Source: a virus. Taken from it: a DNA stretch of 45,716 nt. The notes beneath the pieces are model-generated. The model was not told the origin of the DNA. It did not search any database and worked only from the letters and a program-made list of their open reading frames with translations. The translations under genes and the position numbers were made by a program. Location of the stretch: the IMG/VR virus record IMGVR_UViG_3300014050_000046, positions 1 to 45,716 of that record; one strand, given 5' to 3'. Positions 1 to 45,716 of this stretch are shown here, piece after piece. The number at the start of each line of letters is the position of its first letter. Position 1 is the first letter of the stretch.

Positions 1-105
1 GAGAAGATACTTGTCTACCAGCAGCTTACTGCTTTCGTAAGGTGGACGCGGGCCTCGCTTTGTGAGACCCCGCCCGCTGAGAATGTACCAGAGTGTTTCT
101 AGCAT
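1..105 (-). CDS. Possible partial gene cut by the left edge
   Basis: An ATG at 103-105 opens 35 codons with no stop before the window edge, beginning M-L-E-T-L-W-Y-I-L-S. It lies three bases after the stop of the preceding 25-codon frame, in the same direction as the tail operon. I do not recognise it and see no strong ribosome binding site. A 35-codon open stretch can arise by chance, so it is only a candidate. A lysis gene or fibre assembly gene would be expected at this place. Confidence 0.3.
   Translation of the reverse strand, partial: MLETLWYILSGRGLTKRGPRPPYESSKLLVDKYLL
48..77. other. GC-rich hairpin near left edge
   Basis: GCGGGC (48-53) pairs with GCCCGC (72-77), and CTC/GAG extends the stem inside. 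No T-tract follows on the minus strand, so this is not a convincing intrinsic terminator. It lies inside the partial open frame at 1-105 and may simply be coding sequence. Confidence 0.3.
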
Positions 106-108
106 ATG

Positions 109-186
109 TTAAGCGATACGAACCGCCGAAATAAAGCCGCCACTTTCCAACCACAAGTATTCGCCTGGTAAAATTTTAATTAGCAT
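109..186 (-). CDS. 25-residue ORF ending like the tail fibre
   Basis: A short frame starting ATG at 184-186, 26 bases after the fibre stop, encodes 25 residues ending A-V-R-I-A before TAA. The large fibre gene just upstream ends in the same five residues, written with different codons (GCG GTT CGT ATC GCT here, GCA GTC CGC ATC GCC in the fibre). That suggests descent from a fibre C-terminus, as a remnant of a duplicated or exchanged tip or as a tiny expressed peptide. No clear Shine-Dalgarno sequence is visible. Existence as a translated gene is uncertain. Confidence 0.4.
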   Translation of the reverse strand: MLIKILPGEYLWLESGGFISAVRIA

Positions 187-212
187 ATTAGTTCCAAATA
201 GTTCGGTTCATG

Positions 213-3065
213 TTAGGCGATGCGGACTGCATAACCAGATACGTTAATTACAACCGTCGCGTCCTCTCCAAATCCTTTTGCATATAGTGGAGTAGTAGCG
301 GCTGCTACATACACAGCTTGCATGAATACCATTGGCTGATTTGCGGCATTAGCATTTGCAGCATAAGTTGTGCCACACGTTATAATAGACCCAGTACCAT
401 CATTGGTGCTATTTGTTGACATTAGCCATCTTGCGTGATTACAAGCAGATGCCGGTGCTGGTTCACCTGTCATACAAACCAACCACACTCCTGTAGTCAA
501 TGAACCCATTGAAGTTGAGTTGGCAACCCAGCTACCGCTTCCACCAGTGACAGATGTTGTTGTGAAAGTAATTTTTTCACCAACATACCCCGCCGGAACC
601 GCCGTACCAGTGGTGTCGCCGATGACGTTCCTTGCGCCAACTGGGTAGCCTACTGCTGCACCGCCAGAGACTTTCCGAACGCGCCACTTGTATGAAGTTC
701 TCGTACTCCAAGCAGACCCACTAGAGCCGTATGTAGAACCCGATGCTGTAGAACCTCCAATAGCAAAACGTACATCAACATCGGTGGAGGTTGTTGTTGG
801 CTCGACCCACATTCCATAGCTAAATGTTGAAGCGACATTTCGAGGAAATATTTCTTTTGCTGATGTCCATTGATTAGCTGAAGTGTCAAACAACTCAAGA
901 GACAGCGTATCTGTCGTTAAAATTGGCGTTTGAAATCTAACCCTTCTAAAATAAGTTGTAGTACCAACAGCAGTCCAGTTTGAGCTAATTGCCACGCCGT
1001 CTGGCCCATTTGCAAACCCGCTTGCTGTTATAGAACCAGTAGACGAGGCATCGGTATTGTACGCATACTCCTCAACCGCACGCGCTGCCTGCTGGGTGTT
1101 GGATTGCCATTCGGTGATAGCGATAGTAATTTTAAAACCAATTTGAGAGTTGGCCGCCATATCGGAACCAACTAAAAGACCGCCAGCACCGTCTTTTGCA
1201 ACACGCCAAGTCGTAGATGTCCATGCACTTGCTGTTGACGCCCTGTAACCAGTCAATCCGCCAGCCAAATAAACGGACACCGAGCCCATATTTGCTTGAT
1301 TCGTTGTATCAAGAGTGATGCCTGAAATCGGCAAGGCAAAACCAACACTGGTTGCGCCAGTTCCGGCTGTTGCATCTTTTCTAAAGTTCGCATCAATTTC
1401 TAAGTTTCCGCCTACCCTGCGATGTCGGTAGTAGTCCCATGAGCCACTACCAGAACCAAGACCCGTTGGAATAGTCGGACTGGAAACGGTAGTCCAATCC
1501 GTCACAATCGCACCCTGAAGCACCTGATTCGGGCCTACTACAAGGCTGTCCAAACGAATCGCCACAGAACCATTGCGACGACGCCAGCGGATTGCGTACA
1601 CATCGCTTGCAGTCGAGCTTGGGATAAAGAAGCCGTTAAACGTCTTTACGCCAAGCGGCAGTTTCGCTGACGGCGTTCCAGTCATCGTGGACACGTTACC
1701 AGCAATCGGAATGAGTTCTTGGAATGTTCCGCTTGAGTTGTAACGGACAGCCACTACGTCCCAGTCGTCGTCAGTCGTGTTGCCGCTAACGTCAAACTGG
1801 ACAGTGAGCGCCTTGCCCAAGTCTTCACCATCGATGTTGAAAACAGGGGACTGAACAAACGTCGCGCCGCTGGTCGATGCTCCCGAGAGGGCTGTTAGGT
1901 AGTTTGTCGTGCCTCGAAGCGTGTTGTCCGTGCTTGCCGCAATAGCCGCTGCGCCAGATGTTGCGTCAGCATACCAGGCTGACGTCACAGACGGGAAGGA
2001 GCCGCTGACGGTTACGTTTCCGCCAGCAGCAACAGTGGACACGGTTCCTACAGCTTTGGTTGAGTCGTACCAGTCGACTAGATAGTTGACGCCGGAGGAT
2101 CCACCGCCAGACCCCACAGCCGATTCGTTTCCGTTGCTGTCGAGCTTATAGAGCTTGCTATCTGACTTGGCGTAGACCCTAACTTTCCCAGAGGCCGGAT
2201 TCGTATTCGGTTTTGCAATCTGCGAAAGCTCCTCGTACCCGGTGATAAGGGCGTTGGTTCCGCCAATATTCCCGGTCGTCGTGACGTTCTGGGAGCCAAA
2301 ATCAGGATTTATTTTGGCCCCGTCGATTGCAGCGTTCGCGGCAATCTTTGCGTTTGAGATCGGGCTTAGCGTGACAGCATTTCCGTTATTTGTGACATCT
2401 CCCGTGAGGTTTGAGCCAGTCAAATTGGCCGCCCCTGTGGCACTTGTCGCTGTTGCGGCATTTCCATTTAAAGTTGCCGTGATCGTCCCGGCCGAGAAGT
2501 TGCCGTTGGTATCCCTTGCGACAATTGTGCCTTGAATGTTGGCGTTGGTGGCCGTGGTGGCGCTATTGGAAACCTTACCGGCGGTTGAGATGGTAGCGAG
2601 CTTGGAGTCAGCAATGGCAGCATCGGAGGCGACATTGGCGTTTTTAACGGCGCCAGCGGCGAGGTCCGCATTGGCAATAGATCCAGGCGTGATGACACGG
2701 CCCTGGACGACAAAGACGGCAAACGTGTGAGGCCCGCCAGCGGCTGGGCAAGTGATGTCAATCTGGGTGGTGGCGTTGGCTTGGTTAGCCGTCACGGTCC
2801 ACCCCGCAGCCGCAAGATCAGAAACCCTCATCAGGTTTGGGTGCGCTCCCGTATAAAGAAGGACCGTAAGCTCTGCAAAGGAAACGCCAAAGCCGTGCTC
2901 ATAGGTAACAACCGAAGAGTTAGCAGCGCCAGAGTAAGCCTTAAACCTGCCGCCAAGGTGGTTTGATATGTCCTCGTAGATCGCTTCGATTTTTCCGTGG
3001 AGGATTGACCCGCCAGCGTCTCCAAGGGATGGGTGATCAAGTTTTGAGCGGCCAACAATACCCAT
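213..3065 (-). CDS. Tail fibre / host-recognition protein
   Basis: This 950-residue protein is rich in Ala, Thr, Ser, Asn and Gly with no membrane segments. The N-terminal ~130 residues look like a compact attachment domain. Residues ~130-270 are low-complexity fibre-like repeats (S-N-A-T-T-A-T-N-A-N, G-N-A-A-T-A-T-S-A, L-T-G-D-V-T-N-N-G-N), which is typical of trimeric fibre shafts. A P-A-S-G-K-V-R-V-Y-A-K-S segment followed by S-K-L-Y-K-L-D-S-N-G is a motif common in phage fibre proteins. The rest looks like beta-rich, probably receptor-binding domains. The ATG at 3063-3065 is preceded by AGGGG. It is the last large gene of the tail operon, the usual place of a fibre. Host range is probably set here, but the receptor cannot be read from sequence. 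Confidence 0.8.
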   Translation of the reverse strand: MGIVGRSKLDHPSLGDAGGSILHGKIEAIYEDISNHLGGRFKAYSGAANSSVVTYEHGFGVSFAELTVLLYTGAHPNLMRVSDLAAAGWTVTANQANATTQIDITCPAAGGPHTFAVFVVQGRVITPGSIANADLAAGAVKNANVASDAAIADSKLATISTAGKVSNSATTATNANIQGTIVARDTNGNFSAGTITATLNGNAATATSATGAANLTGSNLTGDVTNNGNAVTLSPISNAKIAANAAIDGAKINPDFGSQNVTTTGNIGGTNALITGYEELSQIAKPNTNPASGKVRVYAKSDSKLYKLDSNGNESAVGSGGGSSGVNYLVDWYDSTKAVGTVSTVAAGGNVTVSGSFPSVTSAWYADATSGAAAIAASTDNTLRGTTNYLTALSGASTSGATFVQSPVFNIDGEDLGKALTVQFDVSGNTTDDDWDVVAVRYNSSGTFQELIPIAGNVSTMTGTPSAKLPLGVKTFNGFFIPSSTASDVYAIRWRRRNGSVAIRLDSLVVGPNQVLQGAIVTDWTTVSSPTIPTGLGSGSGSWDYYRHRRVGGNLEIDANFRKDATAGTGATSVGFALPISGITLDTTNQANMGSVSVYLAGGLTGYRASTASAWTSTTWRVAKDGAGGLLVGSDMAANSQIGFKITIAITEWQSNTQQAARAVEEYAYNTDASSTGSITASGFANGPDGVAISSNWTAVGTTTYFRRVRFQTPILTTDTLSLELFDTSANQWTSAKEIFPRNVASTFSYGMWVEPTTTSTDVDVRFAIGGSTASGSTYGSSGSAWSTRTSYKWRVRKVSGGAAVGYPVGARNVIGDTTGTAVPAGYVGEKITFTTTSVTGGSGSWVANSTSMGSLTTGVWLVCMTGEPAPASACNHARWLMSTNSTNDGTGSIITCGTTYAANANAANQPMVFMQAVYVAAATTPLYAKGFGEDATVVINVSGYAVRIA

Positions 3066-3079
3066 GAGAAAATCCCCTG

Positions 3080-3463
3080 CTATTTGCCGTATCCGGCAAG
3101 ATGAAACTTTTTGTCCGTTTCAGGCCTATCCGCCTCCGTGACAGAGCCGTCGCGAAGAACTGAGATGACCTTGTCTCTTGCCCTGATCTTAAGGCCAAGA
3201 AGCTCGTAGTACATTCCGCCCGAGGAAAGCCCGTAGGCAGCGCCTGCAATCCATTCAAAGTTGCAGAAGTCAGCCCCCGTCACCTCGGCGAGGACCGTGA
3301 CCTCCCAGCTCGTCATGTCTTCTCCCTCGATCAAGGCGGCAGCCAGATTTTCCTTGGAAACAAAGGCTGCCATCTCATCAGGAGAGTTTGAGGAGCGGTC
3401 CCACGGCCCACGGCGTGCCGGCTTTCCGTCAAAATATTCAAACCGCCAGCGAAGCCTGTACAC
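3080..3463 (-). CDS. Tail-region protein of unknown function
   Basis: A 127-residue soluble protein with many aromatic residues in its first 15 positions (Y-R-L-R-W-R-F-E-Y-F) and a Gly/Tyr-rich middle. It starts at GTG (3461-3463) with AAGGGG six to seven bases upstream and ends 14 bases before the fibre gene. Its position between a putative tail-tip protein and the fibre suggests a small tail-tip, fibre-attachment or assembly protein. No family is recognised. Confidence 0.65.
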   Translation of the reverse strand: MYRLRWRFEYFDGKPARRGPWDRSSNSPDEMAAFVSKENLAAALIEGEDMTSWEVTVLAEVTGADFCNFEWIAGAAYGLSSGGMYYELLGLKIRARDKVISVLRDGSVTEADRPETDKKFHLAGYGK

Positions 3464-3474
3464 AATCTGGCCCC

Positions 3475-4152
3475 TTAAGCGGTGAAGCTGTAGATCGTGA
3501 CAAGGTCCACCTGGGCGACTCCGCCCTCGTTTGCAGCCTGCTTTAGATAGGCGCGCAGTTTGACGTGAGCGCGGTTTCCAAGGACCGTGTCGTCGGCTTT
3601 CCCAATCTTACCCGTCACAGGAGAGGTGGCGTCCACCTCAGCCGAACCGTTCCAAAAACTCATGGCGTCGACGTGGACGGGAAAAGCCTTTTCAGGCGCC
3701 GAGCCATCAAGCCCAGAGTAGGTTTTTCCAAAAATCCTCTTCTGCCCCGTTGCCTCGCGCCCTGGGAGGAACTGGTTTGCCTGGGATACGTTCCAAGACA
3801 TCTCCAGGTGAAGTCCGCTTGAAAGCCCGTCAATGTTGTTTTTGGTCGCCCCGGTGTCGGCGGCACCAAGGCCAAGAAGGTAGGTCAGGTCATCAGAGGC
3901 AGTCACTGCTCCGCCGTAGTTTCCTGAAAAGGCCTTCAGATAAAAACCGCAGTCGGTCACAGGGTCAACCGTGGCATCGGACCTGATATAGAGATCGGCC
4001 GCCCCGGCGTTGTCGGCCTGGGCTCCACTGATGGGAGAGTAGCCACCGTTGGCGCACTGGCCGAGGTCAAGCCCAGTGTTTCCAGTTCCAGAGAGGGTGT
4101 CAGAGACCGCACTGCCGGAGGCTGTTTTTGAAATGGTAAGAAGGACCGTCAT
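3475..4152 (-). CDS. Tail-tip or fibre-associated protein, unknown family
   Basis: A 225-residue protein rich in Gly, Ala, Ser, Thr and Asp with few charged clusters, consistent with a beta-rich virion component. The ATG at 4150-4152 follows GAGGTG with seven bases between, so I prefer it to an upstream in-frame start. It sits between the putative hub protein and the 127-residue gene. The T-V-L-L-T-I-S-K-T-A-S-G-S N-terminus is reminiscent of structural beta proteins, but I do not recognise the family. A tail-tip role is inferred from position only. Confidence 0.65.
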   Translation of the reverse strand: MTVLLTISKTASGSAVSDTLSGTGNTGLDLGQCANGGYSPISGAQADNAGAADLYIRSDATVDPVTDCGFYLKAFSGNYGGAVTASDDLTYLLGLGAADTGATKNNIDGLSSGLHLEMSWNVSQANQFLPGREATGQKRIFGKTYSGLDGSAPEKAFPVHVDAMSFWNGSAEVDATSPVTGKIGKADDTVLGNRAHVKLRAYLKQAANEGGVAQVDLVTIYSFTA

Positions 4153-4214
4153 GCGCAGCACCTCATCCTAAGGTGTTTTTGTTTTTTTTCTCTTGGACAT
4201 CCTGTCCATGGCCA

Positions 4215-6185
4215 TCATTCCTCGGTGATGACTGCCGCCGTGCCGCCCACCGTGCCGTCGTAGCCCGGTTGCCAGGTCCCGAAAGGAACCATCTGGAGGC
4301 TCCACATCTTGACGACAACCTTGAATCCTTCAGGGTCGTAGCCAATGTCTCTTATCATACAAGGAACGTCGTCAAATTGGGTGGAGCCAATCTTGACATT
4401 AAGGCGGACAAAATCGCCGATGTCTAGGAGCATGGCCCGCCAGGTGAGGGCGCAGCTTACAATCTCAAACCCGCTAGACGATAGTTTCAGGATCTCCTTG
4501 AACTGCCTTGATACGGTGGCAGCGTCAAAAAGATTTGGAAAGACCACTTTTTTGGCAACGGATTTTCTTTGCTGGGTGATCGCCGCCTGGTTTCTATAGA
4601 CGGGAGAGAGCTTGGCGTTCTCCCCCCGGTTTGGACGGAAGTCAAACGCAGCCTGCCCACGGTTAAAGGCGTTTTTTTCATCAGAGATCGAAAGCTCAAA
4701 ACTCCCGCGAACGACGTCCCAGTTCTTGATGACAAAACTTGAGTCAGCCTTTGAAAAGCTGAGCTGGTTTGAGGCTTGGTTTTGGTTTCCAGAGGAGTCT
4801 TGCGACATGCCAGCGGGGATCCTGACTGTCACAAGGCCTGGCTCCTGACCGCGAAGGCGAAAGCGGTAGCTCCCTGCCGCGAGGCGCTCAAAATCGGAAA
4901 TGACGGCATTGGTTGACGAGATATCCCCTTGGGAAAATCCGCTGACGCCTTCTGAAAAGGTCGCTGTCACAAGAAGAGAAGACGGGATGATGGCCGGGGC
5001 GTTTACAAAGTCGTCCAGGTGGAGGCTATTTAATTTGATTTTGCGATCGCGGTCGATGAAAGCCTCAAGCCTCACCTGTTCAAGAAGGGAAAGGACATAC
5101 TGAAGGCGCGGGATCTGGTCTCCAAGCCAGATCCGGCTCTTTATGAGGGAGACAGCACTTTCCTCAGGAGAGGCCTTGTCTCGAAAGACCTCCCAGTTGG
5201 CGTCAAACTGGGCGGCGGTTTGGGGCTGCCAAGACTGAAGAAGATCCTTCGCCTGCGACACAATGTTTTCTGAAAAGAGGCCTAAGTCTTTTCCCTTCAC
5301 CCGGACAAAAAAATTGTCCCCCTGCTCAAACTGATATGCAGTCGAGGAGCCCGAGGAATCGGTAAGCCAGCTTCCCCCTTGAGCCACCTTAAAGCTGGCC
5401 TCCACAAGGTTCACGTCCTGGACCTGGGCCTCAGCCACTTGCCAGACGCTGTCTCCTCGCTGGAGGTAGACGTGCCCCCTTTCAAAGGACAAGAGGGCGT
5501 GGGAGGCCACCTTAAGCTCAACTGCGTCCCTTGGATCTCCCGTCACAGTGGCCTTATTTCCGTTCAGGACAAAGGCAGGGACACATGCCTTGTCCGGGTC
5601 AAGGGAGGTGGTCCAGTCGCCGTAAATGATAGGAATTGGCTTGCCCTGGTTCGCCTCTTCAATGTCCGGGTAGGCCGCCACCGTGAAAACTGTCTTTGGG
5701 AGGTTATCGTTTAGAAAGTCGTAGTCATCCCTGGCAGTGAGGCGGATGGTTTTGGTTGAACGCTTAAAGCCTCCAACCTCAGTCACCTTGCCAGAAAAAA
5801 TGGTCCGGTAGCTTGCTTCAGTCTTTCCAAGGCCAAGGCGGATCACAACCGAGCGGCCGACCCAGCCTTCAAAATCAGCCCCTCCTGGGAGGTAGGAGTT
5901 GAACTTGCCGTCGACGTTGGAAAGCTCAAGCTCGGCCGTTTGAAACTGGATCTCGCCAGAAAGCCACTCGCCTGCTGTCCGCGAGATGACCGGGAATTTC
6001 ATCCGGGCCTCATAGAAATTGCCGCCAACGTACTTATTGCGGTCTGAAAGGCGGATCACCCCTCCCGGGGACTCAATCTCACAGATCATCTCCAGGGCAA
6101 TTTCAAGGTTGTCGTGGCAGGCATCCAAAAGATCCTGACTGATCTCGGTTGCACTGAGATACTGGCGACGGTCGCTCCCGCTCAT
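4215..6185 (-). CDS. Tail-tip hub (baseplate-like) protein with inserted Ig-like domain
   Basis: This 656-residue protein starts ATG at 6183-6185, overlapping the previous stop by ATGA. The N-terminal ~210 residues (R-M-K-F-P-V-I-S, S-G-K-V-T-E-V-G, I-P-I-I-Y-G-D-W) and the C-terminal ~120 residues (D-I-G-D-F-V-R-L-N-V) resemble the shared fold of siphovirus tail-tip hub proteins, where a beta-barrel hub lies at the end of the tail tube. Residues ~405-480 form one bacterial Ig-like module (V-T-A-T-F-S-E-G-V-S-G-F, I-P-A-G-M-S-Q-D-S-S-G-N), nearly the same as the repeats in the 983-residue appendage protein at 15.7-18.6 kb. Such domains often decorate virions and bind surface glycans weakly. 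The hub role is an inference from gene order and length. Confidence 0.65.
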   Translation of the reverse strand: MSGSDRRQYLSATEISQDLLDACHDNLEIALEMICEIESPGGVIRLSDRNKYVGGNFYEARMKFPVISRTAGEWLSGEIQFQTAELELSNVDGKFNSYLPGGADFEGWVGRSVVIRLGLGKTEASYRTIFSGKVTEVGGFKRSTKTIRLTARDDYDFLNDNLPKTVFTVAAYPDIEEANQGKPIPIIYGDWTTSLDPDKACVPAFVLNGNKATVTGDPRDAVELKVASHALLSFERGHVYLQRGDSVWQVAEAQVQDVNLVEASFKVAQGGSWLTDSSGSSTAYQFEQGDNFFVRVKGKDLGLFSENIVSQAKDLLQSWQPQTAAQFDANWEVFRDKASPEESAVSLIKSRIWLGDQIPRLQYVLSLLEQVRLEAFIDRDRKIKLNSLHLDDFVNAPAIIPSSLLVTATFSEGVSGFSQGDISSTNAVISDFERLAAGSYRFRLRGQEPGLVTVRIPAGMSQDSSGNQNQASNQLSFSKADSSFVIKNWDVVRGSFELSISDEKNAFNRGQAAFDFRPNRGENAKLSPVYRNQAAITQQRKSVAKKVVFPNLFDAATVSRQFKEILKLSSSGFEIVSCALTWRAMLLDIGDFVRLNVKIGSTQFDDVPCMIRDIGYDPEGFKVVVKMWSLQMVPFGTWQPGYDGTVGGTAAVITEE

Positions 6186-7267
6186 AGGCTTTCATCCACT
6201 TCGACAGAAAAGTCGATGTAGTCGGCATCAGAGCCTTTGACGTTGTGCTTTTCTGCGGGGATCGCAGTCATCTTGCCAAAGACCGCAAACCGCTCTGGAA
6301 ACTGAGGAGTCGGGATCCAAAGGGCTTTCAGCCCTGTTCGACAGGCGTCAAAAAATTCTTTCATCCTGTCGTAGTTTCCGTTCCCGTAGGCCCAGTTTTT
6401 CATTTCAAGGCCAACAGAGGTTTTCACCGCACGGTCTACTGTGACGTTGGTGAAGCCTTCCGTCTCAATCTTGTCTGCATAGTGCTTGGTGGTTCTAGTC
6501 ACCTCGTCCACGATGTTATCCCCTTGGAAGATGACAGCCTTTCCAAAAAGGACGCACCCCACCTCAAGGTGATCGTTTGAGTTGGTCGGGTCACTTATTT
6601 GAAGCCGCCAATACCTGTAGGCCTTTTGCGGAAGGCTTTGAGAAACCCAGAAGCTGTCTTTTTTGGTGACAGAGACGACCTGGTCAAAGCCAACGGCCGA
6701 GAAGTCGCTTGTCTCAGAGCCTTGCAGGATGAGATCAGCGGACGTCGTCAGGTTGTGAGAAAGCATGGCAAACGTATCAACGTAAACCCCTTGGGTGACG
6801 CCAGAGTCGCACTGAAGGATGATCCCTGTCTTGACCCCAGCGGCAGATCGCCACACCTGCTCTGGGATGTCCGTATTAAGATTGCTGACCGAAAAATCAC
6901 CCGGAGCAGTCGAGCTGGCCGACCAGTTTTGTCCGTTGGCCTCCTTTGAGCCGCGCGAGGAGAACTCGTAAAGGATGCGGAGGTTTGTCGTGTTGTAAAG
7001 GGCATAGGTGATTTGTGTTCCGGTGACCGCCGAGCGGATTGGGGCAAACTGAATGCCAAGGGATTTTCCCCGTGTGATCCGCCCTTCAAACTGCGTGTGC
7101 GCCTGGCTTGCGTTGTTGGGAAGGGTAAAGACCACCTCAACGCCAGTCGCCTTTGGCTTTGTCACCTTAAACTGGACTTGAAGCCCTGAAATCTCGCCGT
7201 TTACGGCCGTGAGATAGGGAAATTGAAGGTAAGGAAGCTCAAGGTATCCCTTGGATAGATAGGTCAC
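6182..7267 (-). CDS. Distal-tail / minor tail protein
   Basis: A 361-residue protein lying directly after the tape measure gene, where siphophages encode the distal tail protein. It begins at GTG (7265-7267), which overlaps the tape-measure stop as GTGA, a pattern used repeatedly in this phage. Residues ~110-245 (W-R-S-A-A-G, Y-W-R-L-Q-I-S-D, H-L-E-V-G-C) look like a beta-sandwich resembling discoidin/carbohydrate-binding modules. The C-terminal ~100 residues (M-K-E-F-F-D-A-C, L-K-A-L-W-I-P) resemble minor tail proteins. Function is inferred from order and fold impression, not a confirmed family match. Confidence 0.6.
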   Translation of the reverse strand: MTYLSKGYLELPYLQFPYLTAVNGEISGLQVQFKVTKPKATGVEVVFTLPNNASQAHTQFEGRITRGKSLGIQFAPIRSAVTGTQITYALYNTTNLRILYEFSSRGSKEANGQNWSASSTAPGDFSVSNLNTDIPEQVWRSAAGVKTGIILQCDSGVTQGVYVDTFAMLSHNLTTSADLILQGSETSDFSAVGFDQVVSVTKKDSFWVSQSLPQKAYRYWRLQISDPTNSNDHLEVGCVLFGKAVIFQGDNIVDEVTRTTKHYADKIETEGFTNVTVDRAVKTSVGLEMKNWAYGNGNYDRMKEFFDACRTGLKALWIPTPQFPERFAVFGKMTAIPAEKHNVKGSDADYIDFSVEVDESL

Positions 7268-10200
7268 GACCGCACCCCACTCGCACTCAAAACAAACTGT
7301 CCGTCAAGAGATGCCCTTTTCAGCTCTTTTTTGATGGCAGGGAGGAGCTTTTGACGGATGAAGGCCTCGTCCATTGTTTCCTTGGCTTCAATGTTGACCT
7401 CAATTGTCTGGTTGACAAGGATTTGCCTCTCCCCGCCTGCCGCCGCTACCCCAGAGTTGATGGCCCTAAGCTGCGGGAGGCCAACTGAGTCGACAGCCCT
7501 CTTGTTGAGCACAAACTCTCCTGGCGTCAAAAGAGCAGGGACAGAGTCATAGGAGCCAACGCCCGGGACAAGCCCGCCAGAGGCAAAGCCAATCGCCTGC
7601 TCGGCGTTTAGAGAGATCAACGAGCGAAGGCCTCCTGCTGTCCTCTTCATGATCTCGTCAATAAGTTGCTCAATTGGCCTTCCAAGGGTGTTGGCAGCCT
7701 GCTGGATCGCGTCAAAACCAACTTCAAGGACGCTTTGAATGGTGGAGGCGGCATCCTGCGCTGCCCGGCTGAGCGAGTTCCAGACGGATCCAAGGACATC
7801 CTTAAACGGGTTTGCGACGGCCCCGCCGACGTCCTTGACTCCAGTTGAAATGGAGCGGCCAATGTCATTGATGCCGTAGGCAAGGTTGAGGGCCGAGACG
7901 TCTCCAGAGAGCACCGCTTGGACAAGGGATTTTATTTTGGGATCGCCCATAAGAGAGCGCGGGATGACCGCCTCGCCGGGGGAAAGAAGGGCAAGGATCT
8001 TGTCATTGAGCGGGGAATCCCCGGCGACGGCTGCGCTACCCGGGACAAGACCGCCTTGTGCGAAGGCAACAAACGGCACGTCAATTCCAAGGAGCTTTTC
8101 AACTTGCCCGCGGCCTCCGCCCCAGTCACCTTCTAGTTTGAAGACGTTTTTAAGGACGCTGCCAGCCCCGGAAAAAATCCGCTCGATTAGGCCACCAAGA
8201 TCGGAGAGGCCGTCTTGCAGGCCAAGCCAGATGGCGTTGCCAAGATTCTTAAAGATTGATGTGATACCGGAAAGAGCGTTGACAAGCCCGTTTACAATGC
8301 CTGTTCCGGCAGATGAAATTAGGTCTGCTATGCCAGAAAAAAATGGACCTATCGCTTGCTCAAGCCCAGACCACGCCACCTGAAAGGCAGCCGGAATCCC
8401 TTGCAGGAAGCGGCCAGCCGAATCAAGGAACCGCTGGGTTCCAATCTCCACGTTGCGCCAAGCCTGGTCCAACAAGTCCTTTGACTTCTTCGCGGCCTCG
8501 TTCACCCGTGCAACGACCGTATCTGCCCGCTTTCCCCCCTCAGCGAAATCAAGGACGGCAAAAACCTTGCTCGCCTCTTCCGTGAGCTGGCGGGCGATCT
8601 GTTTGATGTCCTTGGCGGCCGAAGCCGGATCAAGCAACTTTGGCATCTTGAAAAGTGACCCGTCAAACAGCCCGCCGATGAGATCCTTGAGGCCGTCGAT
8701 AAAGCCTTTAGCCATAGCTATTGCAATTCTTGGGGCTGCCTTGACCAGCGCAATGACAAAAGGCGGGACAGCTCGGATGACGCCCTCGGCCAACTTTGGG
8801 GCCAATACGCCTAGCTTTTCCAAAATCGAAGCCGCAAGGTCTGGCAGTTTTGAAAATAGATTGACCATCGCGTCGGGGAACTTCTCGATGAATTTTCCAA
8901 GGGCCGTGTCAATGTTCATGACGGCTTCAAGGAGTTTGATCGGCAGATCGGCAAGCGAGGAAAAGATGTTCGCGATCTTGTTGAGCAGGTTCGGACCAAA
9001 GTCAATTAGGCCTTGAACGGCATCAGCCACCGCGTTGGCTGCGGTAACCGCACCCATGACGGCCCCCATGGTGCCCTCTGAAAACGCTCCGCTGATCTGG
9101 CCCGCAATCTCACGACCAGTTGCCACGGCTTGCCCGAAGGAATCGCTGACTGTGGACGCCTTCTTTTTATCTCCGAGATCCCTTGTCATTTGCTTTTGTT
9201 TTGCGATCTCAGCATCGGCGGCATCTGAAAGCTGGCCCTTGAGCCTAAGTTCTTCACGCAGGTTTTCGAGCTTGAGAAGCTGCCCCTCGACCTCCAGGTC
9301 AATCGCAGTCCTTTCAAGGCCAGATGCCTGCGCTATCGCAACTTGCATCTCCTTGGACTTGGCGACGAGATCAGAATACGCCTTGACCGCCTCCTGATTG
9401 ACTGGCTCTGGAAGATTGCGGGCCTTGCCTTGTGGTCCCTCGCCCTTGGCCGCTGGCGGCAGTCTCTTCTCAATCGCCATGTCCACCTTGAACATGGACG
9501 AGAAGGCGTCTTTAGCTTTTCCGGTCGAATCGACGACGCTTTTCAACCATGACTCGGTTGCGGCCTTTGACTTGTTGATTGATTCCTCATCGAAGAGGCC
9601 GAACTTTGATCCGCCAATCTTGAGGCCAGTCACGACGCCCTGAAATCCGACCATCAGCAATTTAAGGGAAGCAATAATGCCGTTTACGATCCCAGAGATG
9701 GTTAGGCCGATGTCCTGGAAGGTTCCAATGATGGCCTTTCCAAACTGGATCAGAAACTCGCGGTTTTCTTTGACGGCGGCCGTCATCTTGTTGATGGCAT
9801 CGACAAAGAAGTTTTCACCGGAGCCGATGTTCAGGATTTCCGAGATAACCTGGCCGACGGCCTTTTTAAGATCCTCGAAAGCAAGAGCACCACGCCGCAG
9901 GGACATCGAGAACGACTCGGCCGTGATCCTGGCAAACCCGTCATATTTCTGAGACAGGTAGTCAATCGCTGCCCCGGCTTTCATCTGTTCTTTTGAAAGA
10001 TTGAGTAGTTCAGGGGCAAAGGTGGCAATCCCAAGGGAAGACCCCTTGAGGGACTTTTGAAGGGAGATAAACGCTTGCTCAAAAGAGATCCCGGCCCCAG
10101 AGCTGAAATCGGCCGCCGTCCTTGCCAGCTTTTGCACTTGCTGGCTTGTGAGTCCAGAAGCCCTTGCGACCGAAAGAAGAGACAAAATGGCCTCGTCCTG

Positions 10201-10581
10201 CACTCCGGTCGTCTCCTGGAGCGACTTCGCAAGCGAGGAAAAGCCGCTGATGGTCCCCTTGATGTCCTTGTCACCAAGGAGCCGGAGCGTGTTTGACAGA
10301 CGCTTTGATGCGTCCTCCCCTTCTTGAAACGCCTTCACGGCATCCATGGCCGGGACGGCAAGCGTCCTGAAAGCCTTTTCCGCCAACTCAAGCCCTTGAT
10401 TTAAGACAACAGCCGCGCCGCCAAGTCTGCCAAAAGCCGCCGCAACGCCTTGAAACCGGCTGGCTGATTGAGCCCCGCCATCGGTCAGGCTGGAAAGCCG
10501 CTTTTCAAGTTCAGTGATCTTGACGATCGCCTGGCTTGTGTCTGCCTGGATCTTAAAAAGAAGGTCGGTTGATACGGCCAT
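7264..10581 (-). CDS. Tape measure protein
   Basis: A 1105-residue protein that sets tail length and lies inside the tail tube. The ATG at 10579-10581 shares a base with the TAA of the GT reading frame and is preceded by GGAGGGGG eight bases away, which fixes the start. The N-terminus is a coiled coil (L-E-K-R-L-S-S-L). The middle holds long hydrophobic or amphipathic helices, including two strongly apolar stretches (residues ~520-590 and ~600-650) typical of tape measures that may enter the host membrane. The C-terminal half has two copies of a family hallmark: G-G-L-V-P-G followed by L-S-P-G-E-A-V-I-P, and G-G-L-V-P-G followed by L-T-P-G-E-F-V-L-N. It is the longest gene here and follows the chaperone pair, as expected. 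Confidence 0.93.
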   Translation of the reverse strand: MAVSTDLLFKIQADTSQAIVKITELEKRLSSLTDGGAQSASRFQGVAAAFGRLGGAAVVLNQGLELAEKAFRTLAVPAMDAVKAFQEGEDASKRLSNTLRLLGDKDIKGTISGFSSLAKSLQETTGVQDEAILSLLSVARASGLTSQQVQKLARTAADFSSGAGISFEQAFISLQKSLKGSSLGIATFAPELLNLSKEQMKAGAAIDYLSQKYDGFARITAESFSMSLRRGALAFEDLKKAVGQVISEILNIGSGENFFVDAINKMTAAVKENREFLIQFGKAIIGTFQDIGLTISGIVNGIIASLKLLMVGFQGVVTGLKIGGSKFGLFDEESINKSKAATESWLKSVVDSTGKAKDAFSSMFKVDMAIEKRLPPAAKGEGPQGKARNLPEPVNQEAVKAYSDLVAKSKEMQVAIAQASGLERTAIDLEVEGQLLKLENLREELRLKGQLSDAADAEIAKQKQMTRDLGDKKKASTVSDSFGQAVATGREIAGQISGAFSEGTMGAVMGAVTAANAVADAVQGLIDFGPNLLNKIANIFSSLADLPIKLLEAVMNIDTALGKFIEKFPDAMVNLFSKLPDLAASILEKLGVLAPKLAEGVIRAVPPFVIALVKAAPRIAIAMAKGFIDGLKDLIGGLFDGSLFKMPKLLDPASAAKDIKQIARQLTEEASKVFAVLDFAEGGKRADTVVARVNEAAKKSKDLLDQAWRNVEIGTQRFLDSAGRFLQGIPAAFQVAWSGLEQAIGPFFSGIADLISSAGTGIVNGLVNALSGITSIFKNLGNAIWLGLQDGLSDLGGLIERIFSGAGSVLKNVFKLEGDWGGGRGQVEKLLGIDVPFVAFAQGGLVPGSAAVAGDSPLNDKILALLSPGEAVIPRSLMGDPKIKSLVQAVLSGDVSALNLAYGINDIGRSISTGVKDVGGAVANPFKDVLGSVWNSLSRAAQDAASTIQSVLEVGFDAIQQAANTLGRPIEQLIDEIMKRTAGGLRSLISLNAEQAIGFASGGLVPGVGSYDSVPALLTPGEFVLNKRAVDSVGLPQLRAINSGVAAAGGERQILVNQTIEVNIEAKETMDEAFIRQKLLPAIKKELKRASLDGQFVLSASGVRS

Positions 10582-10997
10582 TACTTGCCCCCTCCATGGG
10601 GCTGCTCGCCGAGAACCGCACGGACGCGGCTTGCGAACTTGGCGTCGTCGTAACGCCGAAGAAACCACGACGAGAGGTCAATCCACCAGTCTGGCTGGTC
10701 TGCAAGGCCCCCCGCCTCGTACATATTACCCGTCTCGGCAGCGACCGACAAAAGACGAAACAAACTCACCGCCTCGCTGTCCCAGGTCGCCTTGCCCGGG
10801 CAGAAAGAGTAAAGCTCACCGCCTTTTTCGACATAAATGGGCCAGAGAGCGCCGTCGGCCGCGGTGAAATCCTCCCTCTCCTCGCGGCAACGCCTAAGCC
10901 TCTGGACCGCCTCCGGGCAGGTGGCGCAGTCAAAAGAACGCCCGGCCTTTTTGAGCCGGGCATGATCCGCAAAGGAGAGTTCAGTGAGCGCTATTAT
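10581..10997 (-). CDS. Tail assembly chaperone, T extension made by -1 frameshift (GT)
   Basis: This reading frame stays open for 138 codons from the A9 run at 10997-11005 to a TAA at 10581-10583 and has no start of its own in the first part. It is the T half of a G/GT pair. A -1 slip on the A-run continues the upstream protein as I-I-A-L-T-E-L-S-F-A-D-H before the zero-frame TAA is read. The extension has two close cysteines (C-A-T-C) and a Trp-rich end (P-D-W-W-I-D-L, S-S-W-F). In siphophages the GT fusion recruits the tape measure while G coats it, and the tape measure gene starts at this stop codon. The frame and slip site are directly visible. The function follows from lambda G/GT and similar systems. 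Confidence 0.82.
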   Translation of the reverse strand: MIALTELSFADHARLKKAGRSFDCATCPEAVQRLRRCREEREDFTAADGALWPIYVEKGGELYSFCPGKATWDSEAVSLFRLLSVAAETGNMYEAGGLADQPDWWIDLSSWFLRRYDDAKFASRVRAVLGEQPHGGGK

Positions 10998-11458
10998 TTT
11001 TTTTTGACGGCCTCGGCCCCCGCCTGAATGGCGTTGGTGCGAGCAAGGTGAAGATCCCAGACGATCCCGGCAGCATCAAGGGAGGCCATCAGAGACTCGG
11101 ATGCCCCGCCGTCACCGTCTTTTGAAAACTCGATGTGATCTTCCTTTGGAAGCGAGGCCGGATTCTTGATCCCGACCAGGGCGCATCTCACCTCTTCCGT
11201 GATCGAGGCAAAGCGAAATTCAGGCTTGCCTTCTCGGCCGATGGATAGTTGCTCGTTTTTTACCTTTTGAGAAAGCCGCCAAGGCAGGATTTTTCGCATG
11301 ACAAAGCGCGTTGGCTCTTGCCCCTCCACCTTTGGCAGAAGCGTCTCATCGAGCGTCTTCAGGTACTGCTCATACTGTTCAGAAGTTGGCGTGATGGCCG
11401 AGTCAACCCGTGCGATAACTTCAATCGTCTCGCCGGAAGATGGCAGCTTGATAGCCAT
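10994..11458 (-). CDS. Tail assembly chaperone G
   Basis: A 154-residue protein starting ATG at 11456-11458 with GGAGG seven to eight bases upstream, an excellent ribosome binding site. It lies between the tail tube and tape measure genes, the standard position of tail assembly chaperones, and ends A-V-K-K-K-stop with nine consecutive A on the coding strand. That A-run is the probable slip site for the GT fusion. A terminator between the tail tube gene and this one should lower its expression relative to the tube protein. The R-F-A-S-I-T-E-E-V-R-C-A-L segment with acidic helices is typical of this class. Confidence 0.8.
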   Translation of the reverse strand: MAIKLPSSGETIEVIARVDSAITPTSEQYEQYLKTLDETLLPKVEGQEPTRFVMRKILPWRLSQKVKNEQLSIGREGKPEFRFASITEEVRCALVGIKNPASLPKEDHIEFSKDGDGGASESLMASLDAAGIVWDLHLARTNAIQAGAEAVKKK

Positions 11459-11472
11459 TTTTTTCCTCCATG

Positions 11473-11510
11473 AAAAAAAAGAAAGCCCCAAGTCATAAAG
11501 ACTAGGGGCT
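11473..11510 (-). terminator. Intrinsic terminator after tail tube gene
   Basis: On the minus strand AGCCCC (11510-11505) plus a TAGTC/GACTT inner stem pairs with GGGGCT (11489-11484) around a TTTAT loop, followed by TTCTTTTTTTT. Stem, loop and U-tract are all present. It lies between the tail tube stop (11531) and the chaperone start (11458), so it probably limits read-through into the chaperone and tape-measure genes. Confidence 0.85.
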
Positions 11511-11530
11511 CCCCTTCTTGGAGGAAAGGC

Positions 11531-12757
11531 CTATTTGAAATGAACCGTCAGCTCATCTGCGGCGTCAAGGGCCGACTGGAGGGCATTTCCTTCAAAGCTG
11601 ACCGGGATCGACCCCGTGTCCGGGACATCAAAACTTGGCACCGAGAAAAGAACCTTTGGCATCTCAACCTGAAGGTGACGCCCGGTGTCGTCTCCGAGCT
11701 TTACCGTGATCGCCTGAGCCTCGAACTTTTGGACCTTGTTGAACAACTTTGCACTTTCCTTGTTCAAGTTGACCTCAACCGTTGCCTTGACGGCAAGGCG
11801 CGATCCCGGGACAAAAAACGGAAAGGAAAGAGAATCAGAGCCGTAGGCGTAAGAAACCATCTCGTGGTTGTTTTGGATGTCAACCGCACAGGAACGGACA
11901 ATCGTCGACAGTGAGCCGAAGTCAATCGAGCCCTGGAGGCCGGTCTGCGGGTTGTTGATCCCTGCCGGAGATGCCGGCTCCCAGTAGCACAGGAAGACAG
12001 GCGAGGTTGATCCGTCGCAGTCAGCCAGTGCCGCACCGGAAAGGGTCACGCCGGAAGACGACGATGCCGTCACCTTGCGGGGAGCAGACGTCGTGTCACT
12101 TGAGCGGGTCGTGCCGTCATTCTTAACGATCATGACAAGGGAGCCGACCGGGAAAAGCTCGTGCTCGCCCGACTGGACAGCGACCACGTTTCCACCGTTG
12201 CAGCTTGTCGTCACCTTGCCAATGCCAACCAGATAGGCTTCGGCAGCGTTTCCAGTGATCTCAGCCGTCGCCTCGCCGTCACCCGGGAAGGTCAGCTTTC
12301 CGCCCATGGCAAAGCCGCCACGCGCCTGACGGGAGAATTTGTCGGAGACTTCAAAGAGGCTGAACGTCACGTTCGGGGCGACCGATGCGTCAAACTTGGC
12401 ACCTGATGTCAGGTCTTTTGCGCCGAGCAGGGATTCGTAAAGCACCTTGACCGGCACGTCGATCTCTTCGTCATCGGCCGAGCCGAGCGAGGTGTCGATG
12501 TTGAAGTATTTTTTGATGGTAAAGGAGCACTCTTTTTTCTTCTTGATGATATCCGTCGCATGGCGGCCGGACCTGTGTGGGGAAAGTTCCGTTGGCTGGC
12601 TGAACTGGATTGACGACCCAGAAAGGACGTAGAGGAAATCAGAATTTCCTGGGGCCGCGATCTCTCCACGGCTGGTTTCGGCCTTGAGGTAAAACCGCTG
12701 CTCAAGGGCCGAGGCATCGTTTGACGACTCGTAGATGGACTTATAGTTCTTCGCCAT
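11531..12757 (-). CDS. Major tail (tube) protein
   Basis: A 408-residue protein between the tail-completion genes and the chaperone pair, the expected place for the tail tube subunit. It starts ATG at 12755-12757 with GGAGGG upstream. The sequence is beta-rich with alternating polar and apolar residues (R-F-Y-L-K-A-E-T, L-Y-V-L-S-G-S-S, F-T-I-K-K-Y-F). The Gly/Ser/Thr-rich section around residues 200-250 (T-T-R-S-S-D-T-T, S-S-S-S-G-V-T-L) may be a surface-exposed inserted domain, since simple tube proteins are shorter. The terminator immediately downstream fits a highly expressed structural product. I recognise it mostly by position and character. Confidence 0.75.
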   Translation of the reverse strand: MAKNYKSIYESSNDASALEQRFYLKAETSRGEIAAPGNSDFLYVLSGSSIQFSQPTELSPHRSGRHATDIIKKKKECSFTIKKYFNIDTSLGSADDEEIDVPVKVLYESLLGAKDLTSGAKFDASVAPNVTFSLFEVSDKFSRQARGGFAMGGKLTFPGDGEATAEITGNAAEAYLVGIGKVTTSCNGGNVVAVQSGEHELFPVGSLVMIVKNDGTTRSSDTTSAPRKVTASSSSGVTLSGAALADCDGSTSPVFLCYWEPASPAGINNPQTGLQGSIDFGSLSTIVRSCAVDIQNNHEMVSYAYGSDSLSFPFFVPGSRLAVKATVEVNLNKESAKLFNKVQKFEAQAITVKLGDDTGRHLQVEMPKVLFSVPSFDVPDTGSIPVSFEGNALQSALDAADELTVHFK

Positions 12758-12795
12758 TGTCTCAGGCCCTCCCTGGCCTTTTTACGGGGCTCATC

Positions 12796-13230
12796 CTAAG
12801 CCTCGTCCACAAGTGGTTGGTAATAGATTACTTCAAAATCAAGTCTTGCAAAAAATAGGGGCTCCAGCAGGTGCAGATCCGTCTGACTGCCAAGGTGTTT
12901 CAGGTGGATGATGCCGGGAATCCTGAGATTTGGCCTTTCCCACAGGGCGCGCTCAATCTCATAGCAGAGATCCCAAAGATCACGCTGGGATTTTGTCCCG
13001 AACTCATTAGGCTTTAGGACCACCTCAAGGGCGATCTGCCAGTATTTTTTGGCCCGACGCTGCTCGTGTTCCACCGTTTCGGCGAGGTCAATGAGCTGGA
13101 CCGCCGGCAGCTCGTGGTCTTGAAAGTCTGATGCCAGGAGCTTGACCGTGTCAAAGGTCTTTGATTTGAGTGCCGTGACGGACTCCAGCCGTTCAAGGAT
13201 GGCCGCAGCGATGTCGGTCTTTAGGCTCAT
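12796..13230 (-). CDS. Tail terminator / completion-like protein
   Basis: A 144-residue protein that starts ATG at 13228-13230 overlapping the preceding stop as ATGA. The N-terminal helix (A-A-A-I-L-E-R-L) is followed by L-P-A-V-Q-L-I-D-L and W-Q-I-A-L-E-V-V-L, the alternating pattern of the small alpha/beta proteins that cap the tail tube at the neck. It lies between the gp10-like connector and the tail tube gene, where tail terminator genes are found. Family assignment is by position and fold impression. Confidence 0.65.
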   Translation of the reverse strand: MSLKTDIAAAILERLESVTALKSKTFDTVKLLASDFQDHELPAVQLIDLAETVEHEQRRAKKYWQIALEVVLKPNEFGTKSQRDLWDLCYEIERALWERPNLRIPGIIHLKHLGSQTDLHLLEPLFFARLDFEVIYYQPLVDEA

Positions 13231-13823
13231 GGATTAAACCCGTAGGCCTGGTTGATGATGCGGAGAATCCTCTGCCGGTCGGCTGCAAGGGAGCGCCTGA
13301 GATACGCTCTTTCCTTGATATCAACATAGCGCGTGTGCGGTTTAACGGCATGGCTCTTGACCATGTGGCCTTTGACCGTGTGCGCTTTCACCAGGCGTTC
13401 CTTCACCGTGATCTTGCGGGGCGTCATTGGTCGGCCAAAGGCTGATTTGATGACGCGCGTGTGCTCTTTGATAGTGTGAGCCCTCACCTCATAGGCCCTT
13501 ACCCGGTAGGCGTCCCGCGTGTGGCCTGGCACGTTTACCTCGCCTGAATATCCAAACTCGTGGATGGCCGCGTAGGGAACCCCAAACGAACCCACCGAAA
13601 CGCCCTCAATCCCACGCGAGCTGAAAAGCTCCCAGCGAATGGAGTTGATGAGGTTTCCGGTTCTTATGCGAAGGCCAGAGGCCAGATAGTTTTTTTTCAT
13701 GCGAGCGGCAAGGCCGACGCCAATTTCAATCAGGGCAGCCTTTTTCTTGCCGACTAGGCCAGCGGCCCGCATCCGGCGAAGGCCGTCAATGATCTCCTTG
13801 GTCTCGACCGAATACTTAATCAT
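13227..13823 (-). CDS. HK97 gp10-like head-tail joining protein
   Basis: A 198-residue protein with the recognisable core of the gp10 family: an N-terminal helical part (I-D-G-L-R-R-M), then R-T-G-N-L-I-N-S-I, then V-G-S-F-G-V-P-Y-A-A-I-H-E-F-G, and a C-terminal Y-L-R-R-S-L. Members act at the head-tail junction or in tail completion. Between residues ~100 and ~170 it has an unusual basic, His/Thr-rich stretch of short repeats (V-R-A-H-T-I-K-E-H-T, V-K-A-H-T-V-K-G-H). The start overlaps the preceding gene as ATGA. Confidence 0.8.
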   Translation of the reverse strand: MIKYSVETKEIIDGLRRMRAAGLVGKKKAALIEIGVGLAARMKKNYLASGLRIRTGNLINSIRWELFSSRGIEGVSVGSFGVPYAAIHEFGYSGEVNVPGHTRDAYRVRAYEVRAHTIKEHTRVIKSAFGRPMTPRKITVKERLVKAHTVKGHMVKSHAVKPHTRYVDIKERAYLRRSLAADRQRILRIINQAYGFNP

Positions 13824-14425
13824 CCTTGCTGCCCAATGGGCGAGAGGGAGCCTGGAACCTCAAGCCGCTTGTAGGGGGCAATATGCTCCTTCACAACATC
13901 AGGGATCTGCTGGAGGATGCCGACCGACTCGTCACCCTTGTTCTTTGACGTCCGGCCGATGTCGCCGCCATTCTTAAAGCGGTAAAGCCACTCGATGAGA
14001 AGCAGGCACCCGTACTCAAGATCAGCCGGAACCTCTTCATATCCGCCCGTATAGACGAGTTTTATGTTTTGGTACCCTTGCGGGAAATACTGGGTTGGGA
14101 GCGTCACCGTGAGGCCACCGTCAGAGATCATCCACTCCGTCCACAGGGTATCAGGCGAGGTAAACTCGTGGCTCTGGTCCACCCGCAGCTCAGTGATGGC
14201 CGTCACCGGGAACTCGGCCGGGACGAGTGAGTTTTGACGCCTCCCGTCAAAGAGCTGGGTGTGGGTCTGGCTTTTCAGCTTCCTCCCCGTCCAGGTCTCT
14301 ATGTGCTGGCTTGCGACGTTGATGAGAATCTCAACTCGCGCATCAAGGCTCGTCTCAGATGGCGGGATGCCAAGATGGGACTTCGCCTGCAAAAGGGTTG
14401 TGAGGGCGTTTGATCGAAGGGCCAT
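13820..14425 (-). CDS. Head-tail connector (gp6-like adaptor)
   Basis: A 201-residue protein starting ATG at 14423-14425, chosen because an AAAGGA and CTAGG precede it. The N-terminus (L-L-Q-A-K-S-H-L-G-I, L-D-A-R-V-E-I-L-I-N-V-A-S-Q-H-I-E-T-W-T-G-R) matches the helical core of phage head-tail connector proteins, which bind beneath the portal. A beta-rich middle (P-V-T-A-I-T-E-L-R-V, I-K-L-V-Y-T-G-G-Y) and a helix A-D-L-E-Y-G-C-L-L-L-I-E-W-L-Y-R-F follow, the typical connector layout. It is followed by the gp10-like gene with an ATGA overlap. Confidence 0.8.
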   Translation of the reverse strand: MALRSNALTTLLQAKSHLGIPPSETSLDARVEILINVASQHIETWTGRKLKSQTHTQLFDGRRQNSLVPAEFPVTAITELRVDQSHEFTSPDTLWTEWMISDGGLTVTLPTQYFPQGYQNIKLVYTGGYEEVPADLEYGCLLLIEWLYRFKNGGDIGRTSKNKGDESVGILQQIPDVVKEHIAPYKRLEVPGSLSPIGQQG

Positions 14426-14477
14426 CCTAGCCCGTCCTTTCAAATAAAGGCCGCCATCTTGGCGATTTTCTTTTTTC

Positions 14478-14729
14478 TCAGGCGTTTTTCTGCGGGAAAG
14501 ACACCTTGCGGGTCATCTTAACCTGCGAGGAGTCGACTGGCTGAGAAATAGGCTTTGCAGCCTCGGTGAACATCCCTGGGTGCTTTGCCATTAGCGCGTG
14601 GCCAATCTCATCAGGCACTTCAAAGATTTCACCAACCGAGACCTCGGCCACAAAAAACTTCGGCTGCTTGAGGCAAAGAATCGTAGGTCCGCTTGAGCCG
14701 TCTGGAAGCCTAACGGTTTTGAGGTTCAT
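14478..14729 (-). CDS. Small virion-region protein, unknown
   Basis: An 83-residue protein starting ATG at 14727-14729 with GAGGG nearby. It contains F-V-A-E-V-S-V-G-E-I-F-E-V-P-D-E-I-G-H-A-L-M-A-K-H-P-G, a pattern seen in small proteins encoded just before the head-tail connector in other phages. That suggests a neck or decoration component. It is the first minus-strand gene after the plus-strand methyltransferase, so it needs its own promoter or read-through. A CCCCCGG/CCGGGGG inverted repeat (14763-14769 and 14793-14799) lies just upstream. Confidence 0.65.
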   Translation of the reverse strand: MNLKTVRLPDGSSGPTILCLKQPKFFVAEVSVGEIFEVPDEIGHALMAKHPGMFTEAAKPISQPVDSSQVKMTRKVSFPQKNA

Positions 14730-14905
14730 CGTTTTTCCCTCCGGGATTTTTTTTAAGTAGAGCCCCCGGCCACAGGTTGCTGGTTCCCATGACCGGGGGG
14801 GAATCGAGGAGCTGCTTTAGATTTTGCACACGCCAACAGAGTGACTTCAAGGGCCGCTTTCACGGAAAAAAACAGGCCTCATCCAAGGACGTGCAAGGAG
14901 GTTCA

Positions 14906-15649
14906 ATGGCGAAAAAACTTTTTTGTTTTGAGATAGCCTCTTCAAAAACCAAAAAGAAAGGAAGACCTCCCGTGACGTATCTTTTCACCACCGTCAAATT
15001 TTCAGACGTGACCCTCAACGTGACGACGATCAGGAATTTTTCTGAGGAGAATGAAGCCGCCGAAAAAAGACTCGGCACCGGAGTGGCAAAAAAAGACAAG
15101 GCCCCATACTACGGGCTTATCTGGGATTCAGCGCGTACCCTTGCCACCATTATTTCTCAAAAACCACAGGGGTATTTTGAGGGTAAACACTTCCTTGAAC
15201 TTGGTGCTGGCCTTGCCCTTCCATCCATGGTCGTTGCAAAGCGCGGAGGCCAAGCGACAGCCGTTGACTTCCACCCGGACGCCAAGACCCTTCTTGAGGA
15301 AAACCTGCGTCTAAATGGCCTTGAGAAAAGCCCGCTTTTCACCTTTGTCCTATCTGACTGGAAGGGGATCAGCTCTCTTCTTGAAAACAAAATAGACTGC
15401 CTGATTGGCTCAGACATCATCTACGACCGCGAAAAAGCCCTCTCCCTTGCCGACACTATCCTTCAGGGCTTTGAGGCAGGCGTGAAAGAGGCAGTCATTG
15501 TCGACGCAGGAAGGCCACATCTAAAGGACTTTGAGGAAAAATGCCGCTCTGGCAGGCTTTTGGTTGAAACCACGCCGCATGAAATATCGGTCAACAAAAA
15601 AAACGTGATGACCTTTGTCGTCACGATAAAAAAGAAAGGGGGGCACTAG
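14906..15649 (+). CDS. Family-16-type (protein lysine) methyltransferase
   Basis: A 247-residue class I S-adenosylmethionine-dependent methyltransferase. W73 near I-W-D-S-A, then L-E-L-G-A-G (97-102, cofactor-binding loop), D121 at the end of strand 2, an S-D-W (150-152) and S-D-I-I-Y-D (169-174) reproduce the motif order of the METTL21/ETFB-type lysine methyltransferase family, including its D-x-x-Y motif. The basic N-terminus (residues 1-25) is unusual. The ATG at 14906-14908 follows a perfect AGGAGG with five bases between. It is on the opposite strand to every surrounding structural gene and converges on the appendage gene, so it is probably an independent cargo (moron) gene. The substrate could be a virion or host protein and is not visible from sequence. 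Family assignment is good; the activity is inferred. Confidence 0.75.
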   Translation: MAKKLFCFEIASSKTKKKGRPPVTYLFTTVKFSDVTLNVTTIRNFSEENEAAEKRLGTGVAKKDKAPYYGLIWDSARTLATIISQKPQGYFEGKHFLELGAGLALPSMVVAKRGGQATAVDFHPDAKTLLEENLRLNGLEKSPLFTFVLSDWKGISSLLENKIDCLIGSDIIYDREKALSLADTILQGFEAGVKEAVIVDAGRPHLKDFEEKCRSGRLLVETTPHEISVNKKNVMTFVVTIKKKGGH

Positions 15650-15656
15650 GCCCCCC
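15625..15656 (-). terminator. Intrinsic terminator at convergent gene ends
   Basis: GGGGGG (15638-15643) and CCCCCC (15651-15656) form a hairpin. On the minus strand it is followed by TTTCTTTTTT, giving a strong terminator for the 983-residue appendage gene that ends at 15684. The stem overlaps the last codons of the plus-strand methyltransferase. Confidence 0.8.
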
Positions 15657-15683
15657 AAGGCAAGGAAAAAACCAAAGCCCCAC

Positions 15684-18635
15684 TCAAGTCACCGTGATGT
15701 CATACTGCGACGCTGCGGCAAGGCCTGCCCGCAGGATCCTTGCAAAAGACCCGTCGGTCTTGACGACAATCATCTCGGAAAGCTGGTAGGCTGCCGCGCT
15801 GCCGGCACGGAAACGGGCCATAGGAGATGCCTGGGAAGGCTTAAAGCTCATCGCCACCTTTGGCTTGCCTGCTGCCGTATAGACAAGAAGGACGCGACGC
15901 CAGAGGTTTTGAGCCACGCCAGAGGACGTTGCAACCGCTGCCTTGTTGAGAGTCACCGGAAGAGGTGCCCGTGCGGCAACAGAGCCTTGCGCCATGGTTG
16001 CAACAGGAGCGTCCTGGCTTGGCGTTTCAACGGTGAAAGTGAGCGTCCCAGAAGCGCCAGAGTTGTTTCCAGCCAGGTCCTGGGCAGCGCCCGCAGGAAG
16101 GGAAATAGACATCTGGCCGTCTTGAGACGGCGTCAGCCGGATTGAATACTGGCCGCCACCAAGGTCCGTAAAACTTGAGACAGCTCCGCCTGAAACAGAG
16201 AAATCCCCAGCCAAAACCCCCGTGACGGCCTCAGAAAAAGAAGCGGTGATGACAAGGGCAATCTGCGCGATGACGCTTCCAGACAGTACTGCTGCGCCAG
16301 TTTCGGCATTAACGGCAGAGATGGTGACCGTTGGAGCGACCGAGTCAAATGTGAAGGAAAATGTGCTTGATGCGGCGTTGTTGTTTCCAGCGCTGTCTTG
16401 GCAAACCCCGGACCCAATAAGGACTGAAACCAGTCCCTCAGAGGATGGCGCGACCGAAAAAAGATAAGAACCACCAGACCCTGAAAAGCTCGAAACGGAC
16501 CCGTTTGTGACAGTGATGTCCTCAGAGGTAAACCCTGTGACCGCCTCGGAAAAAGTGGCTGCCATGGAAACAGGCCCTGTTGAGACGCTTCCCCCGTTCA
16601 GAACCGTCAAAGACGATAGGACAACACTGGGAGCAAGAGAATCCATGGTGAAACTATAAGAGCCGCTTGCCGTATTGGTGTTTCCGGCGCTGTCCTGACA
16701 AACCCCTGCCGGGATCAATACCGTCACCTCACCGTCATTTGCCGGAAGCAAGTCAAATGTATAGGTGGTGCCTGACCCTGAAAAGTTAGAAAGGGAGCAG
16801 TTTCCAAGGGACAAGTCTTGAGAGGTAAACCCAGTGACCGGCTCGGAGAAGGTGGCCGTCATGGAAACAGGGCCGGCCGAAACAAACCCGCCGCTTGAAA
16901 CCAGAGAGGAAATGGTTACTGACGGCTGGATCGTGTCGTAAGTGAACTGAAACGGGGCACTTGCCTGGTTCATGTTTCCGGCCGCGTCCTGGCAGACTCC
17001 AGAGCCGATGGAAACAGAAACCGCACCTTGGCCTGAAGGCGTGACGGAAAAGCTGTAGGTTGTCCCGGATCCTGAAAACCCGCTGATGGTTGCATTAAAC
17101 GCCGTTACATCTCCTGCCACGAAGCCAGTCACCGCCTCAGAAAATGTGGCTGTGACAAGGACAGGAGAGGAGTTGACTGCTGAGCCGCTGGAGGTGGTTG
17201 AACTAAGAGAAACCGTCGGTTGGACGCTGTCATAGGTAAAGCTGTAGGACGAGCTTGCCGTGTTGCTATTTCCAAAGAGGTCTTGGCACACGCCGGAACC
17301 AATAGAGACGGAAATACTGCCTTGTCCCGATGGCGTCACGCTAAACGTGTAGGAGCTTCCAGACCCTGTGAAGTTGGAGGCGCTTCCCCCAGTCACCGTG
17401 ATGTCGCCAACGGTGAATCCAGTCACCGTCTCAGAAAAAGTGGCTGTCATGGAAACTGGGCTTTGGCTTGTTGAGCCTGCGTTTGCGACGGAAGACGAAA
17501 GCGTCACGGTTGGAGCCGTCGTGTCCGCCTGAAGCTCAACCACCGCTCCAGTGGCCTTGCTGATCGCGTGCTGGTGATTTACGGCGCCGCCATTGTAGGT
17601 TCCGCTGTCAGCCGTAAGCCCTACAAACAGATTGAGACCGTTGCTGTAAAAAACCTGCTGCGAAGTACCACCGGAAATTCCTGCAACAGTTCCTGTAAAC
17701 GCAGAATCCAATACCAGCGAAGTCAGATTGTTAGAGCCTTTTAAGAAATTAACTGGCGCAGAAACGTCGGTCCTTGAGCGTGCAAGGTAGAGTTGATTGT
17801 CAATTTCAAGGATTGAGGACCAATAGCTTGATGAGTTCGCCGGGTCGACAAGGCCCGCTGGCATGGAAAACGATATGATGCTTCCGCTTTTGCTCAATTT
17901 GACAAAAGAGTTGCTAATCGAGGTTCCAGCATACGTTTGGAGGTATGAACCGCCGACGTAGAGATTGTTGTCGCTTAAAATGGAAATGACCCGAACCGTT
18001 CCGTTAACAAACCTCGTTGCAACTGACCAGTCGGATGCAAATGTTCCGTCTGTTTTTTTCACTTTACAAATTTGACGAGACGCCGAGCCGTTGACAGTTG
18101 TGAAAACGCCGCCAAAATAAACGTGGTTATCATCAATCGCAATAGTGTAGACGTATCCGTTGACGTTTGGCGCAAAAGATGAGTCAACAGTTCCTTGGCC
18201 TGAATTTCCAGTCACGTCAATTTTTACAAGCCTGTTTCTCGTAAGCCCCCCAACAGAAGTAAAATCACCGCCTACATACAAGGTGTCGCCATCAAGCACT
18301 AATCCGTCTGAGGTGGTGCCGCCTGTAAACGTAAGAAACGTCTGTTGGGTTCCAGAAGTTGTAGACCATTTTGTGCAATGAGCATTAGTAGCCACAAAAA
18401 TGGCATTAGTTCCTTTATGAAACACAAGGTTTCGCGGAACCCACCCCAATTGCGGCTTCCAAGTGGTGTCCACAGCCCCTGTTGCAGCGGAGTAGCGAGC
18501 GAGGTACTTAAACCCGCTAATGCCCCCAACAGTGGTAAAAGAACCGCCGACGTAGATCATGTTACCGTCGGAAGTAAAACACGTTACACCTCTAAAACCT
18601 GTTCCCGGTCCGCCAGTAGCTGGTGCATAAGCCAT
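15684..18635 (-). CDS. Large virion appendage: propeller-like repeats plus five Ig-like domains
   Basis: A 983-residue protein starting ATG at 18633-18635 with AGGAGA upstream. Residues ~1-370 carry delta-60-like repeats (Y-V-G-G-S-F-T-T-V-G-G, Y-V-G-G-D-F-T-S-V-G-G, Y-F-G-G-V-F-T-T-V-N-G), suggesting a beta-propeller. Residues ~372-850 hold five tandem Ig-like modules of ~90 residues, each with P-T-V-T-L/I-S-S, a T-A-T-F-S-E-x-V-T-G-F strand, S-G-S-G-x-x-Y and V-C-Q-D-x-x-G-N. The end (~850-983) is a separate domain. There is no signal peptide, so it is probably a virion component. Its place after the capsid-associated genes and before the connectors suggests a head fibre, neck whisker or displaced tail appendage. 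Such domains usually bind carbohydrates or other surface polymers. Confidence 0.75.
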   Translation of the reverse strand: MAYAPATGGPGTGFRGVTCFTSDGNMIYVGGSFTTVGGISGFKYLARYSAATGAVDTTWKPQLGWVPRNLVFHKGTNAIFVATNAHCTKWSTTSGTQQTFLTFTGGTTSDGLVLDGDTLYVGGDFTSVGGLTRNRLVKIDVTGNSGQGTVDSSFAPNVNGYVYTIAIDDNHVYFGGVFTTVNGSASRQICKVKKTDGTFASDWSVATRFVNGTVRVISILSDNNLYVGGSYLQTYAGTSISNSFVKLSKSGSIISFSMPAGLVDPANSSSYWSSILEIDNQLYLARSRTDVSAPVNFLKGSNNLTSLVLDSAFTGTVAGISGGTSQQVFYSNGLNLFVGLTADSGTYNGGAVNHQHAISKATGAVVELQADTTAPTVTLSSSVANAGSTSQSPVSMTATFSETVTGFTVGDITVTGGSASNFTGSGSSYTFSVTPSGQGSISVSIGSGVCQDLFGNSNTASSSYSFTYDSVQPTVSLSSTTSSGSAVNSSPVLVTATFSEAVTGFVAGDVTAFNATISGFSGSGTTYSFSVTPSGQGAVSVSIGSGVCQDAAGNMNQASAPFQFTYDTIQPSVTISSLVSSGGFVSAGPVSMTATFSEPVTGFTSQDLSLGNCSLSNFSGSGTTYTFDLLPANDGEVTVLIPAGVCQDSAGNTNTASGSYSFTMDSLAPSVVLSSLTVLNGGSVSTGPVSMAATFSEAVTGFTSEDITVTNGSVSSFSGSGGSYLFSVAPSSEGLVSVLIGSGVCQDSAGNNNAASSTFSFTFDSVAPTVTISAVNAETGAAVLSGSVIAQIALVITASFSEAVTGVLAGDFSVSGGAVSSFTDLGGGQYSIRLTPSQDGQMSISLPAGAAQDLAGNNSGASGTLTFTVETPSQDAPVATMAQGSVAARAPLPVTLNKAAVATSSGVAQNLWRRVLLVYTAAGKPKVAMSFKPSQASPMARFRAGSAAAYQLSEMIVVKTDGSFARILRAGLAAASQYDITVT

Positions 18636-18660
18636 TTTGTTTGTCTCCTGATGAATGAAA

Positions 18661-18685
18661 GGGGCCAGCCTTTTTGGGCCAGCCC
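18661..18685 (-). terminator. Weak terminator-like hairpin between appendage genes
   Basis: On the minus strand GGGGCTGGCC and GGCTGGCCCC can pair over ten positions (two as G-U in RNA) around CAAAAA, followed by TTTCATTC. It lies between the 836-residue gene (stop at 18708) and the 983-residue gene. The U-tract is poor, so termination would be partial at best. Confidence 0.4.
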
Positions 18686-18707
18686 CCGAGGGGAAAAAGA
18701 CACTAAC

Positions 18708-21218
18708 TTACTTTGCGAACGTGACGTTAACCTTGTCTCCAGCAAACAGCTCAGAGCTTCCACCGGCAGCCAGCTCGCCAATCCAGGTCAGGCGCGTCTT
18801 GCCAGCAACCACAGACACGGTGTAGTCGACCCCTTCGGTAGCGCCAAGGCGGTCAATAAAGACCGTCGTCGAGTAGGGCTTTGCCTCAAGCGAAAGATCG
18901 ACGTAACCGGCGGTGATGTCTCCTCCGGTCAAGGTGATGCTTTCCTTGTGGTAGGCCACTCCTTCCAGCGAGTCGATGCGAAGGTCAAGGGCTGCTGCCA
19001 ACTTGTCGGTGTAGCTGTTGGCCTCTGCCTTGTAGTAAAGCATCGAGCCAGCGGTCGTGGCATCACCTTCGATGATGTCAAGGCGACCTTCCACTGCCGT
19101 GATCTCTGCATCCCGCACGGCCTGCTCGGCTGCAATCAGGGCGTCGACATACTTTTTCGTCACCGGATCCTGTTCAAGGACAGAAACCCGGGCGTCCAAA
19201 GCATTGTCGGCCTTGGTGCGCGCCGCTGCCTCACCAGCAATTTGGCCGTCAACGTATGCCTTGGTCGTTGGATCCGCCTCAAGGACAAGGAGGCGGGCGT
19301 CAAGGGCATTGTCGGCTTTTTGACGAACAGCAGCTTCGGCGGAAAGATCGGAAGCCAAACCGTTGACAGCGGAAATCCGTGCAGATTCCTCGGCGGAAAC
19401 AGCGGCTTGACGATCCTTGACCTCTTGAGCCAGAGCAGCGTCATTAGACAGGACGTAGGACGCAAATGCGTTGTCATTCGCAGTATCAACAGAATTGATC
19501 AATTGAACGATTTCCGCAAACGAATCCTTGTCTGCGTCCGACGCAAGAAGGATCGCGTCGATGCGGCCCTTCTCAGTATCAATTGCAGATTGCAGTCCCA
19601 TGTCAGCGGCTTCGCGGGATTTCGCTTCGGCGGCCAGATCAGAAGCAAGGGCATCGTCTGCCTTTTGACGAGCGGCCTGTTCATCAGAAATAGCGCCCTG
19701 ACGGTCTACAATTTCCTGATCGACCTTGCCCTCAATCCTTGCTTCTTCGCCAGCTGCGCGCGAAACCTCGTCATTTACCAGACCTTCGATTCTGGCTTCT
19801 TCGCCCGCTGCGCGCGCAGCTTCCGCCGTAACAAGTCCATCGATGCGGGATTCTTCGGCTTGAGCGCGGAGAGTTTCATTTCCAATGGCTTGGCTTAGCG
19901 CATCGTCCTGACTTGCACGAGTTTGCGTTTCAACAGCCAAAGCATCCGAGACAGCGTTAATGTTGGCCTGGTACGGCTTAGTCAACATCCTGTAGGTAGC
20001 TGTCGCGGAAGCGAAGAACGTCCCTTCGCCTGGATAAAGTACGATAGACGTCGCTGTTCCGCCGTCAACTTCGATCGGACAAACTGGCGATGAAATGGTC
20101 AAATTGTAGTTTGATTTGTTTTTGATCCAAAAACCGCGACCGGCAGTGGTAGGGAACGTGCGTCCAAGAGTCCAGGTCGCGTTCGCATTACCACGGTAAT
20201 CGTAAACAAACTTCGTCGACGATGCCGCACTCAAATCAAGGAATGTCGTGTTTCCGGTGTTGTACGCCAAAAACAATTTACGAGTCACAATATCGGTATA
20301 ATCAGCGGCGGAAACGATACCGGCGGCGTCCGCTCCGTATCCCAGTTCAACACTGGTTGCTTGGTTCGCGCTGATAGTGTTACCGACGATTTTCAAAGGC
20401 AGGGTTGCGGTCAAGTTGTTTTGCTTGGTCGCTTGCAAACTTGCAATCGAGCTGCTGAGAGAGGTGTCTTGCGCGGCGCGGGTTTTTGCCTCTTGCGAAA
20501 TTTGATTGCTCAAATTTTGATCGGCGGCAGCGCGAGCCGTGACTTCATTTGACAGGTTATCGACAACAGCCTGCACTGCTGAATCGTTAGACAGAACATA
20601 GGCTGCAAATGCGTTGTCGTTTTCCGTGTCGACCGAGTTGATCAACTGGACGATTTCAGCGAATGAATCCTTGTCTGCGTCCGATGCCTCAAGGATTGCG
20701 TCAATACGCGCCTTTTCAACGTCGATATTGCCTTGCAGCGCGGTATCAGCGGCGTCAACATAAGACTTGGTGACCGGGTCAGCTTCCAATGTCAGCAAAC
20801 GACCGTCGAGGCCCAGGTCAGCGGCTTCACGGGCTTTGACCTCATCACCTACAAGCCCTTCAATGCGAGCTTCTTCGCCTTGCGCGCGAGCTGCTTCGGT
20901 TGAAACTGCTGCCTCGCGGTCAGCGATTTCTTGGTTGATTTTGCCTTCAATGCGAGCTTCTTCGCCTTGGGCTCTTGCCAGCTCTGTCTCAGCCAAGCCG
21001 TCAACATAGCCCTTTGACGCCACGTCAGCCGAGACAGCGGGGCTTGCCGTCAGTTGCGGCAGCTTAAGCAGCTTAAGGATGCCGTCCGTGTCGAGCTTCA
21101 TCAGCTCCTGGTCAGCGCCCTGGGCGTCCTTGGCCTTGATCGCCTGGTTGTTGAGCAGAAGCAGCTTGTCGCCGTCGACCGCACCGTTGAGTATAAACTT
21201 CTTTTTAATCTGAGCCAT
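18708..21218 (-). CDS. Long coiled-coil virion fibre with internal repeats
   Basis: An 836-residue protein starting ATG at 21216-21218 with GGAGGG upstream. After an N-terminal domain (K-F-I-L-N-G-A-V-D-G-D-K-L, V-A-S-K-G-Y-V-D-G) most of it is alpha-helical coiled coil built from a repeated A-R-A-Q/A-G-E-E-A-R-I-E-G-x-V unit. Two long segments (DNA 20590-20709 and 19447-19566) are near copies encoding K-D-S-F-A-E-I-V-Q-L-I-N-S-V-D-T. A beta-rich block (~residues 280-420) interrupts the helix, and the C-terminal ~70 residues are a beta domain. This is a fibre shaft with terminal adhesin-like domains, and the order suggests a head or neck fibre. The long open frame antisense to it is a composition effect. 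Confidence 0.78.
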   Translation of the reverse strand: MAQIKKKFILNGAVDGDKLLLLNNQAIKAKDAQGADQELMKLDTDGILKLLKLPQLTASPAVSADVASKGYVDGLAETELARAQGEEARIEGKINQEIADREAAVSTEAARAQGEEARIEGLVGDEVKAREAADLGLDGRLLTLEADPVTKSYVDAADTALQGNIDVEKARIDAILEASDADKDSFAEIVQLINSVDTENDNAFAAYVLSNDSAVQAVVDNLSNEVTARAAADQNLSNQISQEAKTRAAQDTSLSSSIASLQATKQNNLTATLPLKIVGNTISANQATSVELGYGADAAGIVSAADYTDIVTRKLFLAYNTGNTTFLDLSAASSTKFVYDYRGNANATWTLGRTFPTTAGRGFWIKNKSNYNLTISSPVCPIEVDGGTATSIVLYPGEGTFFASATATYRMLTKPYQANINAVSDALAVETQTRASQDDALSQAIGNETLRAQAEESRIDGLVTAEAARAAGEEARIEGLVNDEVSRAAGEEARIEGKVDQEIVDRQGAISDEQAARQKADDALASDLAAEAKSREAADMGLQSAIDTEKGRIDAILLASDADKDSFAEIVQLINSVDTANDNAFASYVLSNDAALAQEVKDRQAAVSAEESARISAVNGLASDLSAEAAVRQKADNALDARLLVLEADPTTKAYVDGQIAGEAAARTKADNALDARVSVLEQDPVTKKYVDALIAAEQAVRDAEITAVEGRLDIIEGDATTAGSMLYYKAEANSYTDKLAAALDLRIDSLEGVAYHKESITLTGGDITAGYVDLSLEAKPYSTTVFIDRLGATEGVDYTVSVVAGKTRLTWIGELAAGGSSELFAGDKVNVTFAK

Positions 21219-21285
21219 TTTGTGCCCTCCCTGGCGTGTGGCTGAGAACTTTTACTTGACCGGCCCGGCATCCTGCCAGACTGCC

Positions 21286-21885
21286 CTAGTAGCTTTGATA
21301 GATGATTCTGGCGATGTCTCCGGGCTCCAAAAGAGTCTCAAGGGAAAAACCGCGAAATACAATTTTTCGGCCTTCCACGGAAAAATCAAGACCTGGATAC
21401 TGCGGCGCTCCCCCGACAACGTCCATCATAAGCAGAGAGGGGAAGATTGGCTGCGAAGTAAGCTCAAACTCGCCTGAGAGAATCTCGCCTGCCGTGAACT
21501 CGTGGAACTCGATCTCAACATAATCAGACGGGTACATCACCCGAAGGACATCCCCCTCTTCAAGAAGGCCGTCCATGCCGAGGCCGTCCCATGAAAGCTC
21601 CTTGCCGGCTACTTGAAAATCGCTCCCCGGAAACTGCGTTGTGCCGCCCACGACGTCCAGCGAAATCGCCCCAGACGACGGGATCTTAGCCAGGGATACC
21701 TTCTTCTCGGCAATGTTGATTGAGTTCAGGGCGATGTAATCAAAATTAAGGGGGCTTGTCCCGCCGGAGGCCAGCTCCAGGATTGCGTCTTGAATGTTGG
21801 TAGAGACAAGGCCAGCGGCTGGTCCATCAAACGGGGTCGACTCGGCAGTCTGCGTCCTCGTAAAGATGGGGAAAGAGGTTGTCAT
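21286..21885 (-). CDS. Virion protein with duplicated ~60-residue beta domain
   Basis: A 199-residue protein starting ATG at 21883-21885, overlapping the upstream stop as ATGA. The N-terminus contains L-V-S-T-N-I-Q-D-A-I-L-E-L, a motif often found at the base of phage fibre or appendage proteins. Two tandem copies of one domain follow: D-V-V-G-G-T-T-Q-F-P-G-S-D-F-Q-V with L-L-E-E-G-D-V-L-R-V-M-Y, then D-V-V-G-G-A-P-Q-Y-P-G-L-D-F-S-V with L-L-E-P-G-D-I-A-R-I-I-Y. It is followed by the coiled-coil fibre gene, so it may be the fibre adaptor. The family is not recognised. Confidence 0.7.
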   Translation of the reverse strand: MTTSFPIFTRTQTAESTPFDGPAAGLVSTNIQDAILELASGGTSPLNFDYIALNSINIAEKKVSLAKIPSSGAISLDVVGGTTQFPGSDFQVAGKELSWDGLGMDGLLEEGDVLRVMYPSDYVEIEFHEFTAGEILSGEFELTSQPIFPSLLMMDVVGGAPQYPGLDFSVEGRKIVFRGFSLETLLEPGDIARIIYQSY

Positions 21886-22532
21886 GAGCTTGTGTTGAGA
21901 ACCACTTCGTAGGAGGTTTGATCGGCCAGTGACTTGACGATGATCTGTCTGAGATCACCGCGCGGGGCAAGGCTGAACGCCTCACCGGGGGCAAGTTTAA
22001 TAAATTTCTCGCCGCCGTCTAATGAGAAAAGAAGCCGCTTGGATGTCGGCTGGTCAATGCTGCATCTCACTGATAGTCCTTGCACCTTCTGGCCTGCCGT
22101 TGGCGGCAAAAAAACTTGTGCTGTTCCGACCGCGTCACAAAAGGTGAGCGTTTTTCCAAAACCAAAATCAGCGTCGGCCGTCGCGTCCACCATGGAAATG
22201 AAAACGCCAAACGTGGCAGATCCCCCGATCACCTCGCAAACGACTGTTGGCTGGTTGTGAAACCGGGTGATGAGCGTCTTGTTTGAGGTGAGAGAAGAGG
22301 TGATGACCTCGTGTCCTCCAAGCTCCATGGCCTCATGGAAGGCCTCTCCAAGCGACTGGTCAAGGTATCTGACGCGAAGCCTTGCCCCGGCGGTGATGGA
22401 CTGGACAAAAACCGTTGAGAGGATCGCCTGGCCTTCGGCCCACAGGTGCTCGCGGTAGGTGCCAGCCTGCCTTTCAGAAAGCTCAAGGGCGGCTACGGCC
22501 TGGTAGGGTCTTAGTTTAATTAGCTCTGGCAC
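21882..22532 (-). CDS. Post-capsid structural protein, unknown family
   Basis: A soluble protein of 216 residues from the GTG at 22530-22532, which has GGGGTG six bases upstream; a TTG at 22560-22562 in the same frame lacks a binding site. It contains E-L-S-E-R-Q-A-G-T-Y-R-E-H and beta-rich stretches (A-R-L-R-V-R-Y-L-D-Q, G-V-F-I-S-M-V-D-A-T, L-F-S-L-D-G-G-E-K-F-I). It directly follows the capsid gene and its terminator and overlaps the next gene by ATGA. A decoration or head-fibre base protein is plausible. I do not recognise it. Confidence 0.65.
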   Translation of the reverse strand: MPELIKLRPYQAVAALELSERQAGTYREHLWAEGQAILSTVFVQSITAGARLRVRYLDQSLGEAFHEAMELGGHEVITSSLTSNKTLITRFHNQPTVVCEVIGGSATFGVFISMVDATADADFGFGKTLTFCDAVGTAQVFLPPTAGQKVQGLSVRCSIDQPTSKRLLFSLDGGEKFIKLAPGEAFSLAPRGDLRQIIVKSLADQTSYEVVLNTSS

Positions 22533-22575
22533 GGAAAACACCCCAGGGCGACGGTAAAACAAAAGTCATTGTGAC

Positions 22576-22608
22576 AAAAAAGAAGGGGGGCGTTAAGCCC
22601 CCACTTCT
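22576..22608 (-). terminator. Intrinsic terminator after capsid gene
   Basis: On the minus strand GGGGGC (22602-22597) pairs with GCCCCC (22591-22586) around a short loop, with flanking GAAG/CTTC pairing, followed by TTCTTTTTT. It lies between the capsid stop (22637) and the next gene and should leave capsid mRNA in excess over downstream genes. Confidence 0.85.
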
Positions 22609-22636
22609 CCCCCACACTGTCCCCCGACCGTGTTTG

Positions 22637-24022
22637 TTAGATTGCGACGTTGTAGCCGTAGACGCAAGACATCTCAGTTGCCGACTGGGCGTGACCCTTG
22701 AAGGCCTTGCGCTGGTATGAGGCCAGCATCCACTGGTCTTGGTTTGGCAGGGCCATCTGAAGGCGGACTTCCAGCGGGCGACGCACGCCAACAAAAAAGC
22801 GGCGGTGGTTTACAAGAAGGACGCTTGCCTTGCTTGTCGTCACGCCGTCGTAGACGCCAGAGGCGTTCATGTCTTCCCGCATGAACTGGCTTGTATAGAC
22901 CGGGATCCCAAGGATGGCAGAGGGCTGTCCATTGAGGATCGCTGCCGCCAAGGGACCTGCCTTTTCCACCGTCAAGATGGCAGTGAGGCCCATAAGCGCT
23001 GCGTCGACACCGGGACCGACGATCCACATGAGTTCTTTCTTGTTCACGCCAAACTTCTTCATCTTGCCAATCATCGAGATGAGAAGAGCTTCCGTCACCG
23101 GGCCGTTGAAGTTGACAGAAGCTCCGGTGTTCGCCAGGGCGAGAGCACGGAGGCCCTTCCACAGCTTTTCTGCCACGTCGGAGCCAGCAGCCTGAATGTC
23201 AGAGTCCGGATGCGAGCCGTCATTGTCACCGTTGATGATGGCAGCTTCCACGCTTCTTTTGTGGGCTGCCACCAGCTCTGATTTGGTGATGGCGATGACA
23301 TCCGGTGCCGAGTCTTCGGTCAGCTCTTCCGGCAGGAGGAAGTGTTCTGCAATTTTGACGGCTTCCAGCTCGACCTTGTCACTGTTGAAGTTGGCGGCCG
23401 AAATGGTTGCCCCTTCCGCAGCCTTGCGGGCCTTGGTGACTCCCGTCACAACCGGCAGCGTGTACTTGGCTGTCGGCATATTGATGGCCTTGAACTTGTC
23501 CTCAAGGGTCATGTCCAGTTCATACTCGGGGACATAGACCTGGCTTACGACCTGCGGCAGCCACGAGCCAAAATCAGTCGTGTTAAAGGCTTTCAGCAGC
23601 GGGGCGACCACGTTTTTTCCGTAGTAGGTCGACTCGATGCCTTGAACGGCTGCCAGATTCTCAGGGCGGTCGCCGTAGCTTCCTTTGTCAGCCGGCTGGC
23701 CGTGAAACATCTGGGCAATCTTTCTTCCCGTGTCACAGGCCTCTTTAAGCTGGCGGACAGCGTGCTTAAGCTCTTGAGGCACTGCCGCGTAGCGCTCATC
23801 GGCCGTGTTGACAGAGAGCAGGTCTTTTGCGCTTGAAACGCCAAAGGCGGTCAGGGCACGGTTTTCAATGGAGGAGCTGCGGGAACCAGCGGGGGCCATG
23901 CCGGTCAGGGCCTTCACAGTCTTTTCTTCCATTTCCTTGACCTTAGCTTCTGCCGCGTCGACCTTGGCCTTGGTTTCCTTGGCCTCTTCGAGCATTTTTT
24001 CAACGGTTTCCTTCGTCACCAT
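22637..24022 (-). CDS. Major capsid protein (HK97 fold)
   Basis: A 461-residue protein starting ATG at 24020-24022 with GGAGGG upstream. Residues ~1-40 are a charged coiled coil (E-E-A-K-E-T-K-A-K-V), probably the scaffold-like delta domain removed by the prohead protease. The mature part has HK97-fold capsid features: S-T-Y-Y-G-K-N-V-V-A-P-L-L, M-P-T-A-K-Y-T-L-P-V-V, K-V-E-L-E-A-V-K-I-A, the long spine helix with V-E-A-A-I-I-N-G-D, and a C-terminal F-F-V-G-V-R-R-P-L-E-V. It follows the protease gene and is followed by a terminator. Identification is firm from context and sequence character. Confidence 0.92.
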   Translation of the reverse strand: MVTKETVEKMLEEAKETKAKVDAAEAKVKEMEEKTVKALTGMAPAGSRSSSIENRALTAFGVSSAKDLLSVNTADERYAAVPQELKHAVRQLKEACDTGRKIAQMFHGQPADKGSYGDRPENLAAVQGIESTYYGKNVVAPLLKAFNTTDFGSWLPQVVSQVYVPEYELDMTLEDKFKAINMPTAKYTLPVVTGVTKARKAAEGATISAANFNSDKVELEAVKIAEHFLLPEELTEDSAPDVIAITKSELVAAHKRSVEAAIINGDNDGSHPDSDIQAAGSDVAEKLWKGLRALALANTGASVNFNGPVTEALLISMIGKMKKFGVNKKELMWIVGPGVDAALMGLTAILTVEKAGPLAAAILNGQPSAILGIPVYTSQFMREDMNASGVYDGVTTSKASVLLVNHRRFFVGVRRPLEVRLQMALPNQDQWMLASYQRKAFKGHAQSATEMSCVYGYNVAI

Positions 24023-24085
24023 TTTTTGTTCCCTCCTTGGAACTAATTAGACTTGCGGCGTCCTGCCCCAAGTTGGTTCGTTATC

Positions 24086-25360
24086 CTACGCGCCAAGGCG
24101 GCGAAGCCTTGACATGGTTTCACTTTGAATGCGGGCGATCTCCATGATCTTTTCCGTGATTGGGTCCGCCTGCTTCTCCTCTGGCGAGGCCATCTCATCT
24201 CTCATGGGAGCTGGCATGGCGGTCATGCCGTCAAGTTTTTTGGAAACGATTTGAAGCTCATTAACCACTTGCGCCAAAAGGACGTTGGTCTGCTTGGCAA
24301 GGTCCAGATACGGGTTTTCCTGCACCATGGACGGGTCCGGGGTCGCGGTGACGGGGACCGTAGGAGCCTCCTGCACCGGCGCTGCCTTCTCCTCCATCTC
24401 GGCAGACTCGGAATTTTTTGGCTTCATGACGCCGACCATGGCTCTTACTCCGCCGCCAAGGTCCATTGCCGTAAACTCAGCCGAGGCGAATAACTCCTTG
24501 GCCTCCTGATCAAGCTGCCAGAACTCTCCGGCGTCGATCACATTGGCCGCCTCAAAGCCGTTTTGTTCGGCCCATGCGGCAGCTTCTTCAGCCGTTCCGG
24601 CCATGGCCTTTGGCACCAGAACCGACTGGATGCACACCTCGCCGTAAGGATTTTGAGCCAGAGCGGGGGCATCGACTGGCTCCTTGGGCGCCGATTCATC
24701 CGGGGCGACCGCCTTTAGGATTTCTGCCGTCACCGCACCGGAGGCCATGGCGTCGATCAGGGCAGCTTCGGCCATCCCAGCTTTTTCAGCGACGGCAGAA
24801 AGCTCTTGGCCCGAGGCGATGATCTCAGCGACCTTCGCAGCATTGTCGTCCCCTTTTGCCTTCAGCACAGCCACTCTGGCCTCCTTGAGCGTCATGGACC
24901 GCAGGTCTTTTGCAGTCACGGAAAAAGTCGAGTCTTGGTTCATCGGGATCGAGACGATCGAAACTTCCATCAGCTCGGCGTCCTTGATTACGTTAGCGCC
25001 TTCCGCTGATTTTTCAGCGTGTTTGGCATCAAACCCGACAGAAAAACTGTTTAAGATCCCCTCCTTCACAAGATCGCGCACCAGGGAGACGGTCGGGTCT
25101 TTTGAGCGCGAGAGCCTTGCTTTGATGAGAAGGCCGTCTTCTGTTGCCTTGACGTCAAGGGCCTTTCCAACAGGCTTTGCGGGGTCGTGCGCAAAAAGCA
25201 GTATTGGGTTTTTCTTGTAGTTGTCGAGCTTCCAGGCCTTGGGTTCGATCAGGTCATTTCCCCGGTCGATGACCGCCTTGTTGGCAAAGCCCTCGATCAT
25301 GACATCCTCTCCTCCGGAAAGGGTTTTCACCCTGAAGGTGTCAAAGCAGATTTTTTTCAT
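24086..25360 (-). CDS. Prohead protease with long C-terminal extension
   Basis: A 424-residue protein starting ATG at 25358-25360, overlapping the portal stop as ATGA, which decides the start. Residues 1-150 form an HK97-type (S78) prohead protease: L-L-F-A-H-D with H58 and P-V-G-K-A, then L-N-S-F-S-V-G-F with the likely catalytic S107, then E-L-M-E-V-S-I-V-S-I-P. It matures the capsid inside the prohead. About 270 further residues, Ala/Glu-rich and probably helical, follow (A-W-A-E-Q-N-G-F-E-A-A-N-V, V-V-N-E-L-Q-I-V-S-K-K-L). They may act as a fused scaffold, since no separate scaffold gene is present; that is an inference. Confidence 0.88.
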   Translation of the reverse strand: MKKICFDTFRVKTLSGGEDVMIEGFANKAVIDRGNDLIEPKAWKLDNYKKNPILLFAHDPAKPVGKALDVKATEDGLLIKARLSRSKDPTVSLVRDLVKEGILNSFSVGFDAKHAEKSAEGANVIKDAELMEVSIVSIPMNQDSTFSVTAKDLRSMTLKEARVAVLKAKGDDNAAKVAEIIASGQELSAVAEKAGMAEAALIDAMASGAVTAEILKAVAPDESAPKEPVDAPALAQNPYGEVCIQSVLVPKAMAGTAEEAAAWAEQNGFEAANVIDAGEFWQLDQEAKELFASAEFTAMDLGGGVRAMVGVMKPKNSESAEMEEKAAPVQEAPTVPVTATPDPSMVQENPYLDLAKQTNVLLAQVVNELQIVSKKLDGMTAMPAPMRDEMASPEEKQADPITEKIMEIARIQSETMSRLRRLGA

Positions 25361-27714
25361 CGCACGGTCTCCGTCCACGGATCTGGGGTTGTAAAGTCGT
25401 CGAGGCCAAGGGCTGCCGCTTGGCTCCTTGGATAAGTGATAAACGTGCACCGGCACTGGATCGTGTTGGATGGGTCGCCGTCTGGGTCGCGCGGGAACAT
25501 GAGACCGTTACTGAACTTCCGGTCGTATGGGATCGGATCCTCCTGGGCAACGTGCCAGTGGTCGGCCTTGGCGTCGGGATAGTCCCCGTCCGGGTTTCCC
25601 CTGACCCTCTCGTCTGAGGCGTTGACCCAGACCTTCATCAGCTCGTCGGAATCTCCGATGGCCTCGGCCGCATCCTCCATGGCTGCCGCTTCACCGAGGC
25701 TGGCCGCCGTCAGGACTTCCGTGCGGGCAATCATCATGGCGCGCGACTTGCCGACCTCAGTAAAGTATTTTTTGATCGCCGTTGAAATTTCCTCGATTGT
25801 TTCTCCGGCTGAAACTCGTGACTCGACGGCACGCATCACGTTTTCCGTCCTTGTGATGACGTTCTCCGTGGTTGTTTTTGATACCGATTTGAAGGCGTCA
25901 ATGCCGCGAGCCTCTAGGATTTGTCGGCGGGACTCGTCGTTTCTAACCCGGAGGGCGTTGATCCGGTCAAGGTTTGGCATATTGATGGGAAGGGTTAGCT
26001 GGGCGTTGTAACCGGCCCGGACGATCTCGTAAAGCTCCCCTTGCGTGTCCTCGATGTACTGATCCGTCAGCCCGTCAAAAGCCGCTTGGATGTTCTTCTT
26101 GAACTGCGTCATCGAAATCGGCTTGTCGTCAGCCTTCTGGAAAAAACCCTTTTTCTTCGACTTCTCAAGGGCTGCGAGCGTCAAGTCCAGTTTCTTTTTG
26201 AAAATGGCCTCCATCACTCCAGCCATCTTCTCCTGGGCCGGCTTGGCCTTGGACGAAAGGATGTCGGTCCTTCTCCTCCACCACCTAGGATTGGCCTTTA
26301 GGATCGCGTGGAAGGCAGCCATCCTCTCATTGGGCTTCGCCTCGGTCGTCTGCGCGGCAAGGGTCATCTCAGGTTTGGCAGAAAGCTGCTGGACCGGGGC
26401 CGGTGGCGGCGGAAGGTCAAAGGATGGGATCTGGCTGACGCCTGGCGTGCGGTCCCCGTCCGTAAGGGGCGGAAGATCGTAAAGAAGTTTCCGCACCTCG
26501 TTCAAGGTGTGGGTTGCCATGAGCTTCTCTGCAAGATCGGCCTTTGTCCCCTGGTCCTCTTGAAGGATGTCAACATCCGACAGGTCAAACTCAAGGAACC
26601 GTCCCCCGCCAAGCTCTTTTTGCAGATGCCGGGTCAAGGTTCCAGCGATGATCCTCATGAAACTTTTGAGGGGACCGGCCCAGAAGTCCTTCATCGCCTG
26701 CTTGTATTCTTCAGATCCAAGGCTCCCCGATTCGGCCAGCGACACGGCGTGCTTTGGCACGCCAAGCAGGGCGAGGATCGTCTCGCGGTTCTGGGCGACA
26801 TAGTCCTTGAGTTGCTGGTCGGCAAGGCTGTGGGTGATGGGGTTGGCCTTGATCCCTTTTGGGAGGACAAGGGTTCTTCTCTGCCCACGGCGGCCGTGGT
26901 AGGCCGATTCAAAGCTCTTGAGAAGGCGGAGCAGGGCCTTTTCGTTCGCCTCTTCCGTCATCTCAAGGACAAGCCCAGGTTGGGCACCCTTGATGTAAAA
27001 GTTGTTCAGCCATTCTTTTGAATAGCGGGCAAAAAGAAGGCTCGGTCGTCCAGCAAGAAACGGGGAAAGGCCCCACATGAGAGACGACGGGTTCGGGCGC
27101 TTTAGATGGCACACCTGGTCGACCGGGATCTTCATTCCCTTTTGGATGAGCGGCTGCGCGTCCTGCGTGATCGTCGTGACCTCGTAGGCCTCAGGCTGCC
27201 CGCTTGAGTCAAACCTTAGCACCACACGCTCGGCTGGCACCGGAACCATCTGCCCAGAGGCCGGGGCGTAGTAAATGACGGCGTTTCCAAGAAGGCACAA
27301 GTCTGCCACCATGGAATACATCCAAGAATGGTAGTCCTGAAAACGGTTGGGGGTCTCAAGGAGCCGCTGGACCGGATGCGCCTCGTCTGGCTTCACCACC
27401 TTTTTGCCGTCGACCACCTCTTCCCGCATGACGCGAAGCCACTGCGAGGAAATCTTCGAGGCAATGCGGTCAACCGTGATATAGACCCAGTCCTCCGAGT
27501 AAAAGAGGCTTTTAAGCGTCACGGCGTCGATGACGGCCTTCGTCTCAGACTGCCAGAGGCCAAGCATATATTCCGGGTCGGTATCGCGGATAAGGTCAAA
27601 GCTCTTTTTCTCAGGCTCAGGTGGGAGGGAGCCGTAGAAGGCCTGGTAGTCACGGACGGCCGTGATGGATCCTGTTTTTTTTCTGCGGATTTTTTCTGAC
27701 ATCGCGTGCGCCAT
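25357..27714 (-). CDS. Portal protein fused to MuF-like head morphogenesis domain
   Basis: A 785-residue protein with ATG at 27712-27714, soon after the terminase stop. The first ~430 residues are an HK97-type portal: E-D-W-V-Y-I-T-V-D-R-I-A-S, W-L-N-N-F-Y-I-K-G-A-Q-P-G and L-L-G-V-P-K-H-A-V are characteristic. A Pro-rich linker (F-D-L-P-P-P-P-A-P-V) leads to a MuF-type domain in the last ~220 residues with A-R-T-E-V-L-T-A-A, V-N-A-S-D-E-R-V-R, D-H-W-H-V, M-F-P-R-D-P-D-G-D and I-Q-C-R-C. The portal forms the DNA entry ring, and MuF proteins are minor head components packaged in few copies. Most phages encode the two separately, so the fusion is notable though known. Confidence 0.92.
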   Translation of the reverse strand: MAHAMSEKIRRKKTGSITAVRDYQAFYGSLPPEPEKKSFDLIRDTDPEYMLGLWQSETKAVIDAVTLKSLFYSEDWVYITVDRIASKISSQWLRVMREEVVDGKKVVKPDEAHPVQRLLETPNRFQDYHSWMYSMVADLCLLGNAVIYYAPASGQMVPVPAERVVLRFDSSGQPEAYEVTTITQDAQPLIQKGMKIPVDQVCHLKRPNPSSLMWGLSPFLAGRPSLLFARYSKEWLNNFYIKGAQPGLVLEMTEEANEKALLRLLKSFESAYHGRRGQRRTLVLPKGIKANPITHSLADQQLKDYVAQNRETILALLGVPKHAVSLAESGSLGSEEYKQAMKDFWAGPLKSFMRIIAGTLTRHLQKELGGGRFLEFDLSDVDILQEDQGTKADLAEKLMATHTLNEVRKLLYDLPPLTDGDRTPGVSQIPSFDLPPPPAPVQQLSAKPEMTLAAQTTEAKPNERMAAFHAILKANPRWWRRRTDILSSKAKPAQEKMAGVMEAIFKKKLDLTLAALEKSKKKGFFQKADDKPISMTQFKKNIQAAFDGLTDQYIEDTQGELYEIVRAGYNAQLTLPINMPNLDRINALRVRNDESRRQILEARGIDAFKSVSKTTTENVITRTENVMRAVESRVSAGETIEEISTAIKKYFTEVGKSRAMMIARTEVLTAASLGEAAAMEDAAEAIGDSDELMKVWVNASDERVRGNPDGDYPDAKADHWHVAQEDPIPYDRKFSNGLMFPRDPDGDPSNTIQCRCTFITYPRSQAAALGLDDFTTPDPWTETVR

Positions 27715-27724
27715 CCTGGCTTTT

Positions 27725-29116
27725 TTAGTCGTCACCGTCCTCGGCAAGCGACTGGTAGAAACCGGCGAGGGAATCATCCCCGGCTAGCTTCGCCTTTTTT
27801 TCTGGGCCTCGTCCTAAGTCCTCAAGAAAAAAGACATCCATTGTTTTATCACCGTAGTTGAGCAGGCCGCTATGGGCAAGCATAAGGGAGGCCACCGTGT
27901 CGTCGTGTTTGCCCGTGGCGGCGGCGTAGGTGAGAGATCCCGCGGCCGTCGTCTTCACCTCAAAACTGTCCATCTCGGAAAGAAGCGTCTGCCAGCGTGG
28001 AAGCCATATCTGACGCTGCTCCACGGCTGTGATAAGGCGCGAGACCATCTCGGCTTTTGACTGGTTGGAAAACGTGACGCCCCGGTAGGCAAAGGGAAGA
28101 GAGGCCATGGCGTCGTCAATCGCCCCGCCGACTCCTGTTTTGTCATGGAGGATGATCTCGACATTTTCAAAGGAAGATGCAAAGTGATGCAACCGCCTGA
28201 TGGCCTCCGTGTATGGGAGCTTGTGGAAGCGTTCAAAGGCGCACACCTGGCGCGTCTCGATGTCGATGGCAGAAAAGACGCAGTAGTCGATGGTCTTCGC
28301 CCAGTCGACGCCGATGACGACCCGACGCCTTTCCGGCGTTTCAAGAAACCACCGCTGGCGGTCCCCGTAGCAGTCGATCTCCGGCCCAAAAAGGCAGTCA
28401 CGGGTGCCGGCAAAGACGGATCCGTCGTCTAGGAATTCCGCAAGATAAAACTGGCGGAAAAGCCTCTCTGGAAGCTCTCTTCTTGCCGCCTCAATCACGG
28501 CCGGGTTGATGGTCGGGTTGTCGATGGTGCGGGCCGTGATAAAGATTTTTTCCGGCGTGCGGCCGTTCCTGATCGCCCACTCCTGATGCTCTTTGGCCTC
28601 CATGCACTGGCTGTAAAACCAGTTTTTTCCAAGAGGGGTTGAGGCGATGATCATCGGCCCTTCGGTGCGCGTCGTGGTCGTCCTGGCCGAGATGTAGGTC
28701 TGGTGCGGGCATTTTGCCGCCTCGTCGATTACGTAACTGTGAATCGCCTTGCCTTCGAGCGACATCGGGTCCTTCGCGTGCCAAAACTCAATTGAGGTTT
28801 CCAACTCGGGCAGTTCAATCAGCATTTTACCGGGGCGTATGTTGGTCATCGGGGCGGGCGGCAGTATGCGCGGGAAATAATCATCAAGGCCAATTTTGGA
28901 CTGCTCGTAGATTGGGGCCACCCAGCGGTGCTTGGTCTGGCGTCTAGTAACGGCGAGGCTCGCCTGGGCGGAAACGGCCGAGATACTTTTCCCAAACTTG
29001 GTTCCGGCAGCGATATAAATTTCCCGAAGCCCAGGGATGAGAAAAGCCCCCATGATGAGGGCCTGCTTTTTTGAGTGCGGGCGAGGCGGGTCAATCGTTA
29101 CGGTCGCTTTTTTCAA
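27725..29116 (-). CDS. terL: Terminase large subunit
   Basis: A 463-residue packaging motor. The ATPase domain has an atypical Walker A (A-G-T-K-F-G-K-S, 37-44) and Walker B S-Y-V-I-D-E-A (127-133), then a coupling motif I-A-S-T-P (157-161). The nuclease domain has I-G-V-D-W-A-K-T-I-D-Y (D271) and a C-terminal K-H-D-D-T-V-A-S. It begins at TTG (29114-29116), supported by GGAG six bases upstream; the next ATG would delete the N-terminus. It overlaps the membrane-protein gene before it by 26 bases and is followed by the portal. No adjacent small subunit is seen, but a candidate lies 5 kb upstream. Confidence 0.95.
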   Translation of the reverse strand: MKKATVTIDPPRPHSKKQALIMGAFLIPGLREIYIAAGTKFGKSISAVSAQASLAVTRRQTKHRWVAPIYEQSKIGLDDYFPRILPPAPMTNIRPGKMLIELPELETSIEFWHAKDPMSLEGKAIHSYVIDEAAKCPHQTYISARTTTTRTEGPMIIASTPLGKNWFYSQCMEAKEHQEWAIRNGRTPEKIFITARTIDNPTINPAVIEAARRELPERLFRQFYLAEFLDDGSVFAGTRDCLFGPEIDCYGDRQRWFLETPERRRVVIGVDWAKTIDYCVFSAIDIETRQVCAFERFHKLPYTEAIRRLHHFASSFENVEIILHDKTGVGGAIDDAMASLPFAYRGVTFSNQSKAEMVSRLITAVEQRQIWLPRWQTLLSEMDSFEVKTTAAGSLTYAAATGKHDDTVASLMLAHSGLLNYGDKTMDVFFLEDLGRGPEKKAKLAGDDSLAGFYQSLAEDGDD

Positions 29117-29273
29117 GTCTCACTCCAAGGCGCAAAAGCTCGCGGCGAAGGAATCCTAACTCGGCGCGCACCCCTTCTGCGATCAGATAAGCAGCGGCCG
29201 AAATAAAGAGCGCCGAGAAAAGCACCACCAAGATGCAAGTCGCAGCGTAAAGGGGAAGGTAGGAGATCATCAC
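29091..29273 (-). CDS. Small single-pass membrane protein (holin-like candidate)
   Basis: A 60-residue protein with one long hydrophobic segment (residues ~5-30: L-Y-A-A-T-C-I-L-V-V-L-F-S-A-L-F-I-S-A-A-A-Y-L-I) and a charged C-terminal tail (R-R-E-L-L-R-L-G-V-R-L-E-K). It starts at GTG (29271-29273) or the adjacent ATG, overlapping the metallopeptidase stop, and overlaps the terminase start. One helix plus a basic tail would fit a small holin or another inner-membrane phage protein, but no endolysin is nearby. The function is unknown. Confidence 0.6.
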   Translation of the reverse strand: MMISYLPLYAATCILVVLFSALFISAAAYLIAEGVRAELGFLRRELLRLGVRLEKSDRND

Positions 29274-29593
29274 GGCTGGTTGTCCAGGACAAGTTGCGTC
29301 AATGGGCCTTCCAGTTGGTAGACGAGCTTGTGGGGGATGTCGATTTCATACTCGAATTCAATCGCGTGCAACAGCTCATGGATGAAGGTGGACATCCTCT
29401 CGCGCGGGGTCATGCCCTGTTTCAAAAGAATTTCCTTTTCACCCGGGCAGCAAAGGCCAAGGGTCTCCTTGTCTGATCCTGCCGGCTCTCCTCCAATCGC
29501 CCGGACAAAGCGCACAAGATAGACCGAGTCTCCAACGATAATGTCTTTTGGGTAGTCCTTCTGGCGCGGCCCCTCCCAGCGTCTTTTTGTCAT
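29270..29593 (-). CDS. Small zinc metallopeptidase-like protein (HExxH)
   Basis: A 107-residue protein with F-I-H-E-L-L-H-A-I-E-F-E-Y near residues 70-82, a canonical H-E-x-x-H zinc motif in a helix, preceded by I-L-L-K-Q-G-M-T-P-R-E-R. Small proteins of this kind are common in phages and are related to the minimal SprT/ImmA-like metallopeptidase fold; substrates are rarely known. The ATG at 29591-29593 follows GAGGTGG and overlaps the phosphoesterase stop by ATGA. An N-terminal extension in the same frame is rejected because it lies inside the phosphoesterase gene. Confidence 0.75.
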   Translation of the reverse strand: MTKRRWEGPRQKDYPKDIIVGDSVYLVRFVRAIGGEPAGSDKETLGLCCPGEKEILLKQGMTPRERMSTFIHELLHAIEFEYEIDIPHKLVYQLEGPLTQLVLDNQP

Positions 29594-30291
29594 CGGGCCA
29601 CCTCGTCGTAGGGGACAAAAATCGGGGTTTTTCCGCTGTCGACCACAACTCCCACTCCCCTTGTTGGTTTGGCCCTTGAATACCGGCCGTAGGCAAAGGC
29701 AAAGCTCTCGGGGTCGATAAGGCAGCCGACATTCATCCCCCAAAGCGGACGAGAGCCGTTATTGACGTGGGCAATGCCTCCGTGGCTGTGCAGGTGTCCA
29801 ATGAGGGTGGAGAGGCCAGAGTCAATCGCTGCCGTTCGGTGGCCGTTCATCCCTGAGTAGCCCATGCCGTGAATCATCCTGAAGGGATGCCGGGCCTTGA
29901 TCACCCACTCATGCCGCCACTGCCATCCCTTTGGGGCACGGATCACCTCTTGGTAGGGGCGGATCAGATCCGACGGGATCTGGGCGTCAAAGGCCCTCTT
30001 GGCCCACCTAAGGCCATGGTTTGAGATGGCGACTTTCACTTTTGGAAAATGGCGGTACCAGCGGTTGAGGCGAGAGAGTGTTTCCTCGATTTCCTCGCGG
30101 GCTGAAATCTTCTGGTCGGGGTCTTTGGCAAAGGCGGAGCCAAAATACTGGTCGACTTCGTCTCCGACGCACAGGACATGGTCCTGATCAATGCGAAAGT
30201 CCTTGGCGACGCGAAGGCAGAAGTCGAGGGCACCTGAAGCCTCAAACGGGACTTGAAGGTCTGAGATGACAAGCCAGCGTTCCTGCTTCAT
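29590..30291 (-). CDS. Calcineurin-like metallophosphoesterase
   Basis: A 233-residue enzyme with the metal-site order of the family: I-S-D-L-Q-V-P-F (D at position 10), V-G-D-E-V-D-Q-Y, I-S-N-H-G-L-R-W, then I-H-G-M-G-Y-S-G and L-I-G-H-L-H-S-H-G, which supply the metal-binding His residues. It may hydrolyse phosphodiesters in nucleic acid or nucleotides; related enzymes occur beside terminase and DNA-metabolism genes in phages. The ATG at 30289-30291 gives the W-L-V-I-S-D-L-Q-V start expected of the fold. The longer upstream reading is Pro-rich noise. It overlaps the metallopeptidase gene by ATGA. Confidence 0.85.
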   Translation of the reverse strand: MKQERWLVISDLQVPFEASGALDFCLRVAKDFRIDQDHVLCVGDEVDQYFGSAFAKDPDQKISAREEIEETLSRLNRWYRHFPKVKVAISNHGLRWAKRAFDAQIPSDLIRPYQEVIRAPKGWQWRHEWVIKARHPFRMIHGMGYSGMNGHRTAAIDSGLSTLIGHLHSHGGIAHVNNGSRPLWGMNVGCLIDPESFAFAYGRYSRAKPTRGVGVVVDSGKTPIFVPYDEVAR

Positions 30292-30477
30292 CCAAAGGCC
30301 CCCAAGCCGAGTGGGTGGTCGTTTTTGTGAGAATAAACCGCCGCCAAGCGAGGGACTGAAGATTGTGCTTAAACTTCCACCAGTTCCCCTGTAGTGGAAG
30401 ACCCCACCGCCGTGGGCAGTCCCTTCATCTTTTGAGGCCGAGGGAAATGCCGAAAGGATAAGGGGGGGGAGGATGCC
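30292..30477. other. Intergenic region, divergent promoters expected
   Basis: This 186-base gap separates the minus-strand phosphoesterase from a plus-strand small gene. It contains C- and G-runs, including nine G in a row at 30462-30470 just before the plus-strand start. I see no convincing -35/-10 pair and no clear terminator. Confidence 0.4.
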
Positions 30478-30789
30478 ATGAAAAGAGAGCCAAGCCTGTT
30501 TGAAGTGAATCCCGTCGAAGTTGCAGCCGAGGTGGCAGACGAGATCAGGCGGCGGGGGCTTGAAGACAAGATGAGGGGCCTCGACCTTAGCTCTCCTGAA
30601 CGGCACCCGTGGGAGGAGATCCTCACTGCGACCCTTGCCGGGAAATCAAAGGCCTTCCAGTGGCGCTATGTCGTCACCGGGCGGGCGATTGACGCCGGAG
30701 AGAGGTCGGTCGAAGGGCTTCTTTGGAACCAGGTCTTTATTTGGGCTCTTTACCACGAGCTTGAGATGGACGAGGACTGTCCGCTTTGA
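30478..30789 (+). CDS. Small plus-strand protein, unknown
   Basis: A 103-residue protein starting ATG at 30478-30480 with GGGAGGA upstream. The sequence is charged and helical (V-A-A-E-V-A-D-E-I-R-R-R-G-L-E-D-K-M) and has W-E-E-I-L and F-Q-W-R-Y-V-V-T-G-R. No family is recognised. It runs against the main transcription direction and its last 53 bases overlap the tail of a ribbon-helix-helix gene on the other strand. The good ribosome binding site and the codon pattern argue that it is real. Its product might regulate or be regulated with its convergent neighbour. Confidence 0.6.
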   Translation: MKREPSLFEVNPVEVAAEVADEIRRRGLEDKMRGLDLSSPERHPWEEILTATLAGKSKAFQWRYVVTGRAIDAGERSVEGLLWNQVFIWALYHELEMDEDCPL

Positions 30790-30937
30790 CGTGGTCCCTG
30801 ACGACCTGGCGGAGAAGGGCCGAGACGGAAATCCCTTTCCGCTCTGCCTCGCGCTTGAGGGCCTTTGCCTCCCAGGTCTCAACGACGGCGGCAACGGTTT
30901 CGCCTTGGCTCACCAGCTTTTGATTTTTTCCAGCCAT
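30737..30937 (-). CDS. Ribbon-helix-helix-like small DNA-binding protein
   Basis: A 66-residue protein with Q-G-E-T-V-A-A-V-V-E-T-W followed by A-L-K-R-E-A-E-R-K-G-I-S-V-S-A-L-L-R-Q-V-V. This fits the strand-helix-helix pattern of CopG/Arc-like repressors, where a beta strand contacts DNA as a dimer. The ATG at 30935-30937 follows AGGTGATG. A basic tail (R-P-S-Q-A-R-G-K-E-P-K) follows the fold. Its 3' end overlaps the convergent plus-strand gene. A local transcription regulator is likely. Confidence 0.6.
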   Translation of the reverse strand: MAGKNQKLVSQGETVAAVVETWEAKALKREAERKGISVSALLRQVVRDHVKADSPRPSQARGKEPK

Positions 30938-30945
30938 AACATCAC

Positions 30946-31203
30946 CTATCGAATAAAAAACTCACCTTGATTTATTTCGTTCCCATATTGCATCCCTTCC
31001 GCCTGGCCGTTGAATATTTTTCGCCACTTTTTTGCTCTCGAAATCTTGCCGTTTTTTGAATTTACAAGATTCCATTTCCGATTCGCATTGATGTGTTCTT
31101 CCACTTTTTGATACCCGAAAATGATATCTGCACCATTGCCTAAGTCGGTTTCAACTTCCGCGACCACTTTGTTATTCGCTATAATAAAAGCCTTTGTTTT
31201 CAT
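30946..31203 (-). CDS. Small AT-rich early gene, unknown
   Basis: An 85-residue basic protein starting ATG at 31201-31203 with AGGAGGAG upstream, an excellent binding site. It begins M-K-T-K-A-F-I-I-A-N-N-K-V-V-A-E-V and has a lysine-rich middle (N-R-K-W-N-L-V-N-S-K). Its DNA is clearly more AT-rich than its neighbours, a sign of recent acquisition. No family is recognised. Confidence 0.6.
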   Translation of the reverse strand: MKTKAFIIANNKVVAEVETDLGNGADIIFGYQKVEEHINANRKWNLVNSKNGKISRAKKWRKIFNGQAEGMQYGNEINQGEFFIR

Positions 31204-31490
31204 CTCGCTCCTCCTTTGTCCTGGCGCAGGCCAATCCCGCGCCTTATATAAAGGACATCGGCAGATTTTTGAAAACATTTAGAAAAATCGTATAACAGTC
31301 CGTATCTATTGGCTTTTTGGTGGCAAAAACAGAGTTTATCTAACCATTTGAGTTGGTTAGCTTATTTTTATCCGGAAAATGCGGGGGGCGTTCAAAAAAC
31401 CCCCCTGAAAACAGGCCGCCAACCCCCGGTTATGACTGGGGGGCAAGGGGCCGTTTTTGGCGTTCAAAAATCAGATGTTTTTTGAAGGGC
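31204..31490. other. Non-coding control region with inverted repeats
   Basis: This 287-base gap lies between two minus-strand genes. It holds a perfect inverted repeat CTAACCA (31340-31346) / TGGTTAG (31354-31360), which looks like a repressor operator, and a G6/C6 hairpin around 31383-31404. The segment CGTTCAAAAA occurs twice (near 31389 and 31461). AT-rich sequence at 31239-31310, including TATATA on the minus strand, could be the promoter for the gene at 30946-31203, but no consensus -35 is clear. Confidence 0.45.
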
Positions 31491-31700
31491 TCACGGCGTC
31501 CGCTTGATGCGAAGCCTCTCGACGTCGAGGTGAAGGCGCAGGATGTCGACAATCTTATCCGCGCAGTTGACGGCTGCCTGGACTGTGGCCGGGCTGCACT
31601 CCTTCTCCGTCACCTTGTCCATGTAGCTTTCAAGTTTTTTGACAACGGTTTTCGTGTCAAAGACCGCGTCGGATGGCTCGCGCTTTTGAATTTGCCCCAT
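31491..31700 (-). CDS. Small helical protein overlapping the upstream gene
   Basis: A 69-residue protein starting ATG at 31698-31700 with GGGAGGGAAGAG upstream. It is strongly helical (T-V-V-K-K-L-E-S-Y-M-D-K-V, A-A-V-N-C-A-D-K-I-V-D-I-L-R-L-H). Its first 91 bases lie inside the 3' end of the GcrA-like gene in another frame, an unusually long overlap for this phage. Small helical proteins in this position are sometimes terminase or regulatory partners, but I cannot assign it. Confidence 0.65.
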   Translation of the reverse strand: MGQIQKREPSDAVFDTKTVVKKLESYMDKVTEKECSPATVQAAVNCADKIVDILRLHLDVERLRIKRTP

Positions 31701-32449
31701 CTCTTCCCTCCCGAAAGTGCCGTCGTGAAACGTCTTTTGATCGCTGCTTTGGATCTGGTGCCGTGAATGAACTCTTGAAACCGCACCATGGCCCGGATGC
31801 AAGCCTTGATCTCTGGCGGCGTCTTGTACTTGCCTGCAAGAATAGCTGCGTCATGCCAGGTGACAATCCGGAATTTGAAGTAGGTAGGCCCGGCCTCCGT
31901 CTTAAAAGAGGGCGGGTCTGCTTCCGGCCAGAGGGTCTTAGCCCAGGCAAGTGGCATCCCGTTAAGCCACTTGGTCGAGGCGTTCCACCCTTGCATCCTC
32001 TCCTTGATGTTTCGCGCGCCTGAGCGGTCAAGGCTCTTTGCAATCCAGGAGCGGGGCTGGACACCTGAAAATCTGAGAAGAAAAAGCATCTCCTCAAGGC
32101 TCCAGGGGTCTTTTCGTCTCGTGTCTTTTCTTAAATGGGAAAACTCTGGGTCCTTGTAGCAGACAGACATTAGGCTTTTAAGCTGCGTTTTCGTGAGAGA
32201 AAACTTTTCGGCTGTTTCCTCAAAGCTGTGGGTGAGAAAAAAAGTAAAAGCCGCCCTTCTAAGATGCTTGTGCTTTCTTTTTCCCTCGCCCTGCCGGCCG
32301 GCTGGGGTCTTGTAGATGCCAAGTTTTCTTGCGTGGTAGCCGACACTTCCAACTTTTTTCCCAAGGAGCGCGGCAATCTCTCTAAGAAGGAGTTTTCCCT
32401 CGGCGCAGTGCCGTCTAAGCTCCGCTTCGTCTCGCTCTGTCCAGCTCAC
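31610..32449 (-). CDS. GcrA-like / Myb-type helix-turn-helix protein
   Basis: A protein of about 279 residues from the GTG at 32447-32449, which overlaps the sigma-like stop as GTGA. This start gives M-S-W-T-E-R-D-E-A-E-L, resembling the M-S-W-T start of GcrA regulators. Residues ~1-45 form a helix-turn-helix ending in I-A-A-L-L-G-K-K-V-G-S-V-G-Y-H-A-R-K-L-G-I. Further basic, helical segments (L-T-K-T-Q-L-K-S-L-M, W-S-L-E-E-M-L-F-L-L-R) suggest two more DNA-binding units. It is probably a phage transcription regulator. The last 30 codons overlap another gene. The GcrA resemblance is by eye and limited to the N-terminus. Confidence 0.7.
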   Translation of the reverse strand: MSWTERDEAELRRHCAEGKLLLREIAALLGKKVGSVGYHARKLGIYKTPAGRQGEGKRKHKHLRRAAFTFFLTHSFEETAEKFSLTKTQLKSLMSVCYKDPEFSHLRKDTRRKDPWSLEEMLFLLRFSGVQPRSWIAKSLDRSGARNIKERMQGWNASTKWLNGMPLAWAKTLWPEADPPSFKTEAGPTYFKFRIVTWHDAAILAGKYKTPPEIKACIRAMVRFQEFIHGTRSKAAIKRRFTTALSGGKRWGKFKSASHPTRSLTRKPLSKNLKATWTR

Positions 32450-33063
32450 AGCCTGATCCACTCCACCTCGTAGCTGCCAAAGCCCTCATCCCACTCGAGC
32501 CGTTCCATGGCCTCTTTGAAGTCGACAAGCCTTGCCATCTTTTTTTTCATGGCGCCAAGGACTTGCGACATCCTACCCCCTGTGATCCCAAGGTCGTCTG
32601 CAATGGCTATCAGGTCCTCTCCTCCAAGGACGTGGCGCTCAAAGACTTCAGCCTCCCTTCCTCCAAAGAGGAAAGCAAACTGCCAAGCGTTTCTGAGGCC
32701 TCCTGAAGCTCCTCCAGAATCATCAGGCTCTGGTGATACGAGCAGGTCCGGAGTGATTCCAGTCTCGCCATCTTCTCTTCTTGCGAGAGAGCCGTCCGGC
32801 GCGAGAAGTCCGTTAAACCTGTGATGGCGTGATCTTTCATTGCGGCCGCCAGCCCCAGTGCGACCATAATTTTTCCGTAGATAGTCGATAAAGAGGTGGT
32901 CAAATGAGGACTTGGCCCCGACACCAGAACAGAACCACACGCACACCTGGCTGAAAAAGTCATCGGCCTCCTCCGGGTATCCAAACCTCTTGGCAACAAC
33001 GCGGCAGCTTGCCTTGATCCTTGCAAAGTCTTCTTTTGAAGCAATTTTCCTTGTCTCAATCAA
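32446..33063 (-). CDS. Sigma-70-family-like transcription factor
   Basis: A protein of 205 residues if started at the TTG (33061-33063) that overlaps the methyltransferase stop as TTGA; a longer N-terminus would lie inside that gene. Residues ~15-66 resemble sigma region 2 (C-R-V-V-A-K-R-F-G-Y-P-E-E-A-D-D-F-F, L-F-I-D-Y-L-R-K-N-Y). Residues ~145-190 resemble region 4 with its helix-turn-helix (L-I-A-I-A-D-D-L-G-I-T-G-G-R-M-S-Q-V-L). It could direct host RNA polymerase to phage late promoters, and it lies just upstream of the packaging and virion genes. The assignment rests on motif spacing, not on an alignment. Confidence 0.75.
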   Translation of the reverse strand: MIETRKIASKEDFARIKASCRVVAKRFGYPEEADDFFSQVCVWFCSGVGAKSSFDHLFIDYLRKNYGRTGAGGRNERSRHHRFNGLLAPDGSLARREDGETGITPDLLVSPEPDDSGGASGGLRNAWQFAFLFGGREAEVFERHVLGGEDLIAIADDLGITGGRMSQVLGAMKKKMARLVDFKEAMERLEWDEGFGSYEVEWIRL

Positions 33064-34373
33064 ACGGCCACGACCTTTGCCATCGGGGTCAGACTTCCGT
33101 CTTCTTCCAGGCGGTGGGGTTCCTTGCCGGTAAACTGAGCCCAGCGTTTTAAGATGACGGTGCAGTAATGGGGTTCCAGCTCCATCCCGAAGCATCGCCG
33201 ACCGAGCTTCTCTGCTGCAATCAGTTGCCCACCAGATCCGCTAAACGGCTCGTAACATATCTCGCCTGGCTTGGTGTGGTTGAGAATCGGAATCTCGGAA
33301 ATGGCGACTGGTTTTTGTGTAGGGTGGATTTTGTCGTTTTCACGCCCAATCTCCCAAACTGTCGACTGATTTCTCTCGCCATAAAAAGGTGGTTCGTTTC
33401 CTTGTAGCCAGCCCATCAGGCAAAGCTCGTGACGCCAGTGGTATTGACCGCGCCCAAAAACGAAATGCGGCTTAACCCAAATTATTTGTCGGTGAAATAA
33501 TATCCCAGCAGCAGCAGCAGCAGCAATGTTGGCTTCCTTTTTCACTGCGTGCCACATGTAAAAAGCAAAGTTATTTTCACAAGCGGCAGCGATCCCAGTG
33601 GATATAGCAGAGAACAGAAACTCCTTCAACGCTTCGTCTTGAAGATCGTCGTTTGCTATTTTTTTGTAACCCTTCGACTGTCCTTTTTCCTGAGAAACTT
33701 CGACGTGATTGATTCCATAAGGCGGATCTGTTGCAAAAAGTTTCGCACGATGACCACCCATCAGCTTTTCCACATCCGTCACCGCAGTCGAATCACCGCA
33801 CATGAGCCGGTGATTTCCAAGCACCCAGACCTCGCCGCGCGAGACAATCGGCTTTTCAACCTCTGGCACTTCATCGGGATCGGTCAGGCCTTCTGTTCCC
33901 TCCACGCCATTTGCGCCGTCCAGAATGGCCTTCAGCTCGTCATCTCCAAAGCCAAGGAGATCCAAGTCAAAGCCGCCGACCTTTAGCTCCTCAAGCTCGA
34001 CTCCCAAAAGGCCCGTGTCCCAGGTCGAGTTAAGGGCAAGCTGGTTGTCTGCAATGACGTAGGCCCGCCGCTGGGTTGGCGTGAGATGCCGAAGGACAAT
34101 GCAGGGGACTTCCTCTAGGTTCAGTTTAAGGGCCGCCATTACCCTGCCGTGGCCCGCCACGATCTCCCCTGTCTCGTCGATCAAGACAGGGTTGGTGAAG
34201 CCAAACTCCTTGATGCTTGCTGCGATCTGGGCCACCTGCCAGGGCTCATGCTTTCTTGCGTTCCTGGCATAGGGGATCAGCTGATCGGTGCGGTGAAGCA
34301 CCACCTTTGCGGCTTTGATCTGGTCTTCAAGCGAAAACCTGCCCGCTTCTTTTTTACGGCTTTCCTTCGGCAT
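33060..34373 (-). CDS. ParB-domain / DNA N6-adenine or N4-cytosine methyltransferase fusion
   Basis: A 437-residue two-domain protein with ATG at 34371-34373. Residues ~28-115 are a ParB/sulfiredoxin-like domain (L-I-P-Y-A-R-N-A-R-K-H, G-E-I-V-A-G-H-G-R-V-M-A-A-L). Residues ~175-437 are a beta-class DNA methyltransferase with D-P-P-Y (216-219) before the cofactor motif P-F-S-G-S-G-G near the end. It methylates an amino group on adenine or cytosine, probably in phage or host DNA for protection or regulation; the target is not visible. Such fusions are frequent near phage packaging genes. No cognate restriction enzyme is present, so it is a solitary enzyme. The start overlaps the preceding gene by 20 bases. 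Confidence 0.92.
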   Translation of the reverse strand: MPKESRKKEAGRFSLEDQIKAAKVVLHRTDQLIPYARNARKHEPWQVAQIAASIKEFGFTNPVLIDETGEIVAGHGRVMAALKLNLEEVPCIVLRHLTPTQRRAYVIADNQLALNSTWDTGLLGVELEELKVGGFDLDLLGFGDDELKAILDGANGVEGTEGLTDPDEVPEVEKPIVSRGEVWVLGNHRLMCGDSTAVTDVEKLMGGHRAKLFATDPPYGINHVEVSQEKGQSKGYKKIANDDLQDEALKEFLFSAISTGIAAACENNFAFYMWHAVKKEANIAAAAAAGILFHRQIIWVKPHFVFGRGQYHWRHELCLMGWLQGNEPPFYGERNQSTVWEIGRENDKIHPTQKPVAISEIPILNHTKPGEICYEPFSGSGGQLIAAEKLGRRCFGMELEPHYCTVILKRWAQFTGKEPHRLEEDGSLTPMAKVVAV

Positions 34374-34806
34374 CAAGCACCTTCCCCTCTTCAATGACTT
34401 CTTGAATCAGACTGCCGTCTGCTTTCACCGTCGAGCGGTAGACGATATCAGGCCGCAGGCTCACGTCCAGATGGTTTGACTCCTTCCACCCCATGCGCGT
34501 TTTGGCCCAAAAGAAAGTCGCAGCCGGGCACTCGCCAGAGGTTGCGAGCTTAAAAAGCGTCATCGCCACCTGGGCATTGGCGCGGGCAATGCCTCGGTCC
34601 ATGGCCTCGCGCAGAAGAGAGTCTTTTTGCAGGTACCACTGGAATTTTTTTGGCTTGATCGAAACCACATACGCAATCTGGGGCTGCGTCAGGCCAAGCC
34701 CCGAGAGCTTTTCAATCTGCTGGATGGTCTCAAAATCAAGACCGTCTTTCATCCGCACGTCACGCTTTGGCGAAGTTGCATCGCTTTGCATCTCTTTGCT
34801 TTTCAT
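34354..34806 (-). CDS. Small terminase-like helix-turn-helix protein
   Basis: A protein of 150 residues from the ATG at 34804-34806; a TTG 18 bases upstream and ATGs downstream are alternatives. I-E-K-L-S-G-L-G-L-T-Q-P-Q-I-A-Y-V-V is a helix-turn-helix. The block A-M-D-R-G-I-A-R-A-N-A-Q-V-A-M-T-L-F followed by A-T-F-F-W-A-K-T-R-M-G-W resembles the DNA-recognition subunit of some phage terminases. If so, it selects phage DNA for TerL, although TerL lies 5 kb downstream. Its first codons overlap an array of 10-bp repeats (34776-34805). Confidence 0.6.
   Translation of the reverse strand: MKSKEMQSDATSPKRDVRMKDGLDFETIQQIEKLSGLGLTQPQIAYVVSIKPKKFQWYLQKDSLLREAMDRGIARANAQVAMTLFKLATSGECPAATFFWAKTRMGWKESNHLDVSLRPDIVYRSTVKADGSLIQEVIEEGKVLDAEGKP
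34776..34805. repeat. 10-bp tandem repeat TTGCATCKCT, three copies
   Basis: TTGCATCGCT (34776), TTGCATCTCT (34786) and TTGCTTTTCA (34796) follow each other with a period of exactly ten bases. They overlap the first codons of the small-terminase-like gene. The same unit recurs near 41.43-41.48, 42.18, 44.88 and 45.52 kb. Confidence 0.55.
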
Positions 34807-34878
34807 TTTTCTGCCCGCATCCAAACGTATTCAAAGTGATTCAGTCGTAAGCCTTATTTTACGGGCTTTTTTTGAATT

Positions 34879-35166
34879 CTATATATCTATTGGTTTTGCG
34901 TCAGTTGCTTTGGGATTTTTTTTGCGTGGCTTTCTTTTCTTTGGAGGCGCCATGACAATCTCGTCTTCTTTAATCTGGAACACCTCTTCTTCTTCATTGT
35001 TTTTAAGCCATGAGGTGAGGACAAGGTTTATCAGCTCGAGCTGGCGGGCAGCGCGGCGCTTTCTTCTTTTCATCAGGCGCTGGGTTTCTCCTGGGCGCTG
35101 CGGGTCGCCCAGCTCTTTTTTTGCCCGAGCGATCACCTTCAACAGGACTGCCTTGCTGTGAGACAT
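34879..35166 (-). CDS. Small basic protein, unknown
   Basis: A 95-residue protein starting ATG at 35164-35166 with GGGTGG upstream. It is strongly basic (L-M-K-R-R-K-R-R-A-A-R-Q, P-P-K-K-R-K-P-R-K-K-N-P-K) with an acidic patch (N-N-E-E-E-E-V-F). It may bind nucleic acid. No family is recognised. The gap to the next gene is AT-rich and could hold a promoter. Confidence 0.55.
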   Translation of the reverse strand: MSHSKAVLLKVIARAKKELGDPQRPGETQRLMKRRKRRAARQLELINLVLTSWLKNNEEEEVFQIKEDEIVMAPPKKRKPRKKNPKATDAKPIDI

Positions 35167-35247
35167 CTCTGCCACCCTTGGTTGTGAGGCTTTTTCTAAT
35201 TGTAGGGCGAGTTTGAGAGAGAGCGTGAGAGGCCGGATGCGGTTGAA

Positions 35248-35559
35248 TCACCTTGCATGACGTTGCGCCATGCGCCTTACTTCAACGCGGCCCGTGAAGC
35301 CAAAGTTAATGACAAGGTAGCGAAGAAGGTGCGACTGGAGCATGGGGTCTGCCTTGAAGGCATCTGCTATGGCCTCGCTCTGGGGCTCAAGGACGATAAG
35401 CTCTGGCGAGTAGGTGACGGCTCTCAGGTGGGCAAACTGGGCGGCTTGGCGCGGGTTTTTGACGGCCACTCTGTCCATTAGCTTTCGCCAGGAGCCCGGG
35501 AGTTTTATCGGCCACACGGTCGCTGCCACGTTTTTCCCCCACCGTAAAAGCACACTCAC
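35248..35559 (-). CDS. Possible small protein, unknown
   Basis: An open frame of 103 codons from a GTG at 35557-35559, or 76 from the ATG at 35476-35478. Neither start has a good binding site. The sequence is plausible for a small alpha/beta protein (A-E-A-I-A-D-A-F-K-A-D-P, H-L-L-R-Y-L-V-I-N-F-G-F). It is the first minus-strand gene after the divergent serine protease gene. It is not recognised. Confidence 0.45.
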   Translation of the reverse strand: MSVLLRWGKNVAATVWPIKLPGSWRKLMDRVAVKNPRQAAQFAHLRAVTYSPELIVLEPQSEAIADAFKADPMLQSHLLRYLVINFGFTGRVEVRRMAQRHAR

Positions 35560-35626
35560 AAAGTCTAACGCTGCCGCAAGGCATGGCTTCGCCGTTTGAC
35601 CTAACTCACCTTGGTCGGGGGGGGCG

Positions 35627-35649
35627 CTCTATATGCTGAAGGTATAGAG
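35627..35649. promoter_or_regulatory. Operator-like palindrome before the serine protease gene
   Basis: CTCTATA (35627-35633) and TATAGAG (35643-35649) form a perfect 7-bp inverted repeat with nine bases between. It sits 16 bases before the protease ATG and partly covers a TATATG that could serve as a -10 element. A regulator bound here would block both transcription and the ribosome site. No good -35 is visible at normal spacing. Confidence 0.5.
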
Positions 35650-35664
35650 GGAGAGGAGCAACCT

Positions 35665-36396
35665 ATGTTTAATTTGATTTCCGCTTTGATGTTCTTTGCA
35701 TCACCTGTGATGGCTGAATCCATCGAGCTTATCGGAGGAGGCCCCGCCCCGGCGGGAGAGTATCCTGCGAGCGTCTACCTTGAAATTGACGGCGGATGGT
35801 GCTCGGGGACTGTAGTCGGTGAGAGGGCTGTCTTGACTGCGGCTCACTGTGCCATTGGAAAAAAAACCATCCGCTTTGATCTTGGGGGAAAGACCTTCCG
35901 GGGAAGCTGCGAGCAGGCGAGGAGCTACAAGAAAAATGAGACGGCTGACTGGGCTCTTTGCTCTCTTGACGGATCAGTTGAGGGGATTCCTTTTGAGCGC
36001 CTTGAGGCAGACGAGAGGGCAGTTGAAGAGGGGGATCTTCTCATGCTGACTGGCTACGGCTGCACTGTTCCTGGGCGGGGCACCGGGGGCAATGACGGGA
36101 TTTACCGCATTGGAGAGGCCAAGGTACTTGATGTCCCGGCCGGCAGGAGTAATGACATCGTCCTTGCCAGCGGAGCGGCCCTTTGCTTTGGCGATTCGGG
36201 AGGACCTGGCTTTCGCATCCAGAAAGACGGCAGGAGAAGGGTGGTTGGCGTCAACTCGCGGGGAGACATCCGGGTCATGAGCTTTTTGAGCGCGACCTAC
36301 ACCGACCAAGCGAGGTCTTTTTTCCGCTCATGGGCTGCAAAAAAGGGGTTACAAGTCTGCGGGGTTTACGGAAGCGAAGACGGGTGCAGGGAGTGA
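35665..36396 (+). CDS. Secreted trypsin-like serine protease
   Basis: A 243-residue S1-family protease. The ATG at 35665-35667 has GAGGAG seven bases upstream and opens a signal peptide (hydrophobic L-I-S-A-L-M-F-F-A-S-P-V-M-A, cleavage after residue ~17). The triad is complete: H61 in L-T-A-A-H-C, D95 in A-D-W-A-L, S178 in G-D-S-G-G-P. Paired cysteines suggest disulfides, so it probably acts in the periplasm or outside. The I-E-L-I-G-G-G-P region before the mature core may be a short propeptide. It has its own terminator and runs against the early operon, as expected of a lysogenic-conversion (moron) gene. Contribution to host lifestyle or to lysis is inference. Confidence 0.9.
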   Translation: MFNLISALMFFASPVMAESIELIGGGPAPAGEYPASVYLEIDGGWCSGTVVGERAVLTAAHCAIGKKTIRFDLGGKTFRGSCEQARSYKKNETADWALCSLDGSVEGIPFERLEADERAVEEGDLLMLTGYGCTVPGRGTGGNDGIYRIGEAKVLDVPAGRSNDIVLASGAALCFGDSGGPGFRIQKDGRRRVVGVNSRGDIRVMSFLSATYTDQARSFFRSWAAKKGLQVCGVYGSEDGCRE

Positions 36397-36398
36397 GG

Positions 36399-36426
36399 AA
36401 GGGGCCAAGAGCCCCTTTTTATTTTT
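36399..36426 (+). terminator. Intrinsic terminator of the serine protease gene
   Basis: AAGGGGC (36399-36405) pairs with GCCCCTT (36411-36417) around CAAGA, followed by TTTATTTTT. It begins three bases after the protease stop. Confidence 0.88.
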
Positions 36427-36434
36427 GTCTTCGG

Positions 36435-36547
36435 GGCCGGTCGCGACTCCGGCCAACGCTTGTAGATTAATTCTCGTATCCGCGTCCGATACGAATTAAA
36501 ACCCGCGTGTCTCTAGTGCATCGGATTCAAGTCCGAATCGGTGCTAG
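36435..36547. other. Row of three inverted repeats in convergent gap
   Basis: Three successive hairpins lie between the protease terminator and the convergent gene ending at 36606. The first is GGCCGG/CCGGCC (36435-36440, 36449-36454). The second is TTAATTCTCGTATC/GATACGAATTAA (36467-36480, 36488-36499, with a two-base asymmetry). The third is a bulged stem from CTAGTGC (36513-36519) plus TCGGA/TCCGA to GTGCTAG (36541-36547). None is followed by a T-tract. A structured RNA or recombination-related site is possible. Confidence 0.45.
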
Positions 36548-36605
36548 CAACCTAACCGACGGTTAAAGTCATCGGCCCACAGCTTCCCACGCCGCCCGAA
36601 GTTAT

Positions 36606-37001
36606 TTATTCTTCAACCTCAACTTCCATTTCCTGCCAGCCGACTGGTTTCGCTGGGCAAATCACTAGATCCTTTGACGTCGCGGCTTCATCGCCTACAA
36701 CATATTTACCGGGCATTGGTGATTCAAATATTGGCCGATAGAGCTTCACCTTCTTCGTCTGCTTTGGCGGCGTCCATTCCTGCCAGTCATCAAAGTCAAA
36801 TTTTCCACATACGTTTTTGGAGGAATCTGATGAGTCTGAAAATTCATTCAGACATCCGTCTGTATTCAGACCGAACCAACATTTTTCTTTTTCGTAATAA
36901 AAAATAGGTTCATACCAGCGGTCATTATCCCAGCTTAATCTTGCAAACTTCCGCCCGTCGCCTCTTGTCTTGTCGCCCATTAATTCTTTGAGTGTTGGCA
37001 C
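36606..37001 (-). CDS. Early-operon protein, unknown
   Basis: A 131-residue acidic, Trp-rich protein (W-D-N-D-R-W-Y-E-P-I-F-Y-Y, F-D-D-W-Q-E-W) starting at GTG (36999-37001), directly after the TAA of the preceding gene and with GGAGGG eight bases upstream. A Ser/Asp-rich stretch (S-D-S-S-D-S-S) lies in the middle and the end is highly acidic (E-M-E-V-E-V-E-E). Small acidic aromatic proteins in early operons sometimes counter host defences, but nothing specific is recognised. It is the last gene of the early operon. Confidence 0.65.
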   Translation of the reverse strand: MPTLKELMGDKTRGDGRKFARLSWDNDRWYEPIFYYEKEKCWFGLNTDGCLNEFSDSSDSSKNVCGKFDFDDWQEWTPPKQTKKVKLYRPIFESPMPGKYVVGDEAATSKDLVICPAKPVGWQEMEVEVEE

Positions 37002-37157
37002 TTAAAGTTCCCTCCCCGTCTCATCCTCTCTCACCGCCGCAAGGCGTCCCAACTCCTCTTCGATGGCAGAAAGATAGTCCGGGGCAATCGCCTGTTCGGC
37101 GACGGCACCCTTCACCAGCTCAAGAAGCCTTCTTGTGACTGTCGCCAGCTCAGTCAT
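37002..37157 (-). CDS. 51-residue early protein
   Basis: A short gene starting ATG at 37155-37157 with GGGGGG upstream, overlapping the preceding stop as ATGA and ending TAA immediately before the next GTG start. It is helical and charged (T-V-T-R-R-L-L-E-L-V-K, I-E-E-E-L-G-R-L-A). Tight coupling on both sides and a good binding site support it despite its size. No function is recognised. Confidence 0.7.
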   Translation of the reverse strand: MTELATVTRRLLELVKGAVAEQAIAPDYLSAIEEELGRLAAVREDETGREL

Positions 37158-37462
37158 TTTTCCCCCCGTTCGCGTACCATGGGCACCCCCGCAACGAAGC
37201 CAATCCCGGCGAGGATCGCGTCCAGCGTGCGGTTTGCCTCGTGGCGCGTTCGTCCAATCAAGCCGCCTGGAATGAACGGCGAAGCCTTGTCCGGGTCAGT
37301 TGGACGCATGAGATAGCCTTTGGCGTCCTTGGCAGTCCCAGGAAAAAAACGAAACTCAATCCCAGTCAGCCCCGAAATGAAGTCCACCTTGCCCTTAAGC
37401 CCTGCCATCGTGATCTGCTTTGTCACCGTGTGAAACCTCCCCATGTCAGTTGTTTCAGTCAA
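37154..37462 (-). CDS. Early-operon protein, unknown
   Basis: A protein of up to 102 residues. The start is uncertain: a TTG at 37460-37462 overlaps the preceding gene, and ATGs lie six and eighteen codons later. It contains G-K-V-D-F-I-S-G-L-T-G-I-E-F-R-F-F-P-G-T-A and P-G-G-L-I-G-R-T-R-H-E-A-N. No family is recognised. Overlap with both neighbours shows it belongs to the early operon. Confidence 0.6.
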   Translation of the reverse strand: MTETTDMGRFHTVTKQITMAGLKGKVDFISGLTGIEFRFFPGTAKDAKGYLMRPTDPDKASPFIPGGLIGRTRHEANRTLDAILAGIGFVAGVPMVRERGEK

Positions 37463-37757
37463 AACGCTCGCGCTTGAGCGCGTAGTATTTTTCCTCCAAA
37501 AGCCGGATCAGATCGGTCGGCCCAAGGTGGCCAAACTCGCCTGCCGGGTGGTCATCCCCAGCGTGCTGTTCAACGAGCCGGTCGAGGGCGTCAATCAGCC
37601 CTTGGATTTCCTGATCCGCGTAGCCATGTTTTCTGGCAGGACGGAAAACCTCCTGCTCGACGTCCCAGATAAATGACTCCATGCCACCGGATTTCATGAC
37701 GGCCGAGAGAGCTTCTCTGTCTTCTGGTAATTCAAACTCAATCGTCACCTTGCGCAC
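37455..37757 (-). CDS. Early-operon protein, unknown
   Basis: A 100-residue protein. The GTG at 37755-37757 is chosen because AAGGAGGG lies six bases upstream; a TTG two codons earlier abuts the binding site. It contains V-T-I-E-F-E-L-P-E-D-R-E-A-L-S-A-V-M and a helical end (L-I-R-L-L-E-E-K-Y-Y-A-L-K). The N-terminal beta strand followed by a helix resembles small phage proteins with no assigned function. It overlaps the membrane-protein gene before it by 20 bases. Confidence 0.65.
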   Translation of the reverse strand: MRKVTIEFELPEDREALSAVMKSGGMESFIWDVEQEVFRPARKHGYADQEIQGLIDALDRLVEQHAGDDHPAGEFGHLGPTDLIRLLEEKYYALKRERFD

Positions 37758-37869
37758 GATCAACCCTCCTTTTCATAACGGCTAAAATCAGCACGGCAAA
37801 AATTGTTGCGATGAAAAGCCCAAGGAAAAAGGCTTCGGATTGGAGCATTGCAAAGGATTTTGGTTTCAT
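37738..37869 (-). CDS. 43-residue single-pass membrane protein
   Basis: The ATG at 37867-37869 has GGAGGTG upstream. The protein has one apolar segment (A-F-F-L-G-L-F-I-A-T-I-F-A-V-L-I-L-A-V) and a basic end (M-K-R-R-V-D-R), so the C-terminus is probably cytoplasmic. Small early membrane proteins in temperate phages include superinfection-exclusion factors, but no family is recognised. Confidence 0.65.
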   Translation of the reverse strand: MKPKSFAMLQSEAFFLGLFIATIFAVLILAVMKRRVDRAQGDD

Positions 37870-37886
37870 GCACACCTCCACGATCT

Positions 37887-38195
37887 TCAAAGTATCGTCC
37901 TCCGTCCGCCAATGGCTCGCGCGTGGTGATAGATCCATTCCGAGAGATCGGTGATAAAGGTCTGGTGGGCGCGGGAGACCTCTTTATCGACAAGGGTCAC
38001 GGTCGCCCCTGAGTCCTCGCTCGTCACAAGAAAGCTGAGGACAGAAACCCGCCCGCTTCTAAGCGTGACGGCAAAGGCGCTTTCCCCAGGACGGACTGTC
38101 ATGGTGACAACCCCAGGTAGTGAGGAAAATTTGAGGCGTTTTTGAAAAACGTCCACAATCTCTTCGGCGGTTGAAAGAGGCACCCAAAACTTCAT
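37887..38195 (-). CDS. Early-operon protein, unknown
   Basis: A 102-residue protein starting ATG at 38193-38195 and overlapping the preceding stop as ATGA. The pattern V-D-V-F-Q-K-R-L, V-V-T-M-T-V-R-P-G-E-S-A-F-A-V-T-L and R-V-S-V-L-S-F-L-V-T suggests a small alpha/beta protein with a beta hairpin. It lies between two membrane-protein genes. No function is recognised. Confidence 0.6.
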   Translation of the reverse strand: MKFWVPLSTAEEIVDVFQKRLKFSSLPGVVTMTVRPGESAFAVTLRSGRVSVLSFLVTSEDSGATVTLVDKEVSRAHQTFITDLSEWIYHHARAIGGRRTIL

Positions 38196-38329
38196 GGGAT
38201 GAGCCTGCTTCTAAAAGCATCGCCAACCAGGCCGACAGCAATCCAGGCAAGCAAGACCGCTGAGAAGAACCCCCCTAAGAAGGCGAGCAACTGGACGCCG
38301 ATTTTGAACCCCTCGATAAACTCACTCAT
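38192..38329 (-). CDS. 45-residue single-pass membrane protein
   Basis: The ATG at 38327-38329 has AGGGTGAAGG upstream, and the stop overlaps the next ATG. It has a hydrophobic segment (L-L-A-F-L-G-G-F-F-S-A-V-L-L-A-W-I-A-V-G-L-V) after a short acidic N-terminus, with a basic C-terminus. It overlaps both neighbours, so expression is coupled. A membrane role in exclusion or lysis control is possible but unproven. Confidence 0.65.
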   Translation of the reverse strand: MSEFIEGFKIGVQLLAFLGGFFSAVLLAWIAVGLVGDAFRSRLIP

Positions 38330-38480
38330 CCTTCACCCTCTTTCCGATTTCAATTTCCCTCATGTCGTGCCACCTGATGAACTCCTGCGAGGTCTGGCAC
38401 CAGACGCAGATGTTTGGGTCGCACGACTCGTAAAGGTGCTGCCAGAAGTCCGTTCCGTCCTTGTCGCCCCCGGTCATCAT
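38322..38480 (-). CDS. 52-residue cysteine-containing early protein
   Basis: It starts ATG at 38478-38480 (a second ATG follows) with GAGGA eight bases upstream, and overlaps its neighbours at both ends. It contains C-D-P-N-I-C-V-W-C, three cysteines close together that could bind a metal or be half of a zinc knuckle. No family is recognised. Confidence 0.6.
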   Translation of the reverse strand: MMTGGDKDGTDFWQHLYESCDPNICVWCQTSQEFIRWHDMREIEIGKRVKDE

Positions 38481-38776
38481 TGGCTGGTCCTCGCTTCAAA
38501 GTAGCGAGTCACCCACCACTGGGCCTGCCCCAGCTCCTCTTTCATGGCCTTGATCAGGCTGTCCTGGGCCTTGAGCCTTCTTTCAAGCTCCTCTGCCCTG
38601 CTCGCCAATTTGTTCGCCTCCAGCACGATGTCGTCAAAGCGCGAGCGCACCGAGGCCACCCACCGCCCGTCGTCGTCACCGGAAAAGAACCCGCAGACAG
38701 ACCTCCCGTCGGCATCTAAAATGGACTTCGACTGCTCGCAAAAGGACCACGGTTTTGGGCTGATTTTCGGACTCAT
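38477..38776 (-). CDS. First gene of early operon, coiled-coil protein
   Basis: A 99-residue protein starting ATG at 38774-38776 with GGAG upstream. The first part has two cysteines and F-F-S-G-D-D-D-G-R-W-V-A-S-V. The second is a coiled coil (L-E-A-N-K-L-A-S-R-A-E-E-L-E-R-R-L). The arrangement resembles Lar-like or other small early phage proteins, without certainty. It lies 16 bases from an integrase arm-type repeat, so integrase binding could affect its transcription. Confidence 0.6.
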   Translation of the reverse strand: MSPKISPKPWSFCEQSKSILDADGRSVCGFFSGDDDGRWVASVRSRFDDIVLEANKLASRAEELERRLKAQDSLIKAMKEELGQAQWWVTRYFEARTSQ

Positions 38777-38791
38777 CGGCGGATCTCCAAT

Positions 38792-38820
38792 GGCTGAGGC
38801 CGGATAACATTCAGTCAACA
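38792..38820. repeat. Integrase arm-type repeat, copy 1
   Basis: This 29-bp sequence (GGCTGAGGCCGGATAAC, then A, then TTCAGTCAACA) is repeated at 39093-39121 with one mismatch, in the same orientation. The two copies flank the attP core at 38964-39008. That layout is the one expected of arm-type sites bound by the N-terminal domain of a tyrosine integrase. Confidence 0.7.
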
Positions 38821-38821
38821 T

Positions 38822-38867
38822 CCGGTTGCATTTTTGTTGAATAACCGGGCGCCACAGGAGGCCTGTG
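38822..38867. repeat. Inverted repeats beside attP
   Basis: CCGGTT (38822-38827) and AACCGG (38843-38848) form one inverted repeat. CACAGG (38853-38858) and CCTGTG (38862-38867) form another, perfect over six bases with a three-base centre. They may be binding sites for excisionase, a host DNA-bending factor or a repressor. Confidence 0.4.
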
Positions 38868-38963
38868 AACTCTTGCTGAGCCCGCTTGAAGTAAAGTAAA
38901 ATTGAGTGGTTACGGGCAAAGCGGACTGAGCGGGAAATTTATGGATGAGCCTGATTGCGTGGT

Positions 38964-39008
38964 TTTCTAATCCGGCGGTCGCAGGTTCGAGTCCTGCCGG
39001 GTTCGCCA
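38964..39008 (+). other. attP core: 3' half of tRNA-Arg(UCU)
   Basis: The sequence reads as the anticodon loop (TTTCTAA, anticodon TCT at 38966-38968), 3' anticodon stem TCCGG, variable loop, T arm GCAGG-TTCGAGT-CCTGC, acceptor strand CGGGTTC, discriminator G and CCA. The upstream half does not pair with it: the 5' anticodon stem would need CCGGA but reads GTGGT. So it is a partial tRNA gene, as found in an attP that restores the host tRNA on integration. The adjacent integrase gene supports this. Confidence 0.88.
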
Positions 39009-39092
39009 CTACCTCCCCACTATAACTAACTAATCTCATTACGAAATCCTTGCTTTTCCTGCTTGGGTCTTTTTGCTTATTTTCGATCTTAC

Positions 39093-39121
39093 GGCTGAGG
39101 CCGGATAACTTTCAGTCAACA
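39093..39121. repeat. Integrase arm-type repeat, copy 2
   Basis: The second copy of the 29-bp repeat, identical to 38792-38820 except for T at the eighteenth base. A further half copy, CTTCAGTCAATG (39122-39133), follows at once and contains the integrase stop codon. TTCAGTCAA therefore occurs twice within 20 bases on this side. Confidence 0.7.
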
Positions 39122-39127
39122 CTTCAG

Positions 39128-40210
39128 TCAATGCAGCTTTTCCAAAGCAACAGAGGCATCGAGCCCACGAGCTTCGAGCGCGGCCGTTGACCCCTCCATC
39201 CATTTTGGCGAAAGATGCATATAACGCTGGGTCGTCGTGACGCTGACATGGCCCATGAGGGCTTGGATCACCCCGACCGGAACGCCCTTGATCGCAAGGT
39301 GCGAGGCAAACGTATGGCGGAGGTCTTGGATGCCGATGGGCTTAACTCCGGCCTTCTGGCACGACGGCTTGAACTCTTTTCCGCAAAGCCGTTCCAGGAG
39401 CATGGGGAAATTAAAAACCTTCGTCTCGGCTGAGGCCGGTTTCAGGTGCTCAAGGTCGGAGTAGACAATCTGGTTCATCGGGATGAAACGGGTGCGCCTT
39501 CCCTTGGGCGGCTTCACCGTCCTTGTGACGTAGTCAAAAGACTTTGAAATGGTGAGAAGGCGGCGGTCAAAGTCGAGATCCCCGCGCAAGAGAGCCTCTG
39601 CCTCGCCACGCCTGAGTCCGGTGTTCATCAGGACCGACGCCAGCATATAAAGACCAGGATCGTGTTGAGCCGCCCATGCGAGATACTTTTCCGCCTCCTG
39701 AAAGTCCCAGTAGTTGAATGGCTGCTCGGTGAGCTTAAGCGGCCGGACAATCGCAATCGGGTTCTCTGAAATGACTTCCCAGTAAACCGCATCATTCATC
39801 ATTTTTTTCAGAAGACCGACGATCGAGTTGACGGTCCGCGGCTTTCTTCCCTTGGACAAGACGGCTTGAAGGTCTGTTGCTACCGCGCGGGTGATCTCAG
39901 TCAGCTTCATCTCGCCAAGGCGCGGAGCAAGGTGCTTGAGGATAATGTTTTCGTCACCGTGGGCGGTTCCGGCAGATTTGAAAACCTTGGCGTGTTTTTC
40001 AAGCCAGACGGGCCAGAACTCGTTGAAGGTTGGCACCCCGTAGCCGGGGATCGTCAATTCGCGGAGGCTTCCTGGGGTTTGCTTTGCAATCTCAAGTTTC
40101 GCTTCCCAAGCCCGCGCCTCTTCCTTGCGCTCAAAGGTCTTGGAATACTGCCTTCCGCAGTAACGCCAAACAACCAACCATTTACCACTCGGTCTTTTGT
40201 GTATGCTCAT
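39128..40210 (-). CDS. int: Tyrosine integrase
   Basis: A 360-residue site-specific recombinase from the ATG at 40208-40210 (GAGGA seven bases upstream); an ATG 27 bases earlier is possible. It begins with an arm-binding-like S-I-H-K-R-P-S-G-K-W-L-V-V-W-R. The core-binding domain spans ~65-160. The catalytic domain has R200 in T-G-L-R-R-G-E, a Lys near 236, R298 and H299 in Q-D-L-R-H-T, H321 in M-G-H, and the nucleophile Y330 in Q-R-Y-M-H. The first position of the usual H-x-x-R box is Gln (Q295), an uncommon but tolerated change. It ends at the arm-type repeats, next to attP in tRNA-Arg(UCU). Confidence 0.95.
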   Translation of the reverse strand: MSIHKRPSGKWLVVWRYCGRQYSKTFERKEEARAWEAKLEIAKQTPGSLRELTIPGYGVPTFNEFWPVWLEKHAKVFKSAGTAHGDENIILKHLAPRLGEMKLTEITRAVATDLQAVLSKGRKPRTVNSIVGLLKKMMNDAVYWEVISENPIAIVRPLKLTEQPFNYWDFQEAEKYLAWAAQHDPGLYMLASVLMNTGLRRGEAEALLRGDLDFDRRLLTISKSFDYVTRTVKPPKGRRTRFIPMNQIVYSDLEHLKPASAETKVFNFPMLLERLCGKEFKPSCQKAGVKPIGIQDLRHTFASHLAIKGVPVGVIQALMGHVSVTTTQRYMHLSPKWMEGSTAALEARGLDASVALEKLH

Positions 40211-40281
40211 CTCTCGGTCCTCTTGTGGGCGGTTCATTTACTCAACCAGCTAAACCACCCATGAACTCACCCTCAGGGCAA

Positions 40282-40653
40282 TCAATATTGCGCCTGAGCC
40301 AGCTTCTCCACGACCTCATCCAACCTGTAGCGGACTCCGCGTTTTCCAATGGAGTAACGAAGAAGCCCGGTCCTTGCCGCGTGATGGCGGAACGTGTTGA
40401 TGGCTATCCCAAGGCGGCGTGAGGCTTCTTTTTGATCAACAAAAACCGCACGCGACGGATTTTTGACCTCGGCCTTCCTGCCGCTTGCAAGGGAAAGGCG
40501 CTCAAGGATGTCCGTCCACGAGTACATGACGCGCCGCGGAGAGACCCGCTCTCGCTCAAACTGAAGTTCAGCCGCAAGGTTTCTAAAGTGCTGAAGGGTG
40601 ATGGAAAGGCGCTCTGCCGCTTTTCTGGCAGAGACCTGGTCGTCACGATTCAT
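40282..40653 (-). CDS. Excisionase-like protein with two helix-turn-helix units
   Basis: A 123-residue protein with ATG at 40651-40653 and GGAG upstream. It has two winged-helix-like halves: S-A-R-K-A-A-E-R-L-S-I-T-L-Q-H-F-R-N-L, and V-D-Q-K-E-A-S-R-R-L-G-I-A-I-N-T-F-R-H-H followed by L-L-R-Y-S-I-G-K-R-G-V-R-Y-R-L. The second half resembles the product of the preceding gene. Just upstream of the integrase, it is probably excisionase or a small repressor. It overlaps the preceding gene by 11 bases. Confidence 0.7.
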   Translation of the reverse strand: MNRDDQVSARKAAERLSITLQHFRNLAAELQFERERVSPRRVMYSWTDILERLSLASGRKAEVKNPSRAVFVDQKEASRRLGIAINTFRHHAARTGLLRYSIGKRGVRYRLDEVVEKLAQAQY

Positions 40654-40969
40654 TTTCTTCTCCACTCTTTTTTTCTTCTTTCAGGATTTTTTCGCGGATC
40701 TCACCCCAGCGGTAACGGACGTTTCGGCCAATCAGGTAGCGCTGCACCCCTTCCCGGGCGACGGCGTTGCGAAACGTATTCAGTGCGCAGTCAAGGACCA
40801 TGGCCGCAGTCCTTTGGCTGACGTAGACGTTGTCGTCTATAAAATCCACCGGACGACGCCTGACGCGCTCGTCCACAGCGCGCTGGTCAAACTCCTCCAT
40901 GGAAGTCGTAACGCGCACAGTGTCTTCATCGTCCAGGTAATCAACTTCAAAGGCCTTTGCACTTGTCAC
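40643..40969 (-). CDS. Excisionase-like helix-turn-helix protein
   Basis: A 108-residue protein from the GTG at 40967-40969, with AAGGAG about eight bases upstream; another GTG lies two codons earlier. An acidic N-terminus (D-Y-L-D-D-E-D-T) precedes V-S-Q-R-T-A-A-M-V-L-D-C-A-L-N-T-F-R-N-A and Q-R-Y-L-I-G-R-N-V-R-Y-R-W, a MerR/excisionase-type fold. It is clearly related to the second half of the next gene, so the pair probably arose by duplication. Confidence 0.65.
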   Translation of the reverse strand: MTSAKAFEVDYLDDEDTVRVTTSMEEFDQRAVDERVRRRPVDFIDDNVYVSQRTAAMVLDCALNTFRNAVAREGVQRYLIGRNVRYRWGEIREKILKEEKKSGEENES

Positions 40970-41083
40970 CGCCACTGCTCCTTCTGGCCCCTTTTGAGGG
41001 CCTGAATCAAAAGCGCACCACTAATGTCGCCGCCCCGACCATAGCCTGCTTGCGTGAGGCTCCTGCGAAAGCGTCGGCAAAAA

Positions 41084-41386
41084 TCAGAAATCACTGTCGT
41101 CAAAACCTTCACCAGTCTGCCTCCGCTGAAGTTGCTTGATGATCCACTCGACCGTGTCGATGTAGTCGGCGTCGTTTGAAAAGATCCTTTTCAGATCCGA
41201 CTTGACGCACTCAATCGCCACCGACGGCTCAATGCCAGAGTCGATCAGCTCTTCGATTTTCAAAAAAGCTTTCTCTGATTGGGTTCTTTGCATGGCAAGC
41301 ACCCCCGACACCTGACGCTCTGTATTTTTTTCTTCGCTTGGACGCCTAACCAAGGCGTCATGATGCGACTTTGAAACACTTTGCAT
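41084..41386 (-). CDS. Helical early protein, unknown
   Basis: A 100-residue protein starting ATG at 41384-41386, overlapping the stop of a 29-codon frame as TGATG. It is helical and charged (A-F-L-K-I-E-E-L-I-D-S-G-I-E, D-T-V-E-W-I-I-K-Q-L-Q). The R-I-F-S-N-D-A-D-Y-I-D-T segment is not recognised. It has no strong binding site of its own, so translation may depend on the upstream short frame. Confidence 0.6.
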   Translation of the reverse strand: MQSVSKSHHDALVRRPSEEKNTERQVSGVLAMQRTQSEKAFLKIEELIDSGIEPSVAIECVKSDLKRIFSNDADYIDTVEWIIKQLQRRQTGEGFDDSDF

Positions 41387-41475
41387 CAGCGAGTCAATCC
41401 CGTGAAACCACTGCCGCCCAACTGCTTTGCGTCTTCTTGCACTTCCTTGATCTTCATTGCATCTCTATTGCCCAT
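41386..41475 (-). CDS. 29-residue leader-like ORF
   Basis: ATG at 41473-41475 to TGA at 41386-41388 encodes 29 residues (M-G-N-R-D-A-M-K-I-K-E-V-Q-E-D-A-K). The stop overlaps the start of the next gene, suggesting translational coupling. It lies over a row of 10-bp repeats, so this could be regulatory DNA that happens to be open rather than a gene. Confidence 0.4.
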   Translation of the reverse strand: MGNRDAMKIKEVQEDAKQLGGSGFTGLTR

Positions 41476-41477
41476 CA
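41427..41477. repeat. Five degenerate 10-bp repeats (TTGC-type)
   Basis: TTGCGTCTTC (41427), TTGCACTTCC (41437), TTGATCTTCA (41447), TTGCATCTCT (41457) and TTGCCCATCA (41468) follow each other at 10, 10, 10 and 11 bases. TTGCATCAGC (41382-41391) lies 35 bases before. They lie before the 100-residue gene. Confidence 0.5.
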
Positions 41478-41487
41478 AAATATTTTT

Positions 41488-42195
41488 TTATGCGACGCCA
41501 AACCGGAACCGTCTTCTCTGGATGTACGCCCTTTTGGCTTCCATGGTCGGAAAGACCGACGACCCGGCAACTTGGTTGCAGCGTGGGCAGGACAAAACGA
41601 GATTGTTGAAGTTGTTTGTCCCACCAAAGCTAATCGGGATGATGTGCTCGATGTGGTATTTTTCTAACTTGCTAAAGCAATACGCGCAGTCGCCTTGCTG
41701 AATCTCCATCAGCCTTCTGACGATTTTTACTGAGATCACGCCTTTTTTTCGTGCCGTTCCCGCCAAACAACGAAAGTTCAGCCGACCTGGATCTGTGACG
41801 CCTCGATTGGGCCATTCTGTCTGACAGGACGCACAGGAAATATCGTTCAGAGAAGAAATTGAAATCGCACGGCATACTTCGCAACGGAATCTAATCAGAA
41901 AAACATCGCCAGCCTGAATGACCTCCTTCACAGCCATCGGTTCGCAAAATTCGATTTTCCGAAATTCTTTTTTATCGGATTTTATTAGTCCGAGTTTTTC
42001 CATTTCTGATATGCAAAATCGCTCTATAGTCGCCTTGCGTTTTTTAGGCCCCGCCTTACGATTTCCACCGAACAGGCTTTTAGGTTTGAGATTTTCGCTG
42101 TCCATCAATCGAATTCCCTCGTTTTGTCGGAAACAACCGTCGTTTTTTTTCACTGCTTTGATGAAACTTCTGTTCTGCATCTCCTTGCATCTCAC
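41488..42195 (-). CDS. HNH endonuclease with extra zinc-finger
   Basis: A protein of up to 235 residues; the GTG at 42193-42195 overlaps the helicase stop as GTGA, and the ATG at 42178-42180 is an alternative. Cys105, 108, 121 and 124 (C-E-V-C, C-A-S-C) form a zinc site. The C-terminal part is an HNH nuclease: C-A-Y-C (170-173), H-I-E-H-I-I-P (181-187), N-N-F-N-N-L-V and C-P-R-C-N (203-207). It cuts or nicks DNA. Its place after the helicase gene, with a lower-GC sequence than the neighbours, suggests a free-standing homing endonuclease. A packaging role is less likely because it is far from the terminase. Confidence 0.8.
   Translation of the reverse strand: MRCKEMQNRSFIKAVKKNDGCFRQNEGIRLMDSENLKPKSLFGGNRKAGPKKRKATIERFCISEMEKLGLIKSDKKEFRKIEFCEPMAVKEVIQAGDVFLIRFRCEVCRAISISSLNDISCASCQTEWPNRGVTDPGRLNFRCLAGTARKKGVISVKIVRRLMEIQQGDCAYCFSKLEKYHIEHIIPISFGGTNNFNNLVLSCPRCNQVAGSSVFPTMEAKRAYIQRRRFRFGVA
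42175..42194. repeat. 10-bp repeat pair at helicase/HNH junction
   Basis: CTGCATCTCC (42175-42184) and TTGCATCTCA (42185-42194) are adjacent, matching the dispersed unit TTGCATCTCY. They cover the overlapping stop and start of two genes. Confidence 0.5.
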
Positions 42196-43610
42196 CTTTG
42201 GGATCCGAGAGAGGCGAGCACCTGATCGGCCGAATCTTTCTGGCGGCGACGGATGATCTTGCCGGCATCGCCCGTTGTTTTGACCCGTGAGAACGCAAGT
42301 TCCATCTCAAGCGGGAAACTGACCCCCGCCTCGTCGTGGCGGTGCTTTTCAACCAAAAGCTGCGTGGGCTCGTCCTCTGTCCCCCGGTGGACGAACATCA
42401 CGATGTCGGCATCTTGTTCAAGCGAGCCGCAGTCTTTAAGCATCGAAAGGGTTGGGACCACGGCCCCTGTCCTCTCGGCGTCACGGTTAAGCTGGGCGCA
42501 GCCAAGGACAGCGATTTTAAGTTCCTGCGAGAGCGCTTTGATGCGCCCCGTGATGTGGGTCAGCTCTTGCACCCGGGAGTTCCACCTTTCCCCCGGGCAG
42601 GAAAGTTGCTGGAGGTAGTCGACGATCACAAGAGAGAGCTTGTAGCTTTTCGCGTGCTGACGGATTCGCCTTTCGACGACGTTCCAGTCGGGCATCGATT
42701 TGTCGTCAATCGCAACGGGAAGGTCTCGCAGCGAAATGATGGCCTCTTTGAAGGCCTCCATGTCGCTTCCCTCCCCAAACTCGCCCCGCCTCATCCGGTT
42801 GGATGAGATCCTGCTGCCGTGGGAAATCATTTTTGTCGTCAGTTCCGTGTGGCCCATCTCGTGAGTGAAGTAGAGAACGCGGGAACCGGATCTTGCCGCT
42901 CCCAGGGCGATGTTGATGGCGACTGTCGTCTTGCCCACCCCCGGTCTTGCTCCGAGGACGTGGAAGCCCTGACGGTTGATGCCGCCATATTTTGCGTCAA
43001 ACTCTCCAAGGCCGGTTTTGATCAGAAGCGACTCGCCGGAGGCCTTGGCCTTTATCGCCCGTTCAAGCTCTTCTGTCGCAGCCTCAAGGCTCTCCTGGAG
43101 AAGAACCGTGCGCCCTCCACTCACCGCTTTGACCGTTAAGAGATCGTCCCAGGTCTTTGCCGCAAGCGATGAGACGTCTTTTGGCTCATCTGGATTGAGG
43201 GACGCCACGTTTGCCGCCAGCTCGTTTGCCTTTCTTGCAACGGCCTCGGCCTGCGAAAGGGCAATGATGTGGTTAGCGTGATAGACAGCCGACTGCGCTA
43301 CGGGCGCGTTTACGAGGATATCGACGATCTCAACGTTCCAGATCGGCGGGTAAACCTTGCCGGCCGTCACGGCTTCCCATCCAAGCGGCCGACCAGACTG
43401 AAAGGCGTCTACAATCCAGCCCCAGAATGTCCTGTGGCTTTCCCGCTGGAAGTGATCGGGGGAAAGACCGGCACCAAGGCACTCCTCGACAATGCGGCTT
43501 GCCTCCCTCGGGCCGTTGTTCCAGACCATGCCCACAATTTGCAGCTCGTCTTTTTCCCGCTGGGGAAGGCCCTGGTAGTAAGACGCCATGGCATCTTGGC
43601 TGGCAATCAT
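42192..43610 (-). CDS. dnaB: DnaB-like replicative helicase
   Basis: A 472-residue helicase starting ATG at 43608-43610, which overlaps the loader stop as ATGA. The N-terminal helical domain (~1-115) is followed by a linker helix and a RecA-like domain with Walker A G-A-R-P-G-V-G-K-T (220-228) and Walker B L-V-I-V-D-Y-L-Q-Q-L (327-336). Other DnaB motifs are E-M-G-H (motif 1a region, normally E-M-S/P), L-G-C-A-Q-L-N-R (sensor) and L-K-D-C-G-S-L-E-Q-D-A-D. It unwinds DNA at the fork as a hexamer and is loaded by the neighbouring DnaC-like ATPase. Confidence 0.95.
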   Translation of the reverse strand: MIASQDAMASYYQGLPQREKDELQIVGMVWNNGPREASRIVEECLGAGLSPDHFQRESHRTFWGWIVDAFQSGRPLGWEAVTAGKVYPPIWNVEIVDILVNAPVAQSAVYHANHIIALSQAEAVARKANELAANVASLNPDEPKDVSSLAAKTWDDLLTVKAVSGGRTVLLQESLEAATEELERAIKAKASGESLLIKTGLGEFDAKYGGINRQGFHVLGARPGVGKTTVAINIALGAARSGSRVLYFTHEMGHTELTTKMISHGSRISSNRMRRGEFGEGSDMEAFKEAIISLRDLPVAIDDKSMPDWNVVERRIRQHAKSYKLSLVIVDYLQQLSCPGERWNSRVQELTHITGRIKALSQELKIAVLGCAQLNRDAERTGAVVPTLSMLKDCGSLEQDADIVMFVHRGTEDEPTQLLVEKHRHDEAGVSFPLEMELAFSRVKTTGDAGKIIRRRQKDSADQVLASLGSQR

Positions 43611-44350
43611 CTCTGGCTCTCCCAGTCAAACTCGATGACACCAAGGCCGTTGTCGTTCATCCGGTCGGCCACTCGCTCACCAAGAAATCGCTTCATCTCG
43701 AACGTCGGGAGGTTTGACAGAATCAGCGTCGGACGCCGCCTGATGTAACGCTCGTCGAAAATGTGGCAAAGCATCTGCCGTTCAAAGTCGCTTCCAAACT
43801 GGACGCCAATTTCGTCCAGAATGAGAAGGTGCGGATCTGTGAGGCCAGAGATGATCTCAAGCTCTGTCTCCTCGCCGTTACGGTCCCGCCAAGACGCCTT
43901 GATGCGAAGCATGACGTCCTGCACCTTCGCGTAAACAACCGAGAGGCCAAGGTCGATGAGCGCAAGGCCAATAGCACTGGCAAGGTAGGTCTTCCCAGTT
44001 CCCGGGTTCCCAACAAATGCCGCGCACCGGCCGCCACCACAAATTTCGCGGAAGTCCCGGATGTAGTTTTTTGCAAACTCCAAGACACGCTCTTGGCCTG
44101 CGTTTTTCACCTGCCACGCCTCAAGCGAGGCGTCGGCAAAACGTGGTGGGATGCCAGAGTCTTTAAGGCGCAGACGTTTCTCGGCCTCTTTCTCGCGGCG
44201 ACGGCGTTCGGCCTCTTCTTTTTCCTCGGCGGCTTTTCTTTTGGCCTGGCATCCAGGACAACTTGTCCAGAAAAAATGCCGTCCCGTAAGCGTCACGGGC
44301 TCGGACTGGTAGCTGCCGTGCTCCTGGCACTGTCTTGTCTCAGGCTTCAA
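43607..44350 (-). CDS. dnaC: DnaC-like helicase loader
   Basis: A 247-residue AAA+ ATPase. The N-terminus has a probable zinc site (C8, H11, C31, C34 in C-P-G-C) and a charged coiled coil (A-E-E-K-E-E-A-E-R-R-R-R). The ATPase part has Walker A G-N-P-G-T-G-K-T (114-121), Walker B L-L-I-L-D-E (175-180), a sensor S-N-L-P and the arginine-containing V-A-D-R-M. It matches the DnaC/DnaI family that places the hexameric helicase on DNA. ATGA overlaps with both neighbours tie it to one operon with initiator and helicase. Confidence 0.92.
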   Translation of the reverse strand: MKPETRQCQEHGSYQSEPVTLTGRHFFWTSCPGCQAKRKAAEEKEEAERRRREKEAEKRLRLKDSGIPPRFADASLEAWQVKNAGQERVLEFAKNYIRDFREICGGGRCAAFVGNPGTGKTYLASAIGLALIDLGLSVVYAKVQDVMLRIKASWRDRNGEETELEIISGLTDPHLLILDEIGVQFGSDFERQMLCHIFDERYIRRRPTLILSNLPTFEMKRFLGERVADRMNDNGLGVIEFDWESQR

Positions 44351-45279
44351 AACCGACCCCCGTTTGACCAGACAATCGGCTTGTCCCTTGGAGGCGGTTC
44401 ACTGGATGGCCGCTTTGAAGACACCCACTCGGCCTTAAAGCTCCTCCAACCTCGAAGCACGCACTCGGTCAGGGCAGCCTCAAGGGTCCACCCGGCCTTT
44501 GACGCCTCGCGGATGATCCCGTCGAGGGCTGTCTGCGTGACCGGGGCCTTGGCGATCTTCCGGCTTGCCAGGAAGTCGGACCACGTCTGGTCGCTCACGC
44601 CCGGGGGTTGAGTGACTGGCTTTCTCCTTGGCTCCTTCCCGGGAGTGGGATCTTCCTCGGCTTCAAGTTTTGAATTCGAATCACTGCCTGAATTTTTTTC
44701 AGCGACAACACTGCACCCCCCGGAGGGGGGAGGGGGGGTATTATTTTTATTATCAGGAGCAAGAGAAAGAGCAGGAGGAAGAGCAAGAGAAAGAGCAAGA
44801 GGTAGGCTTTCATATTTTGAAGCGTTTGCTTGGCCAATGGTTTTCGCACTGCTTTCGCTTTCAAAAGCGTTTGGTTTTTGCATCTCCATTGCACTTGCTG
44901 CCGCAGGCTTTTGTTTTCCAATTTTCCTTGGCCTTCCGCCTAGTTTTCCCCTTTCGGCCTGTCCGACCAGATACGCGATGCGTTTGTCGATCCCCTTGAC
45001 GACGACGTCCTGCCCATCTCGAAAAACGACGTCTGCTTCGACAAAAGCGTCGATAAGTTGCTCAGGATCTCCCGACCACTGGCAGGCATAGGCAACCTGT
45101 TTTGGAGTCAGTTTTGGGGTGCGTTTGTTGTAGCAGTGGTTCCACAAAAGCAAGCAGCGATACCTCGAAAGCCAAAGGTTTTGGACGTGCAAGGGGACGC
45201 TTTCTTGCCCCAAAATCGTCGCCAGATAATCAAATCTTGGATCCGACCAGAATTCTTGATCCACGTTGACTCTTGCCAT
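44347..45279 (-). CDS. Replication initiator (O-like) carrying a likely origin
   Basis: A 310-residue protein from the ATG at 45277-45279; AAGGAG lies eleven bases upstream. The N-terminal domain (F-W-S-D-P-R-F-D-Y-L-A, L-W-L-S-R-Y-R-C-L-L-L-W-N-H, L-I-D-A-F-V-E-A-D-V-V-F) resembles the winged-helix DNA-binding part of phage initiators. The middle (~140-220) is disordered and low-complexity (L-A-L-S-L-A-L-P-P-A-L-S-L). The end (V-S-D-Q-T-W-S-D-F-L-A-S-R-K, L-E-A-A-L-T-E-C-V-L-R-G-W-R) is a helical region common in replisome-organiser proteins. As in lambda O, the low-complexity part is made by tandem DNA repeats beside an AT-rich stretch. Confidence 0.85.
   Translation of the reverse strand: MARVNVDQEFWSDPRFDYLATILGQESVPLHVQNLWLSRYRCLLLWNHCYNKRTPKLTPKQVAYACQWSGDPEQLIDAFVEADVVFRDGQDVVVKGIDKRIAYLVGQAERGKLGGRPRKIGKQKPAAASAMEMQKPNAFESESSAKTIGQANASKYESLPLALSLALPPALSLAPDNKNNTPPPPSGGCSVVAEKNSGSDSNSKLEAEEDPTPGKEPRRKPVTQPPGVSDQTWSDFLASRKIAKAPVTQTALDGIIREASKAGWTLEAALTECVLRGWRSFKAEWVSSKRPSSEPPPRDKPIVWSNGGRF
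44739..44804. repeat. Putative replication origin: four 12-bp repeats beside an AT-rich block
   Basis: GAGCAAGAGAAA (44757), GAGCAGGAGGAA (44769), GAGCAAGAGAAA (44781) and GAGCAAGAGGTA (44793) are four contiguous 12-bp units inside the initiator gene. Directly beside them lies an AT-rich stretch (44739-44755, only one C/G in 17 bases) followed by long G-runs. This is the iteron plus unwinding-element layout of lambdoid origins. The repeat also encodes a Leu/Ala/Pro stretch, so a protein-level cause is possible. Confidence 0.6.
44878..44894. repeat. 10-bp repeat unit inside initiator gene
   Basis: TTGCATCTCC (44878-44887) is followed, one base later, by TTGCAC (44889-44894). It matches the dispersed unit found upstream of the gene and elsewhere. 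It lies 75 bases from the 12-bp repeats. Confidence 0.4.
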
Positions 45280-45303
45280 GTTGCTGCCCACTCCTTGGCG
45301 CTT

Positions 45304-45382
45304 AAAAAGAAAAAACCCCGCTCGACTTTTCATCCGCACTTAGACCGCCAAGTCCAAGCCCGTTTGCGTTGTCGAGGCGGGG
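45304..45382 (-). terminator. Attenuator-like terminator before the initiator gene
   Basis: On the minus strand CCCCGCCTCGAC (45382-45371) pairs with GTCGAGCGGGG (45326-45316, one bulge), followed by TTTTTTCTTTTT (45315-45304). The 44-base loop has its own small stem (CTTAGAC 45339-45345 / GTCCAAG 45352-45358, one mismatch). It ends 25 bases before the initiator ATG and downstream of the promoter at 45602-45630, so it would stop most leader transcripts unless overridden. Confidence 0.7.
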
Positions 45383-45390
45383 CCACGTTT

Positions 45391-45454
45391 TGCCGCCAAG
45401 AGTCTCAGCGGAAATCGTAATCACGCATCACAAACAGGTTTAGACTTGGCGGCA
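45391..45454. promoter_or_regulatory. Leader inverted repeat able to form alternative stems
   Basis: TGCCGCCAAGAGTC (45391-45404) is complementary, with a one-base bulge, to GACTTGGCGGCA (45443-45454). A second CCGCCAAGTC at 45345-45354, inside the attenuator loop, can pair with the same arm over ten bases. The leader RNA could therefore fold in two exclusive ways, or these are repressor half-sites. Confidence 0.55.
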
Positions 45455-45485
45455 AAGCCAATTTGCAAAAAAGAAGCGGACGCGG

Positions 45486-45524
45486 CAACAAGTAAGTGCA
45501 GTTATACCGCATTTACTTGTGTTG
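45486..45524. promoter_or_regulatory. Long imperfect palindrome in replication control region
   Basis: CAACAAGTAAGTGC (45486-45499) and GCATTTACTTGTGTTG (45509-45524) form an inverted repeat with a nine-base centre; it has one substitution and a two-base insertion. It borders the 10-bp repeats that start at 45522. It could be an operator or a hairpin in the leader RNA. Confidence 0.6.
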
Positions 45525-45547
45525 CATCTCCTTGCATCTCTTTGCAC
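45522..45547. repeat. 10-bp tandem repeats TTGCATCTCY upstream of initiator
   Basis: TTGCATCTC at 45522 and 45532 and TTGCAC at 45542 have an exact 10-base period, one helical turn, so proteins bound here would lie on one face of the DNA. It is the best-matching copy of a unit that recurs in the replication cassette. Confidence 0.6.
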
Positions 45548-45601
45548 AACGGAAATGGGAAAATCAGCGGAGCACTCAGCGGTCAGATCAACGAACGGCG
45601 G

Positions 45602-45630
45602 CTTATAGCGATTCGCAACTATGGTTGCAA
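45602..45630 (-). promoter_or_regulatory. Promoter of the replication operon with operator-like palindrome
   Basis: On the minus strand TTGCAA (45630-45625) and TATAAG (45607-45602) are spaced by exactly 17 bases, a good sigma-70 promoter. The spacer carries an inverted repeat ATTCGCAAC/GTTGCAAT around TATG, so a repressor there would block polymerase. The start point would be near 45595, giving a leader of about 315 bases. Confidence 0.72.
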
Positions 45631-45716
45631 TTCACCATAATCATGGATGGTTATGCCCCCTTTAAGGGGGGGGGGGGGGGGGGGGGAGGGAGTATGTGGG
45701 GGGAAAGCAGCACGAC
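45631..45716. other. Right-edge sequence with 21-G run
   Basis: No gene is visible here. A run of 21 G (45666-45686) is followed by G-rich sequence. CCCCC-TTTAA-GGGGG (45656-45670) forms a small hairpin at its start. Such a run at a contig end is typical of a read artefact, so the last ~50 bases should be treated with caution. Confidence 0.6.

Follow-up and report, generated by a model that had tools for sequence, protein, structure and literature searches.

Intragenic replication origins are known from a few model phages, lambda and SPP1 among them. In lambda, the origin lies inside the O gene, where an array in the middle of the gene is followed by an AT-rich tract (PMC7466680). The SPP1 proteins gp38, gp39 and gp40 form an initiator-loader-helicase cassette, and oriL, located in gene 38, combines direct repeats with an AT-rich DUE (PMC6316719). 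A comparable element of a bacterial chromosome is found at the oriC of B. subtilis, where the DnaD recognition element and the DnaA-trios constitute a short, periodic, strand-specific and T/C-rich single-strand element next to the sites at which the initiator binds double-stranded DNA (PMC10201434).

The DNA that we analysed, hereafter the window, is a stretch of 45,716 nucleotides from an IMG/VR virus record. A replication cassette occupies its right end on the minus strand. The loader and helicase genes sit downstream of the initiator gene, and the loader gene overlaps the initiator stop by 4 bases:

44347..45279, minus strand: O-like replication initiator, 310 aa, with a C-domain match to phrog_678
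43607..44350, minus strand: DnaC/IstB-like helicase loader, 247 aa (phrog_50, E=3.1e-69; PF01695, E=4.4e-16)
42192..43610, minus strand: DnaB-like replicative helicase, 472 aa (PF03796, E=4.3e-56; phrog_19, E=1.7e-68)

As in SPP1, an initiator-loader-helicase cassette is found together with repeats and an AT-rich block inside the initiator gene. Lambda, in contrast, has P, whereas the window phage has a DnaC-like loader and its own DnaB-like helicase.

The initiator is laid out as a winged-helix-like N-domain (residues ~1-110), a disordered linker of ~120 residues (~110-229) and a conserved C-domain (~222-290). The phrog_678 profile, 'replication initiation O-like', matches residues 178-292 (E=3.4e-19) and finds a match in lambda O too, in its N-terminal part. 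BLASTP revealed no similarity between the window initiator and lambda O, and lambda O matches phrog_277 whereas the window initiator does not. Membership of the lambda O (phrog_277) family was ruled out by this lack of similarity together with the different repeats and the different loader. The initial annotation had described the protein and its repeat unit as apparently unrelated to lambda; this holds for BLASTP similarity and for the repeats, but not for the C-domain, whose profile reaches into lambda O. Judging from these profile matches, the window initiator is a domain chimera with a C-domain common with phrog_678, rather than a protein wholly unrelated to lambda O. Whole-protein searches for close relatives of the initiator gave C-domain matches only: the last ~70 structured residues are widespread and the N-domain is not.

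A search of PDB sequences gave no match. The single-sequence AlphaFold model of the whole initiator was poor (pLDDT 45), and the fold comparison of the N-domain rests instead on an AF2 model built from 6 sequences (pLDDT 72), which displays helices and a two-stranded wing. The best BFVD matches of this model were primosomal protein 1 (E=5e-4) and a replisome organizer (E=0.013), with weaker matches to DUF1376 and Lin1244/Lin1753 N-domains; its structure matches in the PDB were wHTH regulators only, all insignificant (E of at least 0.06). The modelled N-domain would fit a DNA-binding initiator domain. From the fold and the profile matches, we infer that DNA binding is the task of the N-part and loader binding that of the C-part.

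Two elements lie side by side in the disordered middle of the initiator, as the initial annotation had described for four 12-bp repeats and a 17-base AT-rich block:

44757..44804, minus strand: hexamer tract, eight CTCNNN on the coding strand, that is, four 12-bp GAGCAAGAGAAA-like units on the plus strand
44739..44755, no strand assigned: AT block, TATTATTTTTATTATCA, 16/17 A/T, candidate unwinding element

The tandem array at 44757-44804 reads GAGCAAGAGAAA / GAGCAGGAGGAA / GAGCAAGAGAAA / GAGCAAGAGGTA, hence the four 12-bp units. Its description had to be refined on two points. First, GAG (CTC on the coding strand) recurs at 6-bp steps in 8/8 hexamers, which makes 6 bp the basic period, and the hexamer GAGNNN describes the array better than the 12-mer; TRF called a period of 6, 12 or 24 (score 76-85). 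Second, the array codes for residues ~160-176, inside the part of the linker without predicted regular structure, and the encoded peptide repeat is Leu/Ala/Ser/Pro instead of Leu/Ala/Pro. The array is held at the DNA level, far beyond chance. Its self-match score of 23.0 was matched by none of 1000 codon shuffles and none of 1000 synonymous-codon shuffles, 15/15 of its codons are NNT (P ~10^-8.7, about 2e-9, conditioned on the amino acids and on the codon usage of the phage), and no other tandem repeat in the 45.7-kb window scores as high. Outside the array, the 12-mer is no more frequent in the genome than chance predicts (58 seen vs 60 expected). The coding strand of the tract is almost free of G and A, with CTC every 6 nt and 15 TnnT within 48 nt, and the repeat unit (6/12-bp direct repeats) contains no dyad.

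The AT block adjoins the hexamer array and follows it in the coding direction, and no 16-mer of the window is less stable than the one within it. With 17 bp the block is short, a G/C-rich run (44719-44737) comes next, and at the 25- and 40-mer scale its region is surpassed in instability by other parts of the window. The features of an intragenic origin found in the window are an array within the initiator CDS, between the N- and C-parts, and a destabilised AT-rich neighbour that is short and weaker at 25-40 bp. Cumulative GC skew, a check proposed beforehand, was uninformative about the origin. The lambda ori likewise shows an intragenic array next to an AT-rich tract, and the lambda array (iterons annotated in NC_001416) was detected by the same repeat statistic (z 4.4). 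However, the four iterons of lambda are 18 bp long and have inverted symmetry, whereas the window hexamers are devoid of dyads. The resemblance to the DnaD element lies in the periodicity of the tract and the frequency of TnnT; the phage element differs in being inside a gene, and in one relative described below, L140, TnnT is missing.

Relatives of the initiator were then sought through its N-domain. Searches with the window N-domain alone or with the loader alone gave no relatives, and none of 398 genomes of one phylum contained an N-domain relative, a result that says little, as the host may belong to another phylum. Scanning 2.9 million viral contigs for GAGCARGAGRAAGAGCARGAGRAAGAG led to two loci, L135 and L136. 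The L136 initiator starts with MARINIEEKLWNDIRF, which resembles the window start MARVNVDQEFWSDPRF (E=6e-7 in one comparison of just the two sequences), and L135 is a DUF6291-like gene with a similar layout, a putative initiator at most. Protein-only N-domain profiles recovered L139 and L140, then L142 and L143. These four are independent, whereas L136 was picked up by the DNA pattern itself and is thus not an independent test. The N-domain relatives are five only, with 18-37% identity.

CTCNNN hexamers were found at the same place of the linker in 6/6 genes (the window and its five N-domain relatives), with 8 consecutive CTC hexamers in the window, 11 in L136, 4 in L139, 6 in L140, 5 in L142 and 12 in L143. 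In each of these genes, codon shuffles never attained the observed hexamer run. The peptides encoded by the hexamers vary (LALSLALPP, LTLSPALSP, LTLTPTLS, QSQSQSQ(S), LTLTLTPT and poly-Ser), and L143 reads the hexamer in another codon phase. Because the peptides differ, and the codon phase too in L143, it is the DNA and not the protein that is conserved. The initial annotation had considered homologues that keep the Leu/Ala/Pro peptide while losing the DNA repeat, and the opposite was seen. The array of L143, whose contig stops just past it, is a nearly perfect CTCTTC repeat that looks recently amplified, and the L140 repeats are CTCAAT. TnnT was rejected as the common core of the hexamer tracts, being present in five of them and absent in L140. 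The C-domains of this class are of the phrog_678 type in the window, of the DnaD/primosomal type in L136 and L140, of a third type in L139 and unassigned in L142. Since the same hexamers stand alongside differing C-domains, they follow the N-domain; likewise, one C-domain pairs with AACCAAT, CAGAGA or CTCTTG tracts according to the N-domain. As far as these pairings tell, the repeat type goes with the N-domain and not with the C-domain. The lambda-like origin design first proposed for this locus is thus sustained by the linker array, the destabilised block, the initiator-loader-helicase cassette and the CTCNNN hexamers common to all five relatives. We consider it probable that these repeats belong to the origin from which the phage replicates, located within its initiator gene.

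Linker arrays were also scored across initiators that share the C-domain. The sample comprised 27 non-redundant initiators, scored against codon shuffles, with 71 other ORFs of the same loci as controls. Arrays with z of at least 5 were present in the linker DNA of 23/27 initiators vs 1/71 other ORFs (Fisher p=2.7e-17), and arrays in the 27 initiators are positioned at 36-61% of gene length. The period is not a multiple of three in 16 of the 27 (for example 7, 11, 13, 14, 16, 22 and 25); judging from their period, the 7- and 11-base units cannot be protein repeats or products of in-frame slippage. In the KGWxKFQHF class 11-bp repeats are followed by CAGAGA hexamers, and further initiators display units of 17, 18, 21, 22 or 25 bp. 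The phrog_678 O-like/DUF1376-type primosomal proteins have the same C-domain as the window initiator and linkers with DNA arrays, but another N-domain and other arrays, namely 11-bp TTCAACGxCCG repeats, then 7-bp AACCAAT/AACCATA repeats. The NQEP/NHKP repeats in these proteins arise as a side effect of the DNA repeat. Among the DUF1376-type loci recovered (L002-L035, L120, L123, L132), most carry the 11-bp and/or the 7-bp repeats in the linker.

When 372 ORFs from helicase-bearing loci were scanned in a partly independent test, 17 had z of at least 6; about nine of these were read as initiators, so that arrays are not exclusive to initiators. In 1.15 Mb of phage DNA, a sample of loci chosen around replication genes, with L135 and L136 fetched by pattern, and hence no genome-wide rate, we counted 10 runs in which at least 5 CTC/GAG follow each other at 6-bp spacing. 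Recognisable initiators account for nine of these runs, and L135 for the last. CTC is on the coding strand in five of them (the N-domain class of the window), GAG in the other five (the L119/L121/L013/L076 class and L135). The mRNA strand of the L119/L121/L013/L076 class is a purine-rich GAGACA. In the freely accessible literature that was searched, neither the hexamer/heptamer element nor the arrays of DUF1376-type initiators turned up.

In four of the five N-domain relatives, a separate 11- or 12-bp array precedes the hexamers, which are kept. L136 contains CATCCAGTTAAC ~11 times just upstream of them, as a 12-bp array, L140 four 11-bp units with an AAGCG core, L142 CCCTTCATGCA repeats and L143 CCCGAACACAG repeats (p<0.01 in each). 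In L139 and in the window, the stretch upstream of the hexamers holds no more than weak repeats, and in the window neither the upstream arrays (p=0.49) nor the best pair (p=0.08) were significant. The window pair, AACCAAACGCTT/AAGCAAACGCTT (p=0.08), belongs to this stretch:

44806..44876, minus strand: weak candidate initiator-binding elements, a CAAACGCTT..GAAAGC pair spaced 45 bp (p=0.08)

By their position, the upstream arrays would fit double-strand iterons, and the hexamers the flank of an opened region. In our judgement, the hexamers are likelier to be an unwinding or single-strand element, to which we give slightly better than even chances, than to be double-strand iterons. The scenario that we propose is as follows. 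The N-domain would bind double-stranded iterons within its own gene or adjacent to it, and the strain arising from this binding would open the AT block. The hexamer tract would then form the flank of the unwound region, with one strand held by the initiator; alternatively, the hexamer strand could serve as a landing strip for the DnaC-like loader and the DnaB-like helicase. The C-domain would recruit the DnaC-like loader, and theta replication would start once the hexamer strand is held or passed on to loader and helicase. The steps from binding onward are drawn from lambda (PMC5043065, PMC7466680), and the single-strand idea is modelled on the DnaA-trios and the DnaD recognition element (PMC10201434).

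It could also be that the 12-bp repeats are themselves the double-strand iterons of the initiator, in lambda O fashion, with the AT block as the unwinding element and no separate iteron array. We regard this as rather unlikely. The array and the AT block do follow each other in the coding direction as in lambda, and L036 is similar, with 18-bp repeats and then an AT/purine-rich stretch. Moreover, since the window has no significant upstream array, the hexamers are the sole strong array there, which keeps the iteron reading alive. However, four of the five N-domain relatives possess the second array immediately upstream and retain the hexamers all the same. The hexamer core has only three fixed bases, and a recognition site specific to one domain is hard to reconcile with the presence of the GAG/CTC hexamer alongside an unrelated N-domain class. 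A helically phased iteron array (~10.5, 11, 21, 22) was discarded as well, because the spacing in the window is 6/12 bp. The new iteron family suggested in the initial annotation is supported only in part: the 11/12-bp upstream arrays of the four relatives appear to fit initiator-binding iterons better than the hexamers do, in which case the hexamers would resemble a strand-asymmetric element for unwinding or for single-strand contacts.

A second alternative, which we hold to be improbable, places the real origin upstream of the initiator gene, in 45280-45716. This repeat-rich non-coding region adjoins the initiator and contains an imperfect 27-bp inverted repeat, three GCCGCCAAG-type motifs and 10-bp TTGCATCTCC repeats. 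Yet such motifs are equally typical of promoter and operator regions, and the TTGCATC repeats are dispersed at several other places in the genome, so a regulator fits better than an origin.

Still less probable is that slippage during replication generated the array in a disordered linker free of constraint, with no function in cis. Here the origin reading has its limits, as the 6- and 12-bp units are in frame and slippage could have amplified them; linkers tolerate changes in length, and the near-perfect CTCTTC array of L143 does look recent. Nevertheless, the same CTC core is present in 6/6 divergent relatives, such runs are concentrated in initiator genes, and the control ORFs of the same loci are without arrays. 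Sister families, furthermore, keep 7- and 11-bp arrays, in which slippage would shift the frame.

An action of the element as RNA, for example through a rut-like, pyrimidine-rich site or a translation-control site of the initiator mRNA, is very unlikely: this mRNA would be C/U-rich and G-poor, but the mRNA strand is GAGACA in the L119/L121/L013/L076 class and AACCAAU in DUF1376 initiators, which leaves no common RNA feature, the common feature being one of the double strand. Least likely of all is selection on the peptide as a proline/leucine/alanine-rich linker, for although low-complexity linkers occur in all such proteins, the homologue comparison contradicts it, with LALS, LSPA, LT, QS and poly-S among the N-domain relatives, one relative in a different reading frame, and the window codons fixed as NNT.

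The design seen here would be a variant of the intragenic phage origins. More tentatively, and with somewhat less than even confidence, we propose for the many N-domain classes a general two-part linker origin, in which class-specific 11-22-bp double-strand iterons would be followed by strand-specific 6-/7-nt single-strand loading repeats, an analogue of the DnaA-trios and the DnaD recognition element; the pair would move with the N-domain, as one cassette, across loader-recruiting C-domains. The design is readable from the sequence in dozens of unrelated, mostly uncultivated initiators, and metagenomic phage origins could thus be located without experiments. Hexamers that are kept while peptide, frame and C-domain change also show clearly how a signal in the DNA dictates the linker of a protein. 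They raise the question of whether short strand-specific repeats load the helicase at phage origins, as the DnaA-trios and the DnaD element do in chromosomes.

Other features of the window deserve mention. A dispersed 10-bp tandem motif, TTGCATCTCC/TTGCATCGCT, is located at 28174-28192, 34776-34794, 42175-42193 and 45522-45546, and also at 41457 and 44878. TTGCATCTC occurs 7 times vs ~0.5 expected under a Markov model, and TTGCA-N5-TTGCA pairs 4 times vs 0.07 expected. This motif looks like the operator family of a regulator, with one copy inside the initiator gene. Upstream of the initiator, between 45344 and 45453, an imperfect 27-bp inverted repeat encloses three GCCGCCAAGTCT-like sites, two of them in direct orientation and the third inverted; they are a possible operator or alternative origin element. 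A poly-G run near the contig end (45666-45690) may mark an assembly break. An HNH endonuclease gene (41488-42195) is found near the replication cassette, and the HNH gene beside the L136 initiator (L136:3032-3487) matches some of the same phrogs; the two genes possibly reflect a shared phage lineage. The segment 38962-39010, beside a tyrosine integrase gene (39128-40237), resembles a tRNA 3' end, where ARAGORN detected no complete tRNA, and is a candidate attP. In a single ORF (33060-34394), a DNA methylase domain (PF01555) scored above cut-off, and the N-terminal part gave a weak ParB_N-like match that stays below the Pfam cut-off. A trypsin-like serine protease with a signal-peptide-like start (35611-36396; PF00089, E=4e-17) is encoded on the strand opposite to its neighbours, and a large protein at 15684-18635 contains five Big_12 Ig-like stretches.
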